From Ectocarpus siliculosus (taxonomy: Eukaryota; Sar; Phaeophyceae; Ectocarpales; Ectocarpaceae), in NCBI GenBank assembly GCA_000310025.1, contig FN649728.1, positions 1,125,028-1,189,027 of the forward strand: a DNA stretch of 64,000 nucleotides. The letters are read 5' to 3'. Under the pieces are notes generated by a model. The model did no database searches and was not told the DNA's origin. It saw only the letters and a program-made list of their open reading frames with translations. Positions 1 through 64,000 of the stretch are shown here, piece by piece. Numbering within the stretch: the first letter of the stretch is position 1; each line of letters begins with the position of its first letter. Position numbers and translations under genes: made by a program.

Positions 1-1219
1 TTGGGAAACCGGTGTTTTCCCCAAGCCACCCCCCCCGCCCCTCCCTTTACCCCTACCCCTACCCCTACCCCTCCTTCTTCCGCCACGGTTGTGGGACTGA
101 AAGTTGCTGCGTTTAGTTTTCAGGGGTCCTGGCGGTGGCAGGGGCTCCAGACCCTCGAGCCCCTTTCCCTGTGAACCCACAAAGCAGCTTTCGGGGGTAA
201 ACAAAACTTCGGCAACTTGATGAAACACGCAGAAAGTGCCCCGCCCAGGGAGGAGGAGCGGGGTACATCCCCCCCCCCCCCGCCCCCCCCCGCTTTGAAG
301 GCGCTCGGGGTATACATTAACCCCCCGCATTGAAGACGGGGTACTACCCGTGGCATCCCGTGATTTCGAATTGATAGGGGGGAGATAAATCTTAGTAACT
401 ACTGTGCGTCATTCAAAGCCGGGAGCGACGGTGTCTTAAAGGTGTCTTATAAAAACCTCACTCGCGAAAACGGTTCTATTGCACTACTGCAAACCCTGGC
501 ATTGCCTTTGGTCGGCGCGGTTAACGCGGGGGTGTTCGTGCGCGAGACCGCGTTCACTGCGCAAAACAGAGTGCGAAGCTCCGTGAGGTTATCAGCGAAT
601 CGCACGAAGAGTGTCGGTGGATCCTGCAACATGAGACACAAACGCTCTTGCGTGGCGGAGGGGTGGGACCTCCGTTGCTTGGATACGTGTGTATGGGCGG
701 TAGTTTCGGTAGAAAAGCTGCCTCGTCGACTCGCCGGTTTGCCCCCTCCAACAACAAGCACGTCCGCGCCTATCCATGTAGTGTGTGCATACCACACCCT
801 TGTCTTCTGGACCACATGAACGTGGCGGAGCGGTTGAGAGCGGCACCATTTCACCCTTGCCAGTATTCTTATCGCAGCGTCAAGTGCAGCAGTCGTGTGC
901 TCCGTTTGCTTGGCGGGTAGAAGTACATGCCAGGCCGATTCGCTCGCACTCTGCGGGCACTCCCAGTATTCACCGAAAAAAAACAAAAGAACATTCTAGA
1001 TACCGGTGCCAAGAGATTCATCCGCCCGATACAGGCCGATACAAGGCTACCCGCCCAACAGAGGGAATCGCCTGCAGAGAGCTTTTGTTACTCGACCTCG
1101 ATTTGATGCCACAACACAACCTCGATCAAACACCGGGGCTTCTCCTAGTTGTACATCCCATGAAAAGTTGCCCACCAACCGTGTTGCAAATGTACAGTGG
1201 TCGACTCTCTCACGCCCAC
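1..1219. other. Left edge: G/C homopolymers and no confident gene
   Basis: I see no confident exon here. The mTERF gene on the minus strand should continue to its 3' end in or beyond this stretch, but no further mTERF-like peptide could be read after the exon ending at 1220. There are long C/G homopolymer runs (about 271-291) and a short hexamer array at 48-72. Around 405-640 there is weak similarity to repeat R1: the words caaagccggga and gaagc-ccgtgaggt occur in the same order as in the copy at 2873, but with an unrelated stretch between them. Long open frames on both strands here lack recognisable domains and look like chance in GC-rich sequence. Confidence 0.5.
48..72. repeat. Short TACCCC hexamer array
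   Basis: Four perfect head-to-tail copies of TACCCC (GGGGTA on the other strand). The unit resembles telomere-type repeats but is not the TTTAGGG type expected for plants and brown algae, and the array is very short. It may be a simple microsatellite. Confidence 0.7.
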
Positions 1220-2690
1220 CTTTCTGAATTCCTCTGCCCTGGGCACGAGCTGGGTATCCACGTCCTGGAACAGCAGCCGAGGGAATTTATACACTAGGTG
1301 GCCTATTCGGGAAGTGTCCTGAACGATAGAACAAGACCATGACATGAGAGGGCGCCCGCATACGGGGGTGCACTTACATGCCTTAGAGGTTAGACCATTG
1401 ACTGACCGGGGGGGCGAGCGGGGACGCGCAGAACGAACTTAGGGCATGCTGCTCGAGGTTTGTAGCTTGCACAACGGACGGTGCTGGTATGTGCTACACC
1501 AATGCGCGCATCCGGCCTTTGCGGGAAATAAGTTCTCCCGGAAACGAAACCGAATAACGCCTTCGTGGTAGAAAGAAGGTTTAGAACGTGCCCACGAGCC
1601 TTCCTCGCAACACTTCCGCCGAGACTTTAAAGCGCAACAGCCGTCGGAGGGAGTCACAGACTGCACATGCACCGTTGATGAATGGGAACGGGCTCAGCTT
1701 GGTGCGCACCCGAGACACTGACATGGGACAGGAAAGTGGCGTGGCAGAGAAACGAGGGTAGCACTTGCCGTCATACTTTCGACCCATCGCGAGATAGACC
1801 CCCCGCATGCCTACTACAGTCGGGGCCCCTCTGTGGGTTCCAGTCACGGGCATGGCGCGGTTGAACCTCTATTGGCACAGAAAGAATGGTCAAGTCAAAA
1901 GCATTCTGAATAGGGCGGGTGCCCGCCGTTGGGCGGCGGGTGAACCGATCCCTGGCACATGCCCGTCCTAAATGATGCCCCCCGACAGCGGTAGGTTCGA
2001 CTGCTCTCTCCCACTAGCCCATTTACAGTACTTGCCTCAACGAACAGCTCCCTCTCGAAGAATTGCCTCAGCGGAGCGAGGTTGGCCTCTGCCTCGAGGC
2101 AGCAAGTTCGAGGATGCTGGCTCAGGAGAACCGCGATCCCGCTCCTAGGGATCTCCAACACCTTTCGAAAGTATTCCAGAGCGGGGGGAGGGGGGGGGGA
2201 TCGGTCCGCATGCTGAACAGTTTACATCGGGGGGTGTTGGGTGATCATCAAATTGCCTGATATTTTCGGCCATTCGCATGCTCAGCAAGCAAAGACTTGC
2301 CAATCCGGAGGGGTTGAAGATGAGGGCCGGGAACAGCAGTGGGGCGGCCAGAGTGAAGGGGTTCGCTCCGCCAACTCACGCAGTTCTGGTACACCTGATG
2401 GTTTTAGTTTTCCGCCACGAAAGAGGTTCAACATGCAACGGTCTCCTGTTTCTTGTTCTCACCGACGCAAGGGCTAAAAGTTGACACAGTTCCCCAACAT
2501 TTCCTTCGACCCAAAAGCTTGAAGTTGCAACTCCGTCCCCCTTTTCTGTATTCTCTTTGACGAAAGCGCTTGAAGATGCAACACCACCCCCTGTTTTCTC
2601 GCTCTACCAGACGAAAATAAGTTCAAAGTATCAGACCCCACCCGTATGCAAGCAATCCTGGTCCCTTCACCCCCCCCCCGCGCGCCGCTC

Positions 2691-2723
<33 letters not shown>

Positions 2724-5700
2724 CTTCCAGAAGTACCTGACGACCGCCTTCAGGCGCTTCGGTCGTACTTCGAGAACCTGGGGGAACTCCCTGACCATGC
2801 CGCTAACCGTCAAGGGCTGGAGGCCGACCTCCGTCCTTAGAGGAGACGACGACGTCGGGCGGTAAAACGGGGGCATCAGGTGGGGGTGCGGAAGAAAGGA
2901 CGTGTGAAAAAAAGGCGTGTGAGGGGATTCGAGTCCGGGCTAATATTGGACAACCACCACAACAGAGAGGGGGGGGGGGGGGGTACTCATAGTCGTGCAT
3001 GCCGTAGTCGTTTGACCATTGACCTCGCATCCCTACAAAGCCGGGACGGAGCACGCCGGGTTCTCACCGGACCAGGCTCTCACATCACCAAGCGCGAAGC
3101 GCCGTGAGGTATTCGGCGAGTCGCATGAAGGGTGAGCTGCATCCTGCTAAGGGTGTTCGGCATCTTGTGCTTACTTCCTTGCGTACGGATGACAGCTACG
3201 TATGACTTAATTTATTTTCTGGTGCTTTCACTTCCAGAGACAGTTATAAGCACTGTGTAACTGCCTCGAGGAAGCTTGACCATTTTAACACAACGTGGTG
3301 CGATCATCCCCCGTTGCGCGGAGTGAGGGTTCTCGACCCCGCACAACATGATCTACTCGACCACCATTATGGTTACCGCAAAAAAAAAAAACGAGGTAAA
3401 AAAAAAAAAACGGTAACCTGGTTGCCGAGTTCACGAAGTGAATTGGCTTGTTTTACAACGTCGTTGCCAAGCGACGAAAACCCAATCCCGATGGCAAACA
3501 CCGAGTGGGGGGGCTTGTTTTACAACGTCGTTGCCAAGCGACGAAAACCCAAACCCCGATGGCAAACACCGGGGGGGGCGGCATCAGGTGGGGGTGCGGA
3601 AGAAAGGACGTGTGAAAAAAAGGCGTGTGAGGGGATTCGAGTCCGGGCTAATATTGGACAACCACCACAACAGAGAGGGGGGGGGGGGGTACTCATAGTC
3701 GTGCATGCCGTAATCCTTGGACCATTAACAGAGAGGGGGGGGGGGGGGGATGCGAAGGATGATCAGGATGTTGGTGCCTTGATGAACGTCTGTATTTCTT
3801 CTAAGCGTACAGTGTCGAAAATATTGGACTGCCTTCCACATGCGTCAAGGGGGGGTGCCGACGAAAGGGGGTACGGTAGATCGCGCGGGTGGGGAGAGGA
3901 TCACGGCAGTACCGGGACGAAATGATGTTTTCCTTTGCGTTATTTAAGACAATCAAAAGGAGGAGAGTACGTCCATGAAGCATCCAACAAAGTCAAAATC
4001 AGCATAGCATCGCACCCAAAAGACAAAAGACAAAAGTGATCCCATCTTAGAGGGCTGGTTGTTCTGCACTGGAGTCGCTGTTTACCTGAGATAGTCGATG
4101 ACCTCTATGACGTCGTTCTCCATCTTTATGGACAGGAGGTTGGGGTACTCCGCCAGCATCGCGGCCACGTCTTCGTTTGTCCACGCTAGCGATTCGCGGT
4201 AGTACGACACCTGATCATCATCACCATCGTCATTGTTATCATACTGCCATATCATCATCACCATCCCGATCAACCACGAGGCAGAGGGGCGGTTCGGGCA
4301 CTACGGCAGCGTCTAAACTAAAACAGTCAGTCCCACCCCCTATCCTAGAGTCGCCCCCTTCCGCGTGTGCACACCGCACCTTCATCCGCAGGTTGTCCCA
4401 GGTGTGGTACATGAGCATGGGCGGACAGCCTGCAAGCGCGGATGCCAGCTGACCCTTCCCGCTTAACCCAAGCTCAGACCGGAGGTAACCAGCAACGTCC
4501 TTGGCGTCAGAGACGTCCATTCCGACCAGAGACGGTGTCGTCGTTAGCATCTCACGCACCTAGCGGGGAACAAAAAAAATAACAACAAAAAGTAACGGAA
4601 AAAATGTCACAACGGACCGACGACACGCCCAGACGACGGGTCCGAAAAAAAGGAAGCCAAAATTCTCCGACTACGGCAGCAGATACACCGTTGACAGAAT
4701 TTCTGTGTACCCGACAAAAGTCGATCGTTTTCGTGCCACACGCTAAATAAACAAGTGGACGAAAGGGTACGTCCGCCAACATAAACAAACACAACGTCCC
4801 GGGTGTTTGTTGCTGGTGCCTGCAGCATCGTAATCTGCGAAAGGAGCCAAAGCGCAATTGTCAGCATATTGGTCAGGACACACTGGGTGGGTGTACACGG
4901 CGAAAGGGAGGCTAGCCGCTACAGCCCCGCGCTTCGAAAAAAATTCCCTTGGCGCAGCCAAAAAAAACAAAAAAAAACACTAACGCGACGTCGCGCCCCC
5001 CGAGCGAGCACCAACATCAGCACCAACATCCCCCAAAGACTGTTCCAAATTCGAGCTATCTGCGGGGCCCCGTGCCTGCTTGCGGTCGAGCCCGACGCCC
5101 CCCCCCTCCCCTTCCTCCCCGAGAAGCAGGTCCAGCAGGTCCGGCAGCGTCTCCTCCACGAAGTAAACGTCTAGAAATTTCTTTCCGGTCTTGGAGCCCC
5201 CGGACGCAGGCTCGCGCCGGTACCACAACTCTCCTCGGAGGGGGGGGTACTTGGACCGAAGGTGGGCGATACCCTCCTGTGGGGTGGTGGAGAGGGGGTT
5301 ACGCGTGCGCACGGGGAGGGTGTACTCGTGTAAACGCATGCCGTAGTTGTTAGACCGTTGACTACGCGTCCCCGATAGGACGGAGGGGGTCAATCGTTGT
5401 CTGTTCGTACATACGAATACCGTGGGTTGCGTGAGATAGCACACCCCCTGGACCAATTTTCAAATCTCGATTTCTGTGCAGCACAAAGGCTGACTGTGCT
5501 GAAAGAGGTGGTGCTCGGACCTTCACGCCGAGAGCTTTCCAAGAACTTATATTTTGACGTTGACCTCTTCCTCGTTGTGGAGCGATTGGGCCTTGAAAAT
5601 TGATTCCGGGGGTGTGGTATCTTATGCAGCCAACGGCAATGTAGCGCTTTCGGTAAGATCGTTGACCTAACCTTGACATGGTCGATGAAGGGATTGTTGG

Positions 5701-8184
5701 GGGGATACTCTGCCCAAAGCTATTGTAAGCGATGCCCCCTTTCAGATGAAATTACAGTTGGGATGGTTGGGGGGTGAGGTGCAGTTGCGAGCTTCTTTGA
5801 GAAAGAGGGTGCCTGCGGTCTCACTCGTACATTTAAGCTACGGTCAACTCTACTACCCTTAAACTGCGGCACTCCGAGTGCTAGGAGGAGACCAGCGGAC
5901 TTGTCTATTATAGAACCTCACAGCAACAATGAAACACTCACTCGCACAGGGGCCAAAAGCGGACTCCCCACGATTTTTGAGCACGCCTCCGCGCAATGGA
6001 AAGTCTCTTGAAAACAAAGACAAAACATGTTGTTGTTGTTGTCTTCACATTTAAAACCGTTCCGATCTCTCTCTGCCCAGTACCTTCATATGTCCGTACT
6101 GATCCAACACTTGACATGGGTGACATTTACTTCGACACGCACACACGAACCTCGTCGAAGCCAAGCCGTTCCTCCAAGATCTGACACGCCTCCTCGCCAT
6201 CGGAAACCTCGATCTCGTTGTACACCCCGGCCCCACCGCCGTCGTCCTCCTCGAAGTCGATTTCGGCGCCGTCTCCTCGCAAGATTCCGGCAGCGATCAG
6301 CCTCTGCTCTACCTGAGACCGTGGGGCGGTGCATGTCGGACAGACACAAGCGGACAGACTCAAGGAAAAATACGCTAGTACGAGGTGCTTGTCTTTGTGT
6401 GTGTGTTCGTCCAATCTGTTCTGGCGCCAGCTCACACACCTTCCGGTGATACGCGGGAGATTATTGTTTTTATAATGCCCGCGCCTTTTCCTCCTCCCGC
6501 GGAGCTTACCTTGGTTTGTTTTGGGGAAATGTTGAGAACGGACGAAGAACACGCTTAAAGGCAGCGTGATACGGGACCGCATCCTGCGTGGTTTGAGGAG
6601 GAGCCCAAGATGGACCTGGCTAACACCTATACCTATACCAAAGGATTTTCCGGCCGTGATGGCCGTGTACCGTGCGTGCTATTGGTCGGTGCAGGCAAGC
6701 CTAAACATGAAGAATAAACGCCCAATGGGAGCCGTCTCTTGGCGACGTATTCCCGCGAGCACGGAAAATGTCCGCGTTAACGAGGGGTCGGGGTCCGGAC
6801 CCAATTGACAGCTGCATAGACAAAGCTACGCCGAGAAGTGACAACAAGGACTCTGCACGGAGCAACAGAGAGGGTTTGGCCTTCTACTACAGTCGAGCCA
6901 TTTTTGTCACAGTTTTCGTTTCTTCTGCCACGCCTGAAAGTAGCACGAAGAAAAACTCGGGGCAATTTTTTTTTGTCATCGGTACTTGAACCATGCTGCA
7001 ACCCTGGCAAAATGTTTTACTCCCAACAAGTTGTCTTTGTTGTTCGGTGCATTGTTGTTTGTTTTCAGTACACGTGTCGGAATAAACGACTGTTTTACAT
7101 CGGGGCTTACGACAAGCGACAGGAGAATGTGCAGCCGACCAAGAGAACTATCCTGACATCGTCGAAACAATCAAAATCAACCACAAATAGCAGCAGCAGC
7201 AACACCCTCCCCAAATACCTCGTCTGCCGAAAGTCCCTCCAAGCTTCCAACACCGTCGCCGCCTCCGCCACCCTTACCCTTCGCCGCACCCCCCGGACCA
7301 CTCTCCCTCACCACCTTCTCCACAGGCCGATCGCCACCGTCACTTTCTCCGTCACCACTACCATCGTCATCAACAGCCGCGATGGCAGCAGCAGCAGCAG
7401 CAGCAGCAGCGGGATCCGCACTTCCGTAACCATCGACATCGGAACTAACCTCGTCCTCGACAAACCCGCTGGCGTCTGCGGTATGCCAATTCTCTTCCTC
7501 CTCCTCCTCCACCACCACCTCCTCCTCCTCCTGGTCGAAGGCAACGTCCGCTTGCAAGAAATCCGAAATCTCGAGTGGCTCCGGGGTATCTGCGTCCTGG
7601 GCGCTGTCGCCCTCTATCGAGCCCCCCGGCACGTCCCTGTGGGCTCGCAGGCCTTTTTCTTCCTCCTGAAACAGCGAGGGGGTTACAAACCACACGGTCC
7701 GAAGGATTCGGTTGTTGGGTTGTAAGCAACCAGGCTATACTTTGGACGTCGCGCCGTGTCCCGTGTGTAGATAGCTTGCTGCATTTGTGTTGGCGTTGTG
7801 GGTCCGAGAGCAAAGAACAAACTTTTGGAGTGGGGTACGCAACTTTTGGGGTGGGGTACACGAGTCACATTTTGGCGTGGGGACTCCGAATCATGGCAAG
7901 GCGCACGCGCAGCAATAGCACCTTGGACCTCTTACCTCCCGCTAGACAACCCAGCAAGGAAAGAGTAAGCCCGCGAAGAATGACCCCCCCCCCCTTCTCC
8001 CACCACCCTCACCCACCTTCACCGTGAAACGTCCGCCAGTCGTAATGTCTGCGTCTTCCGACGCGGCGGACAGTCGAGAAGGCGATGTTGCTGTTCCCCT
8101 GGCCTCCGACCGCCGGAGCAACTTGCTGGGAGAACGCCAGGCGACCTGCTGCTGCGTGAAATATACCGTGCATTTCGCCATCAT
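1220..8184 (-). CDS. mTERF-family protein, multi-exon, 3' end not found
   Basis: mTERF proteins are alpha-helical nucleic-acid-binding proteins that regulate mitochondrial or plastid transcription and RNA processing. Exons read on the minus strand: 8184-8023 (start, Arg/Ser-rich, few acids, transit-peptide-like), 7665-7219 (very acidic, poly-Glu and poly-Ala), 6312-6151, one starting at 5189 and ending near 5016-5028, 4559-4380, 4210-4086, 2835-2724, 2161-2027, 1318-1220. All joins except the end of the fourth exon keep frame at GT-AG sites. mTERF repeats are clear in the last five exons, for example VREMLTTTPSLVGMD, VAAMLAEYPNLLSIK, SGMVREFPQVLEVRPKRL, IAVLLSQHPRTCCLE and IGHLVYKFPRLLFQD. 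Two of them run smoothly across splice sites, which supports the model. The frame MHGIFHAAAG, offset in exon 1, is an alternative start, but its phase does not fit exon 2. The C-terminus probably lies outside the window. Family assignment is strong; the organelle target is inferred. Confidence 0.8.
1365..1412. repeat. Possible short R1 fragment
   Basis: The stretch reading gcac-ttacatgcc-tag-gttagaccattgactg matches the R1 core seen at about 2993-3020 (gcatgccgtagtcgtttgaccattgacc). It is only about 45 bp and diverged, so it may be coincidence or a decayed fragment. Confidence 0.35.
2691..2723. repeat. (CA)n microsatellite abutting a splice donor
   Basis: About 16 CA units. On the minus strand this is (TG)n starting directly at the donor of the mTERF exon that ends at 2724, so the donor GT is the first unit of the array. 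Confidence 0.9.
2873..3580. repeat. Dispersed repeat R1, longest copy (708 bp)
   Basis: The unit runs from gcatcaggtggggg to the G-run at 3580. The next base starts a second copy, so copies lie head to tail. Its middle and right part (about 2985-3540) is clearly related to 56376-56880, with shared blocks such as catccctacaaagccggga, tcacatcaccaagcgcgaag and tactcgaccaccat in the same order. The right end contains a 67-bp tandem duplication. No coding frame makes sense. It lies inside the 1.25-kb mTERF intron between the exons at 4086 and 2835. The repeat name is mine; the family is not one I recognise. Confidence 0.85.
3445..3580. repeat. 67-bp tandem duplication inside R1
   Basis: Two nearly identical 67-bp units at 3445-3511 and 3512-3580, each starting ggcttgttttacaacgtcg and ending in a G-run. 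The corresponding part of the R1 copy at 56780-56880 has a single, more diverged unit. Confidence 0.9.
3581..3730. repeat. R1 second copy, truncated
   Basis: The first 120 or so bases repeat 2873-3003 almost base for base, apart from the length of the G-run, then similarity fades after gcatgccgta. It follows the previous copy without a gap. Confidence 0.9.
3731..4085. other. mTERF intron remainder
   Basis: It carries another G-run (3733-3749) following acagagagg, probably one more fragment of R1, and otherwise no recognisable feature. Confidence 0.5.
5283..5392. repeat. R1 partial copy in an mTERF intron
   Basis: The segment tactcgtgtaaacgcatgcc followed by gtagttgttagaccgttgac and cgcgtccccgataggacgg aligns with the R1 core at 2985-3055 and 56395-56465. 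Only about 100 bp are left, and the copy is more diverged than the copies at 2873 and 3581. Confidence 0.65.
5420..5636. mobile_element. MITE-like element with about 50-bp terminal inverted repeats
   Basis: The left arm ccgtgggttgcgtgagatag followed by cacaccccctgg is the imperfect inverse of the right end ctgcataagata/ccacaccccc read on the other strand. The arms continue to ATTTTCAA on each side. The total is 217 bp with no coding capacity, which fits a non-autonomous DNA transposon. It is the same family as the copy at 61635-61849 (215 bp). A TA precedes the left end, but no intact TA follows the right end. It sits in the mTERF intron between the exons ending at 6151 and starting at 5189. 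Confidence 0.75.
7384..7410. repeat. (CAG)n trinucleotide run inside an mTERF exon
   Basis: About nine CAG/GCA units. Read on the minus strand in frame they encode the poly-alanine run in the acidic second exon of the mTERF gene. The nearby CTC-rich stretch (about 7495-7535) encodes its poly-glutamate run. Confidence 0.85.
7820..7861. repeat. 21-bp tandem pair
   Basis: Two units of aacttttgg(a/g)gtggggtac(g/a)c at 7820-7840 and 7841-7861, in the first mTERF intron. No function is evident. Confidence 0.8.
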
Positions 8185-10256
8185 GAAGAAAATTATGTAG
8201 GCGCAAGGCGAGAAAGGTGTGAGTGGGATCAAGAGGAATAGCAGGAGGGTGGGCCATCGGCGGCACACGTTTCGGATCGATACAACTTCCTGCGGCTGCT
8301 GTTGCTGTTACTGTACCGCGGCTCCGTGAAATACCACGGGGCCAAATCGAAAGGAGACGTAGCCAGAAACGGGTATACCCGGGTGGACTATCACCATTTC
8401 AGGGTACACTTGGAAATCAACACGACACCAATCTCCGACAGCATCCGCCGTAGATCGCGGCGAAACTAATAAACCGCTGTCTGTGTCCTGCGCCTCGGAA
8501 GCATGATGCACGAGACAGGTCGTACCCGTTTTTCTCTCTCTCTGTGCCTTTCTCTCTCTCTGTGCTTTTACTGATCAGCACCACACCGAACGAACTCGCG
8601 CGTCAAGCGAGTCCGACCCTCCGTCGAGAGGGGCCGGTATCCTATGGAGGCGGTGCCCGTCAACGAGCGAGCGTTGTTGGTGGTTTGGTTGTGGGTATGT
8701 ATGTGTTGTACACGGTTTTTTCTGCGGGTTTTGAGCTAGAGCGTCAGGCGCCGGGATAATATGACCATTTCTGGGTACACAATCGACCTCTTCCGGGTAC
8801 ACCAGTAACCAATATCGGTCACACCAGAGGGTCCTAATGCCAGCGGAAGTTGTACCCGATGGAGGTTTCTTCAGAAATGGGTACGATGGTTTTTCGGTCA
8901 ATCAGCTGACAGCCTGGGGTTGTAAGCGTGTTGATTTCTAAGGGTACCCTAAAGTGGTGATAAAGTACCCGGGTTACCCGATTCTGGTTATTGGTCATTA
9001 GAAAGAGGTGTCCAGGGGAGTCATATGCACGTAGGATAATACTTTAGTAAAACAATCACTGGCGCTCTTTCTGTCTTGCATTGTTTTTTTTAGGAAGGAG
9101 CGGTGCATTCATGTGGGCCGGAATGGTATTAGTACCTCGCACGGCCAGGTGTAACAAAGAGCAGCGTTGCTGTAGCACCGAGTAGGTGCTTCAGAGTTCA
9201 AGCATTTCTTTCGTAGGAAGGGTTTGGACGTTCCGCATTCTTGCGTTGTTGCCCGACAGCAGTAGTGTAGCGCCAACGCATGATACACAATATCACGACA
9301 TCTATAGAAGAGCACGCGTGTGGGAACAAGGCAACAGGCTCTCAGCTTGTCCGATTCCTCTGCCTAGATGGCTGAGGGTACAGTAGATCATGGTATTGGT
9401 ACTCGAGCCGGCGGTCATGTTTGTTGTGAGAGCACTGCCATAACATGTGCATGCCTGAGTGTCAGGGAGATGGCATAGACTGGTCTATGAGCAGGGTACA
9501 CCCGCAGGCTCAGCGGCAGCAGCAAGACCCCGATCAGTTTCTCAACCTGCAGGCCTCACACTACTGGTGCCCATTCTGCCTGCTGCTTCAACTCTTGCGC
9601 GTCGCTGTCTCTCACACCGCACCGACTCTGGTCTCACCTGTCGGCTACAGGCACACCGACCGTCTCGTGATACACCAGTTACCCATGGCAATGGCGCTCT
9701 CCCTAACTTCAATGAGTATCCAACCCGATAGCTCGCCACCAACAGGGTCGCCACAGTCGCCCTCATAGGCCGAGCGATGACGGCCGCGCGACGCAAGCAG
9801 GGCTTAGCCTTTGTAGACTTCAAATGAGGTGGGCTTGGGCTTGGGCACAGGGTTTCCACACCGCACAAGGTTCAAACGGCGTTCTGAGGTTCTGAACTCT
9901 GACCTTGTTTTCCAATTGCCATGCCGGCATGCAGTGTAGGAAGGTCTCGCTGCCATGTATCTACTTCAGGCAACATGGTGCGGATGCTATTCTTACGTGG
10001 AACATCAGGGGGGTAATTCCGTGACAAAGGAGTACCGGAGTCTAGCTCGTGCTTCTGTAATTGACGGTAATTGAGCAGGTTTTCCTTCAAGAATGTAGTT
10101 TTGCCGCTGTACCGTTTCGGCAACACGATCGCCCCTTGCTGTACTCCATTTCACCGCATCCGTTGGTCTGCGTAACTAAGCGCTCTCCGACGTAGCTAGC
10201 CAGAACAATCACAAACTCGCGATGGGGTCACCGCGATCAAGGACGACGTGCCACCA
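8185..10256. other. Intergenic region between divergent genes
   Basis: It separates the start of the mTERF gene (minus) from the start of the EF-hand gene (plus), so it should carry both promoters, but no core promoter motif could be assigned. There is a short TCTC-rich duplicated motif at about 8530-8568 and several scattered short words of the type gggtac(a/c). Open frames near 9445-9868 on both strands have no recognisable domain. Confidence 0.5.
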
Positions 10257-13200
10257 ATGATGTTGATTGAGAGAGATCCAAGCGCTAGCTTCGCAGAAGC
10301 ATCACGATACGTTATTACGGCATCACGGAAGCGGCGGCTTCTGGTGGAAGATACGACGGCTGCGGCGCCCAGAATCCCGGAGTGCCACAACAAATCGCGG
10401 AAGAGAAGAAAGACCAGCCCTCCTATGCACCCTATGGAAACTCGTCGAAATAGGTATTGTTACCAGAACAACGGTAGGGCAACAACCACGGCAGCAAGTC
10501 GAAACAGCAGACGCCCTGCGAGTGCCAGGCGTGCCTCAGACGTTGAGAGTGCCCGACATGTCCCTCTACCGAAGAAGAACCACCAACAGGAGCAGCACAT
10601 GAATCAGCACTATGTGTTGTGTGGGCATTTTGGAACGGAATATCTCGGAGTTTCCAACGTTGCCTTCGCACCGCCCTTAAGGCGCTATCTCGAGAGCCCG
10701 CAACATGGGCGCCACGCCCTGAGATCATCGAAGCCATCTTCGAGTAGACTCTCCTCGGGTCTATTGGGTTCACGAGTACGGGCAAGGGCAGCGTCAGCTG
10801 GAATTGAAACACCGCATGCACGACGGACAATCTCGAGGAGCAACACCTCATGGAGAGGGGCAGCTTCATGTCCCGACATCGACCGGTACGGCCAATCTTC
10901 TTCGTGCTCGACGGCGCTGAGCGGTGAGAATCACGAGTGTTCGACAAGTCTTGAAGAGTTACGATCAGGCTCGGAACAGACACGTGGGACATCTCCCCGG
11001 CACGGGTTGCTCATTCCTGTTGGTCCGGACTGGCGGGAACACGATTCTTCTCCCAGCAGCAGCGATGTGGACGAACCTATATCGGTGAAGAACGCAGATG
11101 AAAACACCCTCCACGGTGATGATGATGGCGACCGTGCACGCGAGACGCTGTCAAGAAAAGGAGAATCTTCGCTCGAGTTAGGCGAGGGTGTCGTCAGCGG
11201 TGGTGGCCGCACGAACGGTATGGACGACGCAGACAGCAGAGGAAGTCGCCACACGAGCCAGCGACAGGAGGAAAGGCGTACAAGACACGGCGGGAACAGC
11301 AGCTTCCGTGAGGTTGCTAAAGAAGGTAGAACTTCCAAGGAGCTTGATGCGCGCTGTCGCAGTCGCCGTCGTCGAATTCCGCGAAGCACTGCTTGGGACT
11401 TGCTGACGGGAAGGAGAGTGCAACCAGGTCGCCGAAAAGGGTCATACGAGATCCGTTTGTCTGAGGTAAACAGGCCTCTCTCTCAATTGTGCATCGTCGA
11501 AATTTCCATACCAGCAGCGATAACAATACACGCTGATATATCCTCTGGGACGCAAGATAGCCGGCACGCCACGAGATGTACTGTGGTAACTGGTGCATTA
11601 CCGAGGGAAACAAATTGTTCTTGTGGGTCCAATAGGATAACAACACAGCCATGGCCTTACACCGCCACGGCTTTCATCGGCGCTTCAAATCCTTTTCTTC
11701 TGTTAAGGCATTCCGTTTTTCGCGGCCTTGAAACGCCATGCAGAGGGTAACATGCACAACGCTGACGCTTTCGGGTATCAACTTACATCGAACAATTTGC
11801 AGGAATCACCACGTTTCTCGGAAGAACACTGGATGTCTCAGGCAGACAGCAGAGTGCATGATGTGCTCATGAAGCCGGAACCGATTGAATGGGAGCCATC
11901 ACGCACCGCTCCTCTCGACTACCCGACGCCTTCGGTCAGGCGAGGGGTTACACGATTTCATGAACAGGTGACGCCCCTGACATCGTTGCTGAGCAGGTCT
12001 TCGTCCAGAAAGAGTGATGCATGCGGTCCGCCTAGCCTGTGATTTCTCTGGTTGCTGCGTTGGCGTGGGTGAAAATATTAGAGAGTGTCGCATTGGCTTT
12101 ACTTTGCTGTTGTTGATCACCTTCCTCACCTCAAGGGTCACCGCTCCGACGACCGATCCCGCCTTTTCGTTGCAGATACAAAGGACTCGGTTGATGGAAG
12201 GGAAAGAACCGCTGGACGGCCTGCCCGATGTCCGAGAGCCCGAGACCGGGGTTCGGCCAGTTACCGTGGTGAGAGATTCCAGAGCACTCCGTCCAACGCG
12301 GTTTCGGGGTTGGTTGGTGTTTGCGTCGCGGAAACCGTTCCTCATCCAGGCATTACCCTGATTCTTAGAGGGCGGAGAATCACCTTGTGGTGTGGACCCC
12401 TACTTCCAATTCCGTGTCACCGCCTGCTCATTGCTCAAGACCTTCTCATTTGCGTTATATGCAGCAGAAAAACAGGATAAAGTTTCGCATATTTTCGACC
12501 TTTTTTCTCCTTTCATCATGATTCAAAGGGTCCTGTGGCGATTCAAACGTAGAAGACAAGTGCCCATTAATTACCTGTAGACTGATACCAGGATACATGG
12601 GACAGACACACACGACCACGCGTATCTGTTGCGGAGACTTTATGTCGTGAGGCACGAAACTAGGGTGAAAGCACACACGGAACTCAGACTTGGTTACATG
12701 TGCGCTACAGGAGCTCGGAACAATAAAGAAAGGCGCGGGGAAACACATACCTACTGATTGCTATGCGTTACACCGTTCGCCATTTGAGGTCCAACGCCGA
12801 TGTATCCAAGGGATGCCGCCGCCCCTTCGTTGGTCCGAAGAGAAGCACATGGTCGCTGGAGATGTCTTGGTCACCGTAGAGCACTGTGCGGCATGCTCAC
12901 GGCACCGCATGTCTCTTCATCACAACGCCGACGCCTACATGTGAGCTCCTCTTTTCCACACGTGTACATTCTTATGCGCTAATACGGCAGTACTGTACGG
13001 CCCGAATTAGCGGAGTTTATCGCCGTCAATCGCCGACTGTACTCCCATGATGCCGCAGCCTGCCGCACGTTCCACACCCAAAGCTAGAAGTCTTGCCTTT
13101 TCTATCCCAACCATAGCATCGTGTTGTGCTCCATCGAACGAAAGCCGACGGGCCGCAGCCATGAAGACCTCCGCGGAGCAGGCCCTGATTGGCGCTGGCC

Positions 13201-16200
13201 GACACCCAACCGCGGGGGGACAAGGTCGTGGTCCGGGTGCAGGGGCGCAATCCATGCGATTATCACAAACGACGTCCGTGGTTACTAAGCCTACGACGGA
13301 GGCGTCCGCGAGCGGTGGGGTTGGGCGAGTCGGAGCTTTCGAGGTTCAGGTGCGGCGAAATGACAGACTAGTGTCCGAGTACTGCGCGGTGTGTCCACAG
13401 GAAATGCCGGGAATACCACGTCATTAGGGAAGTTCTTGTGTGCTGCTTGCGGTAGGTTCTGTTGTGCACTTTTTCGCGCCTGTTGCATGCAACATCGGTC
13501 CGAACGACGTTGGGTGCATTTGATGGGAAAAAAGTGCCGAATACTCTGTGCAGCATTGTGTGTGGATTGTTATCTGTGCTACCAGTCGACATGCTAGGAC
13601 ATTAGGCCACCGGCCAACCAGACACCGCAGATATTGCGCGGCGGCGATGCCGAGAATGTTTAGGTGTTCACAGCGAGGTTGTAATCTTCGACTGAAGCGA
13701 GCGACAAAGCAGCCTCGCCATCACCTGGAATTCTTCCTCTGCGGCATTCCTCCGTTGACGTACCGCTTATCGCTCGTTTCTTTCGATCTCTCCGTGCCAC
13801 AAGGTTACGGCATGTCTGCTCTCGAGACAAGCACCGCACGCTGTGTCAGCGGTACCTCGGAGCGGCCAAGTCCGCCAGACATCCCCGGACGTGATCGCCG
13901 GTGCGGGTCACATCCGATCGGCGACAGTTTCGTCGAAGCTGGCTTCGGGGAAGTGGCCGCACCCCGAACGCGTTGCTAGAAAAATCGTCCAAACCCTTCA
14001 ACAATGGGGTGCACTAGTACCACAACAGCAAGAACAACAACGAGCGCCCGTACCACGCTGCTCAAGCATGAGCGGGACTGACCACCCGAGCAACGCAAGC
14101 GGTGGCAACAACCGCTTAGGTAACGGGGAGAGTCATGCATCGGCGACTGGGCACGTGGCACAGGAGCCGGACACCCAGGAGCCTAACGAAGGCGAAGAGA
14201 CCCGTGCTTCCTCGGGTGAAAATGGAGCGTTAACAAGAGTCGTCGCCTCGACAGAAAGGGTACAAGACAAGCGACATGGCAATGGAGCCGAGCTTTCATC
14301 ATCGGACGGGGGAGAAATGAAAGGAGGAGCCGGAGAGCTTGGTGCCAGCGATGGTTGGTCTGAGGGCGGTATCGCTGGAGCCGGCCGCCGGATGCTAGAG
14401 AACCCTGACGCGACGACTAATAGGGTTTTGTCGCAGGCACAAGGTGTTAGGAACAGCACGAGTGAGGGTTCGGCGAGCGGAATAGGAAGTACTGCAAGGC
14501 CCCATGGTGGTGATACTGCGACCTCGACAGTTGCACCAACGCTGGAGGCGTTCGACTTGATTGTAGAGGACGCTTGCGCTGAGGTGAGACCCCCCCTCAC
14601 AATATGGCTTTACTTATCTGTGCTTGCAATGTCTGCTTCGAACGCGGCTCGAATCTCAATGTGGTTCTCTGATGGGGGCATTGGCTTTGTTCCATGCCGA
14701 GGACCCCGCTCATTGTTGGAGGGGCACAACGCGCAGCAGTTTCCATTGCTCTTTTCTCTGCTTAGTTTCCGCGTGGTTGTTCAATACGTAGCGAACACGA
14801 GGTTTGGTACATGGTTTGGAGGCCTCCTACAACGTAGTCATGCCGGCAGGACGGAAGCACTCGGCGACAAATATTTCACGGGCACGAATAGGCTCCAGAC
14901 CATAACCTCGAGTTGGCTTTCGTCGCTTGTTGTACTTAAGGGAGTGGAGTTTGCAGCAGAGGGTAACACCGCCGACCCGTGCTTGCTCCTGCGGGTGGGC
15001 AAGCGGAAGGGCAGGAAGAGCAAGCCCGTTGCCGATGTTCCCGGAGGGCCGGGGGGGCAGTGCCGCTGGCCGTCGCAAACATGCCTTGTAACAAGTCTCA
15101 GGGAGGAGAATATTCGTTCTTCGGGCTTGGAGGTAAGCCGGTCCGGCAAACGGAGAAGGAATGTCGCTGAGACAAGAAGCTCTTTCTCAAACGCCGGATT
15201 CTCGAGGCCACTCGTATCGTAGCATTGTCCACACGCACCAACTGTGGCGGCTGATCAATGACTAATGGTGTTGCCGACGATGCCGTATACACATAGAGTT
15301 GTGTTGGTTACTGCCTGACCGTGAGTACGACCGGACCACGGGTCTGAGGCGTCGACCGAAACGCAGGCATGCATTTTGCAAGGCGGAACCGATTCACCAT
15401 GCGCGCCTCTCCAATCACTCCGAGCACGTAGCGGATCTCAATCCCTAGTCCTCGTTGCGTGTACGTGCTCTCGTCGTCATTGTCTTCATAATGCCCCCTT
15501 GTTTTCCATGTGCTGTCAAAAGGTTGAAATATGGGACGACCTTGGGTGGGTCATCGCCAAGGGTAACGTAACCCCCGAGGAGATAGGCGATGCTCTTGGC
15601 GTGGCGCTAGCGGCCGCTCGAGCTGCGCCTGCGACTGCTGTTTCAGGCACGGAAGGGTCTGTACCTCCGCCGCCGCCGCTGCCGACTGTCACATGCGATC
15701 TCAAGAGCGATCGCGGCCCCGTGAACACCAGCAACGGCCGTGTGACGTTCGGGATACGGCTTCTCAGACCCGAGACCGCCTCTTTTGCCAGCAGGTATGG
15801 CGAACGCGCAACCGATGGTGCCGCTAGCTACAACGCAGAGGCGGGTGATGACACAAAAGAGCGATTGTCACAAACGGTACAGAACATGAAGAACGGCGAA
15901 GTGTTACGTCGTGTTGATACAACGACCCCTGTGCAGGGAGACACGGCTGAGGCGCAGCACGCTTCAAACGCCACGAACTCTTCTGGAACGAAAGCCGTTC
16001 GCGGCGACGCAGGAAGGGTTTTCGACGAGATCAACGACCTCTTGGGGCTCACGTCGAACGGCAGCGCCAGTGGGAGCGGGATATCTACGTCGTGCTCTGC
16101 CGCGTCACCCACGGGCGGCGGTACCGGTAGCTCCGGTGACTTCTCTTTCGTGCTCGGTGGTGGCTTACTTGGCAGTGAACACCACACTAGTGTAGACGAT

Positions 16201-19200
16201 CTAGTGGGCGAATCCTGGAGCTCAGTAGAGGAAGGGCCCCTTGCCACTTCAGCCCAAAGCAGACGGGAGAGCGGCGGGGGCTTGGTCGGACGTGCACGGA
16301 AGCTAACCCCCTCGCCTGCAATCTCGATATCTGATAACGGAGGGGCACCCGTGGACAGGAACGGGGTCGGTGGGGGGGTCAACCGGCCCGTCCCTCCGTT
16401 GACCCTAGCCGCAAATGAAGGCGGTACCGCAGACTCCTCCAACCCTTCCGATGGTGTCGACGCGGACGATTACAGCGACGACGACTTCGACTGCGATGGC
16501 GCCAGCGGAGGCACGGAGGGACCGCTCGACGTCCGGAGCCTTTTCAGCTGCAGCAGCGCGTCTTCTTCTGCCTCGCTATCTCTGGAGAAAGAAGAACATG
16601 GTTTGACTTCCGCTGAGGCGAGGGGGGCTCCGCAGCATGAGCGAGAGGAGATAGCCGTCCGCGCCGCCGCGCGGATACTACGGCGACGCCTTCGACGAGC
16701 CGCAGAAAGATGCGGCGGCGGCAATCTTTGTGCAAAGGCAGCGCTGTTGTTCAACAGACTAGATGAGGTGCCATAATTGTAGAACAATACGTTACCTTGT
16801 CAAAACTATTAGGTTTGCGGGATGCTTTGTATGTTCGGCTTTTGAAACGTTGAGATGGAGCCTTTGGCCGCGAATTCGTTGAATCATTTGCTCTCACGGG
16901 AGTCACTCTCACGTGTCACTAGCTTATCAAACGTCGTTCGCAAATCTCGAAGAATGCTCACGAGTGATGGTTCACATGTGATGACACACATCTTGCGTTT
17001 GGTTCGCCCAGCACCAAAACGAAAATCTCCAAGGATGCCGTGTGCCCAAAACATTCCAGGATCAAAACGGGCAACTTGCGGTGGAAGAACTAGAGAAAGC
17101 TCTCGCGCCCACGACGGGAAAACGCGCTGAACGAACGGAAAGCCCTGTGTTGCCGCCATCGCGGGTGATGGCTGCGCTCGTCGCTGGCATGGACCGGGTC
17201 GGGAAGCAGTCGGCGAACCTTAAAGAGTTTCAGGTGCGGCTAGCGGTGAAATGTCTTCAGTCCCGAGAATGCGATTTGTTAATTCGAACTGGAAAGAAGC
17301 TCGTCCCGGCAATTCGATAGTGAGAATGGATATTCTTTACTATTAATAGCCCCCGGGTAGAGCGCTGAGCGTTGCACTGATATTATTATCCTCACAAGAA
17401 TAAAAATCGCGACGTTTGGCGTTATTAATCGGACACAGCAACATGAACGTTCGTAATTCCTGCCTACGGATTCGCGGGAGGGTACGACACCCAATGAGGC
17501 ACATTACATGCGCACGTCCGCCGACAAAACCGCGACTCCCATTCGTTTTTTCAGGCGTATGTCCTAGACCTACCCGGTAGCGGCGAGAACACGGCAACGG
17601 ACGCGCCCACCAGCCCCGAACTGTCCAGAGGCAACGTCGACATGGCTGCTCTGTGGCTTCGACTGAGGCGTGCCGCAATCGAGTCCAGCAGTCGGCATGA
17701 TTGCAACGAAGATAGAGTCCAGAGGCCGATCCCGGAGTCAGCCGCGGGTACGAACGGTTGCGGCGGTGAGGGTGGAGCGGAAGATCAGGAAGTGATGCCG
17801 GGGGAGCGGGAATCGTGGAGCGCTTTGACGTGGGAGGGGCCTGTTGACGTGTCGAGCTTAGGAAGGGAGCGTTTCGAAGAGTGTGATACGGAGGGTTCCG
17901 GCAGCGTACGTTGTCACACATTCCGTGAGGTGAGCAACCTGGCAACCCTCGGACGTTGGTCTTGGCGAGAGGCAGCTCGTCAGCTTGTGGTATCTTGTTG
18001 GGCCGCGTCTTGCCGACCACGTGTCGTCCCACTGATTCAGTTACCAGCCTGGGTGGAAGAATGCTACCTATTCCTGTTTACCCTTGAAATTGGACGGAGA
18101 GAGAGACGGGAAACGTGAGTAACATCGGCGCCCCCCGGCGGCAACACCGGTCCAAAAGGAAAATCATGGTTCACGATATCGAACTCCCACGTAGTGATCA
18201 TTTGGTTCTTCCTCCGACCACCCGCCTACCCTACCCCCCTTTCAGGTTCTTAGCGGTCCTGGGGTGCAAATAGAGCCGCCATTGAGCGAAGCCGAAATGG
18301 AATCTCTCTGCAGGCACTTCGATTCCAACTTCAAATCCAACAGGTTGCCGGTGGGGAGAGATTGGTGCGGCGAAGCGGCCAGTAACCCCGCGGGCCGCGA
18401 GGAGGAGAACGAGGAAACCAGGGCGGCGGGGTGGCCCACCAATGCCGATGCCCCGGTCTCGTACCGCGCACTCTTGGCTTGGATCGATCCGATAGACGTC
18501 GGTCGTGTCGCCAAAAGGTGTGTCAGCGTCATCGCATCGACGATAAAAAAACACACACACCAGTAATCGGCCCTTGGTTGCTCGGTTTCACTGACGAGAT
18601 TCTCGCACAGAGTTTTGATGGATGCCGATTGTGCACGTGGGAGAGAAAGGTGCTGAATGCTTGTACCTGTAGAGAGCAAAAAAACGTCCAGGATCTAACT
18701 TTAGAAAGCTAGATTTTCCGGCGGGAACCCGAAAATAGTGCTCAAACATCTCCGCACACAACAACCATCCTTCCTATCCCCTAAATTCGCGAGAGCTTGT
18801 TCTTAACGATTTGGTGCACACGGGACATTTTCCCGCCTTTGACGCTTTGCAAACACCCCCTAATTTCGTCTCTTTCTTCTGCGTGACCGGCTCCCGAAAC
18901 CACGACCGGCCAGAGTATCGCGTTTTTTGCGGGCGGTGGGTAATCCAGGCTCGAAGATTGGTGGTCCTGTAGCGGAGCAGGGCGGTCGAGATCAAGGCAC
19001 GATCGTGCGGGCGCTGGCAGTCACGGGGTCCGAAGTTGGGGGTGCCAAGTCTGGGGGTGCAAGAAACAAAGTGGGTGCAGCCGCAGATATGCCAAAGGCA
19101 GTAGAGGTGACGGGCGTTGGCCTGGGAGGTGGTACCGGTGCTACTCGTGCTGCTGCTTCCGACGCTCACGGTGGTGGGGACGATGCAGATGACGATGGTG

Positions 19201-20099
19201 TGGATGGCGGAGTGGACGTTTCTGGTGGCGGTGGTCACAATGGCGGTGGGGTGGAAACGGTAGAGAGGAGGGCGATCGTGAAGCTGTTCCGGGCCGTGGA
19301 CGTGGACGCCTCCGGTCACATTTCCCAGGAAGAGCTCCTAAAAGCGGTGAGATGAAAGCACCAGATCCATCCATTTCTGCAGACAACTGCTCCAACTCCG
19401 TTCCCCACTTGGCATGGGTGGAGCAATACCCACGTTAAGTTGGGCCGAGCTTGCCGAACATTTACACTTTAGTCATCATGAACGGGCTGGAATTGCGCTA
19501 ATGGGGCCCACCTGCTCCTACGCCCAAAGCATGGCGGGAAATCCGATCAACTGCCTCGCTTTCGAATGTTGCCAACGCATTGTAAGTACTTTACAACCCC
19601 ACGAGAAAGCTAAACATCTCTCGGCAGCAATAGTCGCGACGAGCTAGGCATGCTGAGGTTACGTTGAGGGCAATGTACCATCAACACTGCTGCAAACACC
19701 ACGTGGGGTAGGTGTGCTTGTGAATGAAGACTTGCATCCCTACTCTTGTCAGATGTTTCCAATCAACGCTTGTCGAACCTTTTGGCTGTCATTTTCCCTA
19801 GTAAATGTAAATGTTGTATTCATTTTATTGTTGTGTGGGTGGACGGTTATCATTTTTTTACCACAACTTTTTATATGTTATTGCTACCTCCTTCTTTCGC
19901 AACGTTTGCCTACCACCCTCAGGTGAACGGCCTCGGCTTGCCAGTATCTGTGGCTGAGGCCCGCCTGCTCGTTACTGAGTACGGCGGGGTCGCCGGAGGT
20001 GGACGTGCTGATGGGAGCGGAGGGAAAGGAACCGGCGAGGGGCAGCTGTCGCTCGACGATTTCGACTGCATGGTTAGGTGGCAAAGCCGTGCGTACTGA
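10257..20099 (+). CDS. Large EF-hand protein with six EF-hand-like motifs
   Basis: EF-hands bind calcium, so this is probably a calcium sensor or buffer. Exons: 10257-11465, 11803-11967, 12176-12268, 13879-14583, 15523-16767, 17060-17233, 17555-17929, 18246-18517, 18914-19346, 19923-20099. All borders are GT-AG and every phase agrees, giving about 1,615 aa and a stop at 20097. The first about 930 residues are low-complexity Ser/Arg/Gly/acidic sequence with a KSRKRRK nuclear-localisation-like stretch. Three pairs of EF-like motifs follow. Pair 1: LDEDQNGQLAVEEL (canonical, split by an intron) and the degenerate MDRVGKQSANLKEF. Pair 2: CDTEGSGSVRCHTF and a loop starting HFDSN with a long insertion. 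Pair 3: VDVDASGHISQEEL and a Gly-rich loop ending GQLSLDDF. ATG 10257 or 10260 is the first usable start. Whether the first three exons belong to the same transcript is less sure than the rest. No close family is recognised beyond EF-hand. Confidence 0.72.
16735..17100 (+). other. Canonical EF-hand loop interrupted by an intron
   Basis: The exon ending at 16767 closes with ...LFNRLDE and the exon opening at 17060 starts DQNGQLAVEELEKAL. Joined, they make a textbook 12-residue loop (Asp1, Asp3, Asn5, Gly6, hydrophobic 8, Glu12) flanked by helices. The intron of 292 bases is phase 0. This is the strongest single proof of the gene model here. Confidence 0.85.
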
Positions 20100-21459
20100 C
20101 TGCTCGCCTAGAGGTACCAACCCACAATAATAGCACCCCTCGCAAATGTTGAGACTACCGTTCAGGAAATACATGGTGCACTCCACCCGACCACAATTCT
20201 GATGAGGTGCGCTGGGACTTTTGTTGAAGCGACGACTTGCTGTGGGTTCTTTTGACCACCGAGCTAGTCGGTCTTCACATCAAGACCAACCGCGGATAGT
20301 CTTGTGTTACGAACGGCGTGATTCACTACCCTAGATTGGCGAACTTGGTTCGGTGAGAGTATCAACATGTGGGCCATGATTGTTGGCTGTGGCCCGTACA
20401 AAAATAGATGGGGTTGGCTGACCGGAGTAGCGTATCGGTATGGCTTTAACATCAAGGTTCTATCCTCGTGATTGTATTGACGGTGCCGGTCGCCATGCAT
20501 TGAGACCAACAGCAAGATGGAGTGACGTAACCTTGGAGCCTGAGCCAAAGCTCGACTACACGCAACACTGTGTATTATTTCACGGATAGACGTGGGTAGT
20601 GCTGTGCATGCTTTATGTTCCAAAATACCAGGGGTCCTTCATGGGGGCGCGCTCTACGACGAAGCAAATTATTCTCTTGTGGGAGAGCAGAGTTTGCATG
20701 AGAAGGCGAGAATCGGTGGCAGTTGAACGCACGTTGAACTCCACTGTCCTGCTTTAAACGAACCACGGCCGTTGTGCTTCGTGCCTCGTGGTGAAACCAT
20801 GCCCACCACATGTACAATAATACTCCAGGGGAGGGTTATCTAGTTTTTCGAAGAAGTGCTGATTTGGACTCGGGAGCGAGTAGTTTCATGTGTGGGGGTG
20901 ATAATTGACGGGGAGAATGGTAGGCGAATGCTAGTAATATATTCATGCGTGGGGGCTACAGTAATTGTTGTGGAAAAACTACCGCCACTCACGCACGGAG
21001 AAGCGGTTGTTTTGCTACGTCTAGATGTTGTGTGTTCAGCACACTCAAGGTAAGATTCTTCGTCTATTCGATTGTCCTTGACAACCATACAAGCATAGCG
21101 TTGGACAAGAAATGTGACAGCGTGGTATCCTCTTGTGTTACCGCGGCTGATATGTACGTCAACTCATTATGACGCAAAAAGCAATAAATACACCACATGT
21201 ACATCGTTCAACTATAGTACCGTGTTTTACTTCAGAACTATCTTGCGTATGTCTGAGAGGCACACAACAAATACTCCTACGTATCGCAGGGGGACCTAAG
21301 ACGAAACCATAATCTTCAAGTACATGAAACGCTACGCCAGCCGCTTTCTCGTAGGTACGAAAAGGTGGTCCTAACGCCATATCGCCGCGCTTCCAACTCA
21401 CACATGGAAAAACTAATATGAAAAGTTTTCAATAATAATCTACCCTAGGCCCGTTCAAA
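20100..21459. other. Gap between convergent 3' ends
   Basis: The EF-hand gene (plus) stops at 20099 and the LRR/EF-hand gene (minus) ends at about 21460. The gap should hold both 3' untranslated regions and polyadenylation sites. Nothing else is recognised; the stretch from about 20850 is richer in A/T than the coding regions. Confidence 0.5.
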
Positions 21460-24400
21460 TTATAGCACTCGTTTAACTCCGCCAAGCGTTCTCGACCGAA
21501 GCGCCCGCCGGACCTCCCACTTTGCTATGCATCCCAGCGACTGTTGTCGACATGTTGTGAGAAGGATCAAGCACCGGAAGGGCGGGTTCAAGATGGACGT
21601 AAAAGCATTTTTTCATTCCTAGAACCGAGACGCCATAATACAGTACGGGCCCTATTGTCACGGAGGCAGGACATGTACGCTCGCCGCTCACGAATAAACA
21701 AGGGGGCCCTTGCTCTCTTGCGGACACCATCAGGATGCCTTATCTCGACCGTTGTCTGGGGTTCGTCACCTGTGTGTCCGCAAACAACACGTAGCGTATT
21801 GCTGTTCTCCCTACCAACTAGCGAGTAAGCAGTTCGGTATCTCGCCCCACGTACCGCATCAGTGATGTAGCGCAGGCAGAGGATACCAGATCTACGGGGA
21901 CCCCCATCTCCCCCCATGTCCTCGTCCTCTCGGGTCCAGCTCTCGGGGAGAAGCCATCCTTGGATGATGGGAGTCCCCCGGGCATGGGTGTACGTCTCAT
22001 GGTCCCAGTTTGCTCCTGGTTCCTCGACCGCGAGCTTGATGAGGATCTGCCAACGGTCCATGTTGAAGTGTACGAAACAAACTCGTGTACAGCCGGGGAA
22101 GGCTTCGTACTTGCAATATTGCTGATGTAAGAGCACTGATTCAGACGAGAATGTCGTGCACGCTTTGTCAAGCACGTCTCCTACGTGACCGTATCTTGGG
22201 GCAGTTGGCATCACAACAAAATATAGGGGGTCCCTCCCACACATTCAGGTTGTTTGGCGTTGGCATGAGCTAAAGTAGATAGAACCTCAACCGAGCGTTT
22301 TTCCTCTCGCCAGCCACCCCGAACTCCCCCCTAGGGTTTCATGAGCCCAAAATGATGGTGGCAAGCGTGGAGAACACGAAAAAATGGGAGGTGGTGGTGG
22401 TTTTGTGGTGGTTACTCGAAGGGGAAAACCATGGCGTCGCACTACGACACAACCTTTCCATGCACCGAGAAAGAGACCAGTGGCTGCCTCACGCCCTCAC
22501 CAATCGGTTTTACATGTTTTTGGTGAATTTGAAGTTAATTAAAATGAACCGAACTCGAATGGAGTAAGATGTACCAAACCATGTTGGGTGATTTCCGTGC
22601 GCTGCCAATGAGGCAAGCCTGATCGAAGCCCTACTCGGATTGGACACACAGCGAGAGAGGACGATACCAACAGCCGCCGGTGCAGAGACAGTTGAGATTT
22701 GGGCATTCGACGCACTGTACCGACCTTTGCCCACTCTCGTTCCTCCCAGCACTTGAGATCCAGCAAATAGGGCCCGTCCGGCTGGTCGTTTGTTGCCCGA
22801 ATGTCGCGGAAGCCCCGCGGGGGCCGAAACATGGTGCGTATCAGAAAGAAGCGGGCAAAATACACCATGCTCGTTGCTAGGGAACATGTGACGAGCCAAA
22901 TTCCCGACCTACGTGCAAGGAGGATCTATATAGGCACCCCTAAGAGCGCAGGAGCGCGTTGCGGTGAAGTCCTGGGGCAAGGAGATGATTGTAGCGTCAG
23001 TCACCACCTGGATTTCTGGGGCCCAGAATTCTTGTTGTGTGCTTCATGTTTCAGTTTCAAGGGAGATTTTCGTAGGGCTCGTACGCGTTTTTCAACAGCT
23101 CTACAACTTGGTTCAAAACACCGTGGTGAGTTGTGCTAGGTGTCAGATGGATTCCCAACGATACCAACGTTGCCGTTGATGGCGGCAAGGGTTCTCTAGA
23201 CCCCAAGCAATGTCGTCGTATTTCGGGTTACACCTTATGCCAATTCCCGCTATTTCGGTGGGTTCCCACCCGATCACAGCCAAATATCGCCCCAGAAAAC
23301 AACCCACACTAGCACACATGTTTTGGTGGCCATCGTCCCGGTTGAGTTTTGAAAACGGATACAGTAGTCGTGTGCCAGTTCAAATTGAGTGACTTATACC
23401 CCATGGCACGGTTCCGTAGCTTGATGCTCAAGGACATGGTTTGGCCAGCCACGTCAGCTCAGCTTACCCTGACGGGATTCAGGACGTTCAGGATGCCCAA
23501 ACGATGCTGCAGTTCCCGCCTCTCCTCGTTCCTCACGCAGCTGAGAACCACCTCGCTGAATCTGTCCACATCCACGATGCGGCTGAACACAATGATCAGG
23601 GCCTGAACTCGCCCAAAGTCCTGCGGAGGAAGTCGCACCGAACGTAGCGCAAGGAACACATAGAAAACAGGACAAAGACAGGGCCTTTGGGGGCAGCAAG
23701 GACAAGAGTTGTTCCGCTAGTGATCCTTTGCTACATGTCAAATATACGGTGCCAATGACCTCCGCCACGTCTTGGTGCAGCACTGACCATTGGCGTGTTG
23801 ATCGATGGGGGGTGCCCAGCTAGTGAAATACGTTGGGGTTACAGAAGCGAGGCTCGGGGACCAAGCCCACGGCAGAAGCTACATACCTCTGTGTGAGCCG
23901 TTCCTCCGAAGCCGCCGTCCTTAAATAATTCCATAGCTCTTTGTTCTTTGATCCCCGGTCCAGACCAAACACAGCCGGAAGCTACTTTGAGAGAAGAACG
24001 GTCATCACACAGCATTAAACATGTTTCTACAGAGGTTTCTATTGCTTGTCTCCAGCCTTGAAACCACACAAGCGTACCCACACTCGCCCTCACCTGCCAC
24101 GGAAACGCGCTAGCAATCTCCATCGCCTGCTGACATGTGTACCACGCCGCGGATGCTACGGTCTGGAGCATGAGAAGGCGATGGAACACCCATCGGTAAA
24201 TCCGCGTCGGGACGGTCGAGGCACCTGCCGCAGCTGTTCCTGCTCCGGCAGCGTTGCTCCGCTGTGCAGACGTCAGGCATGGGGGGGGATGAGTACTTCT
24301 CGATCAGATTCCGGGGTTCACTATCGACTTTTGAGCACTACATGAAGAGCCTAATAGCGGCGGAAAGGGGGAGATATGAGAACAGAGGTGGGTCGACACG

Positions 24401-27400
24401 TCCATGAAGCTTCCTCTGTCTTCATCGGAACGCGTCTTAGTGCCTGTAAAGGCCCACGAAACCTCTGCTCATTTGGCATGGTACGGACGAGACATTCGAC
24501 AGCATTGATCAACGTAGCTTCATTTTGGATCGCAACTGGCAGCCGAAGACACACGTTGTCCCAATGGGAGCGCTGGCACAAACTGGGAAGCGACGAAAAG
24601 GCAGTCTTGTTTTCACCATACGCTACTCACGTCTCCCCCTCCGTGCGCCCCACCAGCACCCCCGCCTAGACCCCCTCCGGCCGTGGCACCAAACGCCGCA
24701 GACGAGGACGAAATCCCTAGTGGCGGCGCCCGGCCGCCGGTCTCCGCTCCTCCCCTTCCCTCCCCCGTTGTGGCCGAAACGTTGGCGCTGCTGCCGCCGC
24801 CGGCGTCGCCAACACCACCACCGGGGGCGTTTAGAGACTGCTTCGCGATTTCGACATAGTCGAGAAAAAAGTGGCTCGACGCGTGGAACTGCTGCCACTG
24901 TTCGATCGCGTGGGAACTGATTATACAATCGGGGATCTGCTAGGCGCGAGGCAAGCAGAAAACAGAAGGGAAGACAGATCAGGCCATTGACGGTGGTAAC
25001 GGGTGAGACTGGAGACGATATCGTGTGCTGGGGGAATGCGAGGGGGAGGCAATGCAGACGGGTCGTTAGAGATTGGGCGGCTTGGTGTACTCCACGGCTA
25101 CGTGGTGAGAAGTGTGCCCGCACCGGACTCGAGGCAGGACGTTGTTCCAGATGGTTTTCCTGGGTTTCCTACCGTTAAATGAACACCAGGTATTCATTGT
25201 TAACCCTCAGATAGTTGCCAGGGTAGTATCCCCCCCTCCACTCCAAGGCTGGTAGCTGACATGTTTCAGGCACGGCCATCAATTCCATGCTACATTGGTG
25301 CAGAGGGTCATACCCCTTCGTGGCGAAGACGTCCACCCCACCTCCCGCGTTGCCGCTTTCGATCATCGCACCTCAACTGTCGGGACTGTCTCCTTGAGGT
25401 GGGGGTCCTTCGCCTTGAAGATGCTATACGCGTCGTAGTGGTACGGCAGCTCTGCAGAGTTCATGGGGCCTGTATGGCCTCGATTTTGCTTGACATCACG
25501 GACACTGCCGCCGCTGCTGGCGGGGCCAATCTTGGGAGGGACCGTTTTACTCGTTGGATCAGCGTTGGTATTGCTCACGCTGCCGTCGTCATTCATTACA
25601 AGCTTGGCAGCATCCGAGGCTCCTCCTGATGAAACAGCTGTACCTCCCACGGATGCCGTCTTCGGGAGGTTTGACGCCTCCCTCTGGAGAGGTTACGCAA
25701 ACGAAAGTTTCTTGCATGATGCTTGGGTCTAAAGATGCTCCGTGATTTTGGAGCGTTTGGCGCTTACGGATAGGACTACCGGCGGATGCCATGGTAAGTA
25801 CATTAGAGTGCAAGGACTGAAGTGATGCAGCCCGTTTCTTGGAAATACATCGTTCTCATTGGATAGCCGGCGTCGAGACCTTCGTGGTGTCGCTGCTGGC
25901 AAACTTGTGCCGAAGGTTTCAGATGATGGAAAGCGAGGCTTGCAAGGCGGCACGATCACCTCGAGACAGAAAAATGACCCCATGTGCCTGACGCGACCAC
26001 CTGGACTGCATGCACCACTCGCGCTGTGCTGACACATGTATCACAAACGATGAAGGGCCATGAGATACAGGAGTAGAATAAGGCCGCAGGGATGCTTGGC
26101 GATAACCCCCCAACCAACCCCGCATCACTCACCGCCGTTGCGCGCTGCCATATCCTCAGACCAAGTTTGTTGTGCGTCCTTTCGTACTCCAAGATTTCGT
26201 AGGTCTCTCTGATCTGAGCGTCGACGAAACAGACGGAAGTGGCCCGAGGCGGAGGGCGGGGTCGTGCGACGGCAGGACGATGTGCGATCTACCAAACCAC
26301 CACACCCACATATCGACAGACGGTCAGCATATTCAAGTGGGGAAAACAAGTGACGCGATGAGGGCCAGTTCTCACGGGGTGATACTTCAAATGGGTTTAC
26401 TGTCAGGCGGAATCCTAAGTCCAACACCGAAATTGCAATGGTTCTTGGGGAAAGGTGCCCCGCATCAAGCACAACGCGCGTTTCAAACCTCCTGCATCTC
26501 CTCGTTTACTCCGAGCAATGCCTTGAGGGACTCGAAGCGGGCGTCGCTGAGAGGCTTCACGGAAAGCCGCGGTCTCGCCATGGATATCACGTCCATCCTG
26601 ATCGTACGGGTTGGTGCGGTAAAAGTGTTTTCACGTTGATGATTCTTGCGTTAGACTCGATGGTAAGATACCGCTGACGCTGTACTAGCTCGACCCTTGT
26701 GTCTCAGATCTTGCATGAGCGTAAGCTCAGATTCATGTGGGGTTCATATCCTTTGAAATACGCAAATATTTTGGTTGGCTCTTGGCTGAACGGCGATACT
26801 GAAAGATGCCGGGCTAGGTGAAACGCTCCTGCAAATTGATGGCAGGACCCCACACGTGAGTTGACCGTTCAATGGCCGAAAACGTGAAGTGGACGGCAGG
26901 CTCCTCACGGAAGCCATGATTGCCGCATGCGGTCTCGGACGATCTTTCCAGCAAAGAAAACCGTCCCTTGCGGCTTCGGAAAAAATCGCACGATCAAACA
27001 GAATTGGAGTCAGGTCTGAATCGACACATCACTGACGATAGGAGTAGCCCTCAACCTGAGACTTTCTCTAAAGACATGAAGACCGTTCAAATCGGAGGCG
27101 CTACCATTGAGCAGCAAAGGTTACAACGTGCTGCAGCGTTGTCTCCGACTCAATTTTGGCCAATAACGCCAACTCGTCATCCCTTTGGGCACTTGGCCCT
27201 TTCGCCTTTACAACATGCCGCCTTGTTGGTCTTAACTTTGTCGCTGGCACAAGAACGTTGCTTCGTTACAGGAAACCAGGCCTACTGATAAGTCGTGTTG
27301 GAGGCCAAGACACACGTCACGATGAACGTTTCACTGGGCCGATATCAGCGATATTCGACATTGCCAGGTATCGTTCGATAACTGTACACACATACTGCAT

Positions 27401-29154
27401 TGATGCCACTGAGAGGTCGGCCAAGGGTGCCGCATGATCTTGCCTAATGAATGCGAAAGCCCATCATATACAAGCTGGGGTTGACGAAACCCGGCAATAA
27501 AGCACACGGTGTTTTAAAAGGGGCTTGCATGCCCCGATTTTGTCCCCACAGGGGCGATACCGGCCAATTTCGATTCTTGCAAATACGCACAAGTTTGAAC
27601 ATGAGCCTGCCGAAGTGATTAGAACGGAGAAAGTTGCGAGGTTTTAGTCTTACCTGATTGTACCTCTGCGCGGCAGCTTCACGAACCAATCCACGGAAAG
27701 GTTCTGGGGTACGGTGTCCATCACCTCATTTCGGAACATCTTGTGGTACATATTGTGATGGACAAGCACACAGCGAAGATGGTGAACGAGACGCAGTGGT
27801 ATCCCAATCGAAAATACGTTTCGGACCGGTGGCAAATCGAAAAGAAACGGTCGGCGGGAAAGGACAGTGAAACGCAGCGACCAGATTGCTGTAAATTCAT
27901 GCACAAGACTCCCATTGACGGCGACGTTTGCACGTAAGGGTGCAACACGATTACGAAGTTGCGTAGTTACCCAACATAACACCCGTAGGTCACAGCATCT
28001 ATGCAATGCACGCTGTCACACAACAACCTCCCTCTTCGGTGCATCTCGCGTAAAATATATCCACGAGACTGGTTCGATATTCTCTGTCCCCTCGTGAATT
28101 CTGGTGCATCAAGTTCCGAGTACCCACGAACACAAAATATGGACCGCCACAACCCTCGCGCCATCGCCCAAGCTAAGCGTATCAGACGCGGAAAAATGTC
28201 CGCGTTAATTATGCACAGCGTGATTAAAAAAACAAATTGGCGTGCGTGTAGGCGTGTGGTAACAAATTATTCCGAGTTTCTTTGTGAAGCTTTCGGGTGG
28301 AGCGAGAAACTCCGGCGACACGAAGAAGCAAGCGCTGACATCGACCCTCTATAATCTACGAACATCGCATGATCCATTTAAAAGTGTGACGCAGCTAACC
28401 ACCCGATGCCGATATCTTACTCGCAGCCGGTTGTCCTCAACTAAGAAGCGGCGATGTGGGTGTCTGGCCAGCGGTATTGGTTTTGGCAGGGATCGGTCGA
28501 GGACGTGCGCTCACCATTCGGTTTCCTTTCTGAGACGTGTCGCAAGCTCCGCGCGTGATGGATATGGACCTCTCTGCATTCGCAATCTCCCCGAGCTTTG
28601 GTGGGAATTGGAGTGTTGGGGAAGGAAAAGAATACAACCTTAGGCGAGCTGTCGCCGTGTACGGTACGGCGTGCACAAAACTCCCCTACCTACGGAATTG
28701 TATATTCCATTGTTAGTGTCACAGCGATAAGTCCCTTGGACATACGCCCCTTGGTTGGTCAAAGCAACGGCGGGCAGGGAAGTCGACGTCGAAGAAGAGA
28801 CTAAGACAAAACACATAGGGGGGTGAGAGCTAAATGCGGCTAGTGCACGGTGGGTGTTCGGATGTAGTGGAAGTTTTCCTTGACCCATCCATCTAGAGAA
28901 AATGCGTAGAGGCGAGACTTCTCCTCGCGTCAGAGTATTCATTCGTCTTCTCCTGGTGGGGAGATACCGGGATGGACAACGTGGCACGGGTAGCATGCCC
29001 ACGTTCTGACCTTGATGGCCGCCATCCTTCCCTGCGCCGAGCTTAAATCTAGCGTGTAGAACCCGCTGGGATTTCCCATGATTGCGCGGTAGAGGCCCTT
29101 CATGCGTAGCGCTAGTCTCAGCCTCTGCTTGGCGTTGAGGAACGATTCTAGGAA
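21460..29154 (-). other. C-terminal region of the giant protein
   Basis: Helix-rich segments come in the order MKGLYRAIMGNPSGFYTLDL (29.0 kb), an Ala/Ser/Gly linker (25.6 and 24.7 kb), RIYRWVFHRLLMLQTVASAA (24.2 kb), VQALIIVFSRIVDVDRFSEV with HRLGILNVLNP (23.5 kb), NDQPDGPYLLDLKCWEERE (22.75 kb), and LAVEEPGANWDHETY with GWLLPESW (22.0 kb). The last three resemble the tail of stramenopile DUF4476-type proteins as I remember them. The exon that joins 23468 to 22876 is only tentatively placed, and the last 27 residues rest on a phase-consistent terminal exon. Confidence 0.6.
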
Positions 29155-32100
29155 CTGGGAACGCGGGCAAGATGAACGAATATTGGTTGCGAGAAAAACG
29201 AACAAGCCAACGTCAGGGGCAACGAAATATTGAGGTTGGGTCGGGTTCGTTGACACAATGGGTCGAGTTGAGAGATTAGGTGCCAGAAGTGGGTGGGGTA
29301 GATGTTACTTATTTGAAAGGGTCGCACATCCAAAGAGGTCGAGGCGTTTGACCCTCGAGCAAGTCATGATTGAAGCCGACGAATATGCGTTCTAGACGCA
29401 AAGTCTCGCAAACGAGGGTGCTAAAGCCGCATCGGCAGCAACAACGCACAACAGGTCTGCCGAACATTTTCATCCAGGTGGACTGACTCCAGGACTGTCC
29501 GCGAGGTCCACCCTGTGGCATTGTAATCACCGGCGTCACTTTCACCTGGAATCGTTCGTCCGAGTGGACCACCTGGGGCAGCAGTTTCTCCGCCGTCAAC
29601 ACACGATCCTTGCGTTGTCGGTGGAAATAGAAATAATACGTGCCGGACGGACATCCAGACGAAGAGGGGGAAAATGGCTTCCTGGAAGGATGAAGTGAAT
29701 TCGCGCTAATAAAACCACCAACCTAATAATCGGGGAGCAACACGTACAGAGGGACCACAATGCCGGGTATGGGCAACTTCACGAACGTCAACTACAGCAG
29801 GCTCAACATGCCCTCGTTGCTGACTGAAGCAAGACACCAAAGTCCTTCTGGATGCCCTCGGTTCGCACTCAGACGAACGCATTAACTGCAAGCGCGCGAA
29901 ACAGATGGCAGGTCGCCCCCAGCATGCGAACCTTCCTTCCTCCTTGCCAAAAACTCGATATACGCCACAAAGATGTGTTTTCTGTCGGGTATTGCCCAGA
30001 CTCTCGGATAGATTACCCTGTTGTTGGCATGCCTCCGCGGCAAACGAAAAATAGGAATTCCTCGTGCTGCAGTGATCTTAGAAGAGTAGTTTTCAAAATA
30101 AGCGTTCACCAGCATACTTGGAGGATCCAAACACACTCAGACCACAATGTAGCAGGGTGCGATGTTCTACCCCTTACTTCAGTACGCCGATCGTGATGCT
30201 CGGCAAAAACGTTAGCCAAGTATTAGTATTTGCCAGTCTCTCACCTGGTCCCGTTCGACGAGCGAAGCCATCATCTCGGCCTGCTTAGCCGTCAGCAGCA
30301 AGTCTGTGTGCATCGCTGCGTTCTCGAACATCCTCAGGCGCTCCGTCGCCGTGTTCATCTGGGAACGTCGGAAACGAACAAGCATTAGTGGATGGATGAT
30401 ACGGTAGTGGGCTTCCATCTGTCTGCAAACCTCGTTTCGTCGAGCAATAAGAGGTTCGGGACCAATGTGTAGAACGGTAGAGGCGGCGTGCTTTGTGCCC
30501 TCAAGAATAAGACGGCGATTCTACCTGGTGCCGTCCGGTTACTCTCGCACTCGTACCCTCTCCCCGTTCACAAGGACTTACCCGCCCTCCCAACCCTACT
30601 CAAAAAGGCCTGCTGCAACACGTACCAATCTACGTTTCCCACACGACATTTGGACGTCATTCGCCAAGGAGTTTCTGTGGCCTACAGGTTACTTCACCCC
30701 AGTTACGACGGTATTTTCGGCACGAACACCCGTAGGGGAGAGCGTCGCCATCCTCACCATCCTCACCGCCAAAACTCAAACCTAGTGCGGGCTAGATATC
30801 TTCACGATGACTTGTTTCCCTATACCCTACTTGTAGCATGTTTTGGTCACCTGTCGTTCAAGGGCGAGCCCCCGCCATGCACTCCTTTCAGTCCAACTTC
30901 ACCCGTTTCCTAGCCGAAACGGCAGCAAAACACATATCGCGAACATCGTAATATAGGGTTTCGCTGAGTAACACGGAGGTGTTGCTCCACCCTTCCTACT
31001 CACATGTCGGATGTTATCCACCATGGCCGCCAGCCCTTCGGCAGATTCGACGTTGATCACGTCCCCAGGGTACCTTGAGGCCCTGAAAAAAATAGCATAA
31101 GCCCCTTCTCGAGGAACCGGCCATGGTTTTGCTTTGGGGGGTTCCATGAGCCTGCCTTTCTGACGCGCGGGGTCCTATATTTCAAGAACATTTTGGGAAC
31201 GGGTTTCGTAGAGGTAATATCGGCTTGGGGGTTTCGGGGAGGGGAATAGATGCCGGAGGTGAGGGGGGTCGGGGGGTGACATACGATACGACTTCGGGTT
31301 AAGCGATTGGTGGTTGAGGCAGGATGTGGTACTTGTTCGCGTTCATCATTATTGGTGGGAGGAAGGGGCTGTTCCTCAGTTCTTTTCCTGGCATTTTTGT
31401 TCTTGGCCGGGCGATCGCGTTGGGGGCATTTGGGATATAGCACTTTTTACCAAGGTAGGGAAATTTGCGAAGCCAGTTCGAAGGCAATCACATTGGAACG
31501 TTCAATACTGTTCGGAACATTTCCAAATTGTTCAATGACCCCCGAAGTTTTTCAAGCCAAAACGTTTGAAAACTCCGGCGTGTATGAAACGCTCCTTACG
31601 TTGCCAGTCTGGTGATTATCTTTGGTGCTGGTCTTTAGGTTAGAACGTGATCTGTCAAAGGCGTCGAAGGGTGCATACGTTTTTGCCGCTAATGCCATTG
31701 TTGATGTTGATGCTGTCGCGATTTAATCGTTGATGTTGTTGCTGTCGTTGTCATGGCTATGATGTTTTCGTTTGTGCTCGATCGATCGTTGTCGATGACG
31801 CTACTTGCTGCTGTGCATGATGATGATTCTGACGTTCTTCTTGCTTTCGTCACTCGACCTACGGACCTTGACATGCTCGAGCATCATCCACGTCACGAAC
31901 TCCTCGATCTCGAGGAAACCGCTCCTGTCGAGATCGTACACCAAGGTTAGCGTCCGGCACCTTTCCTCATCCATCTTGCAGCCCAGCCCCTGGTGAACAA
32001 AAATAGTTCGTTAGTAATCCAGACACACGGGCTCGAGGTGTTGGCGGTTGCTGCGTTTCACCTAGGCACAGCAGGCGTAAAATCGTACCGGTCTGCAGAA

Positions 32101-35100
32101 CGAAACGTCCTCTCTCGGAAGGGTCACCTCCGGCGGAGTCTGAATGTCAGGAGGCATTTCCTCTGATTTTCACAACTCTCGACTTCGTTGTGTTCTTTGT
32201 TGGTCCCTTCCTTACTTTGATTATTCCATATACGCTCTTTTTTTGGGGGTTGTTTGGCCTCTGACCACGGAAGGCACCTTCGTGAGTTGGACTAGCACGG
32301 GTATGGTAGAAGGTATTGAGAAAACATTGGGATGGTTAGACTACTCATGTGAAATCGGGAACACCAACGTTTTGCACACCGACAGCCAGCGTGGTTGGAA
32401 TGTTTCGATATTTACTTCACACCTTGAAGAGCTCGAGAAGTTCGCACACCTCAAGCGACCCGCTCCTGTCCTTGTCAAACACCCTAGGGCAACAGCGCAA
32501 GGAAGTGAACAAGTTCACGTTTAGGTTGTGGAACGTACACATGTTGTTAATGTTGCGCGCGCACATAGATTCATGCCTCGGCGTCTGCTTCGAGGGAACT
32601 TCCGTGTTTTGTGGCAACCACACCATTCGATAGGAACCAACAGTATCCCCACAGGATCTTCGATGGTTATCTCCAACGAGTGGAAAGCAGAAAAAATGCA
32701 TCGTTGCTTGATTACGGGCTCCATGTGTTGATGGAGAGCTTGTACGCCACTGCCATTAAATCCCTCATACACACACCCTTACGCTGGCAGCTCCATCTCA
32801 TCGTTCAAAGTCCGGGTTCGAGTAGAGCGAAAATTAATTGATTTCATAAAGTAAGCCACCGGCAGGTGGCCCCGAGAAACACGAAGTTGGCCATACTTCT
32901 CTGCCGGCCAGGCTTGCCCTGAGCATTCCATTCCCGATGTGCACAATGTTTTAGATTATCCGACAAGCCGAATTTGAGACTAGTGTTGGAAATTCTTGTT
33001 TCGCTGTTTTCATCCTCTCTCGCAGTTCGAAACTACGCTGAACGAAGAATTCCTATCTTTGATGCTCGCTTCTAAGCGTTGATCACGAGAAGGGTTCGAC
33101 CGTCATCCCCTTCCTTCCAGCTCACTCATGGAAGAGCGCCTTCACCACGAGGTACGAAACGCGTGACAAACACATCTCACCGGTATACGAAAACGTACTT
33201 TTGAAGTTGCTTACTGGACCACCGGGGCGATAATACAAGCCTACTTCGGCTTGACAAAAAAAAATATTCACATGAGAAACACATTACTGTCCTTACCGAA
33301 ACGCGGCCCTGAATACGGCGAAGAAAGCATCACTGTCGGCCTTTATCTCTGCCCAGTCCATCTCGTCCAAAGCGCTTTCCATTGCCGTTCGAGAGGGTTG
33401 AAGGTTCACGGCATCTAGGAGACCCATCACCTAAAGACCGAGTAGACTCGTACTGTGGTAGGGTTCTTTGGATATCTTGCGTTCTATGATGTGGGTTTCG
33501 ATGGGTTCGTTGAGTGAATCCACCGCGGACTGTTTTCGAATCTTGTGATCGGTACACGTATTTCCACTTCACAACAAGCGAGGTTCGTGGACTGAGTAGA
33601 GTGCCTGATCCTTTCCAAACCACGTAAGAAAACCGAACAACAGGACACAAAGGGAAGCGGTAGGGAGAAATAACGCGGTCCCGAAGAAGCACTGCAAGTG
33701 GCGTCCGCACCTGCTCCTTGGCCCTAGATCTCTCGTATCCATTGAGGACGACTCCGCCGCCGTTGCTTCCGCCCCCGCCCATCCCCGCCATCGATTGGGG
33801 CACGACCGATCCTGAGCGCTTAGAAAGGTCCAGCGATGCAATGCTCGCCTTCTGACCAATCTTTGCAATCGAGGCAAAAAAAGAGTGTGATGAGTTGATG
33901 GGTTGCATTTAGTTACCACAACACGTGTGGCAAGTTCGTGTCGTTCTACTCACACCATTGCGGGGCGGTGTTCAGCATATGACAACGCAAAAGTTCAGCA
34001 GACCTGGAGCAAAGAGGTGGGGTGTTGGTAGGCACCGATTGAAATCCTACCGCAATGACTAAACACGGCCGCACTCCATGGTGAAGTCAGGATCGATCGG
34101 CCTTTGGGCATGACGCTAAATACGTTTCGGGCGGAATGAGAGGATTGCTCGATCGACCGCCGTAGGTGGAGGCCATCACCATCGAAACGGAGACCAAAAG
34201 GAACGTGGCGCACGGCACAATGACCTCCACGCCAAGGGCAAAAGAGGCACCCACCCGCACAGATGGCACAATCTTTTTTATTCACGGCCAGAATGACACA
34301 AACCCATTTTTGTAAAGGGTGGCACCATTATTTCCCCTTCTTTTATGTTAAAGCTGAGGTTAACCTCTGAGAGTCATGATCGAGGATAGCTGCTCTCTGG
34401 GCAGTGCCCTTCTCAACGTGATATTTTTCGAATGAACATTTATATGGTTGCTACCAGCACGCCTACAAAGTATCTAACAGCTGTGACTGAACTAACCGCG
34501 ATTGTCTTATGTCGAAACCAATGTACGCCACAAACAGCAAGTAGCTTACCTCTGCGATCGCCTTCGCAAACGGCTTTGCCAGTTTCAGTCGGCTCACACA
34601 GGGGGACGCTTCGCGTTCGGTCTTGACCAGCTCCCGCCTCTCCGGCCTGTCCAAGGACTCCATGTCCTTGGCGAACCAAATGCTCTCAATCTGTAGCCCC
34701 AAACCGAAAGAAGCGTTAGAGACGCGCCGCTGCGCAGTGAAGAACATGCACTGCAACACGCGACGCAGCGGTAGCGAGACACACGAACTACGGTCCTACC
34801 TTGCGCAGGTGGGTGTGAGGCGTTCATGGTTTGGGCTGCCTACCTAGGGCGGTTGCATGGGGACTCCCGCGCTCCTATCGAGACGAGCGTGCTGCGGAGG
34901 GTGTTGTCTTCGCTCCAGAACAACCGATCATGGCGAGGGGACTACCAGATGCCCTATAGGTATTCTATAGCAGCCATGTCAGAAAGGCAGAGAGCGCTCA
35001 AAAAGGCGGCTTCCTACACGAGGGAACCAAGCATCACCACAACCAAACTGTATTTTTGAGCCTCGCCTCCCGTCCACATCTTCTTTTGTTCGGCATAGAC

Positions 35101-38100
35101 TGGCAGGTTTCTGCAGGCGTTCAAGAGAACGCCATCTACCACAATAATCTCCGACGGTGTATCGATTCGTCACCTCGTATCCCTTCTTGGACTCGGACAG
35201 CGACAGCAGCTCCGAGGCCAGCATTCTTGAGTAAGGCAGCGACATGTCTAGCTTGTACTCCCCCGACGGCTCTTCCACATCGAAAAGGTTAAGCGAGTCC
35301 GATTCGCAGTCGCAGCCCTCCAGCCCAAGGATGAGGGGGTCCACCTAGGGTTCCGAGGTGAGCAGTGTCCAAGACCACGGATGAATGAAAATTATTATTT
35401 CATTTGTTGCCTAGGGAGACCATCGGTCTCTTGGGCAAAGTTGCCGCATGGGTGGTGAATGGGTTGGAAATTGGAAGGCTAGACCGTCTCACTGAGTTGC
35501 CGTGGTAGGTGTTGTCAATTGCTGGATACAGGTCAAATGGGCGCAGGCGGCATCGCTGGACATGGCAAACCGACATGCGCATCACAGAATTTGAGTTATG
35601 TATCTGGATAGCGCAGACTAATGGGAAGCAGACAAAGAGGTGCACTTGCGGGTAAGGTGTAAGCCCCTCGTCGAGGACGTGCCGATAGATGGTGTCACAA
35701 CGTTTACCGGGAGTCATCGCACAAGACGTGTTGAGCCATCATGGGGAGCAGTGCTCGGAAAAGCAAGCGTTTAGTTAGATTGGAGGACTGCTATCCGCCT
35801 GACCTTGCGACTCTGACTCGCTGATGTCCTCCTTCGGATGGCGCTGAGAAGAGCCGCCGAGCCCTGCCGGCCAAGTCGATTGCCGCTCAGGGTCAAGCTG
35901 GGAGACGATACGGGTCAAAGGAAGACAAAAAGCAGACAAACGAGGGTTGGGCGTGGTCCTCACTCGAACCGTCAGTCGTCTCCAGAAGCTTTTCAGGAAC
36001 AAGACGATTTGAACTTTCACGAGCCCTTCACATCTCGGCCAACTCGTGGGCGAACTGGCAACCTTACGCGTAGTGGACAGAGGAAAAACGTCATCGGGCG
36101 GCTAGGCGAAAGATGTTCACCTCGATCGTGTAACAGGGTTGTCGTATGCCAAAATGTTTCCTGCCAATTGAGAAGGAGGTGGAGAAACACCGTAGTAGCC
36201 CCGCCCTCGGTACTCAATACGTTAGGTCCGTGACGGTAGACTGCCGTCAAGACTATATATGTTTCGTCACACAGTTTTCGGCCGGCAGGCGTACACAGAG
36301 AAAATCGTGCCGCCATTTTCCCGTGCTACATGCCATAGCCCGTACGCATGCATCACATTCTTACCTGGTAAGGGAGGTGTTGGCCTTGCACGCGCTAGCG
36401 ATGACGATGGCCGCGGCGGGCGTGAGACCGTTATAGGACAGATCAAGGGACTGCTCGCGTCCGACGCCCAGTACAGTGAGAGGTGCAAGGTTGAGGGCGA
36501 TACGAACAGGCAAACGAGCATTGCGAAAATCGGAAGGCACGTCAGGGTGATGACGAGAACAAAGGAGCTAGTTGGAGTGGGTCTCATGGAGCGCCATCGT
36601 TCGCCGAACCATCACCAGAATTCTATGGCTGGTGGGAGCATCCTATGGCTCAACTTTTCAACATGACTCGTCAGCTTTGCAGGAGTCTTTGGTTGCCACA
36701 TGTCTACCCAAGAAGCAACGGTGGGCGGGAGCGAGCTCACCATGATGACTGTCCTGTGCTTCGTCCTACATCGTTAAGAAAGACTATACCACCACCGAAG
36801 CCGGTGCGGAGGAACGTCCTACCCTTGGTTGGGGTTACAGCTTGCACATTCAGGCAACACGATCACCACAAGCGGTCTACGTCTACCTGACGGGGTGCAA
36901 CTTCCTCCCTACCTGCAGCGTCCCGTTCGTCCGAAGCGAGTCGCCAACTTCCTGGCTGGGCAGGTTGTTGAAGGCGTTGTGCGCCAAGTTGAGCGACACC
37001 AGGCCACGGTTGAGACTAAGAGCTCTACCGATTGCTGCCGCGCTCTCCTGCCGGAGGTTGTTCCAGGAGAGGTTGAGCTCTTTCAAAGCCACGTTGCCTG
37101 CTAGCGTCTCAGCAACACCCTGGTCGTGATTGGAAGGAGAGAGGCGTGTAATATGTACGTCGAGAATATTGGTGGGGTACTTCAAGATAAGGCGCTCTCC
37201 CAAATTTCGAAGGCGCGCACTTTAGATATCTTCACCAGTGTTCAGAAGGCGGTTTTTGTCGTTGTTGTATGAAGCCGAGGTAACAGCTACATGCTGTCCA
37301 CCAGCGTCAGCTGGCATTCTTTTCCGCGGTGGGATGCGTCATGTCCTGGCTTCCAAGGCGTGTTGACCCGACGGTTGTCCTACGTAAGAAAATTACGTGT
37401 GATGACGGACGCTACGCGCTTTGCACAGGTTCGGGATCATAGCAGCCCAAACGAAGTTAAAATATGTGCATGCCACTTAACCAGTACGAATCTAACCGTT
37501 CGTGGGGTGTTTTTCAGCAGAACGTTGTTACATGGGTTCGCCAGATCGATCCCCGTGGTATACCACCAAGCGCGGGAGGGTCATTCCTTGGTTTGGGGTC
37601 TAGCTCAAACATCTCAGAGTTCTGAGACATCGTCGAAAGTAAAGAACATTGGGCACCGCCGCATCTGGTTTTGCTACTTGGTTGACGTGCGCACGATCTG
37701 AACCATCCGGCTGCAACAAACAAGCGTCATTCCGTGAGAAAACTATTTAGCACGCAATTTTGTGGCAAGGAATGATGCGCTTCACACCCGCTGCTTTTGT
37801 CACGAGGACAGAAAACAAGGCCCGAGAGATGGCATGACAGATCCCCACGCACCCCACGTACAATCACGCGACAAGTGAACAGCTGAAACGTAACGTGGAG
37901 TACCCTTGCTTCGCACCTCTCCCCCAGTGACGACATCCGGCTGAACCGCGTTCAGCATCTCGTTCTGTCCGATTTTATTCTCTGCGGCCCCAGCGCACCA
38001 CACACATAGATCGCGCATCCATGGGGAAACCAAGAGAACGCGGACATGTGCGAGGCGACGGACATGAGTGAGAGGGCATTGTGGTGGGGTCAGCAGGTTG

Positions 38101-41100
38101 ATGCCATGCGGTAACATATCGTCATCCAAGGAAGAGTGCTTGTGTGCTACTGCTTCGCATTCATGGACGGTCTGAAAATCAGAGAACAAGCACGATCACC
38201 AGGGAAGTGCGTACCTGGGGGACCTTCTCTTACCTTACCTTCTTGGCTTGCCACACGACTGACTTCTTCACCACTCGCTAATGTTTGGCTGCCCGTCCTA
38301 CATACTCGTACAAATCCCACGCGTGGGCGTATGACCCACTGCGTTTGCCAATATCTCAGGCCTCGTCCCCTGCCATCACGCACCTTCCTTACAATACCTT
38401 ACGTACGACTCTGCCCTGTGCTTGTTTATTTTACTCCCGCTCACCCTCCTTGCTTGTGTCAGACATCTCCGCCCCCCTTCGAAACCAACAGGTTCTGTGT
38501 TCGCGAAGCTAGACGCGCACTCGTCATCCGGACGCCTCACCGGAAATATCGAGCCTTGTCAGCGACTGGTTGTGGCTTATTGCCTCCATGAGGTCGCAGC
38601 ACTCGTTATCGTCGACGTCGGCAGACCTGAGGCTCAGCGTCTGCAGGGAGCAGCTAGGGTGGGCCAGGTAGCCGCGGATGATTGCTGCCGCCTCGTCCAC
38701 CTAGAATGGGACACGATTAGCGAGGCAACGATGCGCGGGTGTGAAGGGGGCGTCCGGAGGGACTCCATGAGAAAAGCTCCAAGTCAACTAGCCGGGACGA
38801 GCGGCACCGTACCGGAGAGGATAGAGACCGGAAGCAATAAAATTTGGCCGCAGGAAGATATGTCCCGCGTTTTCGTTCGCCGTTTCGCTGTGAAGGGGGC
38901 GTGGGGAGAAACCGGACTGTCGCTTCGTCAACCACGGGCAGTGAGATCTAAGTCTGGTATTGGTCAGGCAAACGTTCCAGCCCCGCGTTCACCTTGTTGC
39001 TAGATAGGTCCAAGCTCTTCAGCCCGGGCATCCCAACTACCAGAGCGCACAGCTTGCACAAAGACCTGTTGAATACGGGGCGCGATGTTTGTGAAGGAGG
39101 AACCGTTGAGGTTTCTAGGAGATTCTATAGCAGGAACGATAGCACTAAAGACCTACACCGCTCAGATCCTCTTCAGTGTAACCCTGGATCGCGCGGAGTG
39201 CCAGAATGTCCGGTATGCTGAATTTACCAGTGATGACGGTCGAAATACGTCGGTGGGAACGTTGTAAAACGATATTAAATGTGTCCGGTAGACAATGGCT
39301 GTGCGACACGGAACCTGAACGTTGACTGTAGCTTCTCTCTGCTGCTTGGCACCACGTTCATCGTGGCACGCGGTAGCTTAATCTCGTCACCCCAAGGGAA
39401 GGTGGAGTCCTGTCGCCCGGAATCCCTCACTATCAAGGGCATCACCTCGCCCTCAAAGGGGAATCGTTCGCTGCGACTCAGGATTATGAAGCCCCAAAAA
39501 CGTGGTAACTATACTATCACCTGTGATTCACTCAGAACCTGGCACAGACAATTCTAACCCTTCACAATATGCGTTGCAATATCCCAACAGGGTAAGGCTT
39601 TTCAGGAGGTTCAGAACACACCGGTCCGTGAGTCGGTTGTCCGCCACGTTAAGGGTGTTGATGTGCGGTAGCCGGGTCAACACCTGTACGATCGGGAGTA
39701 GGAGCAACGGAAGCAGCAACATCAGGCAGCCAGGCGGGCAACCATATCACGGACACAATCAAAGCCAAAACAGTGATGTCACTGCGTGGAAGTGGGTAGT
39801 TCTAGGCCATCAACACTTGCTTGATTTCACATATAAGGGATTTGGTCTAACGAAGAGCCTACTGCGTGCGTGCGCATCCATCGTCAACGGAGGATTTCGT
39901 CTACCTCGGCCGCCGCCGACATGACGTCATCCCCCAGCCCCCTGTGGGCGAGATTCAAGTCCTGGAGCGCCGAAGGGTCGCGGAGGAGGATGGGTACTGG
40001 CACGCGCCCCATCTTGAGCATCTTACGAATGAACTCCTGCCGGGGTGTGTGTCCTTCCTGGCTGAGCGCGCCGGTGTCCCCCACGATTTCCACCTGGCGG
40101 GGTCCGCAGCATCCTACCCTTAGTGTTGCATTGTGTGGATATGAAAGTTGGCTCTGTTCGTAGATGACTGTTTTGTCAGGCTAGTGGTTCCGGCGTAGGC
40201 GCCCAGAAACCGCGTGTCTGTGGCACTAGAATCCAGATCTTGAGCACTGCAACCGAGTTCCTTACGTACGACTGTTCGACAAGACTAACTCTCATCCAAG
40301 AGCTGCTGAAAACACAATTCGCCGGAAAACCATAAGCACGCGGGAGAGGTTCACCTGCCGCGCCATTCGCCGGTAGAGCTGAAAAAACTGGCGACGGTTG
40401 CCCTCGTTCTTTGTGTGTGCCACTAGCGCCCGTCGCCCCAAGCCTCCGTCAGGGAGCCCGAGCGGTGGTTCCCCGCTGCTCCCTGGTGTCCCATTTTACA
40501 GAGAAAAACGACAAGTGCGCGGCCAAGAGAGGGAAGATTAAGAGCAATATACGTTGAAAGAGGGCAGCGTTGTCAGTGCGGCGAGAAGCAGTGACACCGA
40601 AGAGCACCGTCATTCAGGAGAGTTATTACGCCTCCGCCCGCTCGTAAGTGACCGAGAAGAAACGTGAAACGCGGGAATGAGTCCAGGAGGACAGTTGCTG
40701 TAGCGACGAGGACCCAGGGTAGCCTCTTTGCACAGAATGCAACCATAGACAACTGTCGACCCCGGGGCGGAGTGCCCCCTTCCGACTGTTCTACGCGCCT
40801 TACCGTGATCAGGACCACCGACGAGTGCCAATGGTGGCAAATGATCACCGTCTCTCTCAGATTGAGGACTCCCAGGAGAAACATTTCGTCTTCCCCCGAC
40901 AGTATCACCACCACCATTCCCCCCACCCCGTCCGTCGAAGGCAGAGGGAGACGTTGGGACACCCGTTCCTTGGTGGTGAGCAGACGGGCGTTTTCTGCGG
41001 TTCTTGTCATCGCTACCGTGCGCACCCCTCCTGGGTGTTTCGCCATCTCGTTCGCTCGTCACGGCGTTTACATGTTCATTGGTAGTGCCGCCACCTGCTG

Positions 41101-43960
41101 CCGGATGGTCGCTTGATTCGCCCCTGCGGCGGCGGCGCAACGTACCGCTCTTTGTCAGCTGGGGACGACATCACGGCTTACTAACCCGTGCCTTGCAGGG
41201 TGTTGGGGGCGTGGAACCGGAAACAGCTGAAAACGACTGTGCGTCCATGTGGCTCAAGAACTATCGTTGCTTACGCGTCTCTGACCTTTTGCTCGTGGGT
41301 AGCTTGAACACTAGCCTCGTCTTAATGCATAGAAACGCGCAATCCTTACCCGAGTCTAGGTTCCCAGCGGCTCCTTGCGCGTGCGAGCGGCTAAATGACG
41401 CCAAGGAATCAGCCGGGAGGATGGTTAACAATGTTGATACAGCTAATTTTTCCTTTCCCACGACGAGCACTACGGCGCACCTCGGACAGTGGGCGGGAGG
41501 ATTGTTTTCTGCGTCTTCTTCGTCCCAGAACGTTCCTCGAAAAGGTGCTGGCGGGGGGTCTTGTTGGGTTCTTCCATCTACCGCCGTCGCCGTGTTCGGC
41601 CCAGGCGTCGGAGTACCCGTACCTGCCCCTCCAGCTTCTGCAGCTTCTGCTTCGTCGTCGGCTTCTTTGGGTGCGGCTGATAATGTCTGCCGTCTCCCAT
41701 GGGCGGCGTTTTGCCTCCGACCGTGGATACTCTTGCCTGAACTTGAATCGCCACCGCTGAAACAACCTGTACCCCCGCCGTCAATGTTGATACCGCTGTT
41801 GCGCTCTTTACCGATGGCCTGCGACCGGGAATGGTCACCCAACGGTGGTGTGCGTCCAATAATGGCAGTGATCAGGAGTCTGTGGAGGAGAAGCGTCGCA
41901 AAGGTCTCCCGCGCACGATCTTAAAACCTGTTAAGCTATGCGTAGTGGAAAGCACGAATCTCGTTTCTCAACGTCGCATGCCCGCACTTGACGAGTATGT
42001 GGAAACACTCAATGTCAATCATTAGTATGTATGCTGCTGTAAACACTTAATTGACCTAGCGAGCATTGCCGGAAAATATGACTCGCCCGACAGAGTGGCC
42101 CGGTCCGTACTCACTGATAGCTCTTTTGCCCGCAGTGGAGTCTCGGAGCCGTGGAGGGCATCGATTCCGCTGTGTCCTGCCGTCCCTTGTCCACCATCAG
42201 TTGTCGGAGCCGAGTTGACCACCAAGCGTTGCCCTTGCTTGAGTGCCGGCAGCATGATTCCCTCTGAGCCCCTCGCGGCCGAACTTCGCCGACTGCCTTC
42301 TCGATACGTATCGGCTGTCTTGTTGCCAGCGCCCTCATTTCTACCACCATCGCCGCAGTCATCGCCCTGGCCACATCTGCGAACACCATCGCTGCTATCG
42401 CTATCCTCTCGACCAGGTAGACCGTTCACCACAGTCACCTGGACGCTGGTGGTCGTCGAAACGGTCGCGGTCGTACCGCCGCCATCAGCTTCCCTCGCCA
42501 CTGCTTTACTATCTTTCCAGGCGCGAGACCCGGCGAAACCACCTCTCGCCGTATTCCCTCCCACTCGCTTGTTACCACTTTTTTTGTTGCTGCTGGAGGT
42601 TTTGCTTGTAGTTGGAAGAGTCCTCCCAGTCTTGGAAAGGTATGCTCTCGTTCTCCTGCCGAGGTTGGAGAACGTGGACCCGTCTCTTGTGACTCAGAAC
42701 GTGAAGCCAAATAGCGAGAGTGAGAGATGGCATAAGCAGGCATCCCACCGGGATGGGTGTCCTGTAGAATTTGGCTTTCACAAGAAACCCATGCTCGGGA
42801 TATCTTCTGTGTTCGCGGAGGTTCGTGTGCGGTGGGCATGGAGGGTAACCCTTGACGGCTATATGTCACCACTGCGCGTTCCAGAATGACTCTGTCCTCC
42901 CCGGTGGCACCAGTGCAATACTCTAGCGGTGAAACAGTCAACTCGTAAATTGAAGTGCCGTACCTGGATAGTCCGGGGGTCGAAGCCGCGATCAAAGCAC
43001 TGCTGGTACTGGAAGGGGCGAATGATGCCGCCTCCCGCTCTTCTGCCGTGTGCCTGGCGCGAACCTCTCTGTGCGTCTGGCGGCGGCGTTTCATCTCCTC
43101 CCCGGTCTCCCTCAACGCCTGCAGCAATAGTTTGTTCCGCCAGCTATCCCCTTCGCCGGGCAAGGCTCCCTGCACCTGTGTTTACGGCACAACAGAAACC
43201 CAACGCGGAAAGGAACGAAGCGGGTTTTGCACTATTATATAGGAATGTTCGTGAAAATGAGGGAAGAATTGTCCTGGGAAGTGCCTCTTCAAATAACGGG
43301 CTCCTTCATAGACCCTCTGACGTATGTATCTTGTTGGTGGAGCTGTCACCAAGATCGGGAGAACTTTTCCCGCGCTGTTGCTTCCCTTTGACTGCTGCAG
43401 GATTGAGAACAGAAAAACGATTGTTTACCCGAGCACACCTGGTCGAAAATTGCATTGAAGCACCAGCACCATTACTTCCGCAGATAACACAAGCCAACCC
43501 CCCACGGATGAGACATAACACTTGAATTCGCCATTGCGCTCAGCAGCGTGTGCGGTTCCAGCGAGGAACACGTTCCTCCCTCCAACTTCCACACGGCAAT
43601 CACCTCGCAGCTTCTTCCCAAACGGCCACCAAGGGAAGACCACCCGCTCTCAGCTGAGGCCGTGGACATCTCATGACCACCTGGGTAGGAGGTGGCATCG
43701 TCCTTGACCGGTCCCTTTTGTATGCCCGTCCGTTTGGATAGCAGCCGTTTTCGTTTATTGGTGGCGTTCCGGCTGTCGTTATTGATACTTTTCCCCCGTG
43801 GTTGTCGACCGGTAGTATGGATGGTGTACCGGCATTTTCGTCGTTCTTGCCCTCTGGCCGCCGTCGCCGAGACGTCATCGTCTGGGGCAGCGCTGAACTC
43901 AAACCTGCGCTCGATTTGACGTTTGAGTACGGGAGGATAGCGTCGACAAAAGAAGCTCAT
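21460..43960 (-). CDS. Giant LRR / EF-hand multidomain protein, about 35 exons
   Basis: Probably a cytosolic calcium-responsive scaffold. Exons (minus): 43960-43604, 43175-42964, 42655-42115, 41818-41481, 41030-40804, 40482-40355, 40093-39905, 39683-39589, 39470-39315, 39065-38993, 38700-38541, 37981-37917, 37119-36913, 36450-36365, 35897-35804, 35344-35174, 34690-34550, 33860-33711, 33430-33297, 32483-32423, 31989-31859, 31082-31004, 30358-30245, 29154-29011, 27724-27654, 26208-26133, 25683-25372, 25255-25205, 24939-24631, 24261-24094, 23620-23468, a tentative 28-nt exon near 23180-23207, 22876-22725, 22046-21855 (or from 22109) and a terminal 21540-21460. Phases agree at every join, giving about 1,880 aa. 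Order: disordered N-terminus (about 600 aa), LRR array, EF-hand pair, then a long C-terminal part with conserved-looking helices. It resembles multidomain LRR/EF-hand proteins I recall from stramenopiles, some carrying DUF4476; this is from memory, not searched. It could be two genes split near 29 kb, but phase continuity argues for one. Confidence 0.75.
31859..33430 (-). other. EF-hand pair of the giant gene
   Basis: The exon 33430-33297 ends in an amphipathic helix (FFAVFRAAF). Joined in phase 2 to 32483-32423 it gives a canonical loop, DKDRSGSLEVCE. The next exon, 31989-31859, supplies the second, DLDRSGFLEIEE, followed by helix FVTWMMLEHVK. Both loops have Asp1, Asp3, Ser5, Gly6 and Glu12, so calcium binding is likely. 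Confidence 0.88.
35804..40093 (-). other. Leucine-rich-repeat array of the giant gene
   Basis: At least nine LRR cores can be read across successive exons: LQDLNLAHRGLGDD, INTLNVADNRLTD, LKSLDLSSNK, LQTLSLRSADVDDNE, LTRLDISENKIGQNE, LKELNLSWNNLRQE, LVSLNLAHNAFNN, SLDLSYNGLTPAA and LTLSGNRLGRQG. Several span splice junctions exactly (for example LDIS at the end of the exon 38700-38541 joined to ENKIG at 37981), confirming the exon order. The repeats of the type LxxLxLxxNxL followed by alpha-helical segments resemble the ribonuclease-inhibitor or NLR class. One exon in the array, 39470-39315, is not LRR-like. Confidence 0.85.
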
Positions 43961-45382
43961 GATAAGCCCTAAGACTTGGGTTACAGCCAGCCTTTTTCGT
44001 GTGTTTGATCTTTGGCTGCACAATGGGAAAGGTCACGCAGTGAAACATGCAGCGGTCGAGGGATGTAGCAACAATATGGACAGCTCATTCTGGACAGCTG
44101 TGACGTGATGGGCGTCGAGATAAATCTGTCTGTTCACACAACTTTTTCTTCAATATCCTCCGCCAACATCTAGGTATTTTCTTGGTTGAAAATGATTAAT
44201 AATCTATATGGGTTTGGGGCGTTGATGAAACACTTCGTTGAAGTCATGTTCATCATGAGATTTCTTGGTTGGCCATGATGATTTATCTATATTTATTGGG
44301 TTTTGGGTGTTGTTTGTGTTCGTTTTGGATACTGTATTTGTTTCACTTTCGGGGACGTAATATGTAATATGTGATGGGACGTGCCTGGTGGCATTCTCGC
44401 GCACAGCACTTTGAGTCCTGGTTGGGTTGGATTGCAGATGTTAGTGGTTGAGTTCGGTCTTCTTCGCTACAGTCATGGCTCTGACACAAAAAACTTGAGT
44501 TTCGGGTAAAGGTCCAACCCCATGTTTTGAGCCGGAAACCAGCCTTGTACATTTTCTGCCTGCTGCTTTCCCTGTGGTGACGTTTCAGTAAGCTTCTGCC
44601 CTGAGTATTGTCTAGAAGCATGGAATGCCCGCCATTCTGTACTATTTTGGCAACGTTTTTTCTCGAACATTCACCAGGTCTTGTTTCCCCGAGTGTGCGG
44701 TATAAAGAGCGCTGGAAACGGGCATTCAACAAGCAGGCTGTGATAGTAGTTGTGATGCTCTGTTGCCGTGGTTGACCCTCGCGCTACAGTCTTCTGAATA
44801 GTGGATGTTTCTGTCACGCAGATGGAAGGCTCTTCACCACCCGCCAAAATTCCACAGCAGCCACCAAGTTGTGGATACGATACGTCCCAAGAGCTTCTCC
44901 ACAGTGTCGGACTGGAGGCTAACGTGCACGGTGTACGTCGAAATAAGACTTCCAAAAAGAAAGCAATGTTCCTAGGACCAGTCCTGGAGTCTCATATTAT
45001 TCTGGACTCTTGTGACAGCTATTTGTACGGGGCTCGCGCCTATATCGTCCCTCGTAGCTCGAAGAAATAGATGTTACGAATCTTAAGGCGTTCGAATTTG
45101 TGCACGCGCACACCAGTTCATACATAGTTGGGGTACCATCTCAAGCGCGGGACACGGTTGTCGGTGTTGATTGTGCAAAACCTGATTGAGAGCACGGGTA
45201 CTATTTGCATATCCCGTCGCGACGACTCCTCATACACATCCGAGGAAGGGGTTTCATGAACATCATCAACCTGTCACTCTCGGTACGCATGGAAATTATT
45301 GCCGCCAGGAAGGGCACATATTTGTGGTCCTCATTAGCCTGCCTGTCTATTCATCTACCCTGTTATATTGGTGCTATCTTCC

Positions 45383-45413
<31 letters not shown>

Positions 45414-45447
45414 GTGTCTCTTTCTCTCTCTCTCTTTCGCTCTATCT

Positions 45448-45503
<56 letters not shown>

Positions 45504-48500
45504 ACACTCTTCTTTCTGCTCTGTTGCAGTGCTCAGAGACCCAGTGGGCGTTTCAATCTGCAGAAATTTTCTTGCCGTACACACACGCAGGGTTTGGTCC
45601 AGTCCGTGAAGCTCCTCTCCGTGCCTCTAGGACTGGCGAATTTCGCTTGAAGAATTTTTGGTGGCTAGTTTGTGTTCTTCAGTAGGGCTGGTTCAGCACC
45701 TCTGCTTGGTGGGACAGAACGCCCTTGTCAATGGTTTCGAGAGCACGCACGGTTCAGGGCGCTCCCACGTAAACTAGACCTTCACTATGTTCTGTTTTCA
45801 GATTCTAGTGAAGAAATGTTTCAGGCCGTTCCGCGGAAAAATTTTCTACGATTGGAACCTTCGCTCGGAAAGACTTGGCTCCTGTCGAAAGTCGGATAAA
45901 CAGGCAAGTTCTCCCCGCACCCCGCACCACAAACAATCAAGCCAAATTTCATCGAGGTAGGTGGACCTTTCCAACCTCTTGACAAATAGCAACATCTCGT
46001 TCACCGACAATTCCTAGCCAAACCTACGCAGATCGACCGTTCTCTGCGCGGTCCTATCATGGACAATGTCCTATGGCACATAACCACCCGTCAGTGGTCA
46101 CACCAAGCAGAGGAGACATTCATGGTTGGCACTGGCCTTACCGTCCATGTGTGAAGCCTGTAGGCAAGCTGTAAGCTTGGAGGCCCTTCCGCCCGCTGCT
46201 GGCCACAAGTACCGCTGAGATGACGAAAACTCACCTTATTCGATCTCCAGGAGGACTGGCATCATGACCGTCATAGACAATCGCCCGGTTCTCCTGCTGC
46301 CGGTTGTCCCGCTGCTCCGAGAACAATACCGGTGACGACGACGACGGTGCACAATGCTGAAAGTCCAACTGACAATCGACATGTCCGGAGCGCCGGCTCT
46401 TTCTTGCCTCGTCTTTCCACGGTGGTGGGAACATGTGTTTGGCGAGGATACTGTACCTTGTCCCCGAACTCCTGCAGACTATGTAGACTAATGTACTATT
46501 GCTACAGTCTACTGTAAGACTATACCGTAGATATCACACATCCACGCGCACGCGCCCAAGAAACGTAGGGAGGCTTCTCGCAAGACCGGACGGGAGAGAA
46601 AGAGCGAGAGAGGTCTCCTCCCTTCGTGAGCGCCTACTCTACCGGTTCGAGACACATGGTACAAGACCCCGTTTGATGTGTTGCTTTCATGGCGTCGTGA
46701 CAGCAGACAGCAAGGTAGGACGAGGGGTACTTTTCCGCCGCGGCCGTCCCGAAACGTAAGCAATCGTACCGCAAATTGTTGGGTTCACTTTCGTAGCATG
46801 GTTCTATATTTTTTCGTTCCATTTCTTCGACATTTCGACTGGATTCTCTATTATATCGTTCTTCCGAGCCTCACACACCCACACTCACTCACACACGCCC
46901 TCCTTCATACGTGTGAGAGGACGATGATCAATCGCCAGTACGCCGCCACCGAACAAGTGACGGACACCAATCAACTTGTGTTTGAGATACGCGACGCACG
47001 CATGCCGATTCTCGTGGCCGAATGTAGACTGCTGTACCGTTCCCAGCAACACGAAACCGTCATATTGCTGGAGAGATCACGCCGACATTATGCTTGTACT
47101 CCCTTTTTGTACTGCCGGGCAGGTAGTCCTTTCGCGAGAGGCGGGAGGAAGTGTTATGATCATGTCATTGCCAGCGCCCTGGGGTCTTGAAAACAACGGC
47201 ATGGAACTGCACCACTTCGTGCCGACATCCCTGCGCTTGAGAACAAACAGCTTCATGTTTATTGTTTTTCTTTCGAATTGGAGAAAACACGCTGCTGACA
47301 GTACACGTTTCCCGCAGACGCTCTCTGCGCCCATCCTACCGTGTCTCTGTCCATCAGTACTACTGTCTCCCACTCTCCCCTAAGAATAGCAGCCGGGAAT
47401 ATTCTCTTTCTACTGGTGTGGGAACTCTTCCTACTAACACCTCAGACGACCAATTCCCCAAATGGTACTACTCTACCATTCACTTTGTTGTACCCAAATT
47501 CCGAGGTCGTCACGAGAGTCTCGCTGCAGTAGGAACGAGCAGCTTCATCCCACTACAATACCCCACACCATCTTTCCCCCCCTGTCTCACCATTCCTTTT
47601 TCTTTGTCGCCAACATAATACTCGACGCACAAGTCGCGAACCCTCCCCACCACTTACTGCGCAAGGGTTGTGCGCATCTGAATTACACCCTGTCCTCTGG
47701 ACTACTCCTCCCAACCACAACGGCAGACGCTCCACTCTGAAAGGGGTGCAAAGCGACATCCTTTTGTTTAGATCCCAACGTTTCGGAAATCTCTCAAAAC
47801 GCTCGCGGAGCATGACCATGCCTCAACACTCTGACTTCACGGCCGCCACGGAACAAGGATTGTGGTACGTAACCGGGCAGCGTGGCATGACCAGACATTT
47901 CCATCATCATCAAAGCCATAGATCCGCCATGTGCTCTATTGTATTCCCCGATTGCGTGCCACTACAATAGCTTCCTCCTGTATAAGCCCGTACTCTCTGA
48001 TCTGGTCATGATCTCCCTTGTGAGCAAAGATGTTCTTAGCTTCACACAACTGTTTGGCCTCCAAACCTGACCAATCGTTAGTATCCCTCTCTCTAGTTGA
48101 CCTGCTGCTGTGCAGCTATCCTGTTCTACTGTACGCTGCCCAGTGTGCCTTCTCCTTGCTCGTGAGTTGTCTTACAGAATGATCACTCCAAAGGGTCCTC
48201 TCGCAAATCTGGTAGCCCAAAATACAGGAACGAAAACCCCTCTGACAAGATCGATGTTTTCAATATTCGACGGTTTCAATAAACAGTGTAGTCTGTGTTC
48301 GTGAGGTTGATTATTTCATCATTACGAATACACTACTGCTGTAGTTACTCATGTGTGATGGTTTCTACCATGGAGCTAAAGTGGCAGCAAGGGGCATAGA
48401 TCTTCGGGGTATCTTATGACATGTCTAGAATTCTGTATCTTTGACCTGTTGCATAGTGTTCCGAGTTCTGCGTTTTCTTGCTACTGGTGTGCGGCACGGG

Positions 48501-48723
48501 AGTTCGCCTCCCGTTGCCACTCTCTCCTGTTCCCCTTACGACAAGGGCAACCTAATCAACGACTTTACCATCTTAACATCTCTTCACGCCTACCAACGGC
48601 GCAGCCTTGCTCATCCCAGCAGCACTAGGCTTGGGGCAATCAAGCAGTCTGCGTCGGTTATGTCTACACAAACGTGCTCTCCACAGCACAAGGGCAAGGT
48701 ATACCACCCTCAGCGGTAAGAAA
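43961..48723. other. Gene-poor interval upstream of two divergent genes
   Basis: It contains an A/T-rich stretch (about 44150-44360), the microsatellite at 45380-45500 and no confident gene. Open frames at about 44822-45070 (ending SSKK) and 46924-47190 (starting MINRQYAATEQ) are the only ones with protein-like composition; neither shows splice support or a domain. The promoters of the giant gene (minus) and of the secreted-protein gene (plus) should lie at the two ends. Confidence 0.45.
45380..45500. repeat. Compound microsatellite (CTGT)n then (CT)n
   Basis: About nine CTGT/TGTC units at 45380-45415 are followed by a long, nearly pure CT run interrupted around 45440-45452. Open frames through it encode only Ser/Leu or Arg/Glu runs and are not genes. 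Confidence 0.92.
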
Positions 48724-51076
48724 ATGGCCGTCCCGCCTCTGGTACGCGCCGTCGCCATAGCAGTGGCCATGTTCGGACGGGAAGCATCAGGAATCAATAC
48801 ATCGGTAGTAGAATCGTTTGGTGGAAACAACTGTGGCAGCGCTTCAACTGCTGCTCCTACTGATCTTGATGCGAGTTCAATGCCGAACAAACTACTACTA
48901 CCACGGGTACGAGGGCATGAGGCAGTATCGACCGACACAAGTAACAGCAAAGCAGTGGCCCTGGAGACCGAGGTCATGGAATTGGATGCCACCAAACCTT
49001 TTCCTACCTCTGGGGTGTCCTCTTCCGTCCGCCGCGGTATGTCTAAGGGCCGTGGGCGGCGAGCGTCACCGTCCAACACAGAGCGCATGCGAGAGGATGA
49101 CAGCTTGAACCCCGGGTGTCCCTACGCTGTCCCGACAGAGGCCCTTGCAAGAGGTGAGAAATGCCAGGAAGAGACCTTCAAACCCCTGAACTGCGCTCCC
49201 AACCAAAGTTTTGAGCCTTGACCTGTGTCGCCGGACTCCATCCGTGCACGTTCCTGGCTAAAGCTGAGCAATCTAAGGCGTTGTACATCATACGAGACCG
49301 TCGGTACATGAGGCCAGCAGCACGGCAGTGGCTTCGAAACCAACACCGTCACCTAGCCAACATTAGCACATCAGGCAAAGTAGGCTCATTGGCATCACAT
49401 GTTGACCTCGGTCACGAGCAAGGACGGATATATATTCTGTTGTACGGAACGATGTCGACAGCACCATTTTGAAGCGCGTCTCCGATACTACATAAGACGA
49501 AGGTATTCCATACCTATCACCCCGTCTGAGGTTTGGGCGAAACATCCACACGCTGTTTCCTGGGATACAGTTTCAACCTGCGGATTGGAATGTGCCATGA
49601 TAGCAGTCTAGTCGAGATGAAAACATAAGACACCACGTCGTTCGAGGACGGCGTGGAGGGAGAATTGGAGTACCCAAACGCCCACCACTAGCGCGGAACG
49701 ATAAAACGGCAAGGCAAGTCCATCCGCCAAAACCATCACAACCGCCACCTCCTTGCATTTTCAACGACACCCGGCGTGTTTGCCTTGGATTTGTTCGGAT
49801 GATAATGACCATGGTGATATCGGGTGCCCCCACCCCGCGGTAAAACCGAGGTAATTGCATGTCATTAACCGCTCCCATTCCCCGCAACACGATTCAGGTT
49901 ACAGCTCGTCGGATCCCGGCAATGTCATTGAAGTCACGAGCTTCGAATTTGCGCGCATGGGAAACCGCTTCATCGCTCTCTATCACACCTTCACTCTGGG
50001 GTTTTGCTGCAAGTCGAAGATGGTGAGTACGACGCATCGTGAGACCGTTTGAAGGACGGTTTTTCGACATTTTGTTTATGTGTCCAGTTTAACCACCAAG
50101 TCCAGTTTCAGCAGGTGCTGCAAATAGTTGAAGGAACTCATCCACAACATAGTCGTGCAACCGTTGTTCCTCGGCCGCTACCTGTTACCTCGTATTACAG
50201 TAGGAGTCAAATAGTCATTGCTGCGATATGGCATTGGTATTGATACAGTCTATAAGTTCCAAAGAGGCACAATTTCACGACAAGCACCAGAAATTGCTCA
50301 CATCCGTGGTCTCGTGAGGCGTCTGTTGACCCCCAACGGTTTGGTCCACTTGGTTGTTTTGGTTCCATCTCGACTCTAGCTTTCTCCATAGATAGGGTCT
50401 GCAAAGCCACGAACTCCGTATCGCAAAGTAAGACACGATCATTTGGTGTCTGAAATTGCCGTCTTGGCTGGAATTTCACTGCACATTTGCTGCACTGATG
50501 AAATGCAGGTAACGTTGCCTCCAAAGGATGACATTTTGGCCCCTGGAATATTCAACGACGGCACTCCGGGTCCTCGCTGGTTTGACTTCTCCGGCGCCCC
50601 CGACGTGGCGGGGTTCAACGCCAGCAGCTGTCTTCCCACCATAACGTGGGGCAGGAGAGATTCGTTCCTTCTGACAGGACGTGAGCGAAATTTTTGCATT
50701 TGAAACTTCAAAATCACTCGCGTATCCCTACGTCAAGTTTAGTCGGGTGACGTACTTTTTAGTGTTGTGAAAGAACGCGCGGGTCTGAGTCGTACGCTCT
50801 GCGCAGCAACATTCAACAAATGGTGCATGTTTGTCATTGTTAGGAAAGTGGATGAGCCGGACCATCCGCATTGCACAATAGACTCTCGGAATGCATCCCC
50901 GACACGTACCACCCGCGCAGCGCCTCGTCGTGCATGCAGGAGGCATGTATTTTTCACCAAAACCAAACCAAACAACCGAATCAAGAATAACGATTGATGT
51001 GAACATCGGTTGCACAAATCTCGAGTACCCCGTTGGCCTCACTCTCTCCAACCGTACTATCCATGCCAGTGGATGA
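48724..51076 (+). CDS. Probable secreted protein of unknown family, five exons
   Basis: Exons 48724-49153, 49898-50022, 50088-50114, 50509-50680 and 50940-51076 join at GT-AG sites with matching phases to give about 296 aa. The first residues, MAVPPLVRAVAIAVAMFG, form a typical signal peptide. A Ser/Thr-rich region follows, then a part with several cysteines and N-glycosylation-type sites (for example NQT and NRT), which fits an extracellular or wall-associated role. I do not recognise a domain. The 27-nt third exon (FNHQVQFQQ) and the final acceptor were chosen because they keep phase; other choices are possible. The gene stands alone, divergent from the giant LRR/EF-hand gene. Confidence 0.5.
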
Positions 51077-52120
51077 ACAGGACCATCCGTACTACACTCC
51101 AGGGCTCCGCAAGTGTCTACAATCGGTGAAGCGGCTCATCGAATGCGAATCCATGTACTATTTCCCGATGGACATCGACGTCTGCAGCAGCTTGTATAAC
51201 CACTTGTATTCGGCCGTCTGAACGCCGGCAATCCGGATTGTATCGTACACTAATCGTGAAAACGCCTTGGAACCAGTGAGCACGATTGAAGCACAATTCA
51301 AACTCATAGGACGTATTGTACACTTTTTTGACCTGATACAATGTACGATTACTCACCCCCTCTAAGTAGCCCTGAACACACTACACGCAACACACGACTC
51401 GAATCTACGGCGGTGTACAGCAAAATAAATACACTGTACGATTCGACGCCTCCTCTAAGATACCGATAACGCATTGCACGTGTCTCTCGTGTCACCTGCT
51501 TCATTTCAGCTCGACAAAAAGCGGAGGGCGGGTAGAGGGGAGGGGGTTAACGGCCCGGGCCGCGGATGCGATGTGACAAGGACGGGCGGGCACAGAGCGC
51601 CACACACTTCAACTAAAATAGCAACGGTTGAACACGAGGCAGAGGGCGCAAACTGTGCACACATTTCAAGTCGTTGTGGCGCGGGCGGGAGTTCTTGGGG
51701 CCCGTGGGTGCGATTTGACACGGAACGGATGTTACAGATCACCGCAGGCTTCAGATTGCACCGCAATTTTAGCGGGGATGGCTAGATATGGCCACAACAC
51801 CCGCGCACGCCAAGTTTGGGGACGATACACGGGTCCTGAGGGCAAACCGGCAGGGAAACGTGCTGAAACGGGTAGTTTTGGCGGCTTTTGCTCACATGTA
51901 CACGCCGTCGAAACTGCTATTATTCGAGGGCAGTGACGCGATATAGGGAAACGGTAGGTCTATTAAAAAAATAGACAACACCCCCCCCGTGATGATTGCA
52001 TATTCCGTCCTCCCCAGAGCGTACAGTGGACGCGATGTAGGGAAAAGGTAGGCCTTTGTGGAATTTGTCAATCGTTGACATTCGACGCCCTGGCCTCACC
52101 CCCATTCAACACAACCTACG
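51077..52120. other. Gap with a direct repeat
   Basis: No gene is seen. The words ggatga-c-ggaccatccg at 50851-50873 and 51070-51092 are a short local duplication. A 31-bp direct repeat lies at 51931-52055 (separate entry). Confidence 0.5.
51931..52055. repeat. 31-bp direct repeat upstream of the intronless frames
   Basis: cagtgacgcgatatagggaa followed by acggtaggtct at 51931-51961 recurs as cagtggacgcgatgtaggga followed by aaaggtaggcct at 52024-52055. The two copies are about 92 bp apart start to start, with roughly four differences. They end 66 bases before the ATG at 52121, so they could be part of a promoter, or just a duplication. Confidence 0.7.
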
Positions 52121-52552
52121 ATGAAGAACTGCTCTCGGCTCGCTGTGCGTTTTCCGTCAGATGCGGTCATTGACGTCGAAGAGATCCACGCAAGTTTGCG
52201 TGGTGAATATGATATCGGGTACATCGCGAAGATTTGGCAGCAAAAGTTCAAGCAGTGCTTTGCTCTATCTGAGGAAAGGGTCGAAGATGGCTGGGAGGGG
52301 TCGTTTCAGAGGGGGTTTGCGACATTGTTAATGGAAGTGTTTGGCAACCCTACGTGTTTTGGGTTTCCAAGCCCGGATGTACGCAAGGAGCGTAGAGACG
52401 CCATAGCCCTTGTCGGGGAAAATCATGAAAAGGTGGGGGCAATTTACACGTTGACGGGAAAGAGGGTTGTTCGTGTGCTGTCTGAGAGTCAGTGTCGCGG
52501 CGAAACGGTATGGCGCGACACATCGTGGGATGCGTTAAGTTCAACAATATAA
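52121..52552 (+). CDS. Hypothetical intronless protein, 143 aa
   Basis: The open frame runs from ATG 52121 (MKNCSRLAVRFPSDAV) to a stop at 52550. Its composition is protein-like (mixed charged and hydrophobic residues, GYIAKIWQQKFKQCF, GFATLLMEVFGNP) and no repeats or low complexity are present, unlike most chance frames in this window. I do not recognise a family. It overlaps the next frame by about 40 bases in another phase, so the two may be one gene read through a splice or frame change near 52500, or two compact genes. The lack of introns contrasts with the neighbouring host genes. Confidence 0.45.
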   Translation: MKNCSRLAVRFPSDAVIDVEEIHASLRGEYDIGYIAKIWQQKFKQCFALSEERVEDGWEGSFQRGFATLLMEVFGNPTCFGFPSPDVRKERRDAIALVGENHEKVGAIYTLTGKRVVRVLSESQCRGETVWRDTSWDALSSTI

Positions 52553-53469
52553 TATTGTCTTCAATTTACCGAGTCATGGAGACAAGGCGCCAGAGAAAGG
52601 AAAAGGTTCTGAACCTAATACGTCGGGAACCTGGTATTGGCGACAGAATATCTCAGTACTTAGACCGGCCGCGGGATAGATCGCAGCTCGTTGAAACAAA
52701 GAATAGAGGTGGTGCACGTGCCTCCCCGCATGACGGATTTCTTCTTTTCCCCGATAATAAACACAGGATCTGCCTCCCAACCGACGACGTTTTCCGAACG
52801 CACCCGGAAACACAGGGGTGTGCCCCGTTCACAGTACCCGAAAATGAAGAAGGCACCTGTTGCGTTCAATCCAATCTTGATTTCTGTGCATCAGTCTCCG
52901 CGATCGTGAGGAGCATAATAGAGGACGAGGACTTCTATTCTGTCTATTCTCAAGAGATCCCGAGAATCGCGATAGAGAAATACAAGTGGTTGAAGACCAC
53001 TCGGCCCGAATCGCTCCCTCCAAACCACGAAGTGCGAATTGATATGTCGACGAGCGATGGCGAACAACCGCTCAACCTGGCAATGAGATGGTCAACAGAC
53101 GTCCCTATTCACCTGGCGCTTCACCAGCCGAATCAGACACTGGCCACGGACATCTCTGATCTTCGAGGCGCGGTGCGCGTGCACGCCGGCACGAACGGGG
53201 CGACGATGGACTTCTCATCACTTCAAGACATCGTAACACGCGGATCAAGCCTTCACATATTATCAATTGAATGTGCGGTCGACATACCCGAAGTGGAGAG
53301 CAAGGTTGGCGTGGCTGCGATGATCGACAATACTCAATCTTGGAATTCAGATACGGATTTCGAATACGACTTCCGTTTGCCTCAAAGAATCCCTGTAGCC
53401 TCCGTCGGACAGCAACTGGTGGTTCTAGGGTGGGTTGCGAGACCTGGACTCTCGGACGGTCCGACATGA
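52510..53469 (+). CDS. Hypothetical intronless protein, about 300-320 aa
   Basis: The open frame has ATG candidates at 52510 and 52576; the second starts METRRQRKEKVLNLIRR, a good basic amphipathic start. It ends with TGA at 53467. The sequence is rich in charged residues with regularly spaced hydrophobics (IVRSIIEDEDFYSVYSQEIP, LHILSIECAVDIPEVES) and looks like a folded protein. No motif or family is recognised. It lies 530 bases from the left end of the MULE and is not part of it, because it is outside the target-site duplication. Confidence 0.5.
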   Translation: MARHIVGCVKFNNIILSSIYRVMETRRQRKEKVLNLIRREPGIGDRISQYLDRPRDRSQLVETKNRGGARASPHDGFLLFPDNKHRICLPTDDVFRTHPETQGCAPFTVPENEEGTCCVQSNLDFCASVSAIVRSIIEDEDFYSVYSQEIPRIAIEKYKWLKTTRPESLPPNHEVRIDMSTSDGEQPLNLAMRWSTDVPIHLALHQPNQTLATDISDLRGAVRVHAGTNGATMDFSSLQDIVTRGSSLHILSIECAVDIPEVESKVGVAAMIDNTQSWNSDTDFEYDFRLPQRIPVASVGQQLVVLGWVARPGLSDGPT

Positions 53470-53991
53470 GTGGCACATGGTGTAACTGTTGACGTGAGGT
53501 ACGGCCTGAACCAAAATCGATTTTTTGTGCACGTGGTTGACGTGGTGGAAGATTGACGCTGTTCGACCACCTCCTTCGCTTGTTGTTGTGTCTTACACCC
53601 GAGATGTCAAGCATGCGACCGCAGTGGCTTCCTGCTTTCGGGCGAGTGTATGTGTGGTGCTGATAATCAATGATCAGTGAAAACGCCTGCAGACTCAAAA
53701 GGGTTAACTCTGCCTTGGCTACTTGTATGCTATGCTCGTGATGGCCATGTCCCCATGGCACCGTAAACGGACGGTGCCAACAACCCACCAGCAGCAAACA
53801 GTACGCACCTGATATCTCCTGCTGTCGCCGTGCGCTCCGCCCACTGCTGCTGTAGCGATGGCTGTAGCGATGGCTGTAAGGCTTTTTGTGTTGTGTCCAG
53901 GAGCTGGCGAGGCGCTGGTGGGGGTGGCGCAGATTGGAGTACAACGGACAGCCCCGTGAGAGTGTTCCCTTCTGTTGACTTCTGAGGTTCG
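53470..53991. other. Flank between the hypothetical gene and the MULE
   Basis: No gene is seen. A small tandem of gatggctgtagc occurs at about 53858-53880. This is host sequence up to the target-site duplication. Confidence 0.5.
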
Positions 53992-54000
53992 TCGACGGGA
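53992..54000. repeat. Target-site duplication, left copy
   Basis: TCGACGGGA, repeated exactly at 62125-62133 just outside the other end of the MULE. A 9-bp duplication is typical of the Mutator superfamily. Confidence 0.9.
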
Positions 54001-54002
54001 CC

Positions 54003-54130
54003 GCCGGTCGTGCATACGCCAAAGCTGGCGAGATAAAAAGGTTCTCCAGCTGGAAAACGCCTCCCAGAACCACACCCTACAACGCCTCATTTGAATTGAA
54101 CGGGTCACACCGCCGCAGCAACAACGGCTG
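54003..54130. repeat. MULE terminal inverted repeat, left
   Basis: 128 bp starting gccggtcgtgcatacgccaa. It is the exact inverse of 61992-62119 by eye. The outer two bases of the element (54001-54002) are not shared. Confidence 0.93.
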
Positions 54131-54201
54131 GCGGCCAACGCGATAGTAGCGGCGTTCCCTTCAGCAGCTCACACCAGCCTCATACCAGTCTACGACAGCA
54201 G

Positions 54202-57200
54202 ATGGAGGTTGATTCCGCTGCGGCTGAGGCAAGCTCTTGGCAGCTGGAGGAGGTGCTGGCTTGTAGCGAGGACGAGACGCTCGATGTTGGTGGGGAGGAG
54301 GAAGCTGCTGGGCTTCCTTTCGACGCCGCCGAAGGCGAAGATAGCGATGACGAGCCCTCGCCTGCAGGTGGTGCAGGCCTCTGGGACCCATCTCTAGGTA
54401 TGGCAGGCTATAAACGTATGGGTATGGCAGGTTAGTTCGCCGTGTTGTTGGTACGTTGTTTTGTTGGTACGTTACTCATCCGCGTGCTCCGATGTTTTCA
54501 CCCGCGCGCACCTGGGTTTGACTCGCTTGCACAGGGGGGATCGCGACCCTTGAAGAAGAGATAAAGAAACTAGAGTTCCCCAACCTCGAAGACGGGACCG
54601 GCAACTTTGGGGAGAAAACCATGGACAACGCAGTCGCGATGTTGATGGCGAAGACCGGACGCGGCTTCAGCCTGAAGAGAGAGAATAAAACAAAGGTGAC
54701 GTTGCGTGTTTCCATGTGTTGTTGGTGTGTGCGAAAGATGCCTGTGGGCTCGGCTTTTTCGTCTCGTCCACCGTAATCGCCTTATGATTAGCGACATGCG
54801 CAGCCTCTCATGTTGGACATCCGACGGCTGCTGACATCTGAATGTGTTGCCGCCGCCCCCCTCCAGCTTTTCACGAAAAAGCAGGAAAAGAACTCCCGCA
54901 TGCGAAACAGATGGAGCTCCGTATGGATCAAGTGCTGCCAGGGGGGGAAGCCGAGAGCGTGTCAACGTGTCGCGGATCCGAGCGCTCGCCGCAACACAAA
55001 GTCACAGAAGGTTTGTCTGCCTGAAGTACGAACCGATGTGGAGCTCCCGATGTTGAGCTCTCGCCACCGTTGTGTCTCAGCTCCTCTTTTTAGCGCGTCG
55101 GGTGACGAGTCATCTGACAAGTCAACGGAGGAGTCGCGATGGGAAATGGACATTGGGCGCGCTTTGTTGTTGAACTTCATTTCTTTTTGGCGCCGATTGA
55201 ACATGATCGCTGCATACATGGACTTTTCGGGACATCGTCCGCGGTTGAACGTTCTGAGCTGCTGCGCTGTAGTCCCCCTCTCTCTGCAATATGAAGCGCT
55301 CGAAAACGCGAGCGTCGACGCAAGGAGTAGTTGTGTGCCGGGTCAGGACCTTTTGTTGGTCGCACGGCGGCCGCACCTCTTCGCTGTGGTCTCCGTTGTG
55401 CGGGCGATGCTCCAACGCGTTCTTCCGGCAAATTTGTTGGCTTTTCTGTTGTTGCTTGCTTGCTGGTTGCGCACCCTCTGCGCTGTAGTTGTCGAGGAAA
55501 GCACCGCAACAAGGGACGTAGGTGAGTCCACCTCCCGTGTGTATGTGTGTGTGTGTGCGGTTTGTCTTCGTGCGTATGAAACGCATGGAACGCAAATGGC
55601 GTAACGCTAAATGGCCATCGCTCTTCGCGCGGACACACATATTTCTTCTGTACCCTCACAACACTGTCGTGTTGTTTATACCCTGTCCGAATCCCAGGTG
55701 GGTTGCGAGTTCCACTTGGGGCTGTGGTGGGGGGCCGACATGAATACACCGCAAGTTGCAAAGGTGAGTTAAGTTGAGGGGAAGTACGTCGGTACAATGG
55801 ATAGATCGCGTTGGATGCGTTAATGTAGGCAGCCCAAAGCTAGACATTCTTAACAAATGATGTTCACGCGGGTTCGAATCCCAGCTCTGACGCTTTGGAC
55901 TCAGGAGGCACCCTTGATATATTTTGCCAGCACCGCATGGCGAGGGGTCCGTCCCCGGACATCACTGCCGACTGCACCTTACCAAATCAACTGCGCGTAG
56001 CCTGAGGTATGACAGGAGCGCACCCGCTTGTTTGAACATGGAGACCTTGCGATCATGTGCGTACTGTTGACACTGCTTCGCTTGCCTCCCGATACCGGAT
56101 GCGCAGGGAAAGGTTTGCCTCGCGCATCTTACCCCCGATCCAGATTCAGCCGGAATGGAGCACGAGCGCCCACGACGCTACGAAAACGACGTGAGCGAGG
56201 AGGACATCGAGAAGGAATCCGAACTCATCCGTCTGCTACACTTCAAAAATTTGCCAACGATAGAGATCCACAAGGCTTTCGAGGACATCGGAAAGAGGCT
56301 GGGGAGAGCCGGAAAGCAAAAGGTGAGTGGGCGAGAGTGTAGTTTGCGGTAGTAAACGCTACCTAGACGGCGCGACGGGGGGGGGTAAGGGGGGAGTACT
56401 CATCGCCGTGCATGCCGCAGTCGTTAGACCGGTGACATGGCATCCCTACAAAGCCGGGACGGAATCATGCCGGCTTGTCACCGGACCAGTCTGTGACATC
56501 ACCAAGCGCGAAGCACCGTGAGGTATTCGCCGAGTCGCATGGGGCGTGCCGCTACATCCAGCTGGGTGTGCGGCGTGTTGGGCTAAGGATGACAGCTGCG
56601 AGTAACCCTGAATTTGTTTTCGTGCTGCACTCTTCCAGAGACAGCAGTAAGGACAGTGTCAATACGTTGAGGGTGCTCGACCAATTCAACAGAAAGTGGT
56701 GCCACCATCCCCTTTGCGCAGAGTGAAGGTTGTCCACCCCGCACACCATGATGTACTCGACCACCATCATGTTTGCCGCTAACAAACACCAAGGCGACAA
56801 AAAGTGGCAACCTTTTTGTCGAGCTCACAAAGCCATCGGCGTGTTGCCGAGCGACAAAAACCCACGGGAGGAACGGGGGGTAGCCCAAAAGTGGGGTGAT
56901 GACGAATTATGTAACCGGCGGCATTTTCGTTGAAACCATTCTTGTTTCGTCTGCATGCTTTCGTCCGAGTACACCCTAACCGAGTTCACTGCCGGGTTGT
57001 CCATGTTTCCGTTAGGTGCGAAGCATGAGGGATGCGTTCGACGCAGAACGTAAGGCCGACAACGGAGTGTTCAACGACGCCCAGCTGTTCGTTTCGCACC
57101 TCCAGCAGAGCGAGGCTTTCATGAGGTTCAAGGCAGACGAGCAGGGCCGCATCACGTCCATCGCCTGGGCATATCAGCAGCAGAAGTACAACGCCGTACG

Positions 57201-60200
57201 ATACCACTCCGTCATCGTCCAGGACAACACGTTCAACACGAACATGTGAGTGTAGTGTTAGACGCTCTTTGTTCAAGTCCCTTGGCACCCCAAGTTGTGG
57301 GGGCAATACTGTTGTCGAGAAAAGTGTCGACGGTATCTTCTTCTCCACCATCTCACGCATGCCACGTCCCTTCTCCACGATCTCATGCACGCCATGTCCA
57401 TTTCTTGTGCTTGTTGTGCCACGCCTCCTCCAACCAGATACAAGTTCCATCTTGCATTGATAGTCGTGGTGGACAAGGAGAACCACAGCCAGATTGCGAT
57501 GCAAGCTCTGCTGTCAGACGAGCGGTCGGAATCCTTCGAGTTCGTCTTCGAGTCGTTCAAGCAGCTCTGCGAAGGAGGAACCCCGGAGGTAAAACAAAGT
57601 ATGACAAGGCAATACAGTATGCACTCGCCCATAAATGGCGCCAGTCAATGTTAGAATAAAGGAACTGAACGCGATTTAGTTGAACACGACATGATCATGC
57701 GGTGAACTTCCTCCGGTCTACTGTGCTCGAATGTTGAATAAGGTGGTCTTCACTGACTGTGACGCAGCCGCGATGTTGGCAATCGCGAAGGTCTATCCAT
57801 CGGCCCTGAACAAGTTGTGCATCTGGCACACCATGGGGAACATCCGGGAGCATGGGGGGGGTCTTGAGAAGGGTGTCCTGGGTCAGGTTCTTCAACTTTT
57901 CAAGGCAGCGGCGTACGCGCAAACGGAGGAGGTGAGCCATCTTGGTTGGACATTGAATCATTTTTTTCGTGGGTGATGTTCCGCACGGATCTTCCACTTG
58001 CAGGTGTAGGCCGTGTTGTCCAACGCTTGAGAGATCTGCGATCGTAGAAGCGCGGGAATCGTCGCCGCCGCGTGCGGCTACACCCAACGGCCCGCTCTCC
58101 TTGTTTTGTCTATTTCATACGAAAGGTCCTTGGCACCTTCTTTCTCCCGGTCCATTTTCTTTCATCCCGTCGCGTGCTCCGTTACTTGTCACTCTCGCAG
58201 TATTTCCTGCAATGTAAAGGGGCGCTCCTCGACCTCTTGCCCCCGGAGAGCAAGATGTACGAGTACATGGAGAAGAACATCTTCGGCACAGGGTAAGCAC
58301 CGACTAGAATGACAGCCGATGCTAAGTAGGCCACGGACGCGTGACGTCTTGCTCCTCCTCCGTCGACGATGCCTTTCTCCTGTTTATTCTGTTTGAAGGT
58401 TCCGTCAGTTGGTGACGTCGTCCGTCTCGTGCCCACTAAGTTTGAGCCGTCCCGTAACGTGTGACAGGCGGGCTGGCAAATGGGCGTCGTACGTCCACCC
58501 TGGGCTGCACACTCTCGGCATTGCCTCCACGCAGCGTGTTGAGTGGATGAATGCTGCGGTGAAGAAGCTGGTGACCAGGAAGGGCGACATGGTCGACCTC
58601 GGCCGAGCGCTCCTAGGCAAGGTTCAGGATGACATCAACAGGACCCAAAGGTGGGCGTCCGGTTGTGACATTTGCGTGTACATATTTTGCGACACCAGCT
58701 GAGGCAACCCATGGTCCAGTGACCTCGACGCATTGCGTGGTTGAGTTCTGGCAACCTGTTCAGAAGGAAGGTGGTAGCATTTGAAGGTGGTAGCATTTGA
58801 ATTTTTGTGCCTGTCTCGTAGGTCGCCTCTCGACAACAAAGAGCAATTGACCAACCACGCGGAAGCACGCCCGTTGCATGTGGATGAGGTCAACTCAACG
58901 TTCGCGAGGTGGTATGTCGTCGGTAGTGCGTATGCACGACGGACTCGAGGCTTCCCAGGCGGCCCACACCAGAGATCCTTTGCAATGACGGGGACAAAAC
59001 ACAACCAGAGTAACAATACATTAATAGTCGCCGGCATTTCTACATCATGTTGTGTTGTGGCGCGTTTGGTTGACAAGTTTAGTGCTCTGCTCGTTGTGCC
59101 CCGTGCTTGCTAGACGAAACCTGGGAGGAACGGTCGCCCGAGTGGCTGTGCAGGGACACTCGTATGTGGAAAGCTTCAGGACCAAGCACCTGCGAACGTT
59201 CAACTTCGTCCTGAACGCAGTGAAGTACGAGCAGTGCAGCCAGCACGCCACGGAGGTTAGTTGTGGCGGCCTTCGCTTGCGGCGATGGACGGACCCAGAT
59301 TTTTTCTCCCCCATTACACCTAACCGTACCCCCCTCAGATGCGGTGCCTGACCAAGGAAAGTCACAGCGACGCGGCCATGAGTTGTGTCTTTTCCCCCCA
59401 TTTCCTTCACTCGCCAACCCGACTTCTGCGTGCCCGCTTGTATAGCACAAGGTTATGTAATGGAGTTGTACTTGCCTTCGAGTTGTGGAAGGCGATCAGT
59501 CTTTGTGGGCAGCACCAACGACGCTGCTGGTATTCATGTCAATGCCGAACCTGACTTCCCTCCCGAACCCCCCCCCCCCCCTGTCGCACACCGCCCTTAC
59601 CCATGGGCATGCCGTGTTGGCAGGACACTGAAGCACAGATCCTCGGGGCTCTCAGTTACGAGGCGATACCTGTCGTGCGTGACGAAGAGGCGGCGCGGAG
59701 ACTGTTCGAGGAGTTGGTGGCAGACCCGACGAAGGCGAACCTCACGTACGACACCGGCTCCGGAGAGTTGGTGGACCCTTCAATACCGACGTCCGAAGCC
59801 GCTGGTGTCTCCATGGTGTCCCGCACATCCGTGCCTCACTTCGCGGAGTTACTTCGTGACCAGAACGTCCACACGGTGGTGCGCATCACACCGATGTCTA
59901 CGGCGTCCGAGTGCGGTCACCTCGTCGCCCTTGGACCGGACGGCTTCTTCCTCTGCACGTGCCTGCGGCAGCTCGTCTACGGGCTACTTTGCCCGCACGC
60001 CATCAAGGCCTTGTGGTACCAGCGTGCCTCCCAATTCAACGGAGCAACCATTTCACCAAGGTGGCGTGACAGTGAGACGCCATGGACGATGGCAGCGCTG
60101 GCCGCTAAGCCTGCCAAGCTATCGACCGGAGCTGCGGGGCTGACGGGACCTGCGGGGCCTACCGGACAGATGCCGCCCGTCGACACCAGTCCGATCGTGT

Positions 60201-60951
60201 CGTCCCACTCCGGACCCAACTTGTCGGCCTACGCGTACGCCAACGGCGTCGCCTTAGGGAAGGAGCTGGGTGGTATGTTCAAAGAGGTCCCGTCTGTGGC
60301 GAGCATCCAACGCTTGATGGAGTCCATGAAGTTCACGCCAAGCAACAAATCGAGGTGGAGAAGCGGTCGTTACGAGACGAGTCAACGAGCCGGGTGTTCA
60401 CGGGAACTCTCCCCCGGCCCACCCCTGCCCTGCCGCAGGGAGACGCCGGGGACCCTGGTCGGGGGGGACGCGGCCGGGGGGGAAAGGGGTCTACCGGAAG
60501 AGGACGGGCAGGGGAAAAGGGTGACCCTGGAAGCAGCAGCCAGGGAAGCGGTGGCGGTGGAAACGGCGGCCGGCGAAGCGGTGGCAGGGGCGGAGGGACA
60601 GGCCACGGGCGCGCAGGGGGGGGCGTAAACTCTGCTGGTTTCGCTACGGGTTCGCCGAGCGGTACCACGGGGGTTCGCCGAGCGTCCCACCCTCCGGCAG
60701 GATCGGACACCACCAGCGCCGCGCCTATCGGCTTCCAGGCGGCACCCGTCAACGGGGCGCACACGTCCGAGGGCTTGGCGTTGCCGTTTCGTGCCCTGGA
60801 CAACGTGGACGTTTCTCGTCGCGGGGGGGGGCAGGCTTCGCCACCGTTCCAGACGACCGCCCATCTTGTTCAGTTGGGGCGTCTGCAACCACCGCCCCGT
60901 AAGAAGCAAACGGGGCCCAGCAAACGACACAAAAGTAGTAGTGCGCCGTAG
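54202..60951 (+). CDS. MULE transposase, FAR1-like N-terminus, DDE core, SWIM finger, collagen-like tail
   Basis: It catalyses cut-and-paste transposition of the element. Exons: 54202-54397, 54535-54695, 54867-55010, 55698-55763, one ending 56322 (first in-frame ATG 56155), 57016-57245, 57438-57588, 57743-57931, 58201-58292, 58468-58650, 58822-58908, 59114-59255, 59339 to about 59383, one from about 59455, and 59624 onward. An acidic start leads into a zinc-binding FAR1/WRKY-like segment (KCCQGGKPRACQ, VGCEFHLGLWWGAD). The DDE core is QDNTFNTNIYKF (first Asp), VFTDCDAAAM (second Asp), CIWHTMGNI, and STQRVEWMNAAVKKL (Glu). The SWIM finger is CTCLRQLVYGLLCPH (CxCx9CxH). Gly-x-y collagen-like runs follow, ending in basic PPPRKKQTGPSKRHK. 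The exon 55698-55763 and the exon at 56155 disagree in phase, so a small exon is missing there. Near 60345 the frame shifts by one, either an indel or an unrecognised intron. Confidence 0.85.
55788..55892 (+). ncRNA. tRNA-like sequence (tRNA-Leu/Ser-like remnant or SINE head)
   Basis: The 3' part, gcgggttcgaatcccagctc followed by TGACG, is a T-arm (B box) and acceptor strand as in long-arm nuclear tRNAs. The 5' end GTCGG can pair with CTGAC near the 3' end (five of seven positions). A 7-base loop CTTAACA between CATT and AATG would carry anticodon TAA (Leu). However, two T-stem pairs fail and the D-arm is not normal, so it is not a clear functional tRNA. It lies in the intron after the exon 55698-55763 of the MULE transposase. 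A tRNA-derived SINE or pseudogene is the likely reading. Confidence 0.4.
56376..56880. repeat. Repeat R1 copy inside a MULE transposase intron
   Basis: It matches 2985-3540 along its length in the same orientation: gtgcatgccg(c/t)agtcg, catccctacaaagccgggac, tcaccaagcgcgaag, gtgaggtattcg, atgacagct, tactcgaccaccat, gccgagcgacaaaaaccca. It lacks the first 110 bp of the longest copy and has one instead of two 67-bp units. It fills most of the 693-base intron between the exons ending at 56322 and starting at 57016. Confidence 0.85.
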
Positions 60952-61633
60952 TGGAGGAGACCGTTTACCTGTAGGACACGTCAGGAAAATGTAAAGCGTG
61001 TTGCCGATGCCTTACTCGGCGTTGCATTCGCTTTGTTACCGTTGGCGCGTGTTGGTTTGCGCGCGCGTGTGGATGTGTGTTGCGTGTGTTGGGGGGTCTG
61101 CCAACAGCATCTGTTGTGTCGGATTGGTATTATTTCCTTCGGTAGCCGGCCCGCCGCAGCAAGGAGAAGGGGGATTCGCTTGGAAAACCATTGCCGGTTG
61201 GCAGGGGTGGAGGGGCAAGAGTCTCTCGACCCCGCGGAGTCTTCGTTCTTCCCCGTGTCCGATATGTTTTGAGTTTTTTTTTGCGCGTTGGATGAGAGTA
61301 CCGCTGGTCCCTTTATCATGACCACTCATTGGAATTAAGTTGCAGCCTTGATTCGGCGTCGTGATGGTGTATCTTCTTTGCCCGTTGACATTTTATGCGG
61401 TTTCCCTAGAGCTCTCCGGTTTTGAAAGTACTCGCGTGTTCATGTTGGCAGTTGTCATGATGCTCCAAGAATCATATGATACAAACCAACTTTTCTTCTC
61501 TACGTCGACCGTCCGCACAACACGGAGGCAGCAGCTGCACGGACCACCACAAAAACCGCGACCATTTGGGATGACATCCGCGCCGCACCACCACGCTCTC
61601 CCCCCTAAAACACACTAAGACACGTCCTCGACT
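60952..61633. other. MULE 3' non-coding part
   Basis: From the transposase stop to the nested MITE. It is T/G-rich just after the stop and should contain the transposase 3' untranslated region. No further coding sequence is recognised. Confidence 0.6.
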
Positions 61634-61634
61634 A

Positions 61635-61849
61635 CCGTATACGACACAAGATGACACCCCCTGGACCGATTTTCAAAGCTCGACTACGCCACGACGAAGA
61701 AGATGCATAAACGAAACGATACACTTTCGGAGAGCTCTCGACCAGACAGCTTCAACGCCCCCGTTTTCGGCGCTGCGACTCTTTCTGCTGTTGATAAATC
61801 GAGCTTTCAAAATCGGTCGAGGGGGTGTGTTATCTTGTGTCGTATACGG
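61635..61849. mobile_element. MITE nested in the MULE, 215 bp, about 50-bp TIRs
   Basis: The left arm, 61635-61683 (ccgtatacgacacaagat...), is inverted at 61798-61849 (...atcttgtgtcgtatacgg) with only a few differences. A TA flanks each end (61633-61634 and 61850-61851), as expected for a Tc1/mariner-type or Stowaway-like MITE. It has no coding capacity. It is the same family as 5420-5636: both share the words ACACCCCCT and ATTTTCAAA at the same place in the arms. Confidence 0.85.
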
Positions 61850-61991
61850 TACACTAGCACTGGCAAATCAATGTACCTCGATTACACTGCAACATTTCCA
61901 AACTACGTCGTCCACATCATCCATGTCCATGTGGGTTGTCTGCTGCTGTTTTACGTGCGCGGCTACTGCTGCCATAGGTCTCAAGCGGATG

Positions 61992-62119
61992 CAGCCGTTG
62001 TTGCTGCGGCGGTGTGACCCGTTCAATTCAAATGAGGCGTTGTAGGGTGTGGTTCTGGGAGGCGTTTTCCAGCTGGAGAACCTTTTTATCTCGCCAGCTT
62101 TGGCGTATGCACGACCGGC
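61992..62119. repeat. MULE terminal inverted repeat, right
   Basis: 128 bp, the exact inverse of 54003-54130 by eye. The element ends about five bases later (tgtga) at 62124. Confidence 0.93.
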
Positions 62120-62124
62120 TGTGA

Positions 62125-62133
62125 TCGACGGGA
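62125..62133. repeat. Target-site duplication, right copy
   Basis: TCGACGGGA, identical to 53992-54000. Confidence 0.9.
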
Positions 62134-62992
62134 TCGCAGTGCAACTGCTTCACTACGTCGAGGGAAGATACCTTCCTGTTGCGCCGCAGCTCCTGTAGCG
62201 ACGGTGGCAAGGTTTTGCTGTGCGCGTGTGTGAAGTTCATCCAAAATCACATGCTGGCTCTCGACCGTGCCGTGAGGATGAAAATAGGGGTGCTTTCTAA
62301 ATATTATAAAAACAATAAATATTCGTGGGGAGCCATCTCGACACCTCTGCCCAGCCCACCCTCGCCTCGCCAAACGACCTCCTTGCCCACGATCTGGGAT
62401 CCTGCAAGCGGATCCGGACTGCTGTAAATGTGAGTTCAGCCTTTTGGTTGACCGTTGGTGAACATACGAGGTCAGGGTTTGAGCGCATCGTGCGCTCCGT
62501 GCCAAGTGCTCATCGGCGGGAGGAAGGAAGACAAGGAGAGGCTGTTTCAGCGCTTCTCGCCCACGGGGCAAGCGTACCGGGGCAAGCCGCGACCGCCCCA
62601 GAGTCGGGCCGTGCAGGGCCGTGCAAGAGCTCCATTTCTGGGAGGCAGCTCATCGTGCCTCGCGTGTCAAGAACAAAATCAGAATCCCGGAACCGTTCGG
62701 CGGATCTTCAACAAGTAATGTTTATTCGCTGTGTGCCGACCAGTCTCTCACCAGTTCTGAAGAGACCCACACACACCCACCCAACCCAGCAGGCACAGCA
62801 CGCACAGCACGCGGCATCACGAAGCAAGGTGAGGGAGTGCGTGACACGGAGTGCCGTAGGTGCCCCGTACGCGTGGACAGGGAGGGAGACTGGTAGTGAG
62901 ACCGATCGGCGCACACCAATGTAGTCATTGTTACTTCTTGTTCGAACTTCAACATAGTCCCGTCTCGTTTGCGCCGTTCATATACAGAGAGG
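62134..62992. other. Region upstream of the ankyrin gene
   Basis: It should hold the promoter or 5' exons of the ankyrin gene. An acceptor-like tatacag lies just before its first ATG. An open stretch at about 62455-62720 (GGRKEDKERLFQRFSP) has protein-like pieces in more than one frame but no clear domain. It might be a 5' exon or a decayed one. Confidence 0.4.
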
Positions 62993-64000
62993 ATGGACCT
63001 CAAGAAGGTGGACTTCATGCTGCAATTCGTGAAGCAATACAGGCAAGCCTTGGGTCAAGAACTTCAACGCCTCCAGGATGGGGGTCGCAGCAGAACCCTT
63101 GGCGACTTCGGATGGTTGGACTCCGGGGCACTCGATGCTTTCGCCGAGAGATACTTCGCCATCGACGCTGACGAGAGAACTACAACACTCGGCTTCGCTG
63201 CCTCGGAAGGAAACAATCACATGGTGAGATGTCTGTTAAGGTGGAAGGACAAGGACGAGCAAGACCAGTTCGGATACACGCCACTCATGAAAGCAGCCGA
63301 AAACGGCCACATGCCTGTCATGGAGACCCTGCTGGACCAGGGTGCCGATGCCACCTTTAGGCACCTCGACGACGGTAGTACTAGTATCATCGCTGCTGCT
63401 CTCGGAGGATATAATGAGATAGTCATTGCTCTGTTGAACAAGGGGGCTGACAAGGACTCTCCAGCCGCAAATGGACGGACACCACTGATGGAGGCGTCCA
63501 GAAAAGGCCACCTTCCTGTCGTGAAGACTCTACTGAACGCCGACGCGGATGTAACTCTCGCTGCCCATGGTCTCACAGACGAAGATTATTGCCTTGGAGA
63601 CAACTGTACTGCTCTCCACTTTGCTACAGCGGGAGGGCATCTTGGTGTAGTCAACGCCCTTTTGTCCAAAGGGGGATTGGAAATAGATGCGGTGGATACT
63701 GATGGAACCACGGCACTGCATTTGGCAGTAATAATGGGTAGGTCGCTGCCCATCATGGAGACCCTGCTGGTTGCTGGTGCCGATCCAGATATCCGTATTA
63801 ATACGGGTGGAGTCCAAGACTGCCCTCTCGAGACGGCCTGCCACTCTAAGGATAACATCGGCACTTACCATGTGTGTAAAACCCTTATCGACCACGGGGC
63901 CGACGTCAACTCTCGTTGTCCTTTTGGTTCGACACCGCTGCATCATGCGTGCGATTATAGCCAAAGTGATGCGGTACTGAGACTCCTCTTGCAGGCGGGT
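62993..64000 (+). CDS. Ankyrin-repeat protein, 5' part, open at the window end
   Basis: From ATG 62993 the frame is open for 336 codons and runs off the window. About 60 residues of charged helix (MDLKKVDFMLQFVKQYRQAL) precede at least seven ankyrin repeats, which serve protein-protein binding. The cores read TTLGFAASEGNNHMVRCLL, YTPLMKAAENGHMPVMETLL, RTPLMEASRKGHLPVVKTLL, CTALHFATAGGHLGVVNALL, TTALHLAVIMG, PLETACHSKDNIGTYHVCKT and STPLHHACDYSQSDAVLRLL, each with the usual GAD(V/x) turns. No stop or splice site interrupts it. An acceptor at 62986-62987 means the true start could be further upstream. It lies 870 bp beyond the MULE end. The C-terminal domain, if any, is outside the window. Confidence 0.9.
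   Translation, partial: MDLKKVDFMLQFVKQYRQALGQELQRLQDGGRSRTLGDFGWLDSGALDAFAERYFAIDADERTTTLGFAASEGNNHMVRCLLRWKDKDEQDQFGYTPLMKAAENGHMPVMETLLDQGADATFRHLDDGSTSIIAAALGGYNEIVIALLNKGADKDSPAANGRTPLMEASRKGHLPVVKTLLNADADVTLAAHGLTDEDYCLGDNCTALHFATAGGHLGVVNALLSKGGLEIDAVDTDGTTALHLAVIMGRSLPIMETLLVAGADPDIRINTGGVQDCPLETACHSKDNIGTYHVCKTLIDHGADVNSRCPFGSTPLHHACDYSQSDAVLRLLLQAG

Follow-up and report, generated by a model that had tools for sequence, protein, structure and literature searches.

What is the element that occupies positions 53992-62133 of a 64-kb stretch of Ectocarpus DNA (hereafter the window), and could this copy still move itself? An earlier note on this DNA had taken it for a young, complete and autonomous Mutator-like element (MULE). 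Our analysis identifies it, with high confidence, as a DNA transposon of the cut-and-paste type, from the Mutator (MULE) superfamily, that belongs to a low-copy family and inserted fairly recently, and that is probably not fully autonomous. Its anatomy is directly visible in the terminal inverted repeats (TIRs), the duplications, the transposase domain, an open gene model, related copies, deletion derivatives and the unoccupied site of a sister copy.

The element is bounded by long TIRs and a short direct duplication, arranged as follows.

53992-54000, forward strand: left target-site duplication, TCGACGGGA; one extra base, then the TIR
54002-54130, forward strand: left TIR in the 129-bp family form, of which 128 bp match the right TIR
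61992-62119, reverse strand: right TIR, without the family's outermost base
62125-62133, forward strand: right target-site duplication, TCGACGGGA, five nucleotides outside the TIR

Aligned with the reverse complement of 61992-62119, positions 54003-54130 showed complete identity (128/128), in agreement with the earlier claim of identical termini, and no other inverted pair of 60 nt or longer was reported in the 64 kb. From the other copies, the family TIR measures 129 bp and starts with CGCCGG. The 9-mer TCGACGGGA occurs exactly twice in the 64 kb, at the two places listed; since shuffles of the whole window contain a mean of 0.69 matches to it, the telling point is the position of these occurrences rather than their count. 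Among 20000 random pairs of 15-nt flanks drawn from the window, 7 had a 9-mer in common, and the observation of TIRs together with TCGACGGGA is real and beyond chance. The 9-bp target duplication claimed earlier is thus present at both ends, yet displaced from the termini by 1 and 5 nt: one extra C lies between the left TCGACGGGA and its TIR, while at the right end the outermost G of the TIR is absent and five nucleotides (TGTGA) precede TCGACGGGA, so that the ends are imperfect. A target-site duplication of 8-11 bp is part of the definition of MULEs in the available text of PMC6446971.

Between these ends lies a predicted transposase gene of 12 exons, in line with the earlier description of the element as intron-rich. 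The model begins with the ATG at 54202, has GT-AG boundaries at all 11 introns (11/11) and keeps a frame without internal stop before residue 932.

54202-54397, forward strand: predicted exon 1, with the ATG at 54202; GT-AG model with an open frame, the frame being kept in an old diverged copy
54535-54695, forward strand: predicted exon 2, from the gene model; frame kept in the old diverged copy
54867-55010, forward strand: predicted exon 3, Cys-containing, without Pfam match, from the model; frame kept in the old copy
56107-56322, forward strand: predicted exon 4, from the gene model
57016-57245, forward strand: predicted exon 5, with the putative first catalytic Asp, D309, at 57223-57225; gene model and domain match of the spliced protein
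57438-57588, forward strand: predicted exon 6, part of the MULE domain; taken singly, it matches PF10551 at E 1.2e-4, short of the cut-off
57743-57931, forward strand: predicted exon 7, part of the MULE domain, with the putative second Asp, D371, at 57755-57757; taken singly, it matches PF10551 at E 7e-5, short of the cut-off
58201-58292, forward strand: predicted exon 8, from the gene model
58468-58650, forward strand: predicted exon 9, with the putative catalytic Glu, E485, at 58541-58543, and Trp for Ser at 58545
58822-58908, forward strand: predicted exon 10, from the gene model
59114-59255, forward strand: predicted exon 11, from the gene model
59624-60951, forward strand: predicted exon 12, with a SWIM-like motif followed by a Gly/Arg-rich tail

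On the spliced protein, the MULE profile PF10551 matched over domain positions 1-99 of 99 with E 4.2e-19 and 69.2 bits (cut-off 27.6), and the ZSWIM1-3 RNaseH-like profile matched with E 1.7e-13. Residues D309, D371 and E485, which occur in the expected motifs as read by eye, we take to be the D-D-E catalytic residues; together with the profile match and the long TIRs, these putative residues support the earlier view of a structurally complete MULE. The SWIM-like motif of exon 12, C-x-C-x(9)-C-x-H, is encoded at 59954-59998 (CxC...CxH at residues 708-722), and the SWIM profile reached 16.4 bits, under the Pfam cut-off of 19.6. According to the available text of PMC6446971, a zinc finger (SWIM, FLYWCH, CCHC or C2H2) is common in MULEs, though not universal. 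For the N-terminal part of the protein, no DNA-binding family or domain was found in Pfam. In NCBIfam, the transposases of IS256 and IS1249 were matched, but solely at scores under the threshold. A solved-structure search with the transposase gave a single match, at E 0.81, and six peptide patterns revealed no relative in viral contigs. Because the MULE domain is divided among exons 5-7, and neither exon 6 nor exon 7 reaches the cut-off by itself, the family is missed by a genome-wide domain search; none of the 45 places found by such a search (0/45) was a copy of this low-copy family.

The element carries ten other open frames, including six in the interval from the end of the gene to the right TIR, and none had a Pfam match at E 0.01 that would indicate a second gene. 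The same interval holds a nested repeat.

61633-61851, no strand assigned: short nested element with inverted repeats and a TA on either side, by its form a Tc1/mariner-type MITE

This MITE is present in all seven family copies that reach that far (7/7). A first look at the genome gave 1402 candidates for it, and the 40 that were scored comprise the seven inside the family and 33 others at 89-92%. A 217-bp element, TcMar-N1_Ec32, is named in the available text of PMC12477816; the nested MITE has the same size. An older repeat is likewise carried by the transposon in intron 4 (56375-56803), with pieces 79-87% like window positions 2962-3403.

Other copies, in which the earlier note had seen a way to check its reading, were sought in an assembly of 189.5 Mb in 492 contigs. 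The window belongs to this assembly, whose host is Ectocarpus or a close relative: two forward primers for Ectocarpus reference genes from PMC3027116 each have one exact match in it, their reverse partners match exactly at distances of 47 and 81 nt, and the paper had selected these genes because they are conserved among its strains. The TIR gave 18 matches at 12 places, the last exon (query 59624-60330) was found at eight places and exon 6 at six. We aligned eight copies, in part or whole, amounting to ~55 kb altogether, and left out the older or cut copies on contigs C24 and C465 and at a second place on C2, together with a copy on C6 that is interrupted by an insertion and then by N. The insertion in the C6 copy (L026) is 7.6 kb long, is flanked by a 5-bp repeat and has a 62-bp internal direct repeat. 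The window copy is 99.8% identical to the copies on C457, C11, C33 and C10, 99.5% to that on C2 and 99.3% to that on C460, and differs from that on C9 at 16 of 7943 positions, N excluded. The older relative on C24 shows ~88% identity in its longest match.

Both ends are present in five copies, namely those in the window and on C460, C11, C2 and C457. Exact adjacent duplications flank three of these five (10 bp in C460, 10 bp in C11 and 9 bp in C2), and C457 has no recognisable duplication. When joined, the flanks of C460 match contig C91 at 99% over 315 bp, 250 to the left and 65 to the right of the junction, and at this place C91 shows one TGCGGAGGAA, against the two that flank the element in C460; the sequence to the right of the junction is repeated elsewhere at 75-86%. 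The C91 site is direct evidence for insertion of the sister copy C460 with a 10-bp duplication. An empty site with a single TCGACGGGA, which the earlier note had proposed to look for in other strains, was not found for the window copy in its own assembly: its 500-bp flanks, searched singly and joined, gave a full match only at their own place, all remaining matches being partial repeat matches. Likewise, the joined flanks of C11, C2 and C457 matched themselves in the assembly (6/6 matches) and revealed no empty site. Copies C2 and C10, the latter without a right end, have one common internal deletion junction and unrelated left flanks, from which it follows that the deleted form moved; this non-autonomous form would have been mobilised by an enzyme from elsewhere.

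These comparisons also bear on whether the termini might be old and have been held identical by gene conversion, or by collapse of repeats in the assembly, either of which eight near-identical copies would permit. We regard this as very improbable: the copies differ in indels, deletions and flanks and hence are not collapsed, and conversion of the termini sits poorly with a likeness of ~99.8% that extends over the whole 8.1 kb, beyond the TIR, and with the unoccupied site of a sister copy. We keep to a fairly recent insertion. By itself, the 128-bp identity would limit divergence only to less than about 2-3%, and we did not date the insertion by the TIRs, since 128 bp are too few for a clock. 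The better evidence of youth is the number of private substitutions, 4 in 8118 bp relative to seven other copies, and it upholds the young insertion proposed earlier. If the rate for Ectocarpus in the available text of PMC10254074 is applied (4.07e-10 substitutions per site and generation), the branch private to the window copy represents ~1.2 million generations, an estimate that rests on four events, has a wide range and would be lowered by assembly errors. Such an age is young for a transposon and is no proof of activity today.

The autonomy that the earlier note had ascribed to the element is not supported for the window copy. Near 60331, this copy lacks one base that is present in all seven other copies covering the site (7/7), and its shifted frame meets a stop at 60626-60628, whereas the other copies run on to 60951. 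The protein keeps 833 residues, after which 98 altered residues replace 206, and since the missing base replaces these last 206 residues, the window copy is probably not fully autonomous. In addition, the codon at 58545 reads Trp in the window copy alone, directly after the putative catalytic Glu, and Ser in all five other copies covering it (5/5). Were the altered C-terminal tail dispensable, the window copy might itself be active and autonomous, as the frameshift comes only after the D-D-E residues and the SWIM-like motif, and the catalytic exons are open; against the presence of the missing base in every other covering copy, the loss of the original tail and the private Trp, we consider this decidedly improbable.

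A related question is whether errors of the assembly account for the missing base as well as for the private changes, the real copy being intact. Error-like clusters, in which the changed base equals a neighbouring one, do occur in two other repeats. In the C2 copy (L022), the equivalent of window 59633-60022 holds a substitution cluster of this kind, including 10 G-to-A changes that all follow an A, two of them common to C457. G-to-A hypermutation (RIP- or deaminase-like) was considered for C2 and rejected, as 11 of its 14 private substitutions copy the preceding base. The same question was put to nine loci from other MULE families, and in another repeat, L050, all 13 changed bases (13/13) are identical to the base that comes next in the displayed orientation. 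The C2 and L050 clusters most likely arose through errors of read phasing during assembly, which they fit better than a biological process; such errors matter for anyone who counts differences between the repeat copies of this assembly. Elsewhere in the family, private substitutions equal the preceding base in 17/48 cases in C460 (the following base in 14/48), 3/5 in C11, 3/4 in C33 and 0/8 in C9. The window copy has no such excess, with 1/4 equal to the preceding and 1/4 to the following base, and its missing base is not within a homopolymer. An intact copy disguised by assembly errors is therefore unlikely, and we retain the reading of a copy that is probably impaired.

Among the sister copies, the transposase gene of C457 has an early frameshift; parts of the element are absent from C11, C2, C10 and C33; and C9 has a base missing in exon 7, plus unread bases. 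The sole copy open throughout is C460, with 1039 residues. It lies on an older branch and has 14 replacement against 4 silent private changes, a neutral-looking ratio. By inspection, two of its private residues, W21 and V35, occur in the old C24 copy as well, so that some of the changes counted for C460 fall on the stem leading to the young group. The old C24 copy keeps the frame across exons 1-3, with gaps of only 3 and 6 bp, and has one splice acceptor that fails to align. Its identity is 464/492 in exons 1-3 versus 282/301 aligned positions in introns 1-2; since exons and introns are about equally identical and an acceptor is unaligned, this copy is no demonstration of purifying selection on the protein. 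The recent activity suggested earlier is supported only indirectly, by the youth of the copies, by the presence of deletion derivatives at sites unrelated to each other and by the unoccupied site of a sister copy.

MULE transposases bind the TIRs of an element, excise it and insert it via a staggered cut, which leaves duplications of 8-11 bp. In the present family, one member would express a spliced transposase, whose RNase-H-like D-D-E core, perhaps aided by the SWIM-type finger, would bind the 129-bp TIRs. The enzyme would then excise the element and join it to the target by a staggered cut, fill-in of which would leave the 9-10 bp duplication, and the window copy would have been inserted fairly recently in this way, with slightly imprecise ends. 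The splicing, expression, TIR binding, chemistry and present activity of the transposase are what we infer from this anatomy.

In maize, MuDR/Mutator elements combine long TIRs and 9-bp duplications with a MULE D-D-E domain, a SWIM finger and deletion derivatives moved in trans. The window family resembles them in its long TIRs, duplications of 9-10 bp, D-D-E domain, SWIM-like motif and moved deletion derivatives, but differs in having no recognisable second gene, with the nested MITE in that place. Among stramenopiles, the available text of PMC6446971 (Dupeyron et al. 2019) describes MULE-Diatoms (group 37), with TIRs of 123-124 bp, one gene and a SWIM finger. Compared by description, MULE-Diatoms and the window family are alike in their stramenopile host, in TIRs of similar length (123-124 and 129 bp) and in a single gene, with a SWIM finger in the former and a sub-threshold SWIM-like motif in the latter. 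They differ in the target-site duplication, which is unrecorded there for MULE-Diatoms and measures 9-10 bp in the window family.

Closer to the host, Table 1 of PMC12477816 lists one MuDR family for Ectocarpus sp. 7, with 56 copies, 42 of them called intact. That family is like the window family in its superfamily, its same or near host and its young copies, and unlike it in number, at 56 copies against eight places with the last exon. An abundant MULE is also present in our assembly, where 28 of the 45 MULE-domain places score almost alike, and it is probably the MuDR family of that table; at six loci, it is ~27% identical to the window-family protein over 154 residues. Among loci L047-L052 of the abundant MULE, five of the six compared carry 1-2 substitutions relative to their majority sequence across 3.3 kb. 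The window family is probably a second, low-copy family beside the tabulated one, told apart from it by copy number. As manual curation in PMC12477816, according to its available text, was aimed chiefly at families of ~100 kb or more, a family that amounts to ~55 kb in eight aligned copies falls below this limit and may be unlisted.

Titles and abstract openings on MULE, Mutator or MuDR in brown algae, stramenopiles and kelp contained no account of the window element. The earlier impression that nothing of the kind had been described from such a genome stands in part, with one MuDR family already tabulated for Ectocarpus in PMC12477816 and the window family perhaps unlisted. A bolder reading would make the window element an undescribed second brown-algal MULE lineage, in which 11 introns split the catalytic domain and evade intron-blind scans, and which is transposing today from an intact source together with its deletion derivatives and nested MITE. 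We regard that combination as possible but doubtful, and keep to a low-copy MULE family with a fairly recent, probably not fully autonomous insertion in the window.

The family offers a clean example of a young brown-algal DNA transposon family, with an intron-rich predicted transposase gene, moved deletion derivatives and one unoccupied site, and it illustrates that domain searches blind to introns can miss such families. It leaves knowledge of the MULE mechanism unchanged. Should one of its source copies prove active, it could serve as a mutagenesis tool in Ectocarpus.

Three further observations concern the neighbourhood and the wider genome. At C1:2917772-2918026, a MULE domain lies within an open frame of 2084 residues, possibly a transposase-derived host gene or a fused element. 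In the window, 62900-64000 is taken up by an open frame rich in ankyrin repeats (Ank_2, E 1e-47), which opens ~770 bp past the insertion. On the other side, at 53621-53709, two short pieces adjoin each other that lie ~280 bp apart at many other places in the genome, perhaps marking an internally deleted repeat.
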